DNA of 64,000 nt from Acinetobacter towneri DSM 14962 = CIP 107472 (lineage in GTDB: Bacteria > Pseudomonadota > Gammaproteobacteria > Pseudomonadales > Moraxellaceae), in the NCBI RefSeq assembly GCF_000368785.1, contig NZ_KB849689.1:240741-304740 (forward strand), in the 5' to 3' direction. This document shows, piece by piece, positions 1-64,000 of the stretch. The stretch's first letter is position 1. Each line of letters begins with the position of its first letter. The translations under genes and the position numbers were made by a program. The notes below the pieces were generated by a model. The model had not been told where the DNA came from. It made no database searches and was given only the letters and a program-made list of their open reading frames with translations.

Positions 1-79
1 TTATAATCCACGCGAATATGACTATGCCGAATTAGAGGCCTTATTGACCAAAGCTTATTGGGGACAAGCACCAATCTAA
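1..79 (+). CDS. C-terminal end of an unrecognised protein (partial)
   Basis: The window opens inside a plus-strand reading frame (codons from base 2) that ends at a TAA at 77-79, giving 25 residues that finish ...AYWGQAPI. A hairpin terminator follows 30 bases later, which supports this as a genuine gene end. The visible tail is too short to assign a family. Confidence 0.5.
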   Translation, partial: YNPREYDYAELEALLTKAYWGQAPI

Positions 80-103
80 TACTGCTGAGAAATAGCATGA
101 TAG

Positions 104-139
104 ATAAAAAACCGAAGCCACTTAGACTTCGGTTTTTTA
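104..139. terminator. Bidirectional intrinsic terminator
   Basis: The arms ACCGAAG (111-117) and CTTCGGT (127-133) are flanked by an A-run on the left and a T-run on the right. The hairpin can therefore stop both the plus-strand gene ending at 79 and the minus-strand hydrolase gene ending at 154. Confidence 0.8.
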
Positions 140-153
140 TTTGCCGTGACGGA

Positions 154-2148
154 TTACGGTTTATACAAGCCTAAATCTTGCAAATGTAATCTAAGAATAC
201 GTCGCAGTTCCAATACAGCTTCTGGCGTTTCCTGAATGGAATGTCCGCCTTTAATAATTTTTTCTGAAACAGCGCCATCTAAGTGGGCACTGTTGTAATG
301 CACCACATCGTCATTCATTAACAGATGCTCAGTGCTGTCGGTATTATTGCCAATAATACTGTGATATTTAAATCCTTTGACAGGCAAAATATCTTCAGTT
401 AATTCCGTAAATTTGGAATTTTTACTTAAATCACTCGGTCCATTTTGAATGACGCCATGCCCAATTTCTTTGGTTAGATTTTTTAAATCGACTTCATGTT
501 GCTGCAAGGTATCCGCAAACGCGCTTAAAAATGCAGTCGGTAAGCGAATGACTTTACGTGCTGCAAGGGTGAACCAGCGGTCTGCAAACTCTGTACCTTT
601 ATGCGGTGCAGCCAAGAATATTGCACGGTTAAAATTGGTGATGGGTTTAAGGCGCAAACGTGCTTGCAACAAAGGATCAGATTTAAAGCGTTCCAGACGT
701 CGGTTTTTAAGCATTTGCATGGCAGGTTGAGTTAAATCAGTATCGCTGACCAACAAACGTGCCAAAATACCACCCATGCTGTGTCCAATTACTACAGCAT
801 CTTTTTTGGCTGCAGCAGAAGGACTGACCTGTTTAAAGCCTTGTTGAAGCAAGGCATAAATTTGGAAACGGCTTTCTAAAATTGGCATATTGGTCGAGTA
901 AAACACTTGCCAGACTTGAAAGTTTTCCCGCAATACAGGATCGCCCATAATATCGTTGGTTAAGCGAATCCACGCTTCGGGGCTACTGGCCAAACCATGA
1001 ATGAGGACAATGACTTTTTTATTCGGATTATACGGCTCAAGTAAGTACAAATGCGGCATACTGAGTCGTTCTTCACGATCAATTAAGGATAAATAAGCCG
1101 ATTTACCTAAATTATTTTGCGCTAACCACAAGCCATAAGGTGCAGAAAAGTTAGCTGCAAGCGGGTAGTTCTTTTGTGCAATTTGGGCAGATTCATATTT
1201 ATACGGATCATAAGCCTTGAGCTTAAAATGCGGCCGATTCAAAATATCTTCAATGGAATTGGCGCTATGTGGTTCTGCAGTGATTGTCGCGGCTAAATAG
1301 CGAGCTTGGTGAATATTTGGATTTTTTCCTGCAGGATAATCATATTTTAGCGGATCAATAATATATTTGCTTTTGCTCAGATCATCGTTTGGATTTTCAG
1401 GCAATACCACCAGAAATTCAGACCCAAAACCATCACGGCGCGTGACCGAGCGCAAACCCGAAAAGTTCAGGTTATAGGTTGACATCAACTGCTGAATTTT
1501 TTGTTGTTTCAGCTGCGGGTAGTACTCAAAATCAATGTCATAAATGCTGTTGCCAACACGAATTTGTTGTTGCAATTCATCGTGTTTATAGCGCAGCGCA
1601 TAGCTGCTGACCAATTTGGCAATCGCCTGATTATAAAAGTCCCGAATTTGGACTTGTCTGTTGTCAAAAAGACGGTCTTGCGGCGCACGTTTGGTTTTAA
1701 ACATATAGGCATAACTATAACGAATACTTTGATCGAGCATGTGCAATTGCTGATCTAAACATTGTTCATAATTGGCCTGATGAATTTTTTGTTGTTCTTC
1801 CGATCTTTTACTGTTCAGAATACTGATTTTACAGGACGATGAATTTTCCAGTTCAATCGCTTTCGCTAAATATAATTCACTGGCGGTTGAGAGCAGTTGT
1901 TCATCCTGAATTTGTGGGATTTGCTTGAGTGCACTCACACATTCTTCAGGTTTTTCGGCACAAATATTGGCTTCACGTCCTGTCATCGACAAGACATTTA
2001 AACTGGCTTCACTCAGTTTTTTGCGCGATAAAATACTATCACGTTCATTGGCAATACTAACTTTTAATGCCTGATTTTTAACACTGACCACCTGACAACC
2101 AGACAGCAGTGTTGTACTGAGCAATGCAGCAATCACAATTTTATTCAT
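154..2148 (-). CDS. Alpha/beta-hydrolase lipoprotein (lipase/esterase-like)
   Basis: A 664-residue protein with a lipoprotein signal peptide (lipobox LLSGC, lipidated Cys18), so probably anchored to a membrane on the periplasmic side. The C-terminal half holds an alpha/beta-hydrolase fold: the strand and oxyanion region VLIHGLASSPEAW, then the nucleophile elbow GHSMGG with Ser457. Late HLDGAV and GGHSIQ segments are candidates for the acid/His part of the triad. The N-terminal ~300 residues are Gln/Lys-rich, probably helical, and I do not recognise them. The family suggests esterase, lipase or thioesterase activity; the substrate cannot be read from the sequence. It is monocistronic between two terminator hairpins. 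Confidence 0.8.
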   Translation of the reverse strand: MNKIVIAALLSTTLLSGCQVVSVKNQALKVSIANERDSILSRKKLSEASLNVLSMTGREANICAEKPEECVSALKQIPQIQDEQLLSTASELYLAKAIELENSSSCKISILNSKRSEEQQKIHQANYEQCLDQQLHMLDQSIRYSYAYMFKTKRAPQDRLFDNRQVQIRDFYNQAIAKLVSSYALRYKHDELQQQIRVGNSIYDIDFEYYPQLKQQKIQQLMSTYNLNFSGLRSVTRRDGFGSEFLVVLPENPNDDLSKSKYIIDPLKYDYPAGKNPNIHQARYLAATITAEPHSANSIEDILNRPHFKLKAYDPYKYESAQIAQKNYPLAANFSAPYGLWLAQNNLGKSAYLSLIDREERLSMPHLYLLEPYNPNKKVIVLIHGLASSPEAWIRLTNDIMGDPVLRENFQVWQVFYSTNMPILESRFQIYALLQQGFKQVSPSAAAKKDAVVIGHSMGGILARLLVSDTDLTQPAMQMLKNRRLERFKSDPLLQARLRLKPITNFNRAIFLAAPHKGTEFADRWFTLAARKVIRLPTAFLSAFADTLQQHEVDLKNLTKEIGHGVIQNGPSDLSKNSKFTELTEDILPVKGFKYHSIIGNNTDSTEHLLMNDDVVHYNSAHLDGAVSEKIIKGGHSIQETPEAVLELRRILRLHLQDLGLYKP

Positions 2149-2224
2149 GGAAAGTCTGGCTTAATTTTTAAGATTTTTTTCCATCATACGTTTTTTTAAA
2201 GCTTTTTCAATTGCGTAGAAAGCA

Positions 2225-2250
2225 AAATAGACCGTCGAAACGGTCTATTT
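2225..2250. terminator. Hairpin terminator after the TPR lipoprotein gene
   Basis: A perfect 10-bp stem (2225-2234 with 2241-2250) and a 6-base loop TCGAAA, with T-rich sequence on both sides. It lies 27 bases past the stop of the minus-strand gene ending at 2277. Confidence 0.75.
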
Positions 2251-2276
2251 TTAGGTATTTTTGTATCGATTTTTTA

Positions 2277-3179
2277 TTAAGTGCGTGGTGCGATCACTTG
2301 CCACACATTCCAGCGACCTTGCTTTTCAATTTCAGCAATCAAACGGTCAGCCACTTCGGCTTCTTGCGGGTATTTGATTTTATAGTTTTTCAAAGTTTGT
2401 ACTGCATTTTTCTTTTGTTCCATGGCAATATAATTGTTTGCCGCAGACAAATAAGCTTCCTGCACACCTGCTTTCATGGCTTTGTCTAAATAAGGAATGG
2501 CTTCACGATGACCGCCACCTTCAGACAGACCGAAACCAAACCAGAAATTCGCTTCGGCATCTTCCTGATTAATTTTTAAGATACGCTGCGCATAGTTAAG
2601 TGAGCGTGTGGTGTAAACAGAGCCTAAGTCTAGGTTACGTGCCATAACACTGGCTTTAAATGCACGCATCAAAATATCAAAAGAGGCATTTTCATTGGCT
2701 GCCAAAGTGTCTAATTGTTGAGTCACTTCTTTGAGCTTTGCCTCGAAACCACGACGTTCCTGACGTTCGCTAAAACGTGGTGGATAGTGACGTGCTTTGC
2801 CTTCGACCAATTGTAAGAAGTCATCAATTTCGGTGATGTCAATTTCGTTTTCACCTGCCAAAACTGCAAACTTCAAGCTACGGGCATTGTTATTGACCGT
2901 AGGTACAATCAATTTGTTTTGATCTAAGGTAATGCTTTTGCTTGGATCATTTGGGTTAGTAACCACCATTTTAGTCACAGGCTGTGCTGCTGCTTTTTGT
3001 AGGTTAATTTCAAATGGTGGTGGGGCATCATAATTAAATGGATTTAAGGCATAGAATGGTGCACTTAATTCAGGTTCGGTAAATACGATAGGTGGTTTTA
3101 CTTCTTGTTTTGGTGGTGCAACACAGGCGCTAACGAGCGTTGCGGCTAGAATACTGAGTGCCAAAGGCTTAAGGGTCAT
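2277..3179 (-). CDS. TPR-repeat lipoprotein of unknown role
   Basis: A 300-residue protein with a lipoprotein signal peptide (lipobox VSAC, Cys19) followed by a Pro-rich linker. The C-terminal third (about 175-290) has tetratricopeptide-like helical pairs, including an NFWFGFGLSEGG block and a YLSAANNYIA block. TPR lipoproteins usually scaffold envelope complexes; no partner is apparent here. A GGAAG ribosome site five bases before the ATG supports the start. It is a single gene between a terminator and an inverted repeat. Confidence 0.75.
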   Translation of the reverse strand: MTLKPLALSILAATLVSACVAPPKQEVKPPIVFTEPELSAPFYALNPFNYDAPPPFEINLQKAAAQPVTKMVVTNPNDPSKSITLDQNKLIVPTVNNNARSLKFAVLAGENEIDITEIDDFLQLVEGKARHYPPRFSERQERRGFEAKLKEVTQQLDTLAANENASFDILMRAFKASVMARNLDLGSVYTTRSLNYAQRILKINQEDAEANFWFGFGLSEGGGHREAIPYLDKAMKAGVQEAYLSAANNYIAMEQKKNAVQTLKNYKIKYPQEAEVADRLIAEIEKQGRWNVWQVIAPRT

Positions 3180-3236
3180 GGTGTTCTTCCGTTCAATTTA
3201 TTTTAAAAGTGAGAGGTGATTGTGTCGGATTAAAAT

Positions 3237-3280
3237 ATTGCATGTCGGTCAGTCTAAGAAATCTGTTCCGAACATGCAAT
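3237..3280. repeat. Inverted repeat downstream of cysE
   Basis: ATTGCATG-TCGG (3237-3248) pairs with CCGAACATGCAAT (3268-3280), giving about 12 bp with one bulged base and a 19-base loop. It lies past the end of the trmJ-cysE unit and just upstream of the TPR lipoprotein gene. It could be a weak terminator for cysE or a leader structure; there is no strong T-run. Confidence 0.45.
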
Positions 3281-3353
3281 ACAATTGAGGGGGCTTAGTT
3301 ACACAGTGATACGAAGTTTTTTTAAGTATGTAGGATTGATCAAATAAACAGCC

Positions 3354-4151
3354 CTATTTACTTTGTGCTTCACACTCACGTCTAACATCTTCAATTATTT
3401 TTAATTCTTCTGCACTATAAGGTTGTTCATTTTGCTGTGGGTTTTTAAAGCTTGGGTCAAGTAAAGAGAGACGCTGACATAATAAATTCATACGTTTTTC
3501 ATTTTGTTCCAAGCGATCTAGTAATACTCGCATGCCGTCCAATACTGGGTCAGATTGGTCCTGCGTTGCTGCATAAGGTTGGAAACCAATACTGGCAGCA
3601 TAATCACGACGACGTGCTTCCTGATCATCGGCAGGTTTATTTTTCATAATAAAGCGCGCAGGGTTACCCACAGCAGTTGCGCCTTCAGGTACTTCTTTGG
3701 TCACAACCGCATTAGAGCCAACTTTGGCATTTTTATGTACGGTGAATGGGCCTAGAATTTTCGCGCCTGCACCGACTACTACGCCATCTTCCAAAGTTGG
3801 ATGACGTTTGCCTTTATTCCACGTTGTGCCGCCTAAAGTCACGCCATGATATAAGGTGACATCATCACCAATTTCAGCAGTTTCACCAATCACCACGCCC
3901 ATGCCATGGTCAATAAAAAAGCGACGACCAATTTTTGCACCGGGATGAATTTCAATTCCTGTAGCAAAACGGCTAAATGACGAGAGTAGACGTGCCGACC
4001 CCTTGCAGTCTTTGTTCCATAATTCATGCGCCACACGATGCATAATTAAAGCGTGAATTCCTGGATAAGTGGTTAAGACTTCAAGTGTATTTCGAGCAGC
4101 AGGATCGCGCGCGAAGACAGCTTGAATGTCTTCTTTGAGCTGTTTAAGCAT
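3354..4151 (-). CDS. cysE: Serine O-acetyltransferase
   Basis: Transfers acetyl from acetyl-CoA to L-serine, the first committed step of cysteine synthesis in the cytoplasm. The 265-residue protein has the N-terminal helical domain (1-65), then a left-handed hexapeptide-repeat beta-helix carrying the family block [15 protein letters not shown] (81-95) and YHGVTLGGT (101-109). A charged C-terminal tail is longer than the minimal enzyme and ends REC-EAQSK. In the family this tail mediates feedback inhibition by cysteine and docking to CysK. The ATG overlaps the end of trmJ by 8 bases, so translation is likely coupled; AGGA lies 8 bases upstream. Confidence 0.93.
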
Positions 4152-4992
4152 TAGTTTGATCCTCGTCCTGTGTTGATGTAGATTTTTTCCATGAACCGTT
4201 ATTCATTGCTTGTACGCGGCTAAAAATACCGCGAAGTAAATGGTATTCCATACGATCTAATTGTATACGTCCGAAAAGCCGACGCAAGCGCAAAGGCAAT
4301 AATCGTGGATTTTTTGGATCCATAAATTCAATTTCTGCCAGCATTTTTTCTAAATGTGGATAGAACTGTTGCATTTGTTCATGGTTGACCAAAGGTTCAT
4401 CCCATTGCATCGCTTCAGAATCTGTCACTTGCATCGTCGCTGCAGGATCGGCAATTTTTCCGACAATATCGATGGCAGCCATACGCATTTCATAGCAAAT
4501 CACTTGAATGGCTTGAGCAACATTGAGCACACCATATTCTTCATTGACAGGAATCGTCACGTGATAATTCGCCAAAGCCAGCTCTTCATTGGTTAAACCA
4601 CGATCTTCACGTCCAAAAATAATGGCAACATTTTGCCCATGCTGTGCCACAGCATTTAACGACTTTTCTGCCGCAGGGCGTGCATCTAAGAGTGGCCAAG
4701 GAATAGTACGACTACGTGCACTGGTGCCAAAGACCAAATGGCAGTCGGCAATTGCATCTTCGAGCTGTTCAACCACTTCAATCTGTTCAATTAAATCGGT
4801 TGCACCTGCCGCCAAAGCATCAATATCTGGATGCGGATAGGTTTTTGGATCAACCAAAACCAATTTACATAGCCCCATGGTTTTCATGGCGCGTAAGGCA
4901 CTACCGATGTTGGCAGGCAGGGTGGTATTCACCATGACAATACGCACGTGGGAGAGGTGTGCGGCAACAGCTGCATTGTCGGTTTGACTCAT
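4144..4992 (-). CDS. trmJ: tRNA (cytidine/uridine-2'-O-)-methyltransferase TrmJ
   Basis: A SPOUT-class methyltransferase that 2'-O-methylates position 32 of certain tRNA anticodon loops using SAM. Visible motifs are N-terminal [20 protein letters not shown] (21-40), motif 2 [15 protein letters not shown] (124-138) and motif 3 around [15 protein letters not shown] (147-161), which forms the knotted SAM pocket. The protein has 282 residues, with a C-terminal extension beyond a minimal SPOUT domain. It is the first gene of a pair with cysE. In pseudomonads the same pair leads into iscR-isc; here no isc genes follow. Confidence 0.9.
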
Positions 4993-5020
4993 AACAAATC
5001 CAGATGGGTTAAATTTTTAA

Positions 5021-8000
5021 TTAAGAATATTGATCAACTTCGGTATGGTATAAATCCATAGCATCATCCATGCTCATATCAGCAGGTGGTGGAGCAATCG
5101 ATGCAGGTTTCGCCACATCGACAGCTTTCGCGGCTTTGGATTTCACTTGATATTCGATATGCAGGCTTTCTTTACCAAAATAGTCACGCAATTTGACCAA
5201 GGCTTCATCTAAGGGTGCGATTTTCCACTGAATGCCCAAATGTAATTCTGCAGTGGCATAAGCATAGTCAAGGTGCAATAAAACAGGAATATGCGTGCAT
5301 AAATCCACATTACAATAAGGCAGCAACATATTTTGTAAGTCTTGACTCAAGGTCTTGCTTAAATGTTCTGCATGCAAGTGAATTTGAATACTATTGGCGC
5401 GTTTTTGACGAATTTCATTCAAGCTAAACGCTTTGGTTAAGCGTCCCATTGGGCGGTCAAAACCTTCACGTTCGTAAATTTCGCCTTCAATCACCACCAC
5501 TTTTTCAGTTTGTACAATATCTTTAAAGCGTTGGAAGCGCTCATGGTTGGCAGATACTTCAATACGTGCCGTACCATCATCTAAAGTGACCACCATCCGA
5601 TTTGGGAAGTTGGCGACATCCACCACCAAGCCTGCAAAGACGGTGGTCACGCCACGACGGGTTGGCGTCAGTTCATTAATTTTACTTGGAATAAAGGCTT
5701 TTAATTCATTGCGATAGACATCAATCGGGTGACCAGTGAGGTAAAGTCCAAGTGTGTCTTTTTCACCTTTAAGTCGGACTTCATCTGACCATGGTTTTAC
5801 AGGTTTGGCAGGCTTACGTTGTACTTCTTCAACTTCACCAAATAAATCCATGATGCCTGTTTCACGGTTGGAACGTGCTTGTTCCGCCGCTTGTACCGCT
5901 TCTGGCAATTGTGCCATTAAACTTGAGCGTTCGATGCCTAAACAGTCTAATGCACCCGCACGAATTAAGGCTTCAAGGGTTCGTTTGTTGATTTTTTTCA
6001 AATCAATACGATGACAGAAGTCAAATAAATCGCGGTATGGACCTTCTTTTTGGCGAGAATCAATCACCGATTGCATGGCTTGTTCGCCCACGCCTTTAAT
6101 TGCGCCAAGTCCGTAGACAATGGTGCGTTCATCGCTGGCGTGGAAATGATACAAAGACATATTTACCGAAGGTGGTAAAACTTCCAGACCATTGTGGCGA
6201 CAGTCATCAATCAGAAACACCACGTTATCGGTGTTTTGCATTTCCGACGACATTACCGCAGCCAAGAATTCGGCAGGGTAATGTGCTTTCAGCCATGCCG
6301 TCTGATAGGCAACGAGGGCATAAGCAGCCGCGTGGGATTTGTTAAAACCGTAGCCTGCGAACTTTTCCATATAGTCGAAAATATGGTTGGCTGTGGCGGC
6401 ATCAATGTCTTTTTTCGCAGCACCTTCAATAAAGATTTGGCGCTGTTTCACCATTTCTTCAGGTTTTTTCTTACCCATAGCACGACGTAGTAAGTCCGCA
6501 CCACCGAGGGTATAGCCTGCACAATACTGTGCCGCCTGCATTACCTGTTCCTGATAAACCATAATGCCGTAGGTTGGCTCAAGCACACCTTCTAGCAATG
6601 GATGCAGATATTCAAACTCGCCACCGTGCATACGGTGAATAAAGTCTGGAATGAGATCCATCGGGCCAGGACGATACAAGGACACGAAAGCAATAATTTC
6701 CTCAAATTTGCTTGGGCGTGCTTCTTTCAGCATCTTTTTCATGCCCACGGATTCAAACTGGAATACCGCTGTGGTGTTGGCATTGGCAAAGACTAAATAG
6801 GCGTCTTTATCGTCCAATGGAATATGGGCAATATCTAGCGGTGTATCGGCTTGGATGCGTTTATTGATATTTTGTACTGCATCTTCAATAACCGTCAGGT
6901 TACGTAAACCCAAGAAGTCAAATTTGACCAAACCTGCCGATTCAACATCGTCTTTATCGTATTGTGCAACACGGGCGGTTCCATCAGCATCGCACATAAC
7001 CGCAGAAAAGTCGGTGATTTTGGTTGGTGCAATGACCACACCACCTGCGTGTTTGCCTGTGTTGCGGGTAATGCCTTCAAGTTTTAAAGCCATTTCCCAA
7101 ATTTCTGAAGCATCGTCATAGTCTGGGTTAGATGGATTGGTCACCACATCTTTCAGCTGTGGTTCGGCTTCAATTGATTCTTCCAAACTAAGCCCTAAAG
7201 GTTTAGTTGGAATCAGTTTAGAAATACGGTCTGCCAAACCATAAGACTTGCCCAAAACCCGTGCGACATCTCGAATCGCACCTTTGGCGGCCATAGTACC
7301 GAAAGTGGCAATTTGTGATACCGCATCACGTCCATAGGTGCGTGCCACATAATCAATGACTTTATCGCGTCCTGCAATACAGAAATCGACGTCAAAGTCG
7401 GGCATGGATACACGTTCTGGGTTTAAGAAACGTTCAAAGAGTAGTTCATAACGCAATGGGTCTAAGTCGGTAATTTTTAAGCTATAAGCGACCAATGAGC
7501 CTGCGCCTGAACCACGACCCGGCCCAACAGGTACGCCATTATTTTTAGACCATTGAATAAAGTCCATGACGATGAGGAAGTAACCCGGGAAGCCCATCGA
7601 GTTAATAATATTAATTTCGTATTCAATTCGTTCATCATAAGGTTTGCGAATTTCTGCCCAGTCTTCATCGCGCTGTGTGACAGGATAGAGCACATTTAGA
7701 CGTTCTTCTAAACCTTGTTTGGATAGGTGCGCGAAGTAGGTATCAATGGTGTGTCCGTCTGGAATTGGATAATCTGGAAGGAAATATTTACCCAATTGCA
7801 GCGTGACGTTACAGCGTTTGGCAATGTGATAGCTGTTTTCAATAGCACTTGGAATGTCGGAAAATAATTCCGTCATTTCTGCAGTAGTTTTAAAATATTG
7901 CTCAGGACTATACGTTTTAGGACGACGGTTATCCCCTAAAACATAACCATCGGCAATACAAACTCGCGCTTCGTGCGCTTCATAATCTTCACGGCGGACA

Positions 8001-8584
8001 AAGTGCACATCATTATGTGCCACCACGCCAATATTATATTTTTTAGCTAATTTAACCGCTTCGGCAATAAAAGCATCTTCATCGGGACGATCTGTACGGG
8101 TCAGTGCCAAATAAACCCGATTACCAAATTTTTCGATCCATTCTTCTAGCAACGGTTCGGCTTTTTGTGGATTGGACGTGATCAGCATTTTGCCGACATC
8201 ACTTTGAATGCCGAGTAACAGAATTAGGTCATCGGCTTGTTCTAAAATCCATGCTTTATTGACGCAAGGGATATTGAGTTGCTGACCTTCAATATAGCCA
8301 CGCGACACCAATTCGGTCAGATTGCGCCAGCCGTGATTGTTCATCGACAATAAAGTCACACGATGATCGGCATCATTTAAACGCAGCACTGAACCTAAAA
8401 TCGGTTTGATGCCTTGCCCCAAACATTTGCCATAAAACTTTACGGCAGCGTGCAGGTTAGAGAGATCGGTCAATGCCAAAGCAGGCATTTCTTCATTGAC
8501 TGCAGCTTTAATCAAGTCAGGTACGCGTACAATCGACTCGGTAATCGAAAATTCTGTATGTATACCTAAATGAACAAAGCGCAT
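5021..8584 (-). CDS. dnaE: DNA polymerase III alpha subunit
   Basis: The catalytic subunit of the replicative polymerase. At 1187 residues it is full length for the gammaproteobacterial DnaE1 family. In order: the PHP domain opening FVHLGIHTEFSI (3-14), the C-family palm with catalytic Asp396 and Asp398 in PDFDVDF, the fingers and tandem HhH region, and a C-terminal OB-fold (RRGVTTVFAGLVVDV onward) with the tau-binding tail. It is transcribed alone, with spacers of 28 bases to trmJ and 244 bases to metI. No disruption is seen. Confidence 0.97.
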   Translation of the reverse strand: MRFVHLGIHTEFSITESIVRVPDLIKAAVNEEMPALALTDLSNLHAAVKFYGKCLGQGIKPILGSVLRLNDADHRVTLLSMNNHGWRNLTELVSRGYIEGQQLNIPCVNKAWILEQADDLILLLGIQSDVGKMLITSNPQKAEPLLEEWIEKFGNRVYLALTRTDRPDEDAFIAEAVKLAKKYNIGVVAHNDVHFVRREDYEAHEARVCIADGYVLGDNRRPKTYSPEQYFKTTAEMTELFSDIPSAIENSYHIAKRCNVTLQLGKYFLPDYPIPDGHTIDTYFAHLSKQGLEERLNVLYPVTQRDEDWAEIRKPYDERIEYEINIINSMGFPGYFLIVMDFIQWSKNNGVPVGPGRGSGAGSLVAYSLKITDLDPLRYELLFERFLNPERVSMPDFDVDFCIAGRDKVIDYVARTYGRDAVSQIATFGTMAAKGAIRDVARVLGKSYGLADRISKLIPTKPLGLSLEESIEAEPQLKDVVTNPSNPDYDDASEIWEMALKLEGITRNTGKHAGGVVIAPTKITDFSAVMCDADGTARVAQYDKDDVESAGLVKFDFLGLRNLTVIEDAVQNINKRIQADTPLDIAHIPLDDKDAYLVFANANTTAVFQFESVGMKKMLKEARPSKFEEIIAFVSLYRPGPMDLIPDFIHRMHGGEFEYLHPLLEGVLEPTYGIMVYQEQVMQAAQYCAGYTLGGADLLRRAMGKKKPEEMVKQRQIFIEGAAKKDIDAATANHIFDYMEKFAGYGFNKSHAAAYALVAYQTAWLKAHYPAEFLAAVMSSEMQNTDNVVFLIDDCRHNGLEVLPPSVNMSLYHFHASDERTIVYGLGAIKGVGEQAMQSVIDSRQKEGPYRDLFDFCHRIDLKKINKRTLEALIRAGALDCLGIERSSLMAQLPEAVQAAEQARSNRETGIMDLFGEVEEVQRKPAKPVKPWSDEVRLKGEKDTLGLYLTGHPIDVYRNELKAFIPSKINELTPTRRGVTTVFAGLVVDVANFPNRMVVTLDDGTARIEVSANHERFQRFKDIVQTEKVVVIEGEIYEREGFDRPMGRLTKAFSLNEIRQKRANSIQIHLHAEHLSKTLSQDLQNMLLPYCNVDLCTHIPVLLHLDYAYATAELHLGIQWKIAPLDEALVKLRDYFGKESLHIEYQVKSKAAKAVDVAKPASIAPPPADMSMDDAMDLYHTEVDQYS

Positions 8585-8828
8585 GAATCAGTCCCTTAAA
8601 AAATCACGGGTTAGTTTAGCATGCTCTGCTCAAGACAAAACATGCTGCAAAGTTTTTCCTACGGTTTTCGATGATCTTGACCGTATATCAAAATTTCAGT
8701 TTTTTGGATGTTGATATGGCGTGAATCACGTATGCATGGAGAAGGAGTGTGGTTTTAACCCCTTACACACTCATACGAGTAGCAAGGAGTTAAATGGTGA
8801 ATCTATTTCTGATGTGTAGATGAAAGAT

Positions 8829-9524
8829 TTATCTGAGTTTAGATAACCAATCGCCTAAACTTTGCACCAATTGCACTAAAATTAATAAGACCACCACGGT
8901 TAGCATCACGACACTACTATCAAAGCGTTGATAACCATAAGAAATAGCAAGGTCACCAATGCCGCCTGCACCGACTGCGCCTGCCATAGCAGTTGCGCCA
9001 ATTAAGCTAATGGTGGCTGTGGTTAGGTTCAAAATGAGTGAGCTACGTGCTTCAGGTAAAATAAATTTGAAGATAATCTGTAAGGGTGTAGCACCCATTG
9101 CCTGTGCAGATTCGACAATCCCTTCATTGACTTCAAGCAGTGAAGTTTCTACCAAACGACCAATATACGGGCCGACATAAATGGTCAGTGGAACAATGGC
9201 TGCCCAAGTTCCGATGGATGTACCCACTAACAATTTAGTCAGCGGAATCACCGCAATCAATAAAATAATAAAGGGTAGGGAGCGCAGTGCGTTTACAATC
9301 GGGTTAAGCCCGTGATAAATCACACGGTTTGGCAAAATACCTGTCGGACGAGTCACTACAAGGGTAATGCCCTGAATAAAGCCCCAGATACAACCAAACA
9401 ACATGGCAAAGAACACCATGTGAAAGGTCTCTTGTAAGGCTGTAACAAACTGGTCAATAGATAAAGAGCTTTTCCAGAAAGGCGCAGTTACTGAGGTCAG
9501 CCACTGTACAATTAAATCTCTCAT
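8829..9524 (-). CDS. metI: D-methionine ABC transporter permease
   Basis: A 231-residue inner-membrane permease with about five hydrophobic helices and the BPD-transport EAA region (VESAQAMGATPLQIIFKFILPEA) that contacts the ATPase. Residues GAGGIGDLAISYGYQRFD are typical of MetI. It overlaps metN by 4 bases (ATGA), so the two are translationally coupled. It works with MetN and the MetQ lipoprotein to import L- and D-methionine. Confidence 0.92.
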   Translation of the reverse strand: MRDLIVQWLTSVTAPFWKSSLSIDQFVTALQETFHMVFFAMLFGCIWGFIQGITLVVTRPTGILPNRVIYHGLNPIVNALRSLPFIILLIAVIPLTKLLVGTSIGTWAAIVPLTIYVGPYIGRLVETSLLEVNEGIVESAQAMGATPLQIIFKFILPEARSSLILNLTTATISLIGATAMAGAVGAGGIGDLAISYGYQRFDSSVVMLTVVVLLILVQLVQSLGDWLSKLR

Positions 9525-10546
9525 GCTTGTACTCCTGACTGTTCAACTTCAACACCATTGGCTTGCAGAAATTCAAGTGCTTGTTGAATGACGCTTGCAT
9601 CACCGAGCAATTGTATAAACATTTGCCCAATCACAGCGCCATCAATTTCGGTCATATTGGCAAATAAAATATTCAGGCTGATATCAAACTGTTTAATGAC
9701 GGCTTGAATTACGGTTTCCTGAGCTGATTTACCTAAAAACTTCAGACAATAAATGCTGTGCTGATTTTGATTTTCCAGATTATTCAAAATATTGATAGGC
9801 AATTGCTGCTGCAACACGGTTTGAATAAAGCTTTTGGTGGTCGGATGTTGCGGTTGACTAAATATTTCTAGGGTTGAACCTGTTTCAATGACTTTGCCTT
9901 GTTCCATCACCGCCACATAATCACAAACCGATTCAATCACATCCATTTCATGTGTGACCATTACAATGGTAATGCCTTGTTCGCGGTTAATTTTTTTCAG
10001 TAATTCCAGCACAGATTTGGTGGTTTGTGGATCAAGTGCTGAAGTTGCTTCATCGCAGAGTAAAATTTTAGGATGATTGGCTAGCGCACGCGCAATACCG
10101 ACACGTTGTTTTTGTCCGCCTGAAAGTTCATCAGGGTAGGCGTCTTTTTTATGTTTTAAATCAATAAACTCAAGTAATTCATTTAAACGCTTTTCGCGTT
10201 CGGCTTTGTTCCAGCCTAACAGTTTCATCGGCATTTCAATATTGGCAGCCACAGTTTTGGTCTGCAATAAATTGAAGTGCTGAAAAATCATTCCAATATG
10301 GGCACGTTCTTGACGTAATTCGCGGGCATTGAGTGCAGTAAAATCTTTTTGATGAATGATGACTTGCCCAGCATTTGGGCGCTCCAACAAATTGATCAAG
10401 CGGATTAACGTACTTTTACCTGCACCACTATAGCCAATAATGCCAAAAATACTGCCTGTTGGAATTTGTAGGTTAATTTGATCCAACGCACGCAGTGTTT
10501 GACCTTTGAGCTGATAGTGCTTTGAAATGTTTTTAAATTCAATCAT
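9521..10546 (-). CDS. metN: Methionine ABC transporter ATP-binding protein
   Basis: A 341-residue ATPase with Walker A GYSGAGKST (38-46, Lys44), signature LSGGQKQR (141-148) and Walker B ILLCDEATSA (161-170). The C-terminal ~80 residues form the NIL/ACT-like domain that in MetN binds methionine and inhibits transport when the internal pool is high. The length is normal. It is first of the metN-metI pair and is separated from upstream metQ by a strong terminator hairpin, so its expression depends on read-through or a promoter in the 74-base gap. Confidence 0.94.
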   Translation of the reverse strand: MIEFKNISKHYQLKGQTLRALDQINLQIPTGSIFGIIGYSGAGKSTLIRLINLLERPNAGQVIIHQKDFTALNARELRQERAHIGMIFQHFNLLQTKTVAANIEMPMKLLGWNKAEREKRLNELLEFIDLKHKKDAYPDELSGGQKQRVGIARALANHPKILLCDEATSALDPQTTKSVLELLKKINREQGITIVMVTHEMDVIESVCDYVAVMEQGKVIETGSTLEIFSQPQHPTTKSFIQTVLQQQLPINILNNLENQNQHSIYCLKFLGKSAQETVIQAVIKQFDISLNILFANMTEIDGAVIGQMFIQLLGDASVIQQALEFLQANGVEVEQSGVQA

Positions 10547-10566
10547 ATCGTCAAGAAATGTCCATA

Positions 10567-10602
10567 AATGAAAAAACAGGCAAAGTTCGCTTTGCCTGTT
10601 TT
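10567..10602 (-). terminator. Terminator/attenuator between metQ and metN
   Basis: A perfect 13-bp stem (10573-10585 with 10590-10602) closed by a 4-base loop. Read on the minus strand it is followed by a run of six T. It sits 19 bases past the metQ stop and 27 bases before the metN start, and would lower metNI expression relative to metQ. Confidence 0.88.
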
Positions 10603-10620
10603 GTTTAACGCATTATATTA

Positions 10621-11493
10621 CTATTTTGCTGCTTCAGTGAAATAGCTGACAGGTTTATTTACCGCAACTTTTGTTCCGCCAAAGTGCTGATCAATATATT
10701 GCTTCACCGCTTCGGTATGATACAACGCAGCTACTTTTTGCAAGATTGGGTCATTTTGACGATCTGCAGCAGTCGCGAGAATGTTGACATTCATTTTTGT
10801 GCTCTGGTCAATTGGCTCGTAATAAATTGAATCTTTAAGTACGTTCAAACCACCTTCCATTGCAAGAGTGTTGCCCAAAACAATTGCATCGACTTCATCT
10901 TTTACACGTACAGCCGTTGCCATTTGAATCGGTTTGATTTGAATTTGCTTCGCATTTTCTACGATGTCTGCAGGCGTGCCTTGAACATTGTCAAAACCAT
11001 CTTTCAGTTTAACCAAACCAGCCGATTGAAGTAATAACAGTGCACGTGATTCATTGGCACCATCATTTGGAATAGCAATGGTTGCACCTGTTTTGAACTC
11101 ATCCAACTTTTTCACTTTGCTTGAGTAAATACCCATTGGCTCTAAGTAAGTTGTCGCTACTGGTGCAATTTGATCTTTATTGTTGGCATTAAATGCCACC
11201 ATATAGGCATAAGATTGGAATGCGTTAAGATCAATTTCTTTATTTGCTACCGCTGTGTTCATTGACACGTAATCGGTGAAGTTTTTCACTTCAAGTTGAA
11301 TACCTGCTGCTTTAGTTTCAGGTAAGTCGGCAATAAAACGCCAAATATCTGCATCTGAACCAGTCGATGCCATAGTGACAGTGTGTAGAGCAGAAGAATC
11401 TTTTTGTGCCGCGTCAGTCGCAGGCGCTTCTTGTTTGCCACAGCCAGCCAAGCCAACTGAAAGACCAAGTACAAGACCAAGGAGCTTTTTCAT
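10621..11493 (-). CDS. metQ: Methionine-binding lipoprotein
   Basis: A 290-residue substrate-binding lipoprotein of the NlpA/MetQ family: signal peptide with lipobox GLAGC (Cys18), then the NlpA fold. The family stretches NEIDLNAFQSYAYM and GATIAIPNDGANESRALLLL are both present. It captures methionine in the periplasm for MetN-MetI. It is the first gene of the unit (order metQ-metN-metI, unlike metNIQ of Escherichia coli) and has its own terminator. The 472-base upstream spacer must hold its promoter. Confidence 0.93.
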   Translation of the reverse strand: MKKLLGLVLGLSVGLAGCGKQEAPATDAAQKDSSALHTVTMASTGSDADIWRFIADLPETKAAGIQLEVKNFTDYVSMNTAVANKEIDLNAFQSYAYMVAFNANNKDQIAPVATTYLEPMGIYSSKVKKLDEFKTGATIAIPNDGANESRALLLLQSAGLVKLKDGFDNVQGTPADIVENAKQIQIKPIQMATAVRVKDEVDAIVLGNTLAMEGGLNVLKDSIYYEPIDQSTKMNVNILATAADRQNDPILQKVAALYHTEAVKQYIDQHFGGTKVAVNKPVSYFTEAAK

Positions 11494-11965
11494 GAATATA
11501 TCCCGAGCAAGTTTAAGCAGTGCCTAAAGTTGCCAATGATTGAGAAGAATCAAATCAGCACGATGGATGGAATCGCATGATGATGATTTTGTATGTTTCT
11601 CAAATATGTTGTAGGTATTGTTTGAGTACTGAAAAAGTCAGCCCACAGCTCAATCAATAATTTTGAGATGGATGGGCAATTCACTTTTTCAAAAGATGCA
11701 CCATCATAACAATAAAAAATAATTCTATATAGTGCTGTGTATGTTATGCATATCACTGTTTTTACAACAGAAAGCGAATAAGTCAAAATAAGTTCTTATA
11801 AATAAATATATTCTGTAAAGATTAAGGATTTGAACAAGTGTTTAAATATTTAGGTGCTTTAAAATTTATTCTGCAATCGATAGTAAAAAACGAGATATGA
11901 AATTGTCGGTATGAAATCGGCTTAGTTACAAGAATCAGAACATGGCTGTAAATACATAAAAGAAG
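11494..11965. other. 472-base AT-rich spacer upstream of metQ
   Basis: It holds the presumed minus-strand metQ promoter. A 78-codon minus-strand ORF (11550-11786) has no ribosome site or recognisable protein signal and is not called. I see no T-box or SAM-riboswitch-like helix set by eye. A short imperfect direct repeat (TATGAAATTGTCGG/TATGAAATCGG) lies near 11895-11920. Confidence 0.4.
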
Positions 11966-12148
11966 TTATGAATGATTTTTCCAACGATAATATATCGCCC
12001 ATATATAAGGCAAACAGAGTAACAATGAACCTATCCCTATAAAAACATAAGCCAAATATATTAATCCTGCAAAAATAAAAAGTATTTGCAATGTAAACTC
12101 AACGAATATTGAAATTAAAAATTCTTTGAAGCTTTTTATTTTTTGCAT
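11966..12148 (-). CDS. Small putative two-helix membrane protein
   Basis: A 60-codon ORF encoding a Lys-rich N-terminus, a long hydrophobic stretch (about 14-36), a second hydrophobic segment (about 37-52) and a basic C-terminal tail YYRWKNHS. This positive-ended two-helix layout is typical of real small membrane proteins, but the ribosome site is weak and I do not recognise the family. It lies between the metQ promoter region and the purD terminator and could be an isolated gene or a chance ORF. Confidence 0.4.
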   Translation of the reverse strand: MQKIKSFKEFLISIFVEFTLQILFIFAGLIYLAYVFIGIGSLLLCLPYIWAIYYRWKNHS

Positions 12149-12216
12149 GTTTATTGATCTAAAGTATTTTATAAACGTAGATCATCACAATGTACATGGG
12201 TTACAACCTGATAAAC

Positions 12217-12244
12217 AAAAAGCTCGTACAGTGACGAGCTTTTT
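12217..12244 (-). terminator. purD terminator
   Basis: An 11-bp stem AAAAAGCTCGT (12217-12227) with ACGAGCTTTTT (12234-12244) and a 6-base loop, 35 bases past the purD stop. T-rich flanks lie on both sides. Confidence 0.85.
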
Positions 12245-12278
12245 TATGGACTTAAATTTTTAGGCTAAACTAAAAATT

Positions 12279-13562
12279 TTAAGCATTTTCACGAGCAATG
12301 GCACGATAGCCAATATCTTTACGATATTGCACACCATCAAAGGTAACTTTTTCGCACAGTTCAAGGGCTTTAGCTTGCGCTTCGCCAATGGTATTACCGA
12401 GCGCAGTTACACACAGTACACGACCACCATTGGTCACAATCTCACCATCGGCATTGCTTGCTGTACCTGCGTGGAATACTTTCGCATCTGCCATTTGTGT
12501 TTCTAAACCAGAAATCACATCACCTTTGCCTGAAGTTTCAGGGTAACCCGCAGTCGCCAATACAATCCCGACAGTTTTGCGTTCATCCCAGTCTGCTTCG
12601 GCAGGTAAGTTGCCAGCAATACCTGCTTCAACCAAATCTACCAAAGATGACTTTAAGCGCATCATAATTGGTTGTGTTTCTGGGTCACCAAAACGGCAGT
12701 TAAACTCGATCACTTTTGGTTGACCTTTGTCGTCAATCATTAAGCCTGCGTATAAGAAACCTGTATAAACATGACCGTCTTTTTTCATACCTTCAACAGT
12801 AGGACGCATCACTTCATTCATGGTTTTTTCAAATACGTCTGCAGTCACGACAGGGGCAGGAGAGTATGCACCCATACCACCAGTATTTGGACCTTGGTCG
12901 CCTTCAAAAATACGCTTGTGGTCTTGTGAAGTTGCCATAGGAAGGATGTTGTCGCCATCAATCATACAAATGAAAGAAGCTTCTTCACCTGCAAGGAATT
13001 CTTCAATGACTACACGTGAACCTGCATCACCAAATTTGTTGCCTGCTAGCATGTCATCAATTGCATCAAATGCTTCTTGATTGGTCATCGCCACGATCAC
13101 GCCTTTACCTGCAGCAAGACCGTCCGCCTTGATCACGATTGGAGCACCATTTTTTTCAACAAATGCTTTTGCCGCATCAACTTCGGTGAATACGTCATAG
13201 AATGCAGTTGGAATGTTGTGACGTTTTAAAAAGTGCTTGGCAAAGGCTTTAGAACCTTCAAGCTGTGCAGCAAACTGGGTTGGGCCCCAAATTTTTAAAC
13301 CCGCTTCACGGCAGGCATCTACTACACCATTGACCAGTGGTGCTTCAGGGCCAACAATGATTAAATCAACAGCATTATTTTTGGCAAAGTCGATGATTGC
13401 AGGGTTATTTTGAATATCTAACGCTACATTCTCGCATTTGTTTTCTGTTGCCGTACCTGCATTACCCGGTGCAACGAAGACTTTAGCGACTTTGTCATCT
13501 TGTGCGATTTTCCATGCCAACGCATGTTCACGACCGCCGCTACCTAAAACTAAAATATTCAT
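12279..13562 (-). CDS. purD: Phosphoribosylamine-glycine ligase
   Basis: Joins glycine to phosphoribosylamine with ATP, the second step of purine synthesis. The 427-residue ATP-grasp enzyme starts [18 protein letters not shown]. It carries APGNAGT, the [12 protein letters not shown] block, the grasp loop [18 protein letters not shown] and the metal-binding [14 protein letters not shown]. The length is standard. purD follows purH on the same strand with a 171-base spacer holding a palindromic repeat, so the two may or may not be co-transcribed. Confidence 0.96.
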
Positions 13563-13566
13563 CTAA

Positions 13567-13704
13567 AAATCCCTCAAAGAATAAAATCCCCCTAGCGAAG
13601 CTATGCTTTTCACCCTTGAAAAGGAAGGAGATTGTGCATAAAAACACAGTTCCCTTACGTGAAAAGTCCCCCTTTTATAAAAAAGGGGGATTTCGGAGGA
13701 TTAT
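13567..13704. repeat. Palindromic intergenic repeat element between purH and purD
   Basis: The purH-purD spacer is dominated by C-tracts and G-tracts. It contains a perfect 10-bp inverted repeat, TCCCCCTTTT (13667-13676) with AAAAGGGGGA (13681-13690), plus a further AATCCCCC copy near 13582-13592. Similar short palindromic units recur between genes in Acinetobacter genomes, which is my reason for calling it a REP-like element; the copy number cannot be tested here. Confidence 0.55.
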
Positions 13705-13733
13705 TAAATACGACTTCTAATTAATGAGTTTAA

Positions 13734-15308
13734 TTAGTGACGGAAATGACGCATGCCAGTGAAGACCATTGCAATACCAGCTTCATCTGCTGCTGCAATC
13801 GTTTCTTCATCACGCATAGAACCACCCGGTTGAATAATGCATTTGATACCAGCTTTAGCTGCGTTATCAATACCATCACGGAATGGGAAGAATGCGTCAG
13901 ATGCCATTACTGCACCTTCAACCACTAAACCTGCATGTTCTGCTTTAATGGCAGCAATACGAGCAGAGTTTACACGGCTCATTTGACCTGCACCAACACC
14001 AATGGTCTGACGGTTTTTTGCATAAACAATTGCGTTCGATTTTACGTATTTCGCAACTTTCCAAGCAAAGATCATGTCGTCAATTTCTTGTTCAGTTGGT
14101 GCACGTTTGGTCACAACTTTTAAGTCATCTTTAGTGATCATGCCCAAGTCTTGATCTTGAACCAATAAACCGCCGTTGACACGTTTGTAATCCATTTGTG
14201 GAGCGCGTGCATCAATCGCAGGAAGTTCGCCACATACCAGTACACGTACGTTTTTCTTCGCGCCAGTCACTTCAAGTACGCCATCAGCAATGCTTGGTGC
14301 AATGATCACTTCAACGAATTGACGGTCTACAATCGCTTGTGCAGTCGCAACGTCTAACTCACGGTTAAACGCAATGATGCCACCAAATGCAGATTCAGGG
14401 TCAGTTGCATAAGCAAGGTCATAAGCTGCTTGAATACCGTCTAAAGAGACAGCAACACCACATGGGTTCGCGTGTTTTACGATCACACAAGCAGGTTTTG
14501 CAAATGATTTCACACATTCAAGTGCGGCATCAGTATCTGCAATGTTGTTATAAGATAATTCTTTACCTTGAAGCTGTTTCGCTGTAGAAACAGAAGCTTC
14601 AGTTGCAGCAGGGTCTACATAGAACGCTGCAGATTGATGCGGGTTTTCGCCGTAACGTAAATCTTGCGCTTTGTTCAATTGTGTATTGAATGTACGTGCA
14701 AATTGGTCAGCAGTACCTTCTTCTTTACCTACACGTGCACCTAAGTAAGAGGCGATCATGCCGTCATATTGTGCAGTGTGTTCAAATGCTTTCACTGCCA
14801 AATCAAAACGAGTTTCGTAAGACAATGCACCGTTGCTTTTCATTTCTGCAATAACAGTCGCATAGTCAGAAGCATTTACTACAATACCTACAGAAGCATG
14901 GTTTTTCGCTGCAGCGCGAACCATAGTAGGGCCACCAATGTCGATGTTCTCAATCGCATCTGCAAGTGAACAATTTGGTTTTGCAACAGTCGCAGCAAAT
15001 GGATAAAGGTTAACAACAACCAAGTCGATGGCATCAATATTGTGTTCTGCCATGACTGCTTCGTCTAGACCACGACGAGCCAAGATACCGCCATGAATTT
15101 TTGGGTGTAACGTTTTTACACGACCATCCATCATTTCAGGGAAACCAGTATGCTCTGATACTTCTACGACAGCAATATTGTTGTCTTTAAGCAACTTATA
15201 AGTACCGCCAGTAGATAAAATTTCTACCCCAAGAGCAGCAAGGTCTTGTGCAAATTCAACAATACCTGTTTTGTCAGAAACAGAGATTAAAGCGCGTTTA
15301 ATAGTCAT
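13734..15308 (-). CDS. purH: Bifunctional AICAR formyltransferase/IMP cyclohydrolase
   Basis: Catalyses the last two steps to IMP. The first ~200 residues are the MGS-like IMP cyclohydrolase ([42 protein letters not shown]). The rest is the AICAR transformylase ([35 protein letters not shown], and the Met-Arg-His C-terminus). A TTG 7 codons upstream keeps the frame open, but the ATG at 15308 matches the family start and gives 524 residues. A strong terminator lies between fis and purH, so purH probably has its own promoter in the short gap. Confidence 0.96.
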
Positions 15309-15366
15309 GATCTTCGTCACAGTTTTCAATTACAGATTAAAACAAACTAGCAAAATGCAGGTAAAA

Positions 15367-15395
15367 AAAATGCCTGCGGAGGTCGCAAGCATTTT
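15367..15395 (-). terminator. fis terminator
   Basis: A 12-bp stem with one mismatch (15367-15378 with 15384-15395) and loop GAGGT. On the minus strand it is followed by eight T. It sits 5 bases past the fis stop. Confidence 0.85.
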
Positions 15396-15400
15396 ATCAC

Positions 15401-15670
15401 TTATTCACTCATTAAACCGTGAGCTTTTAACTTTTTACGTAAAGTACCACGGTTTAGTCCAAGAATTTCAGCAGCGCGTGTTTGGTTACCGCGAGTGTAT
15501 TCAAGAACAACAGATAAAAGAGGTTTCTCCATTTCTGCTAACACCATGTCATACACTTGTGAAGGTTGTTCACCTTGTAGTTGTGCAAAATAATGGCGAA
15601 CTGCGCGATCTACGTGAATACGTAAAGCAACATCAGATTGTGCAGTAAAAATAGGAGATTTGCTATTCAT
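15401..15670 (-). CDS. fis: Nucleoid protein Fis
   Basis: A DNA-bending global regulator. The 89-residue protein has the N-terminal dimer helices and the highly conserved C-terminal helix-turn-helix ([24 protein letters not shown], about 59-82), matching the family's length and motif. In enterobacteria fis sits in a prmA-dusB-fis region. Here prmA and a zinc-ribbon protein gene lie upstream and no dusB is present. A 389-base spacer with an inverted repeat lies in front of fis and suggests its own promoter. Confidence 0.95.
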
Positions 15671-16059
15671 GCGAATTAATCCGAAAATCAGATATCACTG
15701 GGATAAAGTGATATATCAATGTGGTCTATAAATTAAATGAACTCCGTTTTAGATCCTAAAACGGGAAGTTCTAAAACTGGAACATTTAGCTTGCCACAAC
15801 TCTAGGCATTGGTCGAAATTTAAGCGTAACAATACATTAATAATTGTTACAGACCAAAATCAAAACAAAAAATCTACTCTGTACGCGATATATAAAAATA
15901 AAGCGCATTAGACAGATCTATATTTGTTGTGAATCTTGCGAGGAGTTTGCAGCACAAAGCTTTCGTGGCGCGTATGATACCATTGTATGAGAAAAAGTGA
16001 GCAAGAAAACTGCAATTTTTTTAATTTTTTTCGCTATTTTTTCACTATTTTTTTGTGAA
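15671..16059. other. 389-base spacer upstream of fis
   Basis: An AT-rich region with no credible ORF. It carries the inverted and direct repeats listed separately at 15744-15780. Runs of T near 16015-16055, followed by TAAGGC, mark the end of the zinc-ribbon gene. It is the presumed fis promoter region. Confidence 0.5.
15744..15780. promoter_or_regulatory. Candidate operator upstream of fis
   Basis: A perfect 9-bp inverted repeat CCGTTTTAG (15744-15752)/CTAAAACGG (15756-15764) with a 3-base gap. A near copy of the right arm follows, CTAAAACTGG (15771-15780), 15 bases downstream. The spacing and position, 75-110 bases before the fis start, suit a regulator binding site, although a tight hairpin is also possible. 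The binding factor is unknown. Confidence 0.4.
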
Positions 16060-16914
16060 TTAAGGCTTGATAATTTCTAAAGTATAGGCATCGAAGTCGT
16101 TTCGTGATATTGGAACTAAAATGTCAAACTTAAATGGACTGTTTTTAGGAATACGTTGAATGCTCGAAAGACTTTCGACCAAATACTCCTGTGGGGAATA
16201 GATGTAAGTCGATAATGTTTGTTGTTTTTCTTTTAAAGTGACTTTGATATTAGGCAAAGCCAAGCTTTTATCATAGTAATTGATCAGCTCACCCGTAAAT
16301 TGTGTATTCATACGATCTACACGTTTAACCTTCACGCGATTTGCTGAAATTAAGCTATAGCGTTCTTCTAAACTGCTACAGTTAAAAAATTGACAGACTT
16401 GGGTAAACACAGAATTCAGTGCAGGGCTGCTGTTTAAAAACTTTGGGTTAAACCACAAAATTTGGAAGATCAACAAGCCAATCAATAAAAGATTAATAAT
16501 TCCCCAAAGTAAGTAGTAACCATTGCCATGCTTTTTTTCACTTTCAAGATCAGGCGCAGACAACTTCATGGCAGGAATGTTGCCAATCGGTTCAGTACTG
16601 AAATAATTGAGGTTATTCAGATAGGTTTTCAGATCAATATTGGAATGTTCAACTTTACGCTGAAAAATATCTAAAATATGTTGCGGTTGCGCAAGTTCAG
16701 CAGTTGCCTGCATAAAACTGCGGTTTTGAATGTGATGTAATTGTGATGTGACTGAGTTTTTATTTTGAGGAAAGGCAAATACCAAATGCGAAAGAGCATT
16801 AAAGGTATTGTCGCATTTAGGACAACAAACCATCCCTTGCGCAACGGTCAGCTGCGCAACGGATACTTTATAAACAGTTTGGCATTCAGGGCACTTGGTT
16901 TGCTTGTCACTCAT
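16060..16914 (-). CDS. Zinc-ribbon, single-helix membrane protein (DUF3426 type)
   Basis: A 284-residue protein. The N-terminus is an MJ0042-type zinc ribbon: Cys8, Cys11, Cys31 and Cys34 in CPEC...CPKC spacing. A charged linker follows, then one transmembrane helix (about 134-152, YLLWGIINLLLIGLLIFQ). The C-terminal domain (about 160-284) looks like the DUF3426 periplasmic region, with a beta-rich NYYDKSLALPNIKVTLK stretch. The role is not established in the family. It starts 16 bases after prmA ends, so the two are probably one operon, possibly continuing weakly toward fis. Confidence 0.8.
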   Translation of the reverse strand: MSDKQTKCPECQTVYKVSVAQLTVAQGMVCCPKCDNTFNALSHLVFAFPQNKNSVTSQLHHIQNRSFMQATAELAQPQHILDIFQRKVEHSNIDLKTYLNNLNYFSTEPIGNIPAMKLSAPDLESEKKHGNGYYLLWGIINLLLIGLLIFQILWFNPKFLNSSPALNSVFTQVCQFFNCSSLEERYSLISANRVKVKRVDRMNTQFTGELINYYDKSLALPNIKVTLKEKQQTLSTYIYSPQEYLVESLSSIQRIPKNSPFKFDILVPISRNDFDAYTLEIIKP

Positions 16915-16930
16915 AACTCAAAAATTACAG

Positions 16931-17833
16931 TTAGTGGGGATGGCGTTTCCCAGAAATTCGACACCAGTTTTCTTCACGTTTTTCGACTTGTACTATATCA
17001 AAAAATTCAGAATAAACACTAGAAACTTCAGCAACTTGCTCTTCAATTACACCTGCAAGTGCGAACTCGCCCTCAGATTTAATTAAAGTTGCAAACTCTG
17101 GCGCAAGCATCATCAATGGGCCTGCCAAAATATTGGCAACTAAAATGTCTGCTTTTTCATTACCGATGGTTTCATTGAACTCTTCTGGAAGTCCCACATA
17201 TAAGTTTTTAAGTACACCGTTGAGTTCTGCATTTTGTTTGGTCGCTAAAACTGCTTGCGGGTCAATATCAGTCGCATAGACTTTTTTTGCACCGAGCAAC
17301 AAAGCCGCTACTCCTAAAATACCTGAACCACAACCGTAGTCGATCACGACTTTATCTTTTACATTGGTTTTACCTAACCATTGCAGGCACAGGAACGTAC
17401 TGGCATGGTTACCTGTACCAAAAGCCAAACCTGGGTCAAGTTTAATATTGACTGCATCTGCCTCAGGTGGTTCTAACCATTCAGGTACAATCCAGAATTT
17501 CTCTGCAATCTGGATTGGCTCGTAGTAATCCATCCATGAGCGTTCCCAAACCTGATCTTCCAAAAATTCACTGCGTAAAGGGGCATCTGGCATTTGCGCA
17601 CGAATAAAGGTTTCTAAGGCTGCAACATCAATTTCTTCACCTTCGTCTTGTGCATAAATACCTGTCACAATGACTTTGTTCCAAAGTGGTGTTTCACCTG
17701 GCAGTGGCTCAAGTAAGTCCTGATTTTCCGCATCATCTAAGGTTACGCTGACTGCACCCAATGAACTGAGCAGGGTTTCAGTAAAATCGACTTGCGCTTG
17801 ATCAACAGTAATATGTATTTGTAACCACTTCAC
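16931..17833 (-). CDS. prmA: Ribosomal protein L11 methyltransferase
   Basis: Trimethylates ribosomal protein L11 with SAM. The 300-residue protein has the N-terminal L11-recognition domain ([22 protein letters not shown]) and the Rossmann methyltransferase domain with [20 protein letters not shown] and the catalytic-type VANILAGPL block. The length is typical. It heads a likely operon with the zinc-ribbon gene. The upstream tandem symporter genes are separated from it by a long hairpin. Confidence 0.94.
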
Positions 17834-18031
17834 GGAGATAACCTAAAATTTAATGCGAAAGCGCTATTGTAACTGAACTGGTGCAGGCGCTGTTATTTTT
17901 TATTCGGATTGCGAAAGGGAAAACTCTATACGATTGGAAGTTTCAAATTCGCTTTATGCTTATAGTCGAATAATGTGACAAAAATATAACTCTAAAAAAT
18001 ATAAGTTAAGAATTTGTTTGAACCATCATCG

Positions 18032-18079
18032 CTCAATCATCCCCAAAACAGTCAAATTGCTGGATTGGGGATGATTGAG
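18032..18079. repeat. Perfect 15-bp inverted repeat between symporter gene and prmA
   Basis: CTCAATCATCCCCAA (18032-18046) pairs exactly with 18065-18079, with an 18-base loop that can form a small inner CAG/CTG helix. It starts 9 bases past the stop of the symporter gene. There is no T-run on either side, so it is not a textbook terminator; RNA stabilisation or factor-dependent termination are options. Confidence 0.7.
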
Positions 18080-18087
18080 AGACTTGT

Positions 18088-18969
18088 TTAGGATGCAGAT
18101 TGCTCCGATGCAGGTGTCGGCACAAATTTATTTAGTAATGTGCCTAAAATTGCGGCAAAAATATACATGAAAATAGAATAAACCGCAGCAGGCATGGCAA
18201 TGGTTGAGCTTGACATAACGGTTAGGGCGATGGTCATTGCAAGGGTACTGTTGTGAATGCCAATTTCAAAGGCGCAGGCACGGGCTTGTTGGCTGTTCAC
18301 ACCAAAGAAACGCGGGACAAAATAACCAATCAATAAACTGCAGGCACAGAACAGGGCAGTGGCAAGTCCTACATCTGCCAAATAAAGCATGATGTTATTT
18401 CGCTCTTTGGCAATCGCGCCAATAATAATCACTATCAGAAAAACCACAGCAAAAATACGCACAGGTTTGTTTAAACGGTCTGCCGTTTGCGGGCTAAAAT
18501 GGCGTACCAACATCCCTAAAGTGACAGGGATAATAATAATTAAAAACACCTGCAATACTTTGGCAAATTGTAAGCCAACTTGTTGCCCATCCTGCATAAA
18601 ATGCTGAATGGCAAAGTTGACAATCAGGGGCAAGGTAAATGCTGCAATCACGGAATTCACGGCAGTGAGGGTGATGTTTAGTGCAATATCACCTTTATAT
18701 AAGTAGCTAAATAAGTTGGCTGTTGGCCCACCTGGAGATGCTGCTAGTAGCATGAGTCCGACTGCAAGCAGTGGTGGTAAATTCAGCAGTTTACAAATAA
18801 AGAATGCAATTGCTGTCAGGACGACCAATTGACAAAATAAAGCAATAAACACTGCTTTGGGGTGTTTGCTCACCCGTTTAAAGTCGTTAGGAGTGAGTTC
18901 TAAGCCAAGTCCAGCCATGACCACGGCCAAAGCCAGCGGCAAAAATATTGTGATTAATCCTGAATCCAT
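18088..18969 (-). CDS. Bile acid:sodium symporter family transporter (copy 1)
   Basis: A 293-residue inner-membrane protein with nine or ten hydrophobic helices of the BASS/SBF fold. Family marks are GLGLELTPNDF near the N-terminus, LMLLAASPGGPTANLFSYLYKGD in the first half, and the inverted-repeat counterpart ARACAFEIGIHNSTLAMTIAL in the second half. These two crossover regions bind sodium and an organic anion. I chose the ATG at 18969 over a GTG two codons earlier because AGGAG lies 5-6 bases before it and the paralogue also starts MDSG. The substrate is unknown. The adjacent paralogue lies 83 bases upstream. Confidence 0.88.
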   Translation of the reverse strand: MDSGLITIFLPLALAVVMAGLGLELTPNDFKRVSKHPKAVFIALFCQLVVLTAIAFFICKLLNLPPLLAVGLMLLAASPGGPTANLFSYLYKGDIALNITLTAVNSVIAAFTLPLIVNFAIQHFMQDGQQVGLQFAKVLQVFLIIIIPVTLGMLVRHFSPQTADRLNKPVRIFAVVFLIVIIIGAIAKERNNIMLYLADVGLATALFCACSLLIGYFVPRFFGVNSQQARACAFEIGIHNSTLAMTIALTVMSSSTIAMPAAVYSIFMYIFAAILGTLLNKFVPTPASEQSAS

Positions 18970-19052
18970 AAACACTCCTTTGTTTTTACATCTACAATAA
19001 TTTATTTGATATTTAACTGTTTGTTTAATATGTAGTTAATTTTGCTCACGTT

Positions 19053-19964
19053 TTAAATTGTATTTTTATTGTGGTTTAAACTCTGCTCCTGTTTGTGTTG
19101 ATGGGCAAGTTTGGCCGATTGTCTAGCTAACATACTCCCTAAAATAAAGCTGAACATATACATAAAAATGGTGTAAATCGCAGAAGGAATGGCAATTTCA
19201 GTGCTTTGCAAAACCGATAGCGCAACGGTTAAAGAAACAGCAGTGTTATGAATGCCAATTTCAAAACAACAAGAGCGTGCTTGTTGATCAGGCACACCCG
19301 CCAAATACGGCACAAGATAACCAATAAGTAAACTTAAAAAGCAAAAAAGCGCTGTGGCGATACCAATCGCACTGAAATAGTCAAAGACATTGGCGCGTTC
19401 GCGGAAAAGCGCATAAAAGAATAAAGCGAAAATGAAATAAATGGACATCAAACGCATAGGTTTGCCCAACTGTAATGCAATTTGTGGCATTGCATTACGC
19501 ACCGCCATTCCTACACAAACAGGCACAATAATCAGTAAAAAAACCTGTGCCATTTTTTCAATTGGCATGCCAATTTGTTGTTGATCGGTCATAAAATACA
19601 GAAAAGACAAATTAACAATAAAAGGCAGCGTAAAGGTCGCCATCACAGAGTTCATTGCGGTTAGGGTAATATTTAGGGCAACGTCACCTTTATAAACATA
19701 GCTAAATAAGTTCGCAGTAGGCCCCCCTGGTGAGGCAGCAAGCAGCATTAAGCCAATTGCCAAGAGCGGTGGCAATTCTAAAAATAAACAAATTGAAAAT
19801 GCTAAAACAGGCAAAATGACCAATTGTGAAAAAAGCGTTAAAAAAATGACTTTAGGAAATTGATTGACCCGAATAAAGTCTTTAGGCGTGAGTTGTAAGC
19901 CTAAGCCCATCATCATCACAGCTAAGGTCAGTGGTAGAAAAAAGGTAAAAAAGCCTGAATCCAT
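19053..19964 (-). CDS. Bile acid:sodium symporter family transporter (copy 2)
   Basis: A 303-residue paralogue of the neighbouring gene, starting MDSGFFTFFLPLTLAVMMMGLGLQLTP. It shares LMLLAASPGGPTANLFSYVYKGDVALNITL and a matching CCFEIGIHNTAVSLTVAL second half, so the gene was duplicated in tandem. The C-terminus is longer and more polar than in copy 1. Likely a sodium-coupled organic-anion importer in the inner membrane; the difference in substrate between copies cannot be read. The two genes probably form an operon with this one first. Confidence 0.88.
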   Translation of the reverse strand: MDSGFFTFFLPLTLAVMMMGLGLQLTPKDFIRVNQFPKVIFLTLFSQLVILPVLAFSICLFLELPPLLAIGLMLLAASPGGPTANLFSYVYKGDVALNITLTAMNSVMATFTLPFIVNLSFLYFMTDQQQIGMPIEKMAQVFLLIIVPVCVGMAVRNAMPQIALQLGKPMRLMSIYFIFALFFYALFRERANVFDYFSAIGIATALFCFLSLLIGYLVPYLAGVPDQQARSCCFEIGIHNTAVSLTVALSVLQSTEIAIPSAIYTIFMYMFSFILGSMLARQSAKLAHQHKQEQSLNHNKNTI

Positions 19965-20045
19965 AGCACATCCTTTATTTTTTTCTTATGGGTATAATTT
20001 TCCCTCTCTTTGCAGTGTAATTGTTTTTTGAGCTTGTGCAATAAA

Positions 20046-20078
20046 CAAAGCAGTCACTTCTTATAAATGACTGCTTTG
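20046..20078. terminator. Hairpin between the periplasmic Cys protein gene and the symporter pair
   Basis: A perfect 11-bp stem CAAAGCAGTCA (20046-20056) with TGACTGCTTTG (20068-20078) and an 11-base loop. It sits after the minus-strand gene that ends at 20149 and ahead of the symporter pair. Confidence 0.7.
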
Positions 20079-20148
20079 GTGTTATTTTCATGCTTTCAGT
20101 TTGAATGAATACCCGATCTGTTCATGAAAATATAGATTAACTGATTGA

Positions 20149-20505
20149 TCACATTGCAGCAGGGCGTGGTGGCGTAAAGCCTAAGGCACATTTGCCTTTT
20201 AACTCAGTACCATTGACTGTAATGACGGTGCTTTGCGCATCTGCCATACAAGAACGGTATAATTCAGGCTCATTGCCTTGTAATTGCACTGCTTTAGATG
20301 AACTAAAGAATTGTGGTTCACAGGTACCATTCCAGATAATCCCACGATAAGCAAAGCTTACAGGTGCGCCCTGAGTTTTACCTTTACAGACTTGCTGGAA
20401 TTTTTGCGCGTTATAGACGGTTTCTACTTTATCATTTGCCTGCACTGCAAATGGACTGAAAAATAAGCCACAAAGCATAGAGGACAGCAAAATTTTCTTA
20501 TTCAT
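20149..20505 (-). CDS. Small secreted protein with four cysteines
   Basis: A 118-residue protein with a cleavable signal peptide (Lys-Lys, hydrophobic core, VQAN cut near residue 23-24). The mature part has exactly four cysteines (40, 62, 86, 106), which fits two disulphides in the periplasm, and a Pro-rich end TPPRPAAM. I do not recognise the family. It is a single gene bounded by a terminator and the mnmG promoter region, which diverges from it. Confidence 0.7.
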   Translation of the reverse strand: MNKKILLSSMLCGLFFSPFAVQANDKVETVYNAQKFQQVCKGKTQGAPVSFAYRGIIWNGTCEPQFFSSSKAVQLQGNEPELYRSCMADAQSTVITVNGTELKGKCALGFTPPRPAAM

Positions 20506-20683
20506 GATGTTTCCCTTTGTTTCTCATATCTGTGCTATTAGGATAAAAAATAGACAAATTAAAACAACGGTGATCTGGTTAATTTTTAGGTCTAAATGTT
20601 TTTATGTACAGTAAAAATGCAAATTTGGATTACAAAATATTAATTTTGTAGCGCGGTTAAGCCAATAAAATCGACTGAATCTG

Positions 20684-20712
20684 TCAACTTATGCCACAAG
20701 TTTTGCTATAAT
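20684..20712 (+). promoter_or_regulatory. mnmG promoter with extended -10
   Basis: A perfect -10 TATAAT (20707-20712) preceded by TG (20704-20705), giving the extended -10 form. It lies 36 bases before the mnmG ATG. The -35 position (20684-20689, TCAACT) matches poorly, as expected for an extended -10 promoter. Confidence 0.65.
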
Positions 20713-20747
20713 ATTCCGTCTTTATTTTTTATCTCTCATTGACCATT

Positions 20748-22628
20748 ATGCACTATCCTAAAGTTTACGATGTCATTGTTATTGGTGGCGGTCACGCAGG
20801 CACCGAAGCGGCGCTTGCAGCAGCACGTATGGGTCGTCAAACCTTACTCTTAACTCATAACATTGAGACTTTAGGGCAGATGAGCTGTAACCCTGCAATT
20901 GGCGGGATTGGTAAGTCGCATTTGGTACGTGAGATTGATGCCTTAGGCGGCGCAATGGCATTGGCTGCCGATAAAAGCGGGATTCAATTCCGTATTTTAA
21001 ACTCGCGTAAAGGTGCTGCTGTTCGTGCAACACGTGCGCAGGCAGACCGAGTTCGCTTTAAAGCTGCGATTCGCGCCACTTTAGAAAACCAAGCCAATTT
21101 AGATATTTTCCAACAAGCAGCCGATGACCTGATTGTAGGAGGCGATACTGTAAAAGGTGTAGTCACTCAAATGGGGATTCGTTTTGATGCGAAAACCGTG
21201 GTATTGACCACAGGTACATTCTTGGGTGGTGTGATTCACATCGGTTTAGAAAAATCGAGCGGTGGTCGTGCAGGCGATCCTCCATCAATTGCTTTGGCGG
21301 CACGTTTACGTGAATTAAATTTGCCTGTTGGGCGTTTAAAAACAGGTACGCCACCACGTATTGATGCACGCTCAGTCGATTTTTCGGTCATGATTCCGCA
21401 GCCAGGTGATTTCCCATCACCAACCATGTCATTCATGGGTGATGTGTCGATGCACCCTGAACAAGTGAACTGCTATATCACCCATACCAATGAACGTACT
21501 CACGAAATTATTCGTGGTGGTTTAGATCGTTCACCGATGTATACAGGTGTGATTGAAGGTGTTGGCCCACGTTACTGCCCATCGATTGAAGATAAAATTC
21601 ACCGTTTTTCTGATAAAGACTCGCATCAGGTATTTTTGGAGCCTGAAGGTTTAGATACACATGAATTGTATCCAAACGGGATTTCAACCTCTTTACCGTT
21701 TGATGTGCAGTTCGAGTTAGTTCGTTCAATTCGTGGTATGGAAAATGCGCATATTTTGCGTCCGGGCTATGCAATTGAATATGATTACTTCAATCCACAA
21801 GCCTTGAAATTCACTTTGGAAACCAAAGCCATTAATAACTTGTATTTTGCAGGTCAAATTAATGGTACGACTGGCTATGAAGAAGCGGGTGCGCAAGGTG
21901 TGTTAGCTGGTTTGAATGCGGCACGTCGCGCTTGGGATCAGGAACAATGGACACCAAAACGTGACGAAGCTTATATTGGTGTATTGGTTGATGATTTGAT
22001 CACGCTAGGTACCAAAGAACCGTACCGCATGTTTACCTCACGTGCGGAATACCGTTTGATGTTGCGTGAAGATAATGCCGATCAGCGTTTGACGCCAATT
22101 GGTCGTGAGCTTGGTTTGGTGGATGACACTCGTTGGGCAGCTTACTGTGAAAAAATGGAAGCAGTAGAACGTGAAACAGGGCGTTTACAACATTTGTGGG
22201 CTGCACCAAACAACCCAATGGGTAAAAAATTTGTTGAAATGACAGGTGCAGATTTATCTAAAGAATGTTCTGCGATTGATCTGTTAAAACGTCCAAATAT
22301 CAGTTTTGCGCAAATCGCAGAATTAACGGGTTCAGACGTTTCTGCACAAGTGGGCGATCAAATTGAAATTGCAGTGAAATATGCAGGTTATATCAACCGT
22401 CAGCATGAAGATGTCGCACAATTAAAACGCTTGGAAGAAACCAAAATCCCTGCCGATTTTGATTATGATGCAGTGTCAGGTTTATCGCGTGAAATCACGC
22501 TAAAATTGAAGCATGTTTTGCCTGAAACTTTGGCACAAGCCAGTCGTATTCCAGGTGTGACACCTGCCGCAGTTCAATTGGTGATGATCACCATTCGTAA
22601 AAATGCACAGTCACGTAAATCTGCTTAA
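20748..22628 (+). CDS. mnmG: tRNA uridine-5-carboxymethylaminomethyl modification enzyme MnmG
   Basis: With MnmE, installs the cmnm5 group on wobble uridine 34 of several tRNAs. The 626-residue FAD protein has the dinucleotide fold [19 protein letters not shown] (7-25), [15 protein letters not shown], the RVRFKAAIR region, [14 protein letters not shown] and the C-terminal GidA helical domain. I chose the ATG at 20748 (MHYPKVYD) rather than the TTG three codons earlier, to match the family start. It has its own promoter and a terminator right after the stop, so it is monocistronic. Confidence 0.96.
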
Positions 22629-22648
22629 GGTTTGATGGATTGATGAAG

Positions 22649-22678
22649 AAGCCCACAATTTAAATTGCGGGCTTTTTT
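22649..22678 (+). terminator. mnmG terminator
   Basis: AAGCCC (22649-22654) pairs with GGGCTT (22669-22674) and CAATT with AATTG inside, with one A-C mismatch. A run of six T follows. It begins 21 bases after the mnmG stop. Confidence 0.9.
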
Positions 22679-22697
22679 ATGCGCCAAAGTAAATCAG

Positions 22698-22823
22698 ATG
22701 CTAAGCAAAGAAGAAGTTGCGTATAAGAATAAATCTGATTTCGACTGCATATCTTATGATTTCACAGCTAGATCAGGAGCATTTAAAGTGACACTTATCA
22801 ACATAGATAGGAGCAAAATATGA
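22698..22823 (+). CDS. Very short ORF (41 residues), first of an overlapping pair
   Basis: An ATG at 22698 opens 41 codons encoding an acidic-then-basic peptide beginning MLSKEEVAYKNKSDFDC and ending INIDRSKI. Its TGA overlaps the ATG of the next short ORF as ATGA, the usual sign of coupled translation. The ribosome site at this ATG is weak. A later in-frame GTG (22788) has a good GGAG 8 bases upstream and would give only 11 residues. No family recognised. It could be a gene remnant, a leader peptide or a small protein. Confidence 0.35.
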   Translation: MLSKEEVAYKNKSDFDCISYDFTARSGAFKVTLINIDRSKI

Positions 22824-22894
22824 CTTTAAAAAGCATTCGTTATAGTACAGCCGAGCTAGCATGCCTACGTTGTATGATGCCGAGTCAATGTTAA
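22820..22894 (+). CDS. Very short Cys-containing ORF (24 residues)
   Basis: The ATG at 22820 has a strong ribosome site, AGGAG about 7 bases upstream, and overlaps the stop of the preceding short ORF by ATGA. The 24-residue product begins MTLKSIRYSTAEL and contains CLRC and a terminal Cys, a possible metal-binding pattern. A strong rho-independent terminator follows 52 bases later. The pair thus sits between two terminators (22649-22678 and 22946-22970), like a small transcription unit. No promoter could be fixed by eye. Function unknown. Confidence 0.4.
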   Translation: MTLKSIRYSTAELACLRCMMPSQC

Positions 22895-22945
22895 CTTTAA
22901 CTTCAATCACAATAATTAGATTTGAACAAGAACGATAATGCTATC

Positions 22946-22970
22946 GCCCCAATATATTTGGGGCTTTTTT
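22946..22970 (+). terminator. Terminator of the short-ORF unit
   Basis: GCCCCAA (22946-22952) and TTGGGGC (22958-22964) with loop TATAT, followed by six T. It overlaps the stop codon of the convergent WYL regulator gene. Orientation and T-run point to plus-strand transcription ending here. Confidence 0.88.
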
Positions 22971-23967
22971 ATTCCTGAGTTTGATGCACCGCATTGGCAA
23001 CTTCTACAGGTTCAATCTGAATTAGCTTTTTACCAAAACTACGCAACCACCAAACCAATTGTGAGGTAAACGGCACAGTGGCAGTCACCAACACATTACC
23101 ATTTTCCAGTGTTTCCATAGTTTGATCTTTGCTTAATTGGCTTTCATCGAAGTATATGGCATCAGCTTTTTGCATGGTAAGTTTGAGCTGAATATTTTCA
23201 GTAGCTTTACTGAAATCGACTCTAAAACCTAATTCGCCAGATTCAATATAGGCATCAATATCAAAATTAACAGGATGCAAGGCGCGTGAATCTAAAACTT
23301 TGGCTGCTTTAAAACGATGCAGGGCAAAGGTTTGAATGTCGGTTTTGTCAAATCGAGTACAGATTAAATAAATCACCGCACCTTTTTGCACCAAAGCCAA
23401 AGGATTCAGCACATAAGTTTTTTCTTCGCCTGAATTGCTGCGTGATTGATAAATACATTCTAGTTGTTTGTCTTGGAGCAAGCCTTCATATATCGCCTGT
23501 TGTGCATTGCGGTCTACGACTGGTGGAATTAAAGGTTGTGTTGCAGGCACAATTCGCACACGATTAATCCATTGGCGGACATTGTTTTGGGTCGATAGAC
23601 TGCGTCGTGCCAAATCAAACCATGGGTTCATTTCTTCAATCAAACTTGGCGGCAGCAGATGTTTTAAATGTTCCTCGACCATCATAAACGTTACCGCTTG
23701 AGAGCTGGTCATGTGCGGTAAACTTTGAATCGGTGCATCTGAACGCCAGCGCCAACCTTGTGGTACGGTACCATTACTTTCAATTGGAAAGCGCTGAGAA
23801 ATTTGATTTAAGTCACGTTGAATCGTACGCAAACTAATGTCGATACCTTCACGTTGCAGGACATCGTGTAATTCACGTGTGCCCATCCATTTACCTGTAG
23901 AAAGGCGCGATAAAATTTGCCATTGGCGATATAAACTATTCGATGTTTCTTTTTCTTGTATAGACAT
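22969..23967 (-). CDS. WYL-domain transcriptional regulator
   Basis: A 332-residue regulator of the YafY/WYL type. The N-terminal winged helix-turn-helix (about 12-65) contains LSTGKWMGTRELHDVLQREG and ISLRTIQRDLNQIS. The C-terminal WYL module (about 160-235) is relaxed: KTYVLNPLALVQKGAVIYLICTRF replaces the usual W-Y-L triad. A WCX-like tail follows. Such proteins bind DNA and sense a nucleic-acid or nucleotide ligand; several regulate DNA damage or phage defence genes. The ATG at 23967 is preferred to a TTG two codons upstream. No target is evident from neighbours. Confidence 0.82.
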   Translation of the reverse strand: MSIQEKETSNSLYRQWQILSRLSTGKWMGTRELHDVLQREGIDISLRTIQRDLNQISQRFPIESNGTVPQGWRWRSDAPIQSLPHMTSSQAVTFMMVEEHLKHLLPPSLIEEMNPWFDLARRSLSTQNNVRQWINRVRIVPATQPLIPPVVDRNAQQAIYEGLLQDKQLECIYQSRSNSGEEKTYVLNPLALVQKGAVIYLICTRFDKTDIQTFALHRFKAAKVLDSRALHPVNFDIDAYIESGELGFRVDFSKATENIQLKLTMQKADAIYFDESQLSKDQTMETLENGNVLVTATVPFTSQLVWWLRSFGKKLIQIEPVEVANAVHQTQE

Positions 23968-24365
23968 ATTCAATATTTACTAGGTCAATTCATACGGATG
24001 AAAACTTGTTCTTCCACACAATAAGAAAACTCGGAATGATTAGCAAGTTTTTTACTGAAAAAGGGCAAAATATAACCGCAGATTTTGCAGTAAATATCAC
24101 AAAATTTGGACGGGCAAAGTTAATCAAATAATAGAAGTGAATCAGAAACTATGACCTCAAGCCATACTTGGATCAATTAGAAAAGCAAGATTGAATAGTT
24201 GTGTTTAAGTGAAAACCCGTCATTGTTTTGTATGGTAGATACAGGTTTATGTAAATAAAAGCGGTCTGAGTGGATGAGTGCTGTAGGTTAATTGGGCAAG
24301 GCGATTGAGGTGCTTTATCGCGATGAATTATCAACAGACCTTAGAGTTAGGAGGATGAAACAACC
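23968..24365. other. 398-base spacer between WYL regulator and alpha-E-like gene
   Basis: Divergent promoters for the flanking genes must lie here. An AGGAGG ribosome site is at 24349-24354, immediately followed by an ATG that opens only four codons and overlaps the GTG start of the next gene. I see no other repeats or ORFs. Confidence 0.4.
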
Positions 24366-24965
24366 GTGAATTTATCTAGCAGCGATGCGCGAGAAATTTT
24401 TTGGTTAGCCCGATATTTAACCCGTATTCAATATGTATGTCAGCAATTTCCATTTAAACAAAATGATGCTGCTTTGACTTATGCACATGCCTTTTGTTTG
24501 CCTGCATTTGATGCAGCTTCTTTAAATGAATTGATTTTAAACGAAGAACAGCCTGCTTCATTTGCGATGCAGTTTGAGCAAACACGGACAAAAATTCAAA
24601 ACTTGGCACAGGTGTTTTCTAAAGCTACTTATGTTGAATTACAGCAATGTATTCAAAATGCGTGCGATAACGCGAGTTATATTTGTGATGTGGTACAAGA
24701 CTGCGAAGCACTATTAGATGCAGAACCACAGCAGATATATTTATTTTTCCAATTGGGGCAAAAAATTGAACAATTAGACCGACAAATTCGGTTAAAACAA
24801 TCGACTGAAAAGACTTTGTCGCAATTGGAAATGATTGTGCAATGCCTAAAAGATTTAGGTTGGACGTCGTTTGTAGACGCATGGCAACAGCTGAAACAGC
24901 AACCCGATACCATGCATTTTTATCACTTTAGTGATCATATTCAGCACTTACTTTCGGTGGATTAA
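24366..24965 (+). CDS. Divergent alpha-E-like helical protein
   Basis: A 199-residue, almost wholly helical protein. The N-terminus SSSDAREIFWLARYLTRIQYV resembles the opening of alpha-E domain (DUF403) proteins, where a WLGRYLERAE-type helix is typical. The rest aligns only loosely and the protein is about 100 residues shorter than the usual family member. Alpha-E genes normally sit next to a circularly permuted ATP-grasp and a transglutaminase-like gene, and neither is here. The start is GTG, 11 bases after AGGAGG, a long spacing. Function unknown; the family call is tentative. Confidence 0.5.
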   Translation: MNLSSSDAREIFWLARYLTRIQYVCQQFPFKQNDAALTYAHAFCLPAFDAASLNELILNEEQPASFAMQFEQTRTKIQNLAQVFSKATYVELQQCIQNACDNASYICDVVQDCEALLDAEPQQIYLFFQLGQKIEQLDRQIRLKQSTEKTLSQLEMIVQCLKDLGWTSFVDAWQQLKQQPDTMHFYHFSDHIQHLLSVD

Positions 24966-25132
24966 GCAGAACTTGTCATGTCAAATTAATCGACAACAAT
25001 ATTATTTTAAGCTCTGTGTAGTTAAAAAAATAGTGGAAGCCGAAGCTCCCATTATGTCTTAACTTATTACTGGCTTTGAACAGCTATCAAATTCAATAGC
25101 TTTGACTCGTGCAGTACTTTCGGCTCGGTTAC

Positions 25133-26311
25133 TTAGTCGCGTTCAACCGCAAGTGCAACACCCATACCACCGCCGACGCAAAGCGTTGCGATGCCTTTTT
25201 TTGCATCACGGCGTTGCATTTCGTGTAGTAACGTCACAAGGATACGGCAACCAGAAGCACCAATCGGGTGACCGAGGGCAATTGCACCGCCATTCACGTT
25301 TACTTTATCTAAGTCTAAGCCTAGTTCTTTGGCAACGCCTAAAGCCTGAGCGGCAAAGGCTTCGTTAGCTTCAATCAAATCAACTTGATCTAAGCTCCAG
25401 CCTGCTTTATTCAGGGTTTTCTTTACCGCTTCAACAGGGCCAAGACCCATAATTTCAGGCTCAATACCCGACATTGCATAGGCTTTAATACGTGCTAAAG
25501 GTTGTAGACCTAAGGCTGCAGCTTTGTCTGCACTCATCATCAACACTGCTGCTGCACCATCGTTAATACCAGAAGCATTGCCTGCGGTTACGCTGCCATC
25601 TTTTTTGAACGCAGGGCGTAATTTATTCAGGCTTTCAAGGGTAGTATTGGCTTTGATGTATTCATCTTCAGCAAATACAATTGGGTCGCCTTTACGCTGT
25701 GGAATGCTTACAGCCGCAATTTCATCTTTAAATTTACCAGCCGCTTGTGCTGCAGCCGCGCGTTGTTGTGAAGTCAGTGCCAATTGGTCTTGTTCTTCAC
25801 GGTTTAAACCCAGTTTTTCTACAATATTTTCTGCAGTAATACCCATGTGATATTGGTTATAGGCATCGGTTAAACCATCAGCCACCATGCTGTCGATCAA
25901 CTGGGCATTCCCCATTTTTTGACAGTTTCGCAATTGCATATAGTGTGCGCTTTGTGACATTGATTCTTGACCACCAGCAACCACAATTTCTGCTTCATCA
26001 CACTGAATCGCTTGTGCAGCCAAATGTACGGCACGTAAACCTGAACCACACACCACGTTAAGCGTTGATGCAGGTACTTGCACAGGAATACCTGCAGCAA
26101 TTGCGGCTTGGCGTGCAGGGTTTTGTCCTACACCTGTGGTGAGTACGTTGCCCATAATCACCTGATCGACTTGTTCAGGCTGTACTTTGGCACTGTCTAA
26201 TACCGCACGAATTGCTGTTTGCCCCAATTGTGGTGCAGATAAAGAAGCGAGGCTACCTAAAAAGCTACCAATTGCAGTACGTTTTGCAGCAACAATGACA
26301 ACATCTTTCAT
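25133..26311 (-). CDS. phaA: Acetyl-CoA acetyltransferase (beta-ketothiolase)
   Basis: Condenses two acetyl-CoA into acetoacetyl-CoA, the first step of poly-3-hydroxybutyrate synthesis. The 392-residue thiolase has catalytic Cys88 ([12 protein letters not shown]), His348 ([14 protein letters not shown]) and Cys378 ([11 protein letters not shown]). It is the last gene of the phaB-phaP-phaC-phaA group, 82 bases after phaC with a hairpin in the gap. Thiolases of this type also serve in degradation; the pha context favours synthesis. Confidence 0.93.
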
Positions 26312-26347
26312 TTTATATCCTTAAATCTTATGTTCACGTTTCTGTGG

Positions 26348-26373
26348 ATGCACATGATATATAGCATGTGCAT
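26348..26373. repeat. Inverted repeat between phaC and phaA
   Basis: A perfect 9-bp stem ATGCACATG (26348-26356)/CATGTGCAT (26365-26373) with an 8-base loop and no T-run. It is probably an mRNA-processing or stabilising hairpin inside the pha transcript rather than a terminator. Confidence 0.5.
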
Positions 26374-26393
26374 TACTGATGTTATATGACTGA

Positions 26394-28166
26394 TTAAAAT
26401 AAATTTACCAAAACATAGCGACCTGGTGCTGCTTCTATTGTTGGATATTGTGCATTACCTAAGGCACGGGCAGGGACTTGTTCGCCTGCATACGGTGTGA
26501 CCCAAGCCTGCCAGCGTAGCCACCAAGACTCAGGATGATACTCTGCACCATCTAGCCATTGCTTGGTATTTTCAAACTTGGCAGAGTTGGTATAGCAGCC
26601 GTATTTATTACGACTTGGCGGATTCACAATGCCTGCCACGTGTCCAGATTCACCAAGTACCAGTGTAGATTCACCGCCTAAGTAATCTGCACCACGGAAG
26701 CTTGTATCCCAAAGTGCGATATGATCTTCCTGCGTTGCAATAAAGAAGCTTGGTGTTTTGACACGAGAAAGGTTGAGTCCAACACCGTTTACTTTCACTG
26801 CGTTTGGTGAAATCAATTCATTATTCAAATACAAATTACGCAATAAGAAATTATGAATTTTGGTAGGAATATTGGTGCCGTCGCTGTTCCAATACAAAAT
26901 ATCGAAATCTGAAGGCTCTTTGCCTTTTAAATAGTTCTCGATGTAGTAGTTCCAGTACAGGGTATTTTCACGTAACAAACTGAACGTAACTGCCAATTGG
27001 CGACCATCAAAATAACCGAATTGATTATTTAAGGTTTCTAAACCATTAATCACAGGTTCATTAATAAATACGCCTAAGCTGCCTGGGTTTTCAAAGTCGA
27101 TAATGGTTGCCATATACGTGGCAGATTTCACATGACTTTTCAGGCGTTTTGCCACGTAATAAGCCTGCGTTGCAGCAAGTAAAGTACCACCAATACAATA
27201 GCCGATACAGTTGGCTTCTTTTTCTCCTGTAATTTCTTCAATAACACGCAAAGCTTCAACCGCACCTGCGGTGATCAGATCAGCGAAAGTGAGTTCTTTT
27301 TGTTCAGCATTTGGGTTACGCCAAGACATTAAAAAGACCGTATGACCTTGCTGACGTAACCAGTTCACCAATGAGTTTTGTTCGCGTAAATCCAGCACAT
27401 AATATTTATTAATAAATGGCGGCACGATTAGAATCGGGGTTTGATATACATTTTCTGTGGTTGCTTCATATTGCAACAACTGGAAAATTTCATTTTCAAA
27501 GACCACTGCGCCTGGTGTATAGGCTAAATCTTTACCCAAGCTAAAAGAGTCACTATTGACTATGCGAATAGATAAATATTTTCCGCTATTGACCACATCA
27601 TCATGGAAAATTTGCATACCACGGACAAGGTTTTCGCCTTGTTCGGTAATGGTTTGCTGAATCACTTCAGGGTTAGTCCAAAGAAAATTGCTTGGTGATA
27701 AAGCATTAATCATTTGACGGGTAAAAAAGTGAATGCGGTAACGCACTTTGTCTGGAATGCCTTCTACGACATCCACCATATTTTGTACCAGTTGGCTAAA
27801 CAGCAAATAAGACTGCGATAACAGGTCAAAATTGGGTTGTTCTTGCCATAATGGGCTGTTAAAACGACGATCACCACTTTCAGGTTGAATGAATGGTTCG
27901 ATGTCTTTTGCCACACTGCGCATCATCACATTTTGGTAGATTTGCATTTGACCTTGCCACCAGCTCCATTGCATTTCCATCAAGCGTGCTGGATTTTTAG
28001 ACAAAGCTTCAAAGAACATAGACATATCTTCTTTGTTGAGCTGTGTTAAGGCGTCATTAATAGGGCTTTGCCCATAATAAAATTCTTGTAGTTTTTTCCA
28101 GATATCATCGTGGCTAGAGAAAAATTGTAATATATTTTCTTTGAATTGAAATGAGTTCTGTTTCAT
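26394..28166 (-). CDS. phaC: Class I polyhydroxyalkanoate synthase
   Basis: Polymerises 3-hydroxyacyl-CoA into PHA on the granule surface. The 590-residue protein has the N-terminal class I domain (WSWWQGQMQIYQNV), the alpha/beta-hydrolase core with lipase-like box GYCIGG containing catalytic Cys324, then the acid/base partners in ATQEDHIALWD and ESGHVAGIVNPP. The frame is open 12 codons further, but the ATG at 28166 has GGAG 7 bases upstream and gives the length I recall for Acinetobacter PhaC. It is third in the pha operon, after a hairpin that follows phaP. Confidence 0.95.
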   Translation of the reverse strand: MKQNSFQFKENILQFFSSHDDIWKKLQEFYYGQSPINDALTQLNKEDMSMFFEALSKNPARLMEMQWSWWQGQMQIYQNVMMRSVAKDIEPFIQPESGDRRFNSPLWQEQPNFDLLSQSYLLFSQLVQNMVDVVEGIPDKVRYRIHFFTRQMINALSPSNFLWTNPEVIQQTITEQGENLVRGMQIFHDDVVNSGKYLSIRIVNSDSFSLGKDLAYTPGAVVFENEIFQLLQYEATTENVYQTPILIVPPFINKYYVLDLREQNSLVNWLRQQGHTVFLMSWRNPNAEQKELTFADLITAGAVEALRVIEEITGEKEANCIGYCIGGTLLAATQAYYVAKRLKSHVKSATYMATIIDFENPGSLGVFINEPVINGLETLNNQFGYFDGRQLAVTFSLLRENTLYWNYYIENYLKGKEPSDFDILYWNSDGTNIPTKIHNFLLRNLYLNNELISPNAVKVNGVGLNLSRVKTPSFFIATQEDHIALWDTSFRGADYLGGESTLVLGESGHVAGIVNPPSRNKYGCYTNSAKFENTKQWLDGAEYHPESWWLRWQAWVTPYAGEQVPARALGNAQYPTIEAAPGRYVLVNLF

Positions 28167-28226
28167 TTCATCGCTCCATAGCACATGGCTTTTAGCAATC
28201 AAATTGAGTGCAAGGCTGAAACTAAA

Positions 28227-28252
28227 ACGGGGAAATTTTCACACTTCCCCGT
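28227..28252 (-). terminator. Intercistronic hairpin between phaP and phaC
   Basis: ACGGGGAA (28227-28234) pairs with TTCCCCGT (28245-28252), with a 10-base loop; on the minus strand TTTTAG follows. It lies 40 bases past the phaP stop and about 60 bases before phaC. It is likely a partial terminator or RNA stabiliser that keeps phasin mRNA above synthase mRNA. Confidence 0.6.
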
Positions 28253-28291
28253 AACATTCGTCCTGATAACGCATGGTTTTCAGAGCAGTGT

Positions 28292-28636
28292 TTATTTATT
28301 ATTTGGCATTGAATCGCTGACTAACTTTTCAAATTCTGCTTTGACTTCTGAAGTCAGTGTTGCTAATTTTTTGCCATCTTCAATCATTTGCTGACTGAGT
28401 TTGTTCATAGTTTCTAATTGCTTGGTGGTGCAGTTCACCATGCTTTGCATGTCTTTCACTTCGCTATTGGCAAACATTTGTGCTAAACCAATGTTGGCAT
28501 AGTTGCGTGCTGCTTCTAATTGTAGGTTGGTTAAGTTAGCAAAATTTTTTGCAACTATACTGTTGAATTTGGTGTACGGTTCAAACACGTTTTTGTATTG
28601 AGCATTCATGTTTGAAAATAAGTCGCCGTATAGCAT
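28292..28636 (-). CDS. phaP: Phasin (PHA granule-associated protein)
   Basis: A 114-residue amphipathic helical protein without signal or membrane segments. The core NFANLTNLQLEAARNYANIGLAQM and the repeated heptad-like pattern fit phasins, which coat PHA granules and set their number and size. I chose the ATG at 28636 (GGAG 8 bases upstream) over a GTG three codons earlier, which would sit too close to the ribosome site. It lies between phaB and phaC, the expected place, and is followed by a hairpin. Confidence 0.85.
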   Translation of the reverse strand: MLYGDLFSNMNAQYKNVFEPYTKFNSIVAKNFANLTNLQLEAARNYANIGLAQMFANSEVKDMQSMVNCTTKQLETMNKLSQQMIEDGKKLATLTSEVKAEFEKLVSDSMPNNK

Positions 28637-28687
28637 GGGTGTCACTCCAGTAAATAAACTTGTAGATTAAAATGAGGTGTTACACGC

Positions 28688-29434
28688 TTAGTGCATGTAT
28701 AAGCCGCCGTTGATTGATAAGGTTTCGCCTGTTACGTATGCAGCATGATCACTCACTAAATACATAACTGCTGCCGCAATTTCGGTAGGGGCGGCAAGAC
28801 GTTGCAGAGGAATTTGTGCTTCAATGCTTTTAATTACTTCTTCGCGCATGGCTGTGACCATCGGGGTTGCGGTATAACCTGGTGCAACGACGTTCACGCA
28901 GATATTTGAACGTGCGCCTTCTTGCGCCAAAGCTTTGCTAAAGCCGATGATGCCTGCCTTAGTTGCAGAGTAGTTGGCTTGACCAAATTGACCTTTTAAA
29001 CCGTTCACCGAACTAATGTTCACAATGCGACCAGACTTTTGTTCTAACATTTTGTTAAATACAGGCTGAGTCACGGTAAAAAGTGTTTTTAAGTTGGTTT
29101 CAATCACTTCAGACCACTGCGTATAGCTCATTTTTTTGAAAGTTGCATCGCGGGTAATACCAGCATTGTTGACCAACACATCTACACGACCTTCAGCATC
29201 AATTGCTTCTTGAATGGCTGCTGTAGCCGCTTCATGCTCATTTAAGTTGGTTAAAACAAAGCGCACATCACTTTCTGTAAAGCCTTCGTCTTTAAGCCAT
29301 TGCTTTTCGCGATCTTCTTCTCTTGGTACAACCGTTGCAATAATTTTATAGCCTGCTGTAACCAGTTGACGGCAAATCTCACTGCCAATACCACCTAATG
29401 CACCCGTCACTAAAGCTACTTTTTGTTCAGACAT
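28688..29434 (-). CDS. phaB: Acetoacetyl-CoA reductase
   Basis: Reduces acetoacetyl-CoA to (R)-3-hydroxybutyryl-CoA with NADPH, supplying the PHA synthase. The 248-residue SDR enzyme has the cofactor motif TGALGGIGSEI (6-16), NNAGITRDATF, the catalytic Ser in NISSVNGLKGQ and Tyr-Lys in YSATKAG, and the C-terminal GETLSINGGLYMH. It is the first gene of the operon, so the 530-base spacer upstream should carry the main pha promoter. Confidence 0.94.
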   Translation of the reverse strand: MSEQKVALVTGALGGIGSEICRQLVTAGYKIIATVVPREEDREKQWLKDEGFTESDVRFVLTNLNEHEAATAAIQEAIDAEGRVDVLVNNAGITRDATFKKMSYTQWSEVIETNLKTLFTVTQPVFNKMLEQKSGRIVNISSVNGLKGQFGQANYSATKAGIIGFSKALAQEGARSNICVNVVAPGYTATPMVTAMREEVIKSIEAQIPLQRLAAPTEIAAAVMYLVSDHAAYVTGETLSINGGLYMH

Positions 29435-29918
29435 ATTCTTTTCCTAAGCAGAATAAGGTTATAAAAATTAAGGAGTTTTTCCTCTTTATTCTTGTTTAGA
29501 AATTAAGCGTTTTATATTTCAAAGAGGCTGCAGTTTGATGATGCTTTGAAGTCAAAAGTAAACAAATATTGGTAATAGATTATTTTCTTATCATGTGGAT
29601 GCTTTTATAAATGGCTTAAATAGTCGTGAAGTCATTGATTCATCGTAGCGCGCAGCACAAACTTCTGAGAACTGGTGAAATGTGATTAATCCATGAATTT
29701 GAAGCGATGTGGCAGTTTAAAGACAGTGCGCGAGCATATTGTTTTTTCTTGAGATTTTGAGTGTGATTTTCAGCTAAATATTTGGATGACTGTAAAGCGC
29801 TAAATGCAAATGTGGGTGACCACAAATTTTTATCAATATGAATGGAAATAAAGTGAATTTAAGAAAATAAAAAGCGAAAAGAAAAATATAAGAAAGAAAA
29901 AGAGAATGGCTTAGACGA
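29435..29918. other. AT-rich promoter region upstream of phaB
   Basis: Part of the 530-base alr-phaB spacer. It has no credible gene; two minus-strand ORFs (29640-29825, 29774-30010) have low-complexity products and no ribosome sites. A purine-rich strand bias runs from about 29829 to 29910. I looked for a Pho box, since phosphate control is known for Acinetobacter pha genes, and could not find a convincing one. Confidence 0.5.
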
Positions 29919-29946
29919 TTGCATGCAGCAAAACTGCTACATGCAA
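29919..29946 (-). terminator. alr terminator hairpin
   Basis: TTGCATG (29919-29925) pairs with CATGCAA (29940-29946) and an inner AGCA/TGCT helix forms with one mismatch and a 4-base loop. On the minus strand a pyrimidine-rich, T-rich tract follows about 18 bases later. Confidence 0.6.
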
Positions 29947-29964
29947 CAGATCGAAAAAAGAAAG

Positions 29965-31041
29965 TTAAATGCTGGTTGCCTTGCGCTGTGGGCGAGGGCT
30001 TAAACGACACAACAACTCATAGCCAATCGTACCATTGGCTGTGGCAACATCATCCACCAAACGGTGTTTGCCCCATAGTTCAACTTGTGTGCCTAATTCA
30101 ACGTCTAAACCTGTGACATCAATGGCAATCATATCCATAGACACACGACCAAGCACAGGCGTTAATTTTGCACCAATCGCAACAAAATTTGGCTGAACAA
30201 ATGTACGTGGATAACCATCGCCATAGCCAATTGAAACAATCGCAATTTGCATGGCTTGTTCTGCAGTAAAGGTTGAACCGTAGCCGACGTGTTCGCCTGC
30301 ATCAATTTCATTTAGTGCGATCACTTCTGCGCTTAAAGTCATCACAGGCTTTAAGTCGAGTGTATGCACATTATGTGCGGCAAAAGGCGTTGCACCGTAA
30401 AGCATAATGCCTGGGCGTACATAATCAAAATGCAATTCGGGATAACGATAGATTGCAGCAGAGTTGCAGCAAGAAGCAAGAATAGGGCTGCAATTGTCTT
30501 TGACATGCAAAAATTGTGCGACTTGTTGATCATTCAAAGCATGGTCGCCATCGGCATTGGCAAAATGCATGGTCAACACACAGGTAAAACCTTCGGCTTT
30601 GAGCATGTGAATCACATCAATAATTTCAGGAATTTTAAAACCTAAACGATTCATGCCGCTGTTGAGTTTGACCCAGACTTTTAAGCCTTGTGCGATATAA
30701 TCAGCTTTATGTTGTAGTAGCCAATCGAGCTGTGCTTGATGATGCACTACACATTCCAATTTGTGTGCCAACACACTTTGCATTTCATCGGCAGAAAAAA
30801 CACCTTCAATCAGGGTGATGGGCTGCGTATATCCCAATTCACGAATTTCTAAGGCTTCTTCAACGCAAGCGACACCAAAGGCATCGCTGTCTTTTAAAGC
30901 TGCTAAGCAGTCTTTTACACCATGTCCGTAAGCATTGGCCTTGACCATGCTAACAATTTTTGCTGTTGGGGCAAGTTGTTTGACACGGTTTAAATTATAT
31001 TGCAGTGCCTGACTGTCAATATAAACTGTTGCTTGGCGCAC
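29965..31041 (-). CDS. alr: Alanine racemase
   Basis: Interconverts L- and D-alanine for peptidoglycan. The 358-residue fold-type III PLP enzyme has Lys34 (VKANAYGHG) for the cofactor Schiff base and the opposing catalytic Tyr254 (VGYGSTF). The frame stays open 16 codons further, but a GTG at 31041 follows AAGGAG by 8-9 bases and yields the family N-terminus VRQATVYIDS, so I start there. In related bacteria alr directly follows dnaB; here two opposite-strand genes lie between them, so alr needs its own promoter. Confidence 0.93.
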   Translation of the reverse strand: MRQATVYIDSQALQYNLNRVKQLAPTAKIVSMVKANAYGHGVKDCLAALKDSDAFGVACVEEALEIRELGYTQPITLIEGVFSADEMQSVLAHKLECVVHHQAQLDWLLQHKADYIAQGLKVWVKLNSGMNRLGFKIPEIIDVIHMLKAEGFTCVLTMHFANADGDHALNDQQVAQFLHVKDNCSPILASCCNSAAIYRYPELHFDYVRPGIMLYGATPFAAHNVHTLDLKPVMTLSAEVIALNEIDAGEHVGYGSTFTAEQAMQIAIVSIGYGDGYPRTFVQPNFVAIGAKLTPVLGRVSMDMIAIDVTGLDVELGTQVELWGKHRLVDDVATANGTIGYELLCRLSPRPQRKATSI

Positions 31042-31229
31042 CCTAAATACTCCTTGGGAATGACAATTGGTAATTTGTGTTAGATACACTGTGGAGTGAT
31101 AAATAAATACTAAAAATAGTTCTATTTAAAAATATTCACTATTGTAGACCTATCAACCTCAAATAGACATGAACATTTAAGTTTTTGATCATAAATTAAT
31201 TTAAGATCAAAAATCTATTAGGTTATTGA

Positions 31230-31421
31230 TTGCAAATAATTTGTAAAAGTTTCAGACTTTATTTTTCATATAAAACTATACGTTCTAAAAGCTATTATGG
31301 TGTTAGATGCTCTCACTCAGGAAATTCTAAACTGTACGAGTTATGGCAAGATTCAGATGATTGTGGAGAGTGGGTTCGTAATTTAAATGAACTCAAAGAG
31401 AGATTAAACAATGCATTTTAA
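31230..31421 (+). CDS. Small unknown ORF, possibly a 5'-truncated gene
   Basis: A 63-codon ORF whose only usable start is a TTG at 31230, just after an in-frame stop. The second half (ELWQDSDDCGEWVRNLNELKER) looks like real protein, while the first 20 residues look like translated spacer. That suggests a gene that lost its original start or a remnant. It is AT-rich and lies on the strand opposite to dnaB and alr, 22 bases before another unknown gene. No family recognised. Confidence 0.35.
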   Translation: MQIICKSFRLYFSYKTIRSKSYYGVRCSHSGNSKLYELWQDSDDCGEWVRNLNELKERLNNAF

Positions 31422-31443
31422 ACTTGGATATGTTGAATAAATA

Positions 31444-32073
31444 ATGAAAATATTTTGTTATCTGGGATGGAGTACTTTATTTTTTTGTCAGTCAGTTATG
31501 GCTTGTATGCCACATTCACCCAATGACGTTTTTATTGCCCGTTACCAAGGTTCACTGGCAGTACAGGAGAGTTCAGACTTCATTTTTGAACTCAGTTCAG
31601 GTCAATTTATTTTTCGCTCAATACTAGATGAGGTTAAATATAAAAAGCCTACTCAATGGTACAGTGGATTTTCAGGTAAAAGTACAGCTAAAAACCAATT
31701 AATTATTGGTTTAGCTTATGCACCAGATGGTGCTAAACCCCAGCAATATCAAGTAGTTTCATTTGCAACATTAAACTGTAAGAATGACCAGCTTGTTTTA
31801 TCTAAACCGATTGTCCCATTTTTAGCTTGGAATAAGCAGACCTCAAATTGTTCTACAGTCGATAGATCAGAGGTTGGGATTTTAGATGGTTTTATAGACT
31901 ATGATCAGACACATTATTTGGCGCAACTGCAACAAAAGTATCCGACATGCAAGCAATTAAATAAAGCATTTCCATCACTTGAAATGGAAGAAAATAGTCA
32001 AGATTATAATTTACTCTCAAGTTGGAAACTATGGTGGGCAAAGTTAATAAGTCAGATTAAAACATGGTTTTAA
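31444..32073 (+). CDS. Secreted or lipoprotein-like unknown protein
   Basis: A 209-residue protein with an N-terminal signal peptide ending SVMA-Cys21, which could be a cleavable signal or a loose lipobox. The middle is beta-rich without known motifs. The C-terminus SSWKLWWAKLISQIKTWF is a Trp-rich amphipathic helix that may contact membrane. The ribosome site is poor. It is convergent with dnaB and shares a terminator hairpin with it. The AT-rich sequence and opposite orientation inside the dnaB-alr interval suggest later insertion. Confidence 0.6.
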   Translation: MKIFCYLGWSTLFFCQSVMACMPHSPNDVFIARYQGSLAVQESSDFIFELSSGQFIFRSILDEVKYKKPTQWYSGFSGKSTAKNQLIIGLAYAPDGAKPQQYQVVSFATLNCKNDQLVLSKPIVPFLAWNKQTSNCSTVDRSEVGILDGFIDYDQTHYLAQLQQKYPTCKQLNKAFPSLEMEENSQDYNLLSSWKLWWAKLISQIKTWF

Positions 32074-32078
32074 TAAAA

Positions 32079-32102
32079 AAGAGCAATGCAAGCATTACTC
32101 TT
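32079..32102. terminator. Shared hairpin at the convergent ends of dnaB and the 31.4-kb gene
   Basis: AAGAG-C-AATGC (32079-32089) pairs with GCATT-A-CTCTT (32092-32102) with one mismatch, overlapping the dnaB stop codon. An A-run on the left reads as a T-run on the minus strand. Confidence 0.6.
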
Positions 32103-33540
32103 CATCATCATACTGAGCATAATACTCAGGAGATAAGTTACTAAAACGCGTATATTGCCCTTCAAAAGCAAGACGTACCGTACCAATTGGGCCGTTACGC
32201 TGTTTACCAATAATAATTTCGGCAGTACCTGCTTCTTTAGATTCTTTATTGTAAACTTCGTCGCGGTAAATAAACATGATTAAATCCGCATCCTGCTCAA
32301 TTGCACCAGATTCACGCAAGTCAGACATCACAGGGCGTTTATTAGGTCGGTTCTCTAATGAGCGGTTGAGCTGTGACAAAGCAATCACAGGGCAGTTCAT
32401 CTCTTTGGCCAAGGCTTTTAAGCTACGTGAAATTTCTGAGATTTCGCCGACACGGTTATCGCCCATGCCTGGGACTTTCATTAACTGCAAATAATCGACC
32501 ATGATACAGCCAATTTTACCGCCATGTTGTTTGGCAATGCGTCGCGCACGTGCACGTACTTCCGTAGGCGGCAGGGCAGATGAGTCATCAATATACAAAT
32601 GCTTTTCTTGCAGTTGTAAAATCGTGCCTGTGACTTTTGACCATTCATCGCCACTGAGTTTACCTGAACGTAAATTCCCTTGATGCACTTTGCCGTATGC
32701 AGAAATTAAACGCATTGCGATTGAGTCTGCAGGCATTTCCATAGAGTAGACAAGGGCAGGCAAATCATTGTTAAACAAAACACTTTCGACCAAGTTCATG
32801 GCAAAGGTGGTTTTACCCATAGATGGACGCGCAGCGACAATAATCAAGTCACCCGCTTGCATGCCCGAAGTTTTATTATCTAACTCCACAAAGCCTGTGG
32901 TTAAGCCTGTGATGTTACCTTCCATTTTAGAAAGTTCATCAAGTTTGTCGAATACATCGGCAACCACGCTCGAAATGGCTTTTGGGCCTTGTGCTTTGGC
33001 ATTGTTATTATGTTGTTCGGCAATTTGGAAAATATTGGTTTCGGCCAAGTCTAAAATTTCACTTACGCTACGACCTTTGGTGTCATAGGCATTTTGTAAA
33101 ATTTCAGAACTGACTTTAATCATGTTTCTGAGGGTCGAGAATTCTTTAATTTTCGTGGCATAGGTTTCTAGGTTATAAAAACTAGAAGGCGAGTCTGCCA
33201 TGAGCTGCATTAAGTATTCTTCCCCGCCTGCAGCTTCAAGTAAATTTTGTTTAATCAGCCAGTCATTCACCAATACGGCATCATAAGGTGAGTTTTCTTT
33301 AGACAAAGAATCAATGGCGCGGAAAATATATTTGTGGCGTGTCGCGTAAAAATCAGATTCTTGTAGCACATCACCCACTTGTTCAAAAGATTCGGCCACA
33401 GTCATTAACGCAGCCAAAACAGCTTGTTCGATGGCTAAGTTATGCGGTGGGGTACGAAACTCTTTAAGCGGGCTGTTCTCATTTGGTTTTAGATCAGACT
33501 TTGCAGTATGTTGCTTTGCGCTAGCAGTCGCCTGTGACAT
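32095..33540 (-). CDS. dnaB: Replicative DNA helicase
   Basis: The hexameric 5'-3' helicase of the replication fork. The 481-residue protein has the N-terminal helical domain (about 28-135), linker, and RecA-like domain with Walker A ARPSMGKT (237-244), MVDYLQL Walker B and the RPNKRPVMSDLRESGAIEQDAD segment. An extra ~20 polar residues precede the conserved start. It follows rpsF-rpsR-rplI on the same strand, the usual gammaproteobacterial neighbourhood, but a strong terminator stands between rplI and dnaB. Confidence 0.96.
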   Translation of the reverse strand: MSQATASAKQHTAKSDLKPNENSPLKEFRTPPHNLAIEQAVLAALMTVAESFEQVGDVLQESDFYATRHKYIFRAIDSLSKENSPYDAVLVNDWLIKQNLLEAAGGEEYLMQLMADSPSSFYNLETYATKIKEFSTLRNMIKVSSEILQNAYDTKGRSVSEILDLAETNIFQIAEQHNNNAKAQGPKAISSVVADVFDKLDELSKMEGNITGLTTGFVELDNKTSGMQAGDLIIVAARPSMGKTTFAMNLVESVLFNNDLPALVYSMEMPADSIAMRLISAYGKVHQGNLRSGKLSGDEWSKVTGTILQLQEKHLYIDDSSALPPTEVRARARRIAKQHGGKIGCIMVDYLQLMKVPGMGDNRVGEISEISRSLKALAKEMNCPVIALSQLNRSLENRPNKRPVMSDLRESGAIEQDADLIMFIYRDEVYNKESKEAGTAEIIIGKQRNGPIGTVRLAFEGQYTRFSNLSPEYYAQYDDEE

Positions 33541-33730
33541 ATAAATCCCTGATTTTTAAAACAGTAAATGCTGAATAATGCACGGGGATAGAATTTGAAA
33601 CTCATATTCTTTCCACTTCCCGATGATACGCCCTCTAGAAAAAAAAGCGAGTAGATTTTGGCGAAGGATAAGTCAAAGCGTGCAGGACGATTTAGGAAAA
33701 TTGTACTAATCGTATATTCTAAAGACAAAA

Positions 33731-33758
33731 AAAGAGCATGCGATTAGGCATGCTCTTT
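33731..33758 (-). terminator. Terminator of the rpsF-rpsR-rplI operon
   Basis: An 11-bp stem AAAGAGCATGC (33731-33741)/GCATGCTCTTT (33748-33758) with a 6-base loop. On the minus strand a run of seven T follows. It lies 15 bases past the rplI stop. Confidence 0.92.
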
Positions 33759-33772
33759 TCTTTTGCAGCAAA

Positions 33773-34219
33773 TTACTCAGATACGATAGTAACGAGAACT
33801 TCAGCAACAACATCATGGTGCAATTGGATTGCGATGTTGAATTCACCAGTGTGACGAAGCGCACCGTTTGGTAAACGCACTTCTGCACGGTCAACTTCAA
33901 GACCAGCATTCGTTAACGCGTCAGCGATGTCACGAGTACCGATAGAACCGAAAAGTTTACCTTCATCACCAGCTTTAGCAGTGATTACGATGTTAACTTC
34001 GTTCAATTGGTCAGCACGTGCTTGAGCAGCAGCTAAAATTTCAGCTTCTTGCTTCTCAAGTTCAGCACGACGAGCTTCAAATGCAGCAGTGTTTGCTTCA
34101 GTTGCAGCAACTGCTTTACCTTGAGGGATCAAGTAGTTACGGCCGTAACCAGCTTTAACTGAAACTTTATCGCCTAATTTACCAAGGTTCTTAATGCGTT
34201 GTAATAAGATAATATCCAC
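33773..34219 (-). CDS. rplI: 50S ribosomal protein L9
   Basis: A 148-residue large-subunit protein, standard length. The N-terminal globular domain [36 protein letters not shown] is followed by the long central helix ([21 protein letters not shown]) and the C-terminal rRNA-binding domain with [15 protein letters not shown]. It is third gene of the rpsF-rpsR-rplI operon. Confidence 0.97.
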
Positions 34220-34228
34220 AGCTCAACC

Positions 34229-34456
34229 TCACTTATGATTGTCAGTGTAAGGGATCAACGCTAAGTAGCGAGCTTGTTTAATAGCAAGCGCTAATTGACG
34301 TTGGTAACGAGCTTTAGTACCTGTAATACGGCTAGGAACAATCTTGCCATTTTCAGTGATGTACTGTTTTAGTGTATCGATATCTTTGTAGTCGATGTAC
34401 GTAACGTTCTCAGCTGTAAAGCGGCAGAACTTGCGACGACGGTAAAAACGTGCCAT
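34229..34456 (-). CDS. rpsR: 30S ribosomal protein S18
   Basis: A 75-residue small-subunit protein with the conserved [38 protein letters not shown] core, partner of S6 in the platform. It lies between rpsF and rplI. A priB gene, present between rpsF and rpsR in enterobacteria, is absent here. Confidence 0.97.
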
Positions 34457-34467
34457 TGATGTTCTCC

Positions 34468-34857
34468 TTAAGCTTCAGCAGAGTCTTGGTTAGCGTGTTG
34501 TGCTTCTTCACGTTGAGCTTTACGCGCACGTTTTTCTTCAGCACTCTTAGCCAATAATGACTCTTCAGTGATAGCGTTTTCACGACGGATGATCAAGCTA
34601 CGAAGGATCGCGTCGTTATAACGGAACAATTCTTCTAACTCGTCAAGCGTAGTTTGACCACATTCAACGTTCATAAGAATGTAGTGCGCTTTGTGAATTT
34701 TGTTAATTGGGTAAGCCAATTGACGACGGCCCCAATCTTCTAAACGGTGAATTTGACCTTCAGCTTCTTTGATGTGAGTTAGGTAACGTTCTACCATACC
34801 CACAACTTGATCGCTTTGGTCTGGGTGTACCAAAAGTACGATTTCGTAGTGACGCAT
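34468..34857 (-). CDS. rpsF: 30S ribosomal protein S6
   Basis: A 129-residue small-subunit protein starting [18 protein letters not shown], with [11 protein letters not shown] and [10 protein letters not shown] as family marks and a Lys/Glu-rich tail. The frame is open for 41 more codons, but AAGGAG lies 6 bases before the ATG at 34857 and the family starts there. It is the first gene of the ribosomal operon; the long leader upstream may carry S6:S18 autoregulation as known in other bacteria. Confidence 0.97.
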
Positions 34858-35181
34858 TGTCAGCTCCTTACGGTTTATGCAGCCCCTGACTAAATTGAGC
34901 CAGAAGCAAGGAGTCACAACCGAAGTTGTGTCGCAAAATTGCGAAGCGTGAATTTTAGAGCTTTTGCCAAGTAAATACAAGGCTTTGTCTAAGAAAAGAT
35001 CGGCTTGGGTAAAAGAGAGTACGGTATTTTGAATCTATGATTAGAATTTAAATTTTTACTGTGAATTTGTATGTCACTAACTTTTAGAGTGTTTGGGATG
35101 AAAATTATTAAGAGCGAATAAGTCGAAGATAGATAAATTGTTTATTGTTTAAGTATTGAAGCGTGGAGGGAGGGTACTCCA
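34858..35181. other. 324-base spacer between rpsF and cyoE
   Basis: Holds the rpsF promoter and leader (minus strand). Near rpsF a long inverted segment of CGGTT/CGAAG-like sequence suggests a structured leader, but I could not fix a helix set. No ORF supported. Confidence 0.4.
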
Positions 35182-35212
35182 TTAAAAGATAGAGCTAAAC
35201 TCTATCTTTTAA
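35182..35212. terminator. Hairpin at the end of the cyo operon
   Basis: A perfect 13-bp stem (35182-35194 with 35200-35212) and 5-base loop CTAAA, overlapping the cyoE stop codon. It lacks a long T-run on the minus strand, so termination may be partial, though the stem itself ends in TTTTAA. Confidence 0.7.
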
Positions 35213-36087
35213 AAAAGTATGATTTGCGTGCTTGGTGCGGTTGCTGTAAAGCTAAAACATAAACTCACAACAGTAATTAAAATAACCGAAAATAGGAAAA
35301 AGCGTTTTGCCCATAATTGATCATTTTCTGCTTTGAAGCCAATGACGCCAATATAGAACCAATAAATACAAAGTGCATTCAAAATAACCAGATATAGCCA
35401 GTTTGCATAACCAAATACAAACAGTCCATTCATGGCAACGGTAAATAACACCACATAAATTAGTGATTCAATTTTCGTTCGTAAAATTGAACGAGCTACT
35501 GGCAAAATTGGAATCCCCGCATTTTTGTAATCATCAAAACGGTAAATTGCAATCGCCCAAGAGTGGGGCATTTGCCAAAGTGCATAACCTAAAAAGATAA
35601 GTAGTGCAGCTAAGTCAAATTGATTTGCAACAGCGGTATAACCAATGACAGGTGGGCTTGCGCCTGAAATACTGCCAATAATGGTTTGATGAATTGTTGT
35701 GCGTTTGGTCCATAGACTGTAAAAGCCGACATAAACCACGAAACCAATCAGTGCAAAAAGAAAAGCGTATGCGTTAACTCCAAACCATAAAATGCTAAAA
35801 CCAATTATGCCCAATACCACTGAATAAATCAGCGCAATAGGAACAGAAACAGTTTTTTTCACTAAAGCACGGTTTTGTGTGCGTTGCATTTTTTGGTCGA
35901 TGTCTTGGTCAATAATATTGTTGACCACACATCCTGAGGCGACAACAAGCGTTGTACCAAGCAGAGTAAGCAGTAGGAGAAGGAAATCTACAGAACCTTG
36001 GGCAGCTACAAAGTAGCCACCCAAAGTGGTAATAAAATTACCAAAGAGAATTCCTGGCTTTGTCAGGAATAAATACTTTTTCAGCAT
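35209..36087 (-). CDS. cyoE: Protoheme IX farnesyltransferase (heme O synthase)
   Basis: Adds the farnesyl chain to heme b, making heme O for the bo3 oxidase. The 292-residue UbiA-family membrane protein has about eight helices, the first Asp-rich prenyl-diphosphate site NNIIDQDIDQKMQRTQNRAL and a second in YRFDDYKNAGI. It is last gene of cyoABCDE, 10 bases after cyoD. Length is typical. Confidence 0.95.
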   Translation of the reverse strand: MLKKYLFLTKPGILFGNFITTLGGYFVAAQGSVDFLLLLLTLLGTTLVVASGCVVNNIIDQDIDQKMQRTQNRALVKKTVSVPIALIYSVVLGIIGFSILWFGVNAYAFLFALIGFVVYVGFYSLWTKRTTIHQTIIGSISGASPPVIGYTAVANQFDLAALLIFLGYALWQMPHSWAIAIYRFDDYKNAGIPILPVARSILRTKIESLIYVVLFTVAMNGLFVFGYANWLYLVILNALCIYWFYIGVIGFKAENDQLWAKRFFLFSVILITVVSLCFSFTATAPSTQIILF

Positions 36088-36097
36088 GACAACCAGT

Positions 36098-36424
36098 TTA
36101 GATCATCATGTTGTAGTGTAGGTAGTTCATGATCCATACAGAACCAACCAAAAGGATGGCAATGGTCAGAATGGTATACACGAATGCAATCACGTTCCAA
36201 CGTTGCTCTGAAGAAGAATTCATATGCAAGAAATAAATTAATTGAATAAGAATCTGAGCAACTGCTGTAATCGAAATAACAGTAATCAAAATACCACGGC
36301 CAAAACCACCTGCCATAACCATACCAAAAGGAATAATGGTAAGGATAACAGAAAGGATAAAGCCAATCGTATATTGCTTAGTGTTACCGTGTGATGCACC
36401 AGCAGAGTTGTGATCGTGACTCAT
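36098..36424 (-). CDS. cyoD: Cytochrome bo3 oxidase subunit IV
   Basis: A 108-residue subunit with three membrane helices (TIGFILSVILTIIPFGMVM; AQILIQLIYFLHM; TILTIAILLVGSVWIM). The ATG at 36424 (MSHDHNSAG) overlaps the cyoC TAA by one base and has GGAG 7 bases upstream, so the 15 extra codons in the open frame are dropped. It assists assembly of the oxidase. Confidence 0.94.
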   Translation of the reverse strand: MSHDHNSAGASHGNTKQYTIGFILSVILTIIPFGMVMAGGFGRGILITVISITAVAQILIQLIYFLHMNSSSEQRWNVIAFVYTILTIAILLVGSVWIMNYLHYNMMI

Positions 36425-37041
36425 TAGAGAACTCCCATCAAGTAAACTACGCTGAATACACAGATCCAAACGATGTCAAGGAAGTGCCAGAACAAGCTTA
36501 GGCAAGCTAAACGACGCATGTTCGGAATAGTCAAACCATATTTCTTGATTTGAACCATTAACACGATCATCCAAACTAAACCTGAAGTTACGTGAATACC
36601 GTGCGTACCAACCAAAGTAAAGAACGCAGATAAGAACGCACTCGCACTTGGACCATGTCCAGCGTGAACTAAATGGTTGAACTCATAAAGTTCCATACCA
36701 ATAAAGATCGCACCGAAAACCCAAGTCACGCCTAACCAAGTTAGAACTTTAGCAACATCTTTCTTGTAAGCAGCTAAAACGGCAAAACCGAAAGTTACAG
36801 AAGAAATCAACAGGGCAAAAGTTTCTGTTAAAACGAAGCCTAATGACTCGCCAAACAAATCTTTAGCTGTTGGAGTGCCTACTGGAACGTGGCTACTTAA
36901 TACAGCGAACGCGATGAAAAGTGTACCAAAAATTACAAGGTCACTCATCAAGTAGGTCCAGAAACCAAAGACGGTGATGTCTGTATCATCGTGGTGATGA
37001 TCATCATGTCCGTGGTTGTCGTGATGAAGTACTTCAGCCAT
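36424..37041 (-). CDS. cyoC: Cytochrome bo3 oxidase subunit III
   Basis: A 205-residue subunit with five predicted helices; the soluble N-terminus is His/Asp-rich (residues 5-20), a feature that can bind metal. Family stretches [16 protein letters not shown] and [16 protein letters not shown] are present. It starts 4 bases after the cyoB stop and overlaps cyoD by one base. Confidence 0.95.
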
Positions 37042-37044
37042 GTC

Positions 37045-39033
37045 TTAGTCCTTCTTCAAGTGTTTTTCAAGGATCGCATAGCGTTCGTTTTCAATACGCT
37101 CAACTTCAGCAGCAGGAACATAGTAGTCCACTTTCTTCGTGAAAGAACTCACGATGAAGCTGATGATTGCCGCAATGAACGTAACGATTGCTAGCCACCA
37201 AATATGCCAGATTAATGCGAAGCCCATAGTTGTAATAAACATTGCAATTATGAAGCCAGCTGCACGGTTAGTTGGCATATGGACATCTTCATACTTCGTT
37301 GGACGAGCGTATGCAACACCATTTTCTTTGTCAGTCCAGAAAGTATCAATACCATTGATCTTTGGAAGGTGAGCAAAGTTATAGAACGGTGCTGGAGAAG
37401 AAGTAGCCCACTCAAGCGTACGGCCATCCCATGGATCTCCAGTAAGGTCTAAGCGTTGGTTGCGTTGTAGGAAGCCAACCACAATCTGCATAACGAAGCA
37501 GAATAGACCAATAGCAATTAACACAGAACCGAAGAACGCAATTGCCAAGTATGGATCCCATTCTGGGTTGTCATATGTATTCAAACGACGAGTCATACCC
37601 ATGAAACCAAGGATATAAAGTGGCATGAATGCAAAGTAGAAACCGAAGAACCAGAACCAGAATGCTGCTTTACCCCAAGTTTCATTGAGTCTCCAACCAA
37701 ACATTTTTGGCCAGTAGTAAATGATACCTGCGAACATCCCGAATACAACACCACCAATAATTACGTTATGGAAGTGAGCAATTAGGAATAAAGAGTTGTG
37801 TACAAGGAAGTCCGCTGGTGGAACTGCCATTAATACACCTGTTAAACCACCGATACCAAAAGTCACAAGGAAGCCAAGTGTCCATAGCATTGGGGTAGTG
37901 TAGGTAATACGACCCTTGTACATAGTGAATAACCAAGAGAAGATTTTCACACCAGTAGGAATCGCAATAATCATGGTCATGATACCGAAGAACGCGTTAA
38001 CGTTGGCACCTGCACCCATGGTAAAGAAGTGGTGAACCCATACAACAAGTGATAACACACCAATTGCAACGGTTGCGTACACCATTGATTTGTAACCGAA
38101 CAAAGTTTTGCGCGCAAAAGTCGCAGTTACTTCAGAGAAAATACCAAATGCTGGTAATATTAAGATATATACTTCTGGGTGACCCCATGTCCAAATCAAG
38201 TTTACATACAACATTGGGCTACCACCCATGTCGTTGGTAAAGAAGTGGAAACCGAAGTAACGGTCAAGCGTTAACATCGCAATTGTCGCAGTTAAAACTG
38301 GGAAAGTTGCAATGATAAGTACCGCAGTAACTAATGATGTCCAAGTGAAAACAGGCATGTCCATAAGTTTCATGCCAGGCGCACGCATTTTGATGATGGT
38401 AACGAAGAAGTTAACACCAGTAAGAAGCGTACCTAGACCAGAAACCTGAAGTGCCCAAATATAGTAGTCAACACCAACACCTGGAGAATATTCGATACCA
38501 GATAGAGGAGGATAAGCCATCCAACCTGTAGCAGCGAATTCACCTAATGCAAGTGAAACCATCATTAAACCTGCAGCACCAGCGAATAACCAGAAGCTTA
38601 AAGAGTTTAATAACGGGAAGGCTACGTCACGAGCACCAATCTGTAATGGTACAGAGATGTTCATTAAGCCAACAACAAGACCCATTGCCACGAAGAAGAT
38701 CATGATCACACCGTGTGCGGTGAAAATCTGGTCATAGTGTTCTGGGTGTAAATAGCCTTCACCACCACCTTTCGCAAGGAACTGTTGAAGACGCATCATG
38801 ATCGCATCTGCGAAGCCACGAAGTAACATGACTACAGATACAAAGATATACATGATACCAATTTTTTTATGGTCTACAGATGTGAACCATTCGTTCCACA
38901 AGTAGCCCCATTTTTTGAAGTAGGTAATACCAGCAATCGCTGCAAGACCACCTAAGATCATCGCTGCAACAGTTACCAATACGATTGGATCGTAAGGAAT
39001 TGCATCTGGACCTAACTTACCTAATAAGCTCAT
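37045..39033 (-). CDS. cyoB: Cytochrome bo3 oxidase subunit I
   Basis: Catalytic subunit that reduces oxygen to water and pumps protons. The 662-residue protein has the heme-copper pocket WGHPEVYIL (His285 and crosslinked Tyr289), HHFFTMG, and the heme-ligand helix HFHNVIIGG. It also has the ubiquinol-oxidase N-terminal extension. Three bases separate it from cyoA. Full length; no disruption. Confidence 0.97.
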
Positions 39034-39036
39034 GTC

Positions 39037-40110
39037 TTATTCCCCTTGAGAAGCAGTCGCATGTTCAACTGCTACATGAGTTTCAGAAGCAGGCGCTTCA
39101 CCAGCCACTACAGGAGCTGAATGGTCAGCACCATGGTAGTTACTCATATAGTTATTGATCACTGATTCAAACAAGCCTTGCTCAACAGAAGAGTAATAAG
39201 TCACAGGATGTGGCTGAGTCTTATATGGACCTTCTTTTAAAGCCGTTGCAGCAAGTTTTTTCTCTAATTCAGTTTTGGCGTTACGAACCATTGCATCAAT
39301 TTGTTTCTGTGAACGGTTACCGTCACGTAAAGAAGCAAATTCAGCTTGATCTAAAACTGTTTTTTGAACAGCTTGAGGATTGATAGTCGTACCTTGACCT
39401 GCTTTAACAGCTGTTACCCATTGCTCAAAATCAGCTTGAGTTACAGAGTGAGCTTTAAAGCGCATTTGCGAGAAACCATAACCTGAGTAGTTAGATGAGA
39501 AACCACGGAATTCGCCCGTGTTGTCTGCTAAAACGTTCAAGTGAGTTTGCATACCCGCCATTGCATAAATCTGACCAGATAATGCAGGGATAAAGAACGA
39601 GTTCATTGTGAAGTTAGATGTTAAACGTAAGCTTACAGGCGTTTGCTCTGGGAAGCGTAATTCGTTAACAGTAGCAATGTTCTGTTCTGGGTAGATGAAG
39701 ATCCATTTAAATTGTTCAGCAATAACTTGAACAGTTAAAGGAGCTTTTTCGGATTCTAGCGGACGGTAAGGGTCGTACTTGTGGGAACCCCACCAAGTTA
39801 ACCAAGCTAAAATACAAATAATAATAACAGGTATACCCCATACTACAATTTCAATTGCAGTAGAGTGTGACCATGTTGGTTGATAGTCTGCGTCTTTATT
39901 CGATGCGCGATATTTCCAACCGAACCACAATGCCATAATTGCAGATGGAATAACCACCAATAGCATTAGGTAAATCGCAGTCATCATCAGGTTACTTTGA
40001 CCTGCTGCAACTGGACCTTTTGAGTTCAGAAGTACTAAATCACCGCCACACCCAGTTAAGAGTGCAGCCATCGTAGATAAAGACAATACAGCTAAAATCG
40101 TTTGTCTCAT
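39037..40110 (-). CDS. cyoA: Cytochrome bo3 oxidase subunit II
   Basis: A 357-residue lipoprotein: lipobox LLTGC (Cys21), two membrane helices, and a periplasmic cupredoxin-like domain (EQFKWIFIYPEQNIATVNELRFPE). The CuA-binding residues of cytochrome c oxidases are missing, as expected for a quinol oxidase. It has an Ala/His-rich C-terminal tail longer than in E. coli. First gene of the operon, with a 302-base spacer upstream. Confidence 0.95.
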   Translation of the reverse strand: MRQTILAVLSLSTMAALLTGCGGDLVLLNSKGPVAAGQSNLMMTAIYLMLLVVIPSAIMALWFGWKYRASNKDADYQPTWSHSTAIEIVVWGIPVIIICILAWLTWWGSHKYDPYRPLESEKAPLTVQVIAEQFKWIFIYPEQNIATVNELRFPEQTPVSLRLTSNFTMNSFFIPALSGQIYAMAGMQTHLNVLADNTGEFRGFSSNYSGYGFSQMRFKAHSVTQADFEQWVTAVKAGQGTTINPQAVQKTVLDQAEFASLRDGNRSQKQIDAMVRNAKTELEKKLAATALKEGPYKTQPHPVTYYSSVEQGLFESVINNYMSNYHGADHSAPVVAGEAPASETHVAVEHATASQGE

Positions 40111-40370
40111 TTTACAACCTCGGTGAAGAGTCCCATTCCCTAATTTAATATGGGATAGCGATTAAAGTGTCGCATGATTAAAAAGACATCAAAAAAGATG
40201 AAAAAGTCTTCTTAATCATCGGACACCGCTACGTTGTAGGGCATTATGCCTGATATCGACAAACTAAGCTACACATAAAGCGGCTTTAAGTGGAGGGAAT
40301 AAAAACCAATTTTTATACTCGGAATTATTTGTGTTAATTTTAATTTATTTATATTTATCAATATTATAAG
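40111..40370. other. Promoter region of cyoABCDE
   Basis: An AT-rich spacer between cyoA and the RDD-gene terminator. An imperfect palindrome-like stretch lies near 40220-40240 (ACCGCTACGTTGTAGGGC). No ORF is seen. Oxygen- or iron-dependent regulation is known for cyo genes, but I cannot assign a site. Confidence 0.4.
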
Positions 40371-40395
40371 AAAAAAGGGATGATCAATCATCCCT
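40371..40395 (-). terminator. Terminator of the RDD/GYF protein gene
   Basis: GGGATGA (40377-40383) pairs with TCATCCC (40388-40394) with loop TCAA. On the minus strand six T follow. It starts 18 bases past the stop at 40413. Confidence 0.88.
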
Positions 40396-40412
40396 GAATA
40401 AATAAAATCAAA

Positions 40413-41210
40413 TTATTGCTTTACGACTTTGGTTTTGGCGAGTTTATCGTGCAAAGCCTGTCGTTTTGCACCAAATGCAAAGCCATAATCTAAAATTGTG
40501 ATGAAGGGCATAAACATCATATTCAAAATAATGAAAATGATAGAGCGAATAGTAAACACACGCATTAGGCTGACTTTTTCATCGGTTTCAGCATCGACAA
40601 TCTTAATTTTAGTCAGACGTTTGCCAATACTTTGTCCAGTTTTAGCCAGCAGGAAGGCTTGTATGCCCAGCATAATCAATAAATAAATTGCCACCGCTTG
40701 CCAAGCTTGCATTGGAATGAGCTGAAAGAGTTCAGTTTGCAATTGCATGGCTTGATCAGACGTTGTCGCTGCCTGCATTTTTTGTTGTAAACCAGACAAT
40801 TGTTCAAACTGGTCCGCATTTAAGAAAAAAGAGGGAAGTGCTGCTGCAGGCAACCATAACAACATGTCTATAATTTTGGCTAAAGCACGTTGGTTAATGC
40901 TCGCCAATTCATTTTTTGTTGCCTGTGTTCTTGAATTTGATGATGCTGAGCTTGGTCGTGATGTGTTTGTAGCCGTGTAATCTGTATTTTGAAAAGGTGA
41001 ATGTTCAGGGGCAGGTGGTGTGCTGACGTAGCCTTGTGGTTCATATACAAGTTTACCTTGGGTGAGTTCACCTAAAGCTTTCCATTCGCTCATGCCTTGG
41101 TGCCAAGCCAAATCTGTCAGCAACACTTGTTGGCTGGCGAGCATTTGGTTGAGCTGCTCTAAGGTGTATGGCCCAGCTTGTTGATTATTTCGTGCCAAGT
41201 AAATTTGCAT
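40413..41210 (-). CDS. GYF_2 plus RDD-family membrane protein
   Basis: A 265-residue fusion. Residues 1-52 form a GYF_2-like domain (IYLARNNQQAGPYTLEQLNQML, then AWHQGMSEWKALGEL). A Ser/Thr-rich linker follows (about 55-100). The C-terminal RDD domain has three or four helices, with RALAKIIDMLLWLP and GQSIGKRLTKIKIVDAET. GYF_2 domains probably bind proline-rich peptides; RDD proteins are poorly defined membrane proteins, some linked to ion homeostasis. A monocistronic gene between cyoA and ppsA. Confidence 0.82.
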   Translation of the reverse strand: MQIYLARNNQQAGPYTLEQLNQMLASQQVLLTDLAWHQGMSEWKALGELTQGKLVYEPQGYVSTPPAPEHSPFQNTDYTATNTSRPSSASSNSRTQATKNELASINQRALAKIIDMLLWLPAAALPSFFLNADQFEQLSGLQQKMQAATTSDQAMQLQTELFQLIPMQAWQAVAIYLLIMLGIQAFLLAKTGQSIGKRLTKIKIVDAETDEKVSLMRVFTIRSIIFIILNMMFMPFITILDYGFAFGAKRQALHDKLAKTKVVKQ

Positions 41211-41242
41211 AAATATAAAATCTCAAAAAATGAATTTGAAAA

Positions 41243-41268
41243 AAAACCCACGCAGGTGCATGGGTTTT
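41243..41268 (-). terminator. ppsA terminator
   Basis: AAAACCCA (41243-41250) pairs with TGGGTTTT (41261-41268), with an inner GC pair after a mismatch. On the minus strand eight T follow. It lies 17 bases past the ppsA stop. Confidence 0.88.
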
Positions 41269-41284
41269 CTTTTAACACGTTTTA

Positions 41285-43663
41285 CTACGCTTGTTGAGCT
41301 TTTTCTTCAGAAAGGAAGAACCAAGTGTCTAAAACTGAGTCTGGGTTTAAAGATACAGATTCAATACCTTGTTCCATTAACCAACGTGCAAGGTCAGGGT
41401 GATCTGAAGGGCCTTGACCACAGATACCGACATATTTACCTGCTTTACGGCATGCGTGAATTGCCATAGAAAGTAATGCTTTCACTGCAGGGTCACGTTC
41501 ATCGAACAGGTGAGAAACAATGCCTGAGTCACGGTCTAAACCAAGTGTTAACTGAGTTAAGTCATTTGAGCCGATAGAGAAACCATCGAAGTGCTCAAGG
41601 AATTGTTCAGCCAACAATGCGTTGGTTGGTAATTCACACATCATGATCACTTTCAGACCATTTTCACCACGTTTTAAACCATTCAGCGCAAGCAATTCGA
41701 TCACACGTTTTGCTTCAGCAACGGTACGTACAAATGGAATCATAATTTGTACGTTGGTTAAGCCCATTTCGTCACGTACTTTTTTCAAGGCACGACATTC
41801 AAGCTCGAAGCAGTCACGGAAATTGTCAGACACATAACGACTTGCACCACGGAAGCCCAACATTGGGTTTTCTTCTTCTGGCTCATATAACTTACCACCA
41901 ATTAAGTTTGCGTATTCGTTTGATTTGAAGTCAGACATACGCACAATCACTGGTTTGTCAGCGAATGCAGCAGCAAGGGTAGAAATACCTTCAACCAATT
42001 TTTCTACATAGAATTCGATTGGCGATGAATAGCCCGCAGTACGCGCCATAACTGCTGCACGTGTTTCACGTGGTAAGCTGTCAATATTAAGCAATGCTTT
42101 AGGATGCACACCAATCATACGGTTGATGATGAATTCTAAACGTGCAAGACCAATCCCTTCGTTTGGAATTTGAGCAAAGTCAAATGCGCGGTCTGGGTTA
42201 CCAACGTTCATCATGATTTTGAACGGAAGTTTAGGCATAGATTCGATTGAGTTCTTTTGAACTTCAAAATCTAAAGCACCTTCATAAATGAAACCTGTGT
42301 CGCCTTCGGCGCAAGAAACTGTAACTTCCTGACCATCAGTCAAAACTTCAGTTGCATTACCACAACCTACAATTGCAGGTACGCCTAATTCACGGGCAAT
42401 AATTGCAGCGTGACAAGTACGACCACCGCGGTTAGTGACAATTGCAGCAGCACGTTTCATCACTGGTTCCCAGTCTGGATCAGTCATGTCTGAAACAAGA
42501 ACGTCACCTTCCTGAACTTTGTCCATTTCTTTAATAGACGTTACAACGCGGACTCTACCAGAACCGATACGCTGACCAATTGAACGACCTTCACAAATGA
42601 CCGTACCTTTTTGTTTCAATAGGTAGCGTTCCATAGTACCGACGTTTTCACGGCTTTTTACAGTTTCAGGACGTGCTTGAACGATGTAGATTTGACCGTC
42701 ATCACCATCTTTTGCCCATTCAATATCCATAGGCGCTTGATAATGTTCTTCAATAATTAACGCTTGTTTCGCTAATTCTTGCAGTTCGTGATCATTTAAA
42801 GAGAACTGTTGGCGATCTTGTTTTTCAACATCGACCACAACTACAGATTTACCAGCCGCGCCTTCTTCACCATAAATCATTTTTTGGTGTTTAGAGCCAA
42901 GGTTACGACGTAAAACTGAGTGTTTGCCTGCTTTTAATAAAGGCTTAGAAATATAGAATTCATCTGGGTTAACTGCACCCTGAACCACCATTTCACCCAA
43001 ACCATAAGAGGCAGTAATGAATACAGCATCACGGAAACCAGATTCTGTATCTAGGGTAAACATTACACCAGCAGCGCCAGTTTCTGAACGTACCATACGT
43101 TGTACGCCTGCAGACAAAGCAACGACATCGTGGTCAAAGTTTTGGTGTACACGGTAAGAAATCGCGCGGTCGTTGTACAAAGATGCAAAAACTTCTTTAA
43201 TGGCAATTAATACGTTGTCAATGCCACGGATGTTTAGGAATGTTTCTTGCTGACCTGCGAAAGATGCGTCTGGTAGATCTTCTGCAGTTGCAGATGAACG
43301 AACGGCAACCGCGATGTTTGGGTTGCCGTTAGAGAGTGCTTCAAAAGCAACTCGGATTTCTTGTTCTAGTGATGCAGTAAGCGGAGTGTCGACAATCCAT
43401 TGACGAATTTTTGCACCAGTTTCAGCAAGCGCATTCACGTCATCTACATTGAGTGTTTTTAGCTCTGCTTGAATTTTAGCGTTTAGGCCACTTTGCTCGA
43501 GAAATTCACGATAAGCAGCAGCTGTTGTTGCAAAGCCACCTGGTACCGATACACCAGCATTAGATAAGTGGCTGATCATTTCGCCCAAAGATGAGTTTTT
43601 CCCACCCACGAGCTCAACATCGTGTTTCCCTAATTTTTCCAGACCAATTACGCGCGCTTCCAA
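41285..43663 (-). CDS. ppsA: Phosphoenolpyruvate synthase
   Basis: Makes PEP from pyruvate and ATP for gluconeogenesis. The 792-residue protein has the N-terminal ATP-grasp-like domain ([34 protein letters not shown]), the swivelling domain with phosphorylated His418 in [15 protein letters not shown], and the C-terminal TIM barrel ending with [12 protein letters not shown]. The start is TTG at 43663 ([12 protein letters not shown]) with GGAG 8 bases upstream; no ATG fits better. Divergent from its regulator ppsR. Confidence 0.96.
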
Positions 43664-43818
43664 AGTTGTTACTCCACTTTTGCAGTATTAATCACTATCT
43701 TGTCATGAAATTATAATAAATCTACTTAGCAATTTGGTTTTACTAAGCGACAGTCATGTAAGATCGGTTTACTATAAAGATTATATAGCACTAAGACAAA
43801 TGTTTAAGGAGAATTTTA

Positions 43819-44655
43819 ATGTCAGATGGTAAACAAATTAAGCGGAGTGTTTTTTTTATTTCCGATGGAACTGCAATTACGGCTGAAACCCTTGGACATT
43901 CACTCTTAGCGCAATTTCCAAATGTGGACTTTGATATTCATATTCATCCTTATATTACGTCTGAAGAAGCGGCTATGAATGTGGTGGCAGAGATTAATGC
44001 CCGAGCACAAATTGATGGTCAATTACCTTTGGTGTTTGATACCTTGGTTGACCAATATGTGCGTGACATTATCAACACTGCCAAAGCAATTAATTTAGAT
44101 GTATTTGAAGGCTTAATTAGTAAGCTTTCTGAAGAGTTAGGAACACCACCAACCACTTTGGTCGGGCAGACGCATGCCGTAACAGATTCTGAATCTTACA
44201 AGGCACGTATTGATGCGGTGCATTTTGCCTTAGATAACGATGATGGCGCACGTACACGCCATTACGACAAGGCCGATCTGATTCTGATTGGGGTGTCGCG
44301 TTCGGGTAAAACGCCAACTTCCATCTACCTTTCTTTACAGTTCGGGATTCGTGTGGCGAACTATCCATTGACTGAAGAAGACCTCGATGACAACCGTTTG
44401 CCAGCCGTATTAAAGCCGCATAAACATAAGTTATTTGGCTTGATGATTGATGCTGAACGCCTTGTGGCAATTCGTACTGAACGTAAAGCCAATAGCCGTT
44501 ATGCAAGTTTTAATCAATGCCAAATGGAATTGCGTGCGATTGAAGGTATTTATATTTCAGAAGGGATTAAATATTTAAATGTTTCAGAAATGTCGATTGA
44601 AGAAATTTCAACACGTGTTTTACAAATGACAGGTTTAAAACGTCGTATTGGTTAA
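43819..44655 (+). CDS. ppsR: PEP synthase regulatory protein (bifunctional kinase/pyrophosphorylase)
   Basis: Controls PpsA by ADP-dependent phosphorylation and Pi-dependent dephosphorylation of a Thr next to its catalytic His. The 278-residue DUF299 protein starts with FFISDGTAITAETLGHSLL (12-30) and carries the P-loop GVSRSGKTPTS (158-168). AAGGAG lies 8 bases before the ATG. It is divergently transcribed from ppsA across a 155-base shared promoter region, as common for this pair. Confidence 0.93.
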   Translation: MSDGKQIKRSVFFISDGTAITAETLGHSLLAQFPNVDFDIHIHPYITSEEAAMNVVAEINARAQIDGQLPLVFDTLVDQYVRDIINTAKAINLDVFEGLISKLSEELGTPPTTLVGQTHAVTDSESYKARIDAVHFALDNDDGARTRHYDKADLILIGVSRSGKTPTSIYLSLQFGIRVANYPLTEEDLDDNRLPAVLKPHKHKLFGLMIDAERLVAIRTERKANSRYASFNQCQMELRAIEGIYISEGIKYLNVSEMSIEEISTRVLQMTGLKRRIG

Positions 44656-44671
44656 TGAAACTATATGTATT

Positions 44672-44702
44672 AAAAGAGCCAAAATTTTATTTTGGCTCTT
44701 TT
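44672..44702 (+). terminator. ppsR terminator
   Basis: A perfect 13-bp stem (44672-44684 with 44690-44702), loop TTTTA, followed by further T. It lies 17 bases past the ppsR stop. Confidence 0.92.
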
Positions 44703-44770
44703 TTATTGGATTTAAAATAGAATAAAAATCAAGCTACTATTTATTTAAATGATAATGCTTTTAGTGTGAC

Positions 44771-45325
44771 TTAAAATGTAGTGATAATGGTATCAATTGG
44801 ATGTTCTTGTCCATCAATACTATGCACGCTATGTGCACAGACTTTGACAATTGGCCAAGTAATCAAATGGCAATTTTCGCGTTGTAAAGCTGAATAATAA
44901 TGATCAGATTTAAAATAGCGTTGATGTGTATCTGCAATGTTTGGTGTGAGTTGACGTTTAAGCCACGTGTCTTTGACTTGAGCATCTAAAAAGCGTAAAG
45001 CCAAAATATTTTTGACGCGGTTATTAAACAAACGTCGATTTTTAAACACTAAAGGATGGCTAATTAGGCGATGAATGCCACGTTCTGTACTTGGCAGGAC
45101 AAAATGCGGTGCAATTTGAAAGACTTGAACAGATGTTGCTTGCTGACAAATTCTATCGAGTTGTGCCACGCTGTCCTGATTTGCACCAATAACTGCAACG
45201 CGTAAACCTGTGAAGTCATGCTGTTTGATTTCAGTTGCAGGAATGCATTCGCCTTGGAATTCTTGAAAATCTGCCAAGCAGTTTTGAAAAGCGTGTCTAT
45301 GTACGTCGTGTTTAGGACTGACCAT
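44771..45325 (-). CDS. Orphan NADP-binding-domain fragment of a flavin/Baeyer-Villiger monooxygenase
   Basis: A 184-residue protein that aligns by eye with the middle of class B flavin monooxygenases: a Rossmann-like strand LRVAVIGANQDSVAQL (41-56) where the NADP motif is GxGxSA, then VQVFQIAPHFVLPS. Next comes the stretch RQLTPNIADTHQRYFKSDHYYSALQRENCHLIT, resembling the family's RKLTPDY...DDYYPAL..PNVELVT. It stops at TIITTF, where the family has the ATGF motif. The FAD-binding N-terminus and C-terminal half are missing and the glycines of the nucleotide motif are degraded. A gene remnant or a repurposed orphan domain; activity as a monooxygenase is unlikely. Confidence 0.6.
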   Translation of the reverse strand: MVSPKHDVHRHAFQNCLADFQEFQGECIPATEIKQHDFTGLRVAVIGANQDSVAQLDRICQQATSVQVFQIAPHFVLPSTERGIHRLISHPLVFKNRRLFNNRVKNILALRFLDAQVKDTWLKRQLTPNIADTHQRYFKSDHYYSALQRENCHLITWPIVKVCAHSVHSIDGQEHPIDTIITTF

Positions 45326-45532
45326 GCTGAATCTCTTGATATATTCATTTTATAAATTAGAACATTTACTCTATTTTGTTGGGGCAGTACTGTTTGGTAA
45401 AGTCTTTTGTGCAGGCGAGCCAGTCATTCCTAAAGATTGAAAATTAATTCAACTGAGATTACTGAGATTTAAGCGAAAGAGAACAAGAAAACGGATTTAA
45501 GTTATTTATTTTAAATGTTTTTAATTGATGAA

Positions 45533-45560
45533 ACCTTGTAGCTCAATAGAACTACAAGGT
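45533..45560. terminator. Hairpin after the luciferase-like gene
   Basis: A perfect 9-bp stem ACCTTGTAG (45533-45541)/CTACAAGGT (45552-45560) with a 10-base loop, 9 bases past the stop. The T-run is weak, so this is a probable rather than certain terminator. Confidence 0.55.
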
Positions 45561-45569
45561 CGGAGCTAA

Positions 45570-46577
45570 TTAAGTATCTAACTTCATTTGCATGAGCAAA
45601 TCAAAGTTATGTAAGCGTTTTTCTGTGTCATAGATGTCACAGGTAAAAATAAACTCATCGACATCATACTTCGCCAATAAGTTTTCCAATCCTGCTTTGA
45701 CAGTCGCCTTTGAGCCAATTTGCGCCATGGCATAAAAACTATCAACTGACATTTTTTCTGCAGGTGACCATAAGCCATCCATACTTTCGACTGGAGCTTT
45801 GAGTTTTAGGCTTTGTCCACGCATTAAACCTAAAACACGCTGATAGGCACTAGTCGCCAAAAATTCTGCTTCTTGGTCGGTATCTGCAACCACTGTTGGC
45901 ACACCCATAGACACATAAGGCCGCTCTAAATATTCTGAAGGCTCAAAATTGTCACGATATAACTGAATGGCTTGAGCAAGCATACGCGGGGCGAAGTGTG
46001 AGGCAAATGAGTAGGGTAGTCCTAATTTTGCAGCAAGTTGTGCGCTAAATAAACTTGAACCAAGCAACCATACAGGAACGTGTGTCCCTTGTCCTGGCGT
46101 AGCAACAATACGTTGTTGTGGTTCAGCATCTTTAAAGTAATGCAAAATTTCTAAAACATCTTGCGGAAATTGATCTTCAGTTTCCTGTCGCCCACGACGC
46201 AGCGCACGCATGGTCACTTGATCTGTGCCTGGTGCGCGACCTAAACCGAGTTCAATACGGTTAGGATATAAAGTCGCTAAAGTTCCAAACTGTTCAGCGA
46301 CCACTAACGGTGCGTGGTTGGGGAGCATAATACCGCCAGAACCGAGTTTAATTTTTTGCGTATTTGCTAATAAATAACCCAAAAGAACTGCGGTTGCTGA
46401 GCTGGCAATGCCATCCATATTATGATGTTCCGCCAACCACAAACGGTCATAGCCGAGTTGTTCTGCGTGTCGTGCTAATTCAAGTGCATGATGCAGTGAA
46501 AACTGTACTGATTGATCATCACGTACAGGTGCGAGTTCAAGAATGGCAAATTTTGTGTCTTGCAGGGAACGCATCAT
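45570..46577 (-). CDS. LLM-class flavin-dependent oxidoreductase (YhbW-like)
   Basis: A 335-residue member of the bacterial-luciferase-like superfamily, type 1 subfamily: [60 protein letters not shown] and [20 protein letters not shown] are all family blocks. It uses reduced FMN for an unknown oxidation. It lies alone, downstream of spacer and upstream of the orphan monooxygenase fragment, which is on the same strand 244 bases further on. Confidence 0.88.
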
Positions 46578-46755
46578 TTATTCCAGCTTGATTAAAGAGA
46601 GTTTTATCATACGATGCTGCACTGATTTTGTATATCGAAAATTTTCGATATATGGGCGAGTCATGAGATATTGCCATTTAACAACGCGCGACATTCATCC
46701 AAAAAGCACGCTTTATAAAAAAACATTTATCCAAGCAAGTAGTCAGCAAACAAAA

Positions 46756-46771
46756 AGCACCCGAAGGTGCT
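46756..46771 (-). terminator. Terminator of glycine-zipper gene 1
   Basis: AGCACC (46756-46761)/GGTGCT (46766-46771) with loop CGAA (TTCG on the transcribed strand), followed on the minus strand by five T. It lies 25 bases past the stop at 46796. Confidence 0.82.
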
Positions 46772-46795
46772 GATTGTTAGAAGTATCGTGAGAAA

Positions 46796-47293
46796 TTAAC
46801 GACGTTTACCATTTTTATAGTGACCTAAATGTAAGCCATTGTCTTTGCGGTAACGGTCATTATAACGGTAGTCATTGTAGCGATAGCCACGGCTATCATA
46901 GCGGCGGTCATAACGATCATCACGACGGTCTTCGCTAACTTTTTGACCTAATACTGCACCACCTGCAGAACCGAGTCCTGCACCGACATAACCACCATTG
47001 TTGCCTGCCATATTGCGACCAACGCTATATCCACCTGCACCGCCCAAGGCAGCACCAATCATTGCACCGTTACGGTCACGTTTATTGGCAGAAGCTGCAG
47101 CACCGCCCGCACCACCAATGGCTGAACCAATCATCGCGCCTGTTTGTCCACCCATTTGTTGACCAATTGCTGCTCCGACAGCACCACCCAAGGCAGAACT
47201 TACGGCAACACGTGTATCGTTTGCATGCGCAGTACTCATAAGCAAGGCAGAACTTGCGATAACGCTACCCAATAAAATACGATTAAGTTTCAT
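46796..47293 (-). CDS. Glycine-zipper exported protein (copy 1)
   Basis: A 165-residue protein with a signal peptide (MKLNRILLG...STAHA), three glycine-zipper hydrophobic segments (GGAVGAAIGQQMGGQTGAMIGSA and two later repeats) and a Tyr/Arg/Asp-rich C-terminal tail of RYDRRYDSRG type. Glycine-zipper proteins often associate with or stabilise membranes. The ATG at 47293 has GGAG 7 bases upstream; 45 further codons of open frame upstream are discarded. Copy 2 lies 245 bases upstream. Confidence 0.8.
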   Translation of the reverse strand: MKLNRILLGSVIASSALLMSTAHANDTRVAVSSALGGAVGAAIGQQMGGQTGAMIGSAIGGAGGAAASANKRDRNGAMIGAALGGAGGYSVGRNMAGNNGGYVGAGLGSAGGAVLGQKVSEDRRDDRYDRRYDSRGYRYNDYRYNDRYRKDNGLHLGHYKNGKRR

Positions 47294-47480
47294 GCGGATG
47301 CTCCAAATATTGATTAATATGTTTTGTAATGAAGATATAGAAACAGATGGCAAAGATCGTGAAGGGCAATGAGGTAAATCTGCAAAGTTTGGTAAAGACT
47401 TTGTAATTGCACTGCTAAATTTCTTCATATTGATTATGGTCGTTTTTTTGAACTGATATATGAAGAAAAATTAATCCTAT

Positions 47481-47513
47481 AAAAAAGCATCAAACCTGTG
47501 TTGATGCTTTTTT
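47481..47513 (-). terminator. Terminator of glycine-zipper gene 2
   Basis: A perfect 13-bp stem AAAAAAGCATCAA (47481-47493)/TTGATGCTTTTTT (47501-47513) with loop ACCTGTG; A- and T-runs lie within the stem. Confidence 0.9.
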
Positions 47514-47538
47514 GCTGCTCTATGCCTATCGTTCAAGA

Positions 47539-47964
47539 TTAACGACGGTTGCGTTTTTTCTTCCATTTACGTTCTTGATAGCGGTCATATTCTTTATCTT
47601 TCGAGATTTTATTGCCGAGTGCTGCACCACCTGCTGCACCTAAAGCTGAACCAATATAACCACCATTGGTACCGCCCATATTTTTACCTACGGTATAACC
47701 CGCACCACCACCCAAAGCACCACCAATTGCAGATTCAGTACGATGACGCTTATCACTCGCCACGGCTGCACCACCAGCACCGCCTAAGGCAGCGCCTAGT
47801 GTTGCACCCGTAGTACCACCCATATTTTTACCAATAGCTGTACCTGCAACACTGCCTAAAGCACTGGCTGCGGCAACGCGCGTAGTATTGTCTGCATAAA
47901 CGTTGGCACTGAGCATTGAAGCTGTGGCTAAAGCTGCTGTCATTAACATTGCATTAAGTTTCAT
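47539..47964 (-). CDS. Glycine-zipper exported protein (copy 2)
   Basis: A 141-residue paralogue of copy 1: signal peptide (MKLNAMLMTAALATASML..VYA), the same opening after cleavage (NTTRVAAASALGSVAGTAIGKNMGG), three glycine-zipper repeats and a basic tail ending KWKKKRNRR. ATG at 47964 with GGAG 6 bases upstream. Both copies have independent terminators, so they are separately transcribed despite being adjacent. Confidence 0.8.
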   Translation of the reverse strand: MKLNAMLMTAALATASMLSANVYADNTTRVAAASALGSVAGTAIGKNMGGTTGATLGAALGGAGGAAVASDKRHRTESAIGGALGGGAGYTVGKNMGGTNGGYIGSALGAAGGAALGNKISKDKEYDRYQERKWKKKRNRR

Positions 47965-48021
47965 GTTGAACTCCATGTCCATTTACAGGACTTATTTATG
48001 ATCAATTTTGATGGGCTCAAT

Positions 48022-48318
48022 TTAACAAAGCGCCGCTTTTAAAATGTGGAGAGTGCAGACGAGATTGGTGTTCTTTGGTGTGGGCTTTGTATGAGTTTGA
48101 TTAAAATTGCTAAAAAAATGTCCAAATGCGGATGCTAATTGCGGTACTTGGTGAGTTGTACATTCACCGCAATGCACAGCATCATCAAGCAGAAATACTG
48201 CTAGAACATCTGCAGATAGGCATTTCAAACATCGTACAGACTTAATAATGATGTTATTTGGGTGGTAGAATCGGTAAACTATGCGCAATTTTTTATTTCG
48301 CTGTGCTGCGTGTTGCAT
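48022..48318 (-). CDS. Small Cys-rich protein divergent from prfA
   Basis: A 98-codon ORF from the ATG at 48318, preceded by AAAGG at 7 bases. The product has CLKC and CGEC pairs about 23 residues apart, the spacing of a zinc ribbon, within VRCLKCLSADVLAVF...AVHCGECTTHQ, plus basic ends. It is divergent from prfA with 32 bases between starts. Homologues are not known to me. The longer open frame (to 48468) would overlap prfA and is not used. It could still be a chance ORF. Confidence 0.45.
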   Translation of the reverse strand: MQHAAQRNKKLRIVYRFYHPNNIIIKSVRCLKCLSADVLAVFLLDDAVHCGECTTHQVPQLASAFGHFFSNFNQTHTKPTPKNTNLVCTLHILKAALC

Positions 48319-48350
48319 GTAACAGCCTTTGCATTGAGATTTTTTAAACA

Positions 48351-49439
48351 ATGAAAGAATCGTTACGTTTACGATTAGATCAGCTTTCTGACCGCCATGA
48401 AGAATTGACTGCTTTGTTGGCAGATGTTGAAGTGATTTCAGATAACAAGCGTTTTCGTCAATTATCACGTGAACACAGTGATTTAGACGAAATTACGGCA
48501 GTGTGGTCACAATACACACAAGCCGAAGCCGATATTGAAACAGCCGAAGCAATGTTGTCTGATCCTGACTTTAAGGAAATGGCGCAAGAAGAAATTAAAG
48601 ACAATAAAGCGCTGATTCAGCAACTTGAAGCTGACTTAAATATTTTAATGATTCCAAAAGACCCGAATGATGCCAACTCGGCTTATTTGGAGATTCGTGC
48701 AGGGACAGGTGGCGATGAAGCCGCGATTTTCTCGGGTGACTTATTCCGCATGTATAGCAAATATGCCGAAAGTCAGGGCTGGAGAATCGAAATTTTATCT
48801 GAAAATGAAGGTGAACACGGCGGATATAAAGAAGTCATTTGCTTGGTGAATGGCGAAGGCGTGTATGGCCGTTTGAAGTTTGAAAGTGGTGCGCATCGTG
48901 TGCAACGTGTTCCTGCGACTGAATCGCAAGGTCGTGTGCATACATCAGCGTGTACTGTGGCAATTTTACCTGAAGTAGATGTAGACACCACGGTAGATAT
49001 TAACCCTGCCGATTTGCGTATCGATACCTATCGTGCTTCGGGTGCGGGTGGTCAGCACGTTAACAAAACCGACTCTGCAGTGCGTATAACCCACATTCCG
49101 ACGGGTACTGTGGTGGAATGTCAGGAAGAGCGTTCACAGCATAAAAACAAAGCGAAAGCGATGGCGTTGTTGGCATCACGTTTGGAAAATGCCAAACGTG
49201 CTGCAGCAGATGCAGCAACTTCAGAAATGCGTCGTGATTTGGTGGGTTCGGGTGACCGTTCTGAGCGTATTCGTACCTATAACTATCCGCAAGGACGTAT
49301 GACAGATCATCGTATTAACCTGACTTTATATAAGTTGGATGCGGTGATGGAAGGTGATTTAACTGAACTACTAGATAGTCTGCATCGTGAATATCAGGCA
49401 GATCAGTTGGCGATGCTTGCTCAGCAAAACGGTGGTTAA
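48351..49439 (+). CDS. prfA: Peptide chain release factor 1
   Basis: Terminates translation at UAA and UAG. The 362-residue class I factor has the stop-codon-reading PAT motif (188-190) and the GGQ motif (233-235, in [11 protein letters not shown]) that enters the peptidyl-transferase centre. The [12 protein letters not shown]-like [13 protein letters not shown] helix follows. It overlaps prmC by one base (TAATG), so the modifying enzyme is translated directly after its substrate. Confidence 0.97.
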
Positions 49440-50269
49440 TGGATATTGCACAAGCCTTGGCGCTACGTGGTGAAGTCGATAGCTATGAGCGTCAAGAAAA
49501 TATTTGGTTGTTAGAGCATTTTTTAGGACTTAGTGCGCTTGAATTAAAATATCGTGCAGATCAGGAATTGAGTGCCGCGCAAGAGCAGATGTATGTGCAG
49601 GCTTTGGCACGTATAGCAGCAGGCGAGCCTTTGGCGTATATCACAGGTTCACAGCCATTTTGGACACTGGATTTAAAAGTCACGCACGATACTTTGGTGC
49701 CACGTCCTGATACCGAGGTTTTGGTCGAAACTGTGTTGGCTTTGTCATTACAACGTGATGCTGTAATTGTCGATTTAGGCACAGGTACAGGGGCGATTGC
49801 TTTGGCTTTAGCATCTGAACGTCCAGATTGGCAGGTAACCGCAACCGATATTTACCTGCCAACGCTTGCAGTTGCTCAAGAAAATGCAAGCAAGCATGCT
49901 TTAAATCAGGTGCAATTTGCCTGTGGTGCATGGTTTGAGGCATTGGGTTCAGCAGCCGAGCCACGTTTTGATTTAATTGTATCTAATCCGCCGTATATAG
50001 ATGCTAATGATGCACACATGTCTGCTTTGGCAGCAGAGCCTGAACGTGCATTGGTGGCAGCAGATCAGGGTTTGGCAGATATTCTGCAGATTATTTCGCA
50101 GGGTAAGCACTGGCTGAAAGCAAATGGATGGATTGCACTAGAGCATGGCTATGACCAAGCTTTAGCAGTGCAAGCGATTTTTGCAGAACACGGTTTTTCT
50201 GACATTCGTACAGTCAAAGATTATGCAGGCAATGATCGGGTGACTTTAGCACAATGGCTTGCTGGCTGA
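49439..50269 (+). CDS. prmC: Release factor glutamine methyltransferase
   Basis: Methylates the Gln of the GGQ motif in RF1 and RF2 with SAM. The 276-residue protein has an N-terminal helical domain, the SAM motif VIVDLGTGTGAIALALA and the catalytic NPPY at 183-186 (VSNPPYIDAND). It overlaps prfA by one base. In pseudomonads moeB follows prmC; here a MoeB-like gene lies 8 kb further on. Confidence 0.95.
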   Translation: MDIAQALALRGEVDSYERQENIWLLEHFLGLSALELKYRADQELSAAQEQMYVQALARIAAGEPLAYITGSQPFWTLDLKVTHDTLVPRPDTEVLVETVLALSLQRDAVIVDLGTGTGAIALALASERPDWQVTATDIYLPTLAVAQENASKHALNQVQFACGAWFEALGSAAEPRFDLIVSNPPYIDANDAHMSALAAEPERALVAADQGLADILQIISQGKHWLKANGWIALEHGYDQALAVQAIFAEHGFSDIRTVKDYAGNDRVTLAQWLAG

Positions 50270-50383
50270 TGTGTTATATCAGTTAAAAATCTTGTGAGAT
50301 CTATTTATCAGCTTGCAAACATAGACGAATGATTAGCAAAGTTTAAGTGCAAGACCAATTTATGAGCCTCAACTCAACTGATG

Positions 50384-51295
50384 TCAGCTTAGGTTGCCTT
50401 TCACTGCCAAAATTGCAGGTGGCAGTTCTTCGCCAAGTGAACTCAGCATTTCCCGTTCAATTAATCGCACCATGGAGTTGAGCGGTAAATCATTGTCTTG
50501 CAGGCCAAAAGGTTCTTCAAGTTGTTCGCTGAGAGCATCTAAACCTAAGAATAAATAGGCAATTAAACCCACCAAAATTGGTGTCCAGATTCCTAAACTT
50601 GCTTCTAAACTAAAAGGCAGAATAAAGCAGAAGCAATACACAGTGCGGTGCAACAAGACTGAATAAGAAAAAGGCAAGGGTGTGCTGAGAATTCGATCGC
50701 AACCTGCTTGCACATTACCCAATTCAACAATATGTTGATTCAAGCCTTGATAAATAATATCGGAAATTTCACCTGTTTTCAGTGCGCTGACTAACTCTTT
50801 TTGAATGCTTTCTAAAATAAACTGTGCGGCATTAATATGCGGAAATAATGCTTCATAATCTGCAGATGTGAGGTTGACTTTGTTTTGATAAAAATCGATA
50901 GGTTGGTTTTGATTGCGTAAACGGTTACGCAATAAATTACTAAACAACATGACCCGATACATCAAGACCCGACGCTGTTGATCTGGCAGTACGTATGAGT
51001 CACGTGAAATATGCCGTGATGTTGCAATTAACGTCCCCCACAATTTTCGACCTTCCCACCAACGTTCATAACTGGCGTTATTTCTAAAACTGAGGAAAAT
51101 AGACAAAATAATACCGAAAATGGTAAAGCCAATGGCTGGTACGCTCGGCACTTGAAAAAAGTGGTGAGAAGATAAGTACACCAAAACCGTAGAAAGGAAG
51201 ACCACAATTGCAAGCGCAGGTAAGACCGTAGGTAAAATTGTCCCATACCATGCAAACAGTAGGGTAAAACTGTTGTTTTTATTGCGAATAATCAT
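50384..51295 (-). CDS. Bestrophin-family membrane protein
   Basis: A 303-residue protein of the UPF0187/bestrophin family. It has four hydrophobic segments, with NKNNSFTLLFAWYGTILPTVLPAL at the N-terminus and FLSFRNNASYERWWEGRKLWG, a hallmark of the family, in the second quarter. Bacterial members form pentameric ion channels in the inner membrane. Convergent with prmC. Function in this organism is unknown. Confidence 0.88.
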   Translation of the reverse strand: MIIRNKNNSFTLLFAWYGTILPTVLPALAIVVFLSTVLVYLSSHHFFQVPSVPAIGFTIFGIILSIFLSFRNNASYERWWEGRKLWGTLIATSRHISRDSYVLPDQQRRVLMYRVMLFSNLLRNRLRNQNQPIDFYQNKVNLTSADYEALFPHINAAQFILESIQKELVSALKTGEISDIIYQGLNQHIVELGNVQAGCDRILSTPLPFSYSVLLHRTVYCFCFILPFSLEASLGIWTPILVGLIAYLFLGLDALSEQLEEPFGLQDNDLPLNSMVRLIEREMLSSLGEELPPAILAVKGNLS

Positions 51296-51431
51296 CTTGA
51301 TGCATCCTTGAAGCTGTCCTTAGTGTTTCATAGACAAACAACGCTTGGCAAGATGATAGCTAGCTTTTGATTCAAAAAGCAGCAAGCGGCTTAAAGTCAA
51401 TTTTTCTTATTTATTATTGCAACAGCCAATA

Positions 51432-51462
51432 AAAAAGTGATGCCATGAAGACATCACTTTTT
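51432..51462 (-). terminator. Terminator of the 116-residue protein gene
   Basis: An 11-bp stem AAAAAGTGATG (51432-51442)/CATCACTTTTT (51452-51462) with a 9-base loop, 37 bases past the stop at 51499. Confidence 0.88.
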
Positions 51463-51498
51463 AAATACTTTCAGCAAATGAATACCCGAAGTTTTAGT

Positions 51499-51849
51499 TT
51501 ACATCGGGTAATCTTGCAAACAGTCAGGAATTTCAACTTGTGCCAAACTGTCTGTTTCTAAAGCCAAACATAGCGCAACAATTTTAGCGGTATCGCACAG
51601 GTGTTCATCTTTGAGAGCCAAACCCGCTTGCAAAGATTGTAAATCTTCTTGGCAAATATCTAGGGCTTGCGCTGCTTCAAGTGCATCTTCACGTTTGAAA
51701 AACGCAGACATGACATTACGTAACTGCTCTTCTGAGGTATTTAGAATACTTTGATTGAGTAATTCATCTAATTGTTCAGAAGCTTGGTTGAGGGAGTGAG
51801 AGAAATTTTGAACTAGATTGTGTTCAAGTACATCCATCATCTTAAGCAT
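51499..51849 (-). CDS. Small acidic cytoplasmic protein of unknown function
   Basis: A 116-residue, mainly helical acidic protein with no signal or membrane segment, starting MLKMMDVLEHNLVQNFSHSLNQ. The ATG at 51849 has an excellent GGAGG at 7 bases, so the 82 upstream codons of open frame are discarded. Leu- and Gln-rich helices and several Cys (CQEDLQ, HLCD, CLALE, CLQD) are visible. Not recognised. It follows the AraC regulator on the same strand but across a gap of 260 bases. Confidence 0.65.
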   Translation of the reverse strand: MLKMMDVLEHNLVQNFSHSLNQASEQLDELLNQSILNTSEEQLRNVMSAFFKREDALEAAQALDICQEDLQSLQAGLALKDEHLCDTAKIVALCLALETDSLAQVEIPDCLQDYPM

Positions 51850-52109
51850 GGGGAAACCTCCAAAGATGCTCGTACATTTAATATTACAGGGGGAGTATGA
51901 CAGCCGAATTGCATAAAATTTATGCTTTAAATTGATTGAAAAGTAAACTAAATTTAATACTTTGACAATGCTGTGCCGATGAACGACCAGTTCATTGCTA
52001 AACCTTGAAATCACAGCTTTGAGTTTTCTTTTATAATTAAGTTGTTTGTAAAATATACAAGATAGTGGCTGAGTAGTAGGTGATAAGTCACGCAATTATG
52101 AGCGTTCAG

Positions 52110-53183
52110 TTATGTGCTTTCAGTATATTGTCGATATGCCCCAGGATTGACCCCTGTCCATTTTTTAAAGGCACGATGAAAAGCACTAGGATCATGGAAA
52201 TTTAATTGATCGCTAATCTCTTGAAGTGATTGTTGGGTTTTGCTCAACAATTCGATTGCCGTATCTCGACGGATTTCATTTTTTAATTGCTGATAGCTAG
52301 TGCCTTCCTGCTTTAAACGCCGTTGGAACGTCGCTTCAGACATATTGAAATGCTGGGTTAATTCGTTCAGCTCTAACCATTCACTCGGCGGCAATCGCAT
52401 TAATTGTTTACGGATTTTATGACTCAGCGCATGTGGGTTTTTATAACGCACCAAAAGGTTAAAAGGTGTTTGTTTTAAAAAGCGTTTCCAACTTTTTTTA
52501 TCCTGCTTGATTTTTAAATCAAGATGTTTTGCCTCAAAATAAATCTTATGCGTTGTACACGCATATTCAATTTGGTCACAGAAACGGACACGATAATCAG
52601 CATCATCCTGCGGGGCAGCACATTTGAGTTGCATGTTTAAAATAGCGATACGTTGTCCTGTCAGCCAGCACATCAAGCCATGAATCAGCATTAAATAAGT
52701 GGCATAACTAAACATCGGTTTCACTTGATCTTTATCGTGAATGGTTAAGATTGCATATTCACCATCTACGTTTAATTCACCTGAAAAATCATCCAGTATT
52801 AAATTAAAGAAATTTAAAATGTCCTGTAATGCGGCCTTTAAATGCTCTGCTTGGTACACCCATTTAGACAAGAGTTGATAACTGCCACGACGCATAGCAT
52901 GGCTGTCCATGCCAAAAAATTCATCGTTCATGGCATCTGCCAGTGCAATCCACAATTGACCATATTGCAGAATTGACACCCTCGCTTTGTTGGAATGTAA
53001 CAGCTCTGCAGGAATACCCGCCGTCTGCAAAATCGCATGCGTATCCATACCGCGTTGCTGTGCAGTATGCAAAGCTTCATGGACTAAAGCAATTGAAATT
53101 GTACCTTTGCTGTAAGTGAGCTGAGTTGCATTCATGGGATGGCGTGGTATTCCATTTACAAGTTGAGTGTTCAAATACATCAT
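52110..53183 (-). CDS. AraC-family transcriptional regulator (OruR-like)
   Basis: The N-terminal arabinose-binding-like domain (ISIALVHEALHTAQQRGMDTHAILQTAGI) and C-terminal AraC double helix-turn-helix (LTQHFNMSEATFQRRLKQEGTSYQQLKNEIRR, LSKTQQSLQEISDQLNFHDPSAFHRAFKKWTGVNPGAYRQ) are both clear. The start is uncertain: TTG 53252, ATG 53183 (used, 357 residues) or ATG 53135 (341 residues, closest to family length); none has a good ribosome site. It is divergent from the acyl-CoA catabolic cluster and probably controls it. Confidence 0.85.
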   Translation of the reverse strand: MMYLNTQLVNGIPRHPMNATQLTYSKGTISIALVHEALHTAQQRGMDTHAILQTAGIPAELLHSNKARVSILQYGQLWIALADAMNDEFFGMDSHAMRRGSYQLLSKWVYQAEHLKAALQDILNFFNLILDDFSGELNVDGEYAILTIHDKDQVKPMFSYATYLMLIHGLMCWLTGQRIAILNMQLKCAAPQDDADYRVRFCDQIEYACTTHKIYFEAKHLDLKIKQDKKSWKRFLKQTPFNLLVRYKNPHALSHKIRKQLMRLPPSEWLELNELTQHFNMSEATFQRRLKQEGTSYQQLKNEIRRDTAIELLSKTQQSLQEISDQLNFHDPSAFHRAFKKWTGVNPGAYRQYTEST

Positions 53184-53277
53184 AGTCGATGCAGGGTTTG
53201 GAAATTGTACTCTAGCTTGAGTGTGATTAATCTGTTTCTTAAGTTGTATCAACCTGAAAATTTATAAGGAAAATAAA

Positions 53278-54048
53278 ATGAAAATTCAAGGAAAAGTCTG
53301 TGTGGTCACGGGTGGTGCATCGGGTTTAGGCGCTGCGACTGCACAACATTTAGTTGCGCAAGGTGCAAAAGTTATTTTGGTTGATATGAATCAAGAACTT
53401 GGGCAGCAGCTTCAACAGCAATTGGGCGAAAATGCAGACTTCGTAGCTGTAGACGTGACCGATGAAAACCAAGTACAGCAGCTTTTTAACCATATTGAGC
53501 AAAAATACGGACAGTTAAATGGCTTGGTGAATTGTGCAGGCATTGCACCGTCTGCCAAAGTCTTGGGACGTGATGGTTTGCATGATTTGGCAATGTTCCA
53601 AAAAGTGCTGAATATTAATGTCACGGGCAGTTTTAATATGATCCGTTTTGCGGCACAACTGATGGCGAAATATGACTTAGCCGCCGATGAAGAAGAGCGT
53701 GGTGTGATTGTGAATACTGCTTCGGTTGCAGCATTTGATGGGCAGATTGGACAAAGTGCGTATTCTGCATCGAAAGGTGCAATTGTGGGGATGACGCTGC
53801 CTTTGGCACGTGAATTGGCACGTGAAGCCATTCGGGTGATGACGATTGCCCCCGGTATTATGGAAACCCCGATGCTGAAAGCATTTCCACAGCATGTGCA
53901 AGATGCTTTAGGGCAAATGGTGCCATTTCCACCACGTTTGGCAAAGCCTGAAGAATTTGCACAATTGGTGGGTCATATTTTTGAAAATGGTTATTTAAAC
54001 GGTGAAGTGATTCGTTTGGATGGCGCAATTCGTATGCAACCGAAATAA
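53278..54048 (+). CDS. SDR-type 3-hydroxyacyl-CoA dehydrogenase (HSD17B10-like)
   Basis: A 256-residue classical SDR close to the type-2 3-hydroxyacyl-CoA dehydrogenase family: VTGGASGLGAATAQHL (10-25), NCAGIAPSAK, catalytic YSASKGA, and the C-terminal PFPPRLAKPEEFAQLVGHIFENGYLNGEVIRLDGAIRM typical of the family. It oxidises 3-hydroxyacyl-CoA, including 3-hydroxy-2-methylbutyryl-CoA in isoleucine breakdown. It is first gene of the plus-strand cluster with the dehydrogenase and ligase. Confidence 0.9.
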   Translation: MKIQGKVCVVTGGASGLGAATAQHLVAQGAKVILVDMNQELGQQLQQQLGENADFVAVDVTDENQVQQLFNHIEQKYGQLNGLVNCAGIAPSAKVLGRDGLHDLAMFQKVLNINVTGSFNMIRFAAQLMAKYDLAADEEERGVIVNTASVAAFDGQIGQSAYSASKGAIVGMTLPLARELAREAIRVMTIAPGIMETPMLKAFPQHVQDALGQMVPFPPRLAKPEEFAQLVGHIFENGYLNGEVIRLDGAIRMQPK

Positions 54049-54196
54049 GTTATGACGATGCTATCTCCATAAAATAGCCTAAGCAAAAATTCAAGTATTG
54101 AAAAACTGGATACTAAAAAACCGTTGCAATACAGAACAAGGATGTTGCGCGCATTCCTGACAAAAACAACATCTACCATATAAACAGAGGGTCACC

Positions 54197-55333
54197 ATGA
54201 TTTTAAGCCATGAACAAAAAATGATTCAGGATATGCTGCGCAGTTATGCACAGGAAAAGCTTAAACCAACTGCAGCGGCACGTGATAAAACTGCTGAATT
54301 CCCTGCAAAGGAGTTAAAAGAACTGGGTGAGCTAGGTGCTTTGGGCATGACCGTTGCAGAAGAATGGGGCGGTGCAGGTTTAGATTATGTATCTCTCGTT
54401 TTAGCCTTAGAAGAAATTGCTGCGGGTGATGGTGCAATTTCAACGATTGTGAGTGTGCAAAACTCATTGCCATGCGGAATTACACAACGCTACGGCACAG
54501 AGGCGCAAAAACAAAAATATTTAACTAAACTGGCAACAGGCGAATGGTTAGGCTGCTTTTGTTTAACTGAACCACAAGTCGGCTCTGATGCCAGCGCGAT
54601 TGAATGTAAAGCTGAAAAAGATGGCGAGGATTGGGTTTTAAATGGCACCAAGCAGTTTATCACCACAGGCAAATATGCAGATGTTGCTTTAGTTTTTGCT
54701 GTAACGGACAAAACTGCGGGTAAAAAAGGCATTTCCTGCTTTTTAGTCCCGACGAACACACCAGGTTATATCGTGGCACGTTTAGAAGACAAAATGGGAC
54801 AGCACTGTTCCGATACCGCCACCATCGTGTTGGAAAACTGCCGTATTCCTGCAGAAAACCTATTGGGGCAAGAAGGTGAAGGCTACAAAATTGCACTCTC
54901 TAATTTAGAGTCGGGGCGTATTGGTATTGCCGCGCAATCGGTGGGTATGGCGCGAGCAGCTTTAGATGCAGCCGTGGACTATGCCAATGAGCGTAAAGCT
55001 TTTGGAGTTGAAATTGTGCAACATCAGGCAGTCGCGTTTCGCTTGGCAGATATGGCAACACAGATTGAAGCTGCACGACAGCTTATTCTACATGCCGCAA
55101 GCCTCAAAGATGCAGGCTTACCGTGTTTAAAAGAAGCATCTATGGCCAAGCTTTTTGCTTCAACCATGGCAGAGCGTGTGTGTTCAGATGCGATTCAAAT
55201 ACATGGGGGCTATGGCTATGTATCTGATTTCCCAGTTGAACGTATTTACCGCGATGTGCGCGTTAGCCAAATTTATGAAGGTGCATCCGATATTCAGCGT
55301 TTGGTGATTGCACGTGAAGTGACTAAGCGTTAA
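54197..55333 (+). CDS. Acyl-CoA dehydrogenase, short/branched-chain type
   Basis: A 378-residue flavoprotein that introduces the alpha-beta double bond into an acyl-CoA and passes electrons to ETF. Blocks seen: LGALGMTVAEEWGGAGLDYVS, GCFCLTEPQVGSDAS, GKKGISCFLVPTNTPG, ERKAFGVEIVQHQAV and the C-terminal YEGASDIQRLVIAR with catalytic-type Glu361. Length is standard. It is preceded by a 148-base gap containing GAGGG. The substrate (short branched chain) is inferred from neighbours. Confidence 0.92.
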   Translation: MILSHEQKMIQDMLRSYAQEKLKPTAAARDKTAEFPAKELKELGELGALGMTVAEEWGGAGLDYVSLVLALEEIAAGDGAISTIVSVQNSLPCGITQRYGTEAQKQKYLTKLATGEWLGCFCLTEPQVGSDASAIECKAEKDGEDWVLNGTKQFITTGKYADVALVFAVTDKTAGKKGISCFLVPTNTPGYIVARLEDKMGQHCSDTATIVLENCRIPAENLLGQEGEGYKIALSNLESGRIGIAAQSVGMARAALDAAVDYANERKAFGVEIVQHQAVAFRLADMATQIEAARQLILHAASLKDAGLPCLKEASMAKLFASTMAERVCSDAIQIHGGYGYVSDFPVERIYRDVRVSQIYEGASDIQRLVIAREVTKR

Positions 55334-55609
55334 AGCTGAGTATCTAAAACTTTAGTCGGTGTCCAAAGCTTGCAAGGTTATTGCAGGATGTGGAAATTGA
55401 GAAAATGTTCAAATCATGTTTAGCTAACTTGATTGAAAAATACGCGAAGATCATGTCGTGATTGCCTTGCATGATCGACTTCAACACAGCAAACCTAATT
55501 TAAATTTTAAAGAGCGATTCAATCCTAACTTGTAAAAACGGTTAAAACAATAACGCATATTGCTGCAAATGAATTGCAGTGTCATCAGTTTAAGACGGAG
55601 CTTAAAAGA

Positions 55610-57256
55610 ATGAAAACTTTGCAAGAGGCATATCAACAGTTTGATATTGAGCAACTGATTCAAACCCAATTGGCAGGAACGCCAACGGCACTTAATGCCT
55701 ATGAAGAATGTTGCGGACGCTATACGGGTACTCAACAAACTGCCTTAATTTGGGAAGGCAAACACGGTCAAACTGCATCGTGGACATTTGATCAACTGGC
55801 AGAAGCATCTGGAAAATTGGCAAATTATTTTACTCAACTGGGCTTAAAAGCAGGTGATTGTATTGCAGGATTATTGCCGCGTACGCCTGAATTGTTAATT
55901 ACGGTTTTTGCCACATGGCGCATTGGGGCAGTGTATCAGCCTTTATTTACAGCCTTTGAATCTAAAGCGATTGAGCACCGTATTCAAACTGCAAAGACGC
56001 AGCTCATTGTGACCAATACTGAGCAGCGTCCAAAACTAAATGCCTTGTCTAATGTGAAAATTTTAACTGTGGACGCAGCAAATCAAGCTCAAAACCATGA
56101 TACAGATTTTTGGCAAGTTCTAAGCACTCAAGACACTTACTTTGAAACCGTGTATCGCAGTTTTCAAGATGATTTTCTGATGATGTTTACATCAGGCACT
56201 ACGGGTTTAGCTAAATCTGTACCTGTGCCTTTAAAAGCCATTGTGGCATTTAAAGGTTATATGCAGCATGCAGTCGATTTAAGAGCAGAAGATTCATTTT
56301 GGAATTTAGCCGACCCTGGTTGGGCTTATGGCTTGTATTACGGTATTACAGGGCCACTGAGTTTGGGGCATAGCATTATTATGGATGAACGTCCATTTAG
56401 TGTTGATCATGCACTGGAAATTATCCGTAAATATCAGGTGAGTAATTTAACAGGTTCACCAACCGCATTTAGAATGTTCTTTGGTTTTAAAGAAAAGTTT
56501 GATGGTGATATTCAACGACATCTGCGTGTGGTTAGCAGTGCAGGCGAGCCGCTCACACCAGAAGTGATTCATTGGTTTAAGCATGATTTACAAGTCAATA
56601 TTTATGATCAATATGGACAAACCGAATTGGGGATGGTGATTGCCAATCATCATGCACTGGAACATCAGAAAAAAGTAGGTTCTGCGGGTTATGCTATTCC
56701 CGGACATCGTTTCGCGGTTTTAAATGCACAGCATCAGGAAGTCGCTCACGGCGAAATTGGCACACTTGCACTGGATGAATCACAATCGCCTTTAATGTGG
56801 TTCAAAGGTTACGATGGGGATGACCGTAAATCATTTGTGGGACAGTATTATTTAACGGGTGATACGGTACGTTTAAATGAATTTGGTGGGATTGATTTTA
56901 TTGGTCGTGCAGACGATGTCATTACAACTTCGGGTTATCGTGTCGGGCCTTTTGATGTAGAAAGTACTTTGCTTGAATGTGAGGAAGTGCTTGAATCCGC
57001 AGTAATTGGTAAGCCAGACCCAGAGCGTACAGAAGTGGTAAAAGCCTTTGTGGTGTTAAAAAATCAATATCAACCAAGCACTGCATTGCAGGAAAAGCTG
57101 CAACAGTATGTGCGTTCACGCTTATCGAAACATGCCTATCCTAAAGAAATTGAATTTGTCAGCAGTTTGCCTAAAACATCCAGTGGAAAAATTCAGCGTA
57201 ATTTATTGAAGCAACAAGAAATTGCAAAACAAAATGCTTTTAAAAAAGTGAGCTAA
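55610..57256 (+). CDS. Acyl-CoA synthetase (AMP-binding)
   Basis: A 548-residue acid-CoA ligase that activates a carboxylic acid with ATP. It has the AMP-binding loop MFTSGTTGLAKS (192-203), the YDQYGQTELG adenylation motif, the LTGDTVRLNEFGGIDFIGRADDVITTSGYRVGP hinge and the C-terminal lysine motif LPKTSSGKIQRN. The ATG at 55610 has GGAG 9 bases upstream; 12 codons of further open frame are discarded. Last gene of the acyl-CoA cluster, followed by a terminator. Confidence 0.9.
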   Translation: MKTLQEAYQQFDIEQLIQTQLAGTPTALNAYEECCGRYTGTQQTALIWEGKHGQTASWTFDQLAEASGKLANYFTQLGLKAGDCIAGLLPRTPELLITVFATWRIGAVYQPLFTAFESKAIEHRIQTAKTQLIVTNTEQRPKLNALSNVKILTVDAANQAQNHDTDFWQVLSTQDTYFETVYRSFQDDFLMMFTSGTTGLAKSVPVPLKAIVAFKGYMQHAVDLRAEDSFWNLADPGWAYGLYYGITGPLSLGHSIIMDERPFSVDHALEIIRKYQVSNLTGSPTAFRMFFGFKEKFDGDIQRHLRVVSSAGEPLTPEVIHWFKHDLQVNIYDQYGQTELGMVIANHHALEHQKKVGSAGYAIPGHRFAVLNAQHQEVAHGEIGTLALDESQSPLMWFKGYDGDDRKSFVGQYYLTGDTVRLNEFGGIDFIGRADDVITTSGYRVGPFDVESTLLECEEVLESAVIGKPDPERTEVVKAFVVLKNQYQPSTALQEKLQQYVRSRLSKHAYPKEIEFVSSLPKTSSGKIQRNLLKQQEIAKQNAFKKVS

Positions 57257-57294
57257 ATTCAGCCAATAGGCCCTGTTAATTATTGCGCCATAAG

Positions 57295-57325
57295 AAAAAC
57301 GCCATTCATACAGATTGGCGTTTTT
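57295..57325 (+). terminator. Terminator of the acyl-CoA catabolic cluster
   Basis: AAAAACGCCA (57295-57304) pairs with TGGCGTTTTT (57316-57325), 11-base loop, with seven T in a row. It lies 39 bases past the ligase stop. Confidence 0.9.
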
Positions 57326-57511
57326 TTAAATCTGTATTCTTTATTTAAACCACCCGATTATGCAAGCACGAACTCAATCGATAGAAAATGTGTGCATCAT
57401 ATTGGTGATGTGATATTTTCAACTTTATGCTGACACAATGAACAAGGCTGCATGTACTTCGATTACGATAAAAGCATGTAGGCAGCGCAATACATATTGG
57501 GGGAGAACATC
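57326..57511. other. Spacer upstream of the beta-barrel gene
   Basis: A 186-base promoter region for the outer-membrane protein gene that follows. GGGAG lies 6 bases before the ATG. No repeat or ORF supported. Confidence 0.4.
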
Positions 57512-58222
57512 ATGGTAACAGCTCATTTAAATTTCACGCAGCCGTCAAAGCGGATATTTACGAAGTCGATATGGATGGGCGCAGCTTTACTGTTGTGTGC
57601 CTCTGGCAGTTATGCACAAAACTGGAACCCAGCGCCAACTGCTGAAAGTACAGCCTATTCCAGCTATCCAGCAGCAAAAACGCCACAAAAAAATTATGCA
57701 GTCTTTGCCGAATACGCCAATTTTGAAGCAGATTTTGACAGTGGCGATACAGTAGAACTAGATGGTTTTGCTTTGGGTGTTTCCACCACGCCACATCGCT
57801 CAGGTTTTTATGGCAGATTGGAATTCTTAAAAAACAATGAATACGATTTGGATTATTATGAATTCAATATGGGCGGGAATTTAAACCTGATCAGCTATCA
57901 TGGTTTTTATTTCAATACATACGCAGGTCTAGGTTATAGCGGCGCAAGTTCAAAGCTGCTTGCCAATGATGTCAATTTTGTCACTTTACCTGTGGGCGTA
58001 GAAGTCGGTTTGAACTTTGTTCCTGATTTCTCGATTTACGCCACTGCCGGTTATAAATGGTTATATGACAGCACCTCGAATACCACCTGTAAAGATGGGA
58101 CAACCTCAGACAAAGTCGGGAATACGGCATGTTATTGGAATGGTGGAATTGCTTATTATAACGAATATATAGGCGATGCCGATGGCGTTACTTATAACGT
58201 AGGCATGCGGATGCACTTTTAA
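57512..58222 (+). CDS. YfaZ-like outer-membrane beta-barrel protein
   Basis: A 236-residue protein with a signal peptide cut near SYA-QN (about residue 36) and alternating beta-strand pattern throughout (for example YAVFAEYANFEADF, GFYGRLEFLKNNEYDLDYYEFNMGG). It ends in Phe, as outer-membrane barrels do. Two Cys (TCKDG and ACYWN) sit in a predicted extracellular loop. The ATG at 57512 with GGGAG 6 bases upstream is preferred to a TTG five codons earlier. Role unknown. Confidence 0.75.
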   Translation: MVTAHLNFTQPSKRIFTKSIWMGAALLLCASGSYAQNWNPAPTAESTAYSSYPAAKTPQKNYAVFAEYANFEADFDSGDTVELDGFALGVSTTPHRSGFYGRLEFLKNNEYDLDYYEFNMGGNLNLISYHGFYFNTYAGLGYSGASSKLLANDVNFVTLPVGVEVGLNFVPDFSIYATAGYKWLYDSTSNTTCKDGTTSDKVGNTACYWNGGIAYYNEYIGDADGVTYNVGMRMHF

Positions 58223-58340
58223 GCAAGTCGTTGCACATCTCCATCTGTTCAAATACGCAACAATTCAACCGCCGTCATGGCGGTTTGCTTTGAATACCCG
58301 TTATACTTGGCGTTTTGGTTTTGCAGAATAGGGCATTTTC

Positions 58341-59114
58341 TTGGAAAGCATATTCGATACTCAGTTGGAATTGAGCGATGCAGAAATGCATCTATATAGC
58401 CGACAAATTTTATTGGATGGCTGGGATATTGAAGCCCAAGAAAAATTAAAACTGGCCAACGTACTTGTTGTGGGGTGTGGCGGGATTGGCTGTTTAAGCG
58501 CAGAATTACTTGCACGTGCAGGCGTGGGAAAAATCACTCTGATTGATGCTGATGTGATTGAAACCAGTAATTTGCAACGACAAATCGCCTATACCCCCGC
58601 AGATTTAGGCTTTTATAAGGCCGAAATTCTCGCAAAAAGATTAATGCAAATTAATCCTTATATCGAGATTGTTTGTTTAACCACGCTGTTAGATGCGAAA
58701 AATGCAGGCACTTTAATTGCCCAGCAAGATTTGGTTTTAGATGGTTGTGATAATTTCAGTACCCGATATTTGGTCAATCAATATTGCCGACAATTGAATG
58801 TACCTTTACTCAGTGCCTCTGCCATTGGTTTTCAAGGGCAAATGTTTATGGTCGAAGGTGACTCTGCTTGCTATGAATGTCTGTTCCCGAAAGAACAACA
58901 TGCCAATGAAAGTTTGCGCTGCGCTGACAGTGGCGTATTGGCAACCACTCCCAACGTCATGGCCAGTTTACAAGCGCATCATGCCTTATTGTACTTGGGT
59001 TTAGGCAACACCGCGCTGAAACAAAAGCTATTACTTTGGGATGGTTTAAGCATGAAACAACGCTTATTGTCGTTTGATCAAGACCACAACTGTCCAGTTT
59101 GTCAGGCAAGATAG
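58341..59114 (+). CDS. moeB: MoeB/ThiF-type adenylyltransferase
   Basis: A 257-residue HesA/MoeB/ThiF-family enzyme that adenylates the C-terminal glycine of a sulphur-carrier protein (MoaD or ThiS). Features: ATP site NVLVVGCGGIGCLSAELLARAGVG, LIDADVIETSNLQRQ, the Asp-Gly-Cys-Asp motif DGCDNFSTR, zinc ligands in CYEC and CPVC, and the crossover LRCADSGVL with the family Cys. The start is a TTG at 58341 (first ATG would truncate the conserved LSDAEMHLYSRQ opening). Lacks a partner carrier gene nearby, so MoeB versus ThiF is not settled. Confidence 0.8.
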   Translation: MESIFDTQLELSDAEMHLYSRQILLDGWDIEAQEKLKLANVLVVGCGGIGCLSAELLARAGVGKITLIDADVIETSNLQRQIAYTPADLGFYKAEILAKRLMQINPYIEIVCLTTLLDAKNAGTLIAQQDLVLDGCDNFSTRYLVNQYCRQLNVPLLSASAIGFQGQMFMVEGDSACYECLFPKEQHANESLRCADSGVLATTPNVMASLQAHHALLYLGLGNTALKQKLLLWDGLSMKQRLLSFDQDHNCPVCQAR

Positions 59115-59169
59115 CCTTTTTACTTGGCAATTTTTTGTTAAACTCTCACTACTTTAATATGACTCAGAC

Positions 59170-60471
59170 ATGATGAAAAATAATATCTGGTTAGATGGTT
59201 TACGTTCAGTTGCTCGCATGGGTGAAACTGCCGTAGTGGCAGCCAAAGCAGGCATTAAATATGCCACTGAAAAGCCAAGTAATGCCAAACTCATGCGCGA
59301 AACATTTGAATCTTTAGGTTCAACCTACATTAAACTTGGGCAGTTTATTGCCAGTACACCGTCATTGTTCCCACGTGAATATGTCGAAGAATTTCAAGGT
59401 TGTTTAGACCAAACTCCAACTTTACCGTTTAGCTATGTACAGCAAGTATTGGCATCTGAATTTGCAGGGCGCAATTTAGATGAAATATTTGCCTCAATAG
59501 ATGAAAAGCCTTTAGCTTCAGCATCTATCGCACAAGTACATGCTGCAAAATTGGTGAGTGGCGAAGATGTAGTGATTAAAGTGCAAAAACCGGGGGTAGA
59601 AACCATTCTCTATACCGATTTAAACGTCTTGCACTGGGCGACCAAATTACTCGAAAAAGCTGTACCTAAAGTCAAATTTGCGTCATTGGCCGATATTGTC
59701 GAAGAAATCAAAACCCGTATGGTGCGTGAAGTCGACTTTATTGAAGAAGCACGTAACCTAGATGATTTTATTAATTATCTGAATTTAACCCAAAATACAA
59801 AAGCCACTGCACCTAAGGTCTATCATCAATATTCCACCCGTCGCGTATTGACCATGCAGCGTTTGTATGGCGTACCTTTGACCGATTTTGACGTGGTGAA
59901 ACAAGTATCTAACGATCCATCGCAAGTGTTGATTACTGCCATGAATACATGGTTTGGTAGCTTGATGATGTGTAACAGTTTCCATGCCGATTTACACGCA
60001 GGCAACCTGATGTTGCTTGAAGATGGGCGTGTCGGCTTTATTGATTTTGGTATTGTTGGACAGCTGAATCCTGAAGTGTGGACTGCATGTATGGCTTTTA
60101 TGGATGCTCTACAAAATACCAACTACACGCTTATGGCTGAAAATATGCTCAAAATGGGCATGACCGACAAGCAAATTGATACTCAGGTTTTGGCAGCAGA
60201 TTTAGAGCGTTTATTTAGTGGCGTATTGCTGGCCGATCCTCAAGAGTTGCTGACTTCTAACCCTGCCGATTTAAATGACATTATGCTCGATATGGTTGCT
60301 GTGGGTGAGCGTCATGGGATTCGTTTCCCGCGTGACTTTGCTTTACTGTTCAAGCAAATGCTGTACTTTGACCGTTTCATGCGCGTTTTAGCACCTTATA
60401 CCGATATTTATGCCGATCAACGATTGCAGATGGTACAAAGCATTGATCCGAATTTGTTGTTAAAGCATTAA
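59170..60471 (+). CDS. UbiB/ABC1-family atypical kinase-like protein
   Basis: A 433-residue protein-kinase-like ADCK/UbiB family member: KxGQ motif TYIKLGQFIAS, Ala-rich nucleotide loop ASASIAQVHAA, Lys in VVIKVQKPGV, the catalytic loop FHADLHAGNLMLL and IDFGIVGQL metal-binding motif. UbiB members assist ubiquinone synthesis, and coq7 lies 1.2 kb further on. It is shorter than classical UbiB (about 540) and lacks its C-terminal membrane helices, so the gene may be a UbiB paralogue. Confidence 0.85.
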   Translation: MMKNNIWLDGLRSVARMGETAVVAAKAGIKYATEKPSNAKLMRETFESLGSTYIKLGQFIASTPSLFPREYVEEFQGCLDQTPTLPFSYVQQVLASEFAGRNLDEIFASIDEKPLASASIAQVHAAKLVSGEDVVIKVQKPGVETILYTDLNVLHWATKLLEKAVPKVKFASLADIVEEIKTRMVREVDFIEEARNLDDFINYLNLTQNTKATAPKVYHQYSTRRVLTMQRLYGVPLTDFDVVKQVSNDPSQVLITAMNTWFGSLMMCNSFHADLHAGNLMLLEDGRVGFIDFGIVGQLNPEVWTACMAFMDALQNTNYTLMAENMLKMGMTDKQIDTQVLAADLERLFSGVLLADPQELLTSNPADLNDIMLDMVAVGERHGIRFPRDFALLFKQMLYFDRFMRVLAPYTDIYADQRLQMVQSIDPNLLLKH

Positions 60472-60603
60472 TTATCCATATTGGGCGAATCAAGCCTTCT
60501 GGTTGCATGTTTTAAAGCCACCGATCTTTTGTTTTATGAGTTCAGTGTGGCTTTAAAATACGGCAAATATCCCTTTCAATAGACAGAGATAGAAGGATTT
60601 AAA

Positions 60604-60651
60604 ATGAAATATAGAGTGTGGTCATGGATGCAATTATCATTGAAGGCTTAA
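60604..60651 (+). CDS. Leader ORF overlapping the folB start (15 residues)
   Basis: An ATG at 60604 with AAGGA about 6 bases upstream opens 15 codons (MKYRVWSWMQLSLKA) and ends at TAA 60651, 27 bases inside folB in another frame. folB's own ATG (60624) has only a weak GAG in front. This suggests folB is translated by coupling to the leader. Could also be a fortuitous ORF. Confidence 0.35.
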   Translation: MKYRVWSWMQLSLKA

Positions 60652-61004
60652 AGGTAGAAACAGTCGTCGGCTGTTTTGCATGGGAGCGTCAGATTCAACA
60701 ACCGCTTATGTTGGATTTGATTATTGCCACCAATTTAAGCCAAGCTGCAGCTTCAGATGAGTTGCAAGACACGCTCAATTATGCAGAAATTTGCAGCATT
60801 TCAGCGCAAGTGATTCAGCAGGCTGCGCCCAAATTGATTGAGCATGCCGCACAATTGGTATTGGATGCACTTTTTACGACTTTTGCCGCCATTGAATCCA
60901 TTACCATCACCATTCGCAAACCTGCCATTATTCCAGAAGCCAATTCTGTAGGAATTCGTCTTGAACGCCACCGAAACGATTTTTGCCCTCGCTCTGGCGA
61001 GTAA
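60624..61004 (+). CDS. folB: Dihydroneopterin aldolase
   Basis: Makes 6-hydroxymethyl-dihydropterin in folate synthesis. The 126-residue protein has the family start DAIIIEGLKVETVVGCFAWERQ, the LNYAEICSISAQVIQ core and KPAIIPEANSVGIRLER end. The ATG at 60624 is chosen over an in-frame GTG two codons earlier. It overlaps folK by 44 bases, so the two are translated together. Confidence 0.93.
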   Translation: MDAIIIEGLKVETVVGCFAWERQIQQPLMLDLIIATNLSQAAASDELQDTLNYAEICSISAQVIQQAAPKLIEHAAQLVLDALFTTFAAIESITITIRKPAIIPEANSVGIRLERHRNDFCPRSGE

Positions 61005-61398
61005 CTGCGAAGCACCGCGTCAGTTTAAAAATGCCTATCAGCAAATTGCTGCATTGGGTGAAGTGCATTTTTCGCACATTTATCTGATTCCATGCCGTGA
61101 TGGAATTGGTGCAGACTATTGGAATTCTGCTTGTTTGCTAAAAAGCCGTTTAAGCTTTGAGCATCTAAACGTCATCCTTAAGGAATTGGAAGTTGCAGCA
61201 GGGCGTGTGCGCCCATCGCATGACATTCCGCTGGATATTGATATTATTGCGTGGGGTGAAAATTTAGCTCAAATGCAATTCAATCCGAAAAAAATGCCAC
61301 TTGCTTTAGATGTTAAAATTCCAATGTGGGATATTTGGCAAGATGAGGCTTTTGTGCATTCTGCGCATGACTATCCCATTGTGAGTTGTGAAGAGTAA
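60961..61398 (+). CDS. folK: 2-amino-4-hydroxy-6-hydroxymethyldihydropteridine pyrophosphokinase, divergent
   Basis: A 145-residue HPPK homologue: FALALASNCEAPRQFKNAYQQIAALG matches the family opening (ALGSN replaced by ALASN), YWNSACLL the N-A pair, and AGRVRPSHDIPLDIDIIAWG the R..D.DI pyrophosphate-binding segment. It is shorter than the ~160-residue standard. The only start that fits is a TTG at 60961, bounded by an upstream stop at 60949, inside folB. Phosphate transfer to hydroxymethyl-dihydropterin is the expected step after FolB. Confidence 0.8.
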   Translation: MNATETIFALALASNCEAPRQFKNAYQQIAALGEVHFSHIYLIPCRDGIGADYWNSACLLKSRLSFEHLNVILKELEVAAGRVRPSHDIPLDIDIIAWGENLAQMQFNPKKMPLALDVKIPMWDIWQDEAFVHSAHDYPIVSCEE

Positions 61399-61671
61399 AT
61401 CAGCCAGTAAAATTGGCAGATCAGTGATGCATTTTTAAATTTTGGCTGTGATACGTGATCTGATTTCGGCTTACATCATTGTGTCATATCTTGCTGATAT
61501 GTTTGTATGAAAAACCATCAAAAATAATATTTTTCTGTATTTATACGGCTTTGCACTTAAAAACTATCCACAAAATCTGCGGATAAATCTTGGGATAACT
61601 CAAAATCGGCTCTTTCTCTGTTATTTTTTGATCGTTTTAATCGAGATGTTTTCTATTCCAATGACATAAAA
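61399..61671. other. Spacer between folK and the coq7 terminator
   Basis: No ORF is supported. An ATCCACAAAATCTGCGGAT stretch (about 61565-61585) forms a short inverted repeat, and one 8-of-9 DnaA-box-like site lies at 61563-61571; single sites like this are not evidence of an origin. Confidence 0.4.
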
Positions 61672-61695
61672 AAACGCCCACAATTGTGAGCGTTT
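61672..61695 (-). terminator. coq7 terminator
   Basis: AAACGC (61672-61677) pairs with GCGTTT (61690-61695), with an inner CAC/GTG helix after one mismatch and loop AATT. On the minus strand seven T follow. It lies 17 bases past the coq7 stop. Confidence 0.85.
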
Positions 61696-61711
61696 AAGTG
61701 TTATCAATTCA

Positions 61712-62347
61712 TTAAATATAATAACTGGTCTTGGTCATGAGCTTGGAAATCGCAGTCATGGTCAAACGTACAGGTACAGGCAAATCTACACCACCTGCTT
61801 TGAGCGCCGTATCGCGATGATGCAATTCATCTTCATTCATTTGGACTAGAATTTTACGTGAACGATCATCTTGTTCAGGCAATTGGCTAATATGATGTTC
61901 TAAATGCAAGCTGACTTGACGTTCAGTTTCTGCCACAAAACCCAAACTGTATTTATCGCCCGCAATACCTGCAATTGCACCCATCCCAAAAGACAAGCCA
62001 TACCATACAGGATTAAGCAAACTGGTGTGACTGTCTAACTCTTTTAAGCGGTCTTCGCACCACGCCAAATGGTCTTGTTCTTCAATTGCAGCCTGTTCCA
62101 TTTCACGACGTACATTGGGCAATTTCGCAGTTAAAGCCTGACCGTGATATAAGGCTTGTGCACAGACTTCACCACTATGGTTTACTCGCATTAAGCCTGC
62201 AACATGACGTGCTTCACTCACAGCCAATTTGGTTTCAACCGTATTGCCCGGGTTTTCACGTTGAGCCGAAGTTGTGCCAGGTACTAAACTACGTAAGGCT
62301 TGGTCAAATGAATGAATAAACTTGTCGATGCCTGTGTAATGACGCAT
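61712..62347 (-). CDS. coq7: Demethoxyubiquinone hydroxylase Coq7
   Basis: A di-iron monooxygenase that hydroxylates demethoxyubiquinone in ubiquinone synthesis. The 211-residue protein has paired carboxylate and His ligands: HSGEVCAQALYHGQ, EEQDHLAWCEDRL and the C-terminal MNEDELHHRDTAL. Organisms of this group use Coq7 in place of the flavin enzyme UbiF. It lies 4 bases after the MFS transporter gene, so the two are an operon. Confidence 0.93.
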   Translation of the reverse strand: MRHYTGIDKFIHSFDQALRSLVPGTTSAQRENPGNTVETKLAVSEARHVAGLMRVNHSGEVCAQALYHGQALTAKLPNVRREMEQAAIEEQDHLAWCEDRLKELDSHTSLLNPVWYGLSFGMGAIAGIAGDKYSLGFVAETERQVSLHLEHHISQLPEQDDRSRKILVQMNEDELHHRDTALKAGGVDLPVPVRLTMTAISKLMTKTSYYI

Positions 62348-62351
62348 GAAA

Positions 62352-63671
62352 TTAATCCTCCAAAGAGTCCTGTGCAGTATCTAACATTGGCTTGAGCTTT
62401 AACAAGAGCCAAAAGGTGAAAACAGCACTTAAAACAGCCGTAATACTAAATAAAATTTTTAAATCAATTTTTAAAATGCTTAAAATTAAAATCGAAAAAA
62501 TGGCAGATGACACCATAAATACCGCATTTAAAATATTGTTGGCTGCGACCACACGTGCGCGGTGCGAGCGAGGGGAATAGGCTTGCATCATGGCATACAA
62601 GGGCACAATGTAAAAACCGCCACTAATGCCCAGTAAAGTGACTGCACACATGACATGATAATAACTCCAGCCTTGCTGAAAGACTTCGGCTAAGCCCAGT
62701 AGTGCGCCTGTTTTTTCTGGTACAAAAGCCAATGTGCCTGCCAAATAAAAAGCAAAGACGGTTAAACCGACTGCGCCAATAGGCACCATTTTAATATTGA
62801 CCTCGGTACCGCCTATTTTACGGCAGAGCAAAGAACCTACGCCAATACCGACAGAAAAGAGTGTCAGTAATAAACTCACCACATTTTCAGAAGCATGCAA
62901 GTTTTGTTGAGTGAGCTGTGGAATTTGGGTTAAATACGTTGCCCCATAAAACCAATACCAAGAATTGCCCAATAATATTAGAAAAATCATCGGCAGGCTT
63001 TTGGCATATTTTAAAGTCTGGAAACTGGTACGGAAAAAATTCCAGTCAATTTGAATGTCGGGTGCCGTGACGCGCTGCGTCAGCACAAAACGACTTGAGG
63101 CATAACCAATTAGTGCAATAATCACCACAGTTAAGCTAATCCAGACTAAATTGCCTGCAGATACCGAAATCACTGCACCGCCTAAAATCATCCCCAATAA
63201 AATTGCAATGGATGTACCTGACTGGAAAATTGCATTGCCCGACATCAGTTCATGCGGTTTGAGTACTTCAGGCAAAATGGCATATTTGATTGGGCCAAAA
63301 AAGGTCGATTGTGCGCCCATTAAAAATAAGGCAATCAGCAATAGCCACAAATTTCCTAAAATAAAACCAACGGTACCAATCAGCATGATGATAATTTCAA
63401 GCAGTTTGATGGCACGTACCAATTGAGCGCGTTCATACTTGTCTGCCAATTGTCCTGCTGTGGCAGAAAAAATGAAATAGGGCAAAATAAACAGCAGGGC
63501 TGCCAAATTGTTCAGGGTGCTGATATTTGCAGATTGTTGGCTAATCCAGCCATAGGTAAAGACCAAAAGCAGCGCTTGTTTATACACATTATCATTGAGT
63601 GCGCCAAAAAATTGAGTGAGAAACATCGGCAAAAAGCGACGACTCCTCAACAAATGTTCATTTTTTTCCAT
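62352..63671 (-). CDS. MFS transporter, LplT-like
   Basis: A 439-residue, 12-helix major facilitator protein. The opening FLPMFLTQFFGALNDNVYKQALLLVF and the loops GQLADKYERAQLVRAIK and STFFGPIKYAILPEVLKPHELMSGNAIFQ are typical of the lysophospholipid transporter LplT and of the transporter domain fused to Aas acyltransferase. Here the acyltransferase domain is absent. Likely flips lysophospholipid in the inner membrane. First gene of a unit with coq7. Confidence 0.82.
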   Translation of the reverse strand: MEKNEHLLRSRRFLPMFLTQFFGALNDNVYKQALLLVFTYGWISQQSANISTLNNLAALLFILPYFIFSATAGQLADKYERAQLVRAIKLLEIIIMLIGTVGFILGNLWLLLIALFLMGAQSTFFGPIKYAILPEVLKPHELMSGNAIFQSGTSIAILLGMILGGAVISVSAGNLVWISLTVVIIALIGYASSRFVLTQRVTAPDIQIDWNFFRTSFQTLKYAKSLPMIFLILLGNSWYWFYGATYLTQIPQLTQQNLHASENVVSLLLTLFSVGIGVGSLLCRKIGGTEVNIKMVPIGAVGLTVFAFYLAGTLAFVPEKTGALLGLAEVFQQGWSYYHVMCAVTLLGISGGFYIVPLYAMMQAYSPRSHRARVVAANNILNAVFMVSSAIFSILILSILKIDLKILFSITAVLSAVFTFWLLLKLKPMLDTAQDSLED

Positions 63672-63846
63672 GCGTGATTAACTTCGTTTAGTTTTATTAA
63701 GAAATGTGACCGCTTGATATAATAGTACAGAAAATCATGTATGATGTTTCAAGTCTTTTCACTGATGAAAAAATCAAATAAATTGGTGTTTGTACGCGGG
63801 TTCATTGGGGTTTTTCCATAAAAATTAAATCAGTTTAGAGTTTTTT

Positions 63847-64000
63847 ATGCTTGTAAATACAAACTTTAAAAAATCAGTACTGTGTTCCAGTATGCATGCA
63901 ATTTTATGCTGGAATATGCCGAAAAAGCTCGGACTAAGTCTGTTTTTAGGTTTAGTTGCATCCTCAAGTTTTGCAGAAAGTCTTAAGGTATCTAACTCCA
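63847..64000 (+). CDS. Exported protein, 5' part (runs off the window)
   Basis: An ATG at 63847 opens a frame to the window edge. A basic segment MPKKLG (M24) precedes a hydrophobic core LSLFLGLVASSSFA and cleavage before ES, a clear Sec signal peptide. The real start may be the ATG at 63847 or the internal Met24 (63916), which would give a normal-length signal. Only about 8 residues of mature protein are visible, so no family can be named. Confidence 0.5.
   Translation, partial: MLVNTNFKKSVLCSSMHAILCWNMPKKLGLSLFLGLVASSSFAESLKVSNS

Follow-up and report, generated by a model that had tools for sequence, protein, structure and literature searches.

A probable microprotein gene convergent with a WYL regulator gene in Acinetobacter

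What is encoded in the gap that separates mnmG from a WYL-family regulator gene in Acinetobacter towneri? The gap lies in a stretch of 64,000 nucleotides from strain DSM 14962 = CIP 107472 (contig NZ_KB849689.1, positions 240,741 to 304,740), which we call the window and number from its first letter; the genome to which it belongs (G000 in our set) is 2.95 Mb in size. An earlier note on this DNA had seen here two very short open reading frames, ORF1 and ORF2, overlapping by ATGA and set between terminators, and had proposed that they form a small transcription unit of their own. As we now read it, the locus is made up of the following features.

Ending at 22628, forward strand: mnmG (TIGR00136)
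22644-22679, forward strand: intrinsic terminator of mnmG and upstream border of the unit (-17.3 kcal/mol, z -5.4)
22698-22823, forward strand: ORF1 of the earlier note, here taken as putative promoter and leader of the micro-gene, not as a gene
22761-22789, forward strand: predicted promoter, -35 TTCACA, 17-nt spacer, -10 TAAAGT (scan site and conservation)
22809-22813, forward strand: Shine-Dalgarno sequence AGGAG, 6 nt before the ATG of ORF2
22820-22894, forward strand: ORF2, the micro-ORF of 24 residues, MTLKSIRYSTAELACLRCMMPSQC, with residues 1-15 as its core
22946-22970, forward strand: intrinsic terminator of the micro-gene (-13.2 kcal/mol, z -3.4)
22969-23973, reverse strand: HTH-WYL-WCX regulator gene (PF13280, PF25583), convergent, the usual neighbour of the micro-gene

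Both frames were recovered open where the note had placed them, ORF2 as 24 codons and a stop with the AGGAG ascribed to it. Their pairing as two overlapping genes, in contrast, does not hold. Of 139 genomes, 3 have a frame of 41 codons or longer that stops at the TGA of ORF1. In the 60 nt that precede ORF2, pS and pN both come to about 0.6 whichever of the three frames is read, and no coding signal is seen; because coding selection is lacking and the long frame is so rarely kept, we reject the two-gene reading and do not regard ORF1 as a gene. The first start codon after a stop in its frame is a TTG at 22665, within the mnmG terminator, and the sigma-70-type promoter falls inside ORF1, which is, as judged from these comparisons, a chance protein reading of the putative promoter and leader that belong to ORF2. 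Nor does the ATGA overlap carry the meaning that the note had given it, since codon 2 of ORF2 is ACN in 106 of 106 distinct cores and an ATG-ACN start forces the overlap, ATGAC containing TGA.

ORF2 has a core with the consensus M-T-x-K-x-I-R-[YF]-N-x-x-[ED]-L-A-C (15 residues). Across 106 distinct 45-nt cores from 139 genomes its frame gives pS 0.757 and pN 0.178, figures that describe retained copies, the sequences being related and genomes that have lost the core being left out. A first test, on 103 distinct cores from 136 genomes, had given 0.757 and 0.174; the repeat joined three genomes found by profile to the 136 found by a residue pattern. Because that pattern imposed positions 1, 4, 6, 7, 8, 12, 13 and 14, and so fixed eight of the fifteen, the test was redone on free codons. 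The seven codons outside the pattern give pS 0.714 and pN 0.273 (106 cores), and T2, N9 and C15 alone, none of them imposed, give 0.724 and 0.003 (106 cores). As a frame control on the 103 cores, pS is lower than pN in the two other sense frames and in two of the antisense frames; the remaining antisense frame gives 0.54 and 0.20, its variable positions being the third positions of ORF2. The synonymous bias in substitution that the note had proposed as a check is thus present for ORF2 and absent for ORF1.

Cysteine 15 is found in 105 of the 106 cores, with TGC as its codon in 101, and a further cysteine lies beyond the core in 109 of the 139 peptides, whose length ranges from 14 to 25 residues. 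A site resembling a Shine-Dalgarno sequence (at least a 4-mer) precedes the frame in 134 of the 139 genomes. Scored on a residue profile that was made from 57 peptides and excludes its own copy, the ORF2 of the window reaches 46 bits and is the sole stop-free place above 5 bits in the six frames of the 64 kb. We have little doubt that ORF2 represents a real microprotein gene; the note's view that a very short cysteine-containing peptide is encoded here agrees with the purifying selection on this frame.

Searches of family libraries did not place the locus in a described family. Against Pfam, ORF1, ORF2 and related frames gave nothing credible (best E 0.03); ORF1 and ORF2 had no match in NCBIfam; and no Rfam family scored above its gathering score at the locus (best sub-threshold E 0.02). 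The sole Rfam match above that score in the window is AbsR11 (RF02608), a known Acinetobacter sRNA, at 40086-40288 on the reverse strand (185.8 bits). Among 175 genomes from Acinetobacter, four others show similarity to the gap at the DNA level (G152, 84%; G029, 83%; G163, 72%; G090, 70%), the remaining matches in the 175 being pieces of 26-83 nt. The DNA of the gap had no match among plasmids, and among phages a 35-nt match within the mnmG terminator stretch, in two records; the ORF2 peptide had no phage match. The A. baumannii-type peptide matched three plasmid records, which are 3.7-4.1 Mb long and chromosome-like. NZ_CP104448.1, NZ_CP064203.1 and NZ_CP077849.1 are filed in PLSDB as plasmids and look like A. 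baumannii chromosomes; mnmG and the WYL gene were seen in the first two. In PLSDB, two of the three lack annotation at and near the micro-ORF.

How widely is the micro-gene distributed? The WYL gene was used to find loci because a short frame and a promoter-like motif recur beside it. It is present in 171 of the 175 Acinetobacter genomes (E <1e-70), and the same four genomes (G012, G030, G032 and G176) lack it at E 1e-20. The 3' side of the gene was taken for 150 of the 171 genomes and the remaining 21 were searched separately; the micro-ORF stands beside it and convergent with it in 136 of the 150 by pattern, in three more by profile, in five of the 21 and in G086, that is, in 145. Sampling of loci began from WYL, whereas a profile search of whole genomes did not. 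That search matched 154 of 348 Moraxellaceae genomes at E <=0.05, 152 of them within Acinetobacter (core profile A3; 152 of 175, nearly always one match per genome), and still 145 of the 152 micro-genes are linked to a convergent WYL gene. The two weak matches among the 173 Moraxellaceae genomes from outside Acinetobacter (E 0.014 and 0.017) are regarded as chance, and 30 WYL loci outside the genus held no micro-ORF within the flank examined. By tblastn with a joined peptide, 158 of the 175 genomes matched at E up to 1, many of them weakly. Conservation within Acinetobacter, which the note had wished to see for both frames and their overlap, extends to the frame of ORF2 and not to ORF1 or the overlap.

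Linkage was counted also for G081 and G148, in which the distance from micro-gene to WYL gene is 2.8 and 7.4 kb; in G085, G087, G167, G193 and G194 it is about 1.3 kb. In G086 (L288), the one genome whose inserted stretch was read for genes, the 1.2-1.3 kb or so between the two contains, on the strand of WYL, a frame of 325 residues. Among genomes not counted as linked, G113, G014 and G118 carry the micro-gene elsewhere than the WYL gene, G019 and G147 have the WYL gene near a contig end, and for G112 and G182 (E 0.003 and 0.035) the place of the match is not listed. All four WYL-less genomes are without a micro-gene match, G030 being 65% complete and G012 being judged by its absence from the match list. 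Among the best 80 of 128 named loci from GTDB contigs, many of which are the same genomes as those of our labelled set, 76 have the micro-ORF beside WYL and four do not (L301, L303, L308 and L343); bearers include A. calcoaceticus, A. pittii, A. junii, A. haemolyticus, A. lwoffii and A. indicus.

No profile match was obtained in 23 of the 175 genomes. Inspection of the WYL loci of eight of these found that G117 (L191), G120 (L197), G121 (L199) and G177 (L138) keep a Shine-Dalgarno sequence and, in the same place, a promoter-like -10 and a different, cysteine-containing short ORF; that G096 has a diverged frame; and that G071, G088 and G094 have nothing recognisable.

The note's proposal of an independent small transcription unit is supported, the gap being flanked by two terminators and ORF2 having its own predicted promoter. 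Both terminators that the note had described were recovered as folds, and the consensus terminator scan of the window lists the downstream one only. Across the genus the promoter takes the form TTATTTCACA-N17-TATAkT, followed by a GAGG site and ATG, with the ATG of ORF2 about 61 nt (52-65) past the TTTCACA of the motif. The profile comes from the 96 of 136 genomes that match a strict motif pattern (90 distinct windows); by inspection, many of the other 40 have variants such as TTTCTCA and a few have no clear motif. Because the promoter scan of the window is no richer than in shuffled sequence (3 sites against 3.7), the weight of the window's promoter rests on its conservation. Transcription would begin at about 22796. 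The sigma-70-type promoter would give a short transcript, about 175 nt in the window and about 230 nt in most species, consisting in order of a leader of about 25 nt, one micro-ORF of 15-25 codons in most cases, a long hairpin whose loop is G-rich (in most species) and the intrinsic terminator.

A leader or attenuator acting in cis, which the note had also considered, is unlikely because the next gene, that for the WYL protein, is convergent at 145 of the 152 micro-genes and no co-directional gene was seen downstream, with the inserted stretches read for genes in G086. Relocated micro-genes are likewise convergent with their neighbours: with ErpA in G113 (L285) and G014 (L286), and in G118 (L287) with a cysteine desulfurase that resembles family-2A encapsulin cargo. 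These neighbours are sulfur and Fe-S genes. On the promoter side the longest frame varies, forming 19 clusters over 138 genomes; the largest are glutamate-synthase-like (41), mnmG (38), ABM-domain (16), MFS-like (10, a label just below the Pfam cut-off) and a further cluster of 10 that we take by eye to be purA; eleven clusters come from a single genome each, and several of these may be chance frames.

The region after ORF2 contains a second conserved element in most species. In 136 distinct regions following the ORF2 stop (the first 110 nt before the terminator, or, in a few without a located terminator, possibly including the terminator itself), uninterrupted stems of at least 8 pairs occur in 116, against 43.9 expected from shuffles, and stems of at least 12 pairs in 60, against 0.95. 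The 116 stem regions have 80 different 5' arms, implying that pairing is kept while the sequence changes, and 95 of them have a loop with GGG in it or at its edge; GGGG occurs in 101 of 133 regions after ORF2, against 29 expected. Folding of the whole region is only modestly better than in shuffles (median z -1.8, with 41% below -2, in 128 regions) and close to that of an upstream control (median z -1.2, 39% below -2), which includes terminators and coding sequence. The 3' hairpin thus appears as an element conserved beside the ORF in the genus, through compensating changes, and not in the clade of the window (G000, G029, G152, G163 and G090), where it is absent from all five genomes (longest stems 5-8 pairs, z above 0).

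Taken as a whole, the locus is best explained as an independent, translated microprotein gene of Acinetobacter, an account whose chances, taken together with the mechanism given below, we regard as evenly balanced. The micro-gene would then be transcribed, translated and functional: a soluble cytosolic peptide with the fixed core MTxKxIR[YF]NxxELAC would exert its effect in trans, its target being a protein or the ribosome, and in species that have the hairpin this would be a separate RNA module. As to mechanism, a translated small RNA of dual function, supplying both microprotein and regulatory hairpin, is our tentative choice; it fits best because an ORF followed by a rapidly changing yet paired hairpin with a G-rich loop is the commonest arrangement. 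The note's option of a dual-function RNA finds a counterpart in the conserved stems of the genus, but not in the window's own clade, which lacks the hairpin. A peptide of about 17 residues that is kept across most species of Acinetobacter, A. baumannii included, and whose core is fixed and whose neighbour is usually the same, is likely to be important to these bacteria.

One alternative is a plain small mRNA, whose function lies in the peptide alone while the hairpin serves as a 3' stability element. The frame does persist where the hairpin has been lost, as in the window's copy. Against this, stems that change fast and yet remain complementary, around a G-rich loop, look like something beyond mere stability, and we consider this explanation possible but rather unlikely.

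Is the micro-gene instead a decayed remnant, as the note had allowed? For the genus this is rejected, because ORF2 is under purifying selection; for the window's clade some decay is evident. The window's WYL protein is 98% identical to those of A. towneri 5-2Ac02 and Acinetobacter sp. UBA801. In the former (G029, L056) the start of ORF2 is ATC, with the rest of the frame conserved, and in the latter (G152) codon 15 is a stop; elsewhere, G168 (L094) has an ATT start to an otherwise conserved frame. As two of the five clade frames are damaged and G168 has ATT in place of ATG, some lineages may be able to do without the peptide. The window's core also carries the sole serine at position 9, the other 105 cores having asparagine. 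On the other hand, frame, Shine-Dalgarno sequence, promoter and terminator are intact in the window, the core reaches its 46 bits on the profile, and, apart from codons 5 and 9, its core differs from those of G163 and G090 by synonymous changes only. A remnant in the window's species is thus unlikely; the RNA module may have been lost in this clade, leaving the peptide part, which is itself damaged in two sister genomes. The function of the window's copy is nevertheless less certain than that of the genus, because its frame is intact but the hairpin is absent and two of the five clade copies are damaged.

A further possibility is that the WYL protein, by analogy with DriD a single-stranded-DNA-sensing activator, switches on the micro-gene. 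In Caulobacter, according to the available parts of the sources, DriD switches on the small division inhibitor DidA (PMC12340889, PMC4211646). The linkage to the WYL gene, the lack of a micro-gene in all four WYL-less genomes, and the conservation seen at the -35 element and immediately before it are in keeping with such a regulon, as is a Foldseek search with the predicted WYL fold, which ranks DriD first, followed by PafBC, CapW and BrxR. However, the model has a pTM of 0.54 and 16-18% identity to DriD, so that only the ranking was used, and searching the PDB by sequence with this WYL protein gave no credible relative. DriD sites are given as ATACGAC-N7-GTCGTAT lying over poor -35 elements (PMC12340889, in the part available), whereas the -35 of the micro-gene matches the consensus at 5 of 6 positions, and no palindrome of this type was found in the conservation profile of its promoter. 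In 35 of 48 distinct regions upstream of the WYL gene itself, TATTGT is conserved together with a TTG-type -35, but the TTTCACA of the micro-gene promoter appears in 1 of the 48 and no shared motif was found. With the micro-gene also standing away from WYL in G113, G014 and G118, activation by the WYL protein seems improbable, although the linkage makes this DriD-like regulator the first place to seek the control of the micro-gene.

Translation might, alternatively, gate the RNA: pausing of the ribosome at cysteine codons, or the nascent peptide, would remodel the hairpin, so that cysteine or sulfur status controls the RNA. The near-invariance of C15 and of its TGC codon, the further cysteine of most peptides, the cysteine retained in each of the diverged short ORFs of G117, G120, G121 and G177, and the convergence of relocated copies on ErpA and cysteine desulfurase all point this way. 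Yet there is no downstream gene in cis, the conserved residues reach far past the cysteine, the window's clade has no hairpin, and two relocations (G113/G014 and G118) can be coincidence; we think this quite unlikely. Very unlikely in our estimation is a genus-defining two-part gene in which cysteine or sulfur status is sensed through translation of the peptide, or through its nascent chain, and a trans-acting RNA with the G-rich-loop hairpin is switched accordingly. We know of no example of such a translation-gated small RNA, and no relative of the two-part gene was found in this analysis. If real, it would have escaped notice because of the extreme shortness of the ORF and because the predicted sRNA started within it.

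A type I toxin can be set aside, the peptides not being hydrophobic and membrane-spanning by inspection.

How does the micro-gene compare with known systems? Precursors of methanobactin-type RiPPs are short, start with MTxK and have a cysteine near the C-terminus, and the micro-peptide is like them in all three respects. An MNIO-modified RiPP of this type is nevertheless rejected by the distribution of PF05114 (MNIO), which is absent from the window's genome, occurs in 50 of the 175 Acinetobacter genomes, and is also found in at least four genomes without the micro-gene (G030, G032, G176 and G123). One Acinetobacter genome, G027, has three PF05114 matches.

The DriD/DidA pair of Caulobacter, as far as its published description was available, resembles this locus in having both a WYL activator fold and a gene for a small protein, but the micro-gene promoter has no DriD-type operator. 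SgrS/SgrT is an example of a dual-function sRNA. VcdRP and SR1, in the accessible portions of their descriptions, resemble the micro-gene in that a tiny ORF and an RNA module share one short transcript; unlike such RNAs, the micro-gene has no known base-pairing target and an ORF core of 15 residues, the comparison here being with family libraries only.

The closest counterpart is one already predicted in A. baumannii. In the part of Sharma et al. 2014 (PMC3976366) available to us, AbsR-10 is a predicted sRNA of strain ATCC 17978, 174 nt long, which lies on the strand of GidA, 195 nt from it and 17 nt from a 'transcriptional factor'; it is described there as non-coding and is not among the ten sRNAs tested by Northern blot. 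In A. baumannii NZ_CP064203.1 the gap between mnmG and the WYL gene is 386 nt, equal to 195+174+17, and the micro-ORF starts 174 nt past mnmG; in NZ_CP104448.1 the gap is 388 nt and the start lies 176 nt after mnmG. AbsR-10 is thus very probably this micro-gene with its 5' end placed some 21 nt inside the frame, a match made on these two records and not on ATCC 17978 itself. Because the listed 5' end lies within the micro-ORF, the prediction would have missed the start codon. The literature we searched, in which subscription papers are thinly covered, gave no description of the peptide; the unhyphenated 'absr10' was not found as a whole word, the form in PMC3976366 being AbsR-10, and 'WYL' and 'mnmG' are absent from the main texts of two A. 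baumannii interactome papers. A 2016 sRNA catalogue of A. baumannii AB5075 (PMC5320573), in its accessible part, checked for ORFs of at least 30 residues, a limit below which the micro-peptide falls. AbsR-10 and the micro-gene therefore agree in locus, strand and lengths and differ in that the former was called non-coding, in the available text at least; the conserved frame turns this candidate non-coding sRNA into a coding gene that is directly testable.
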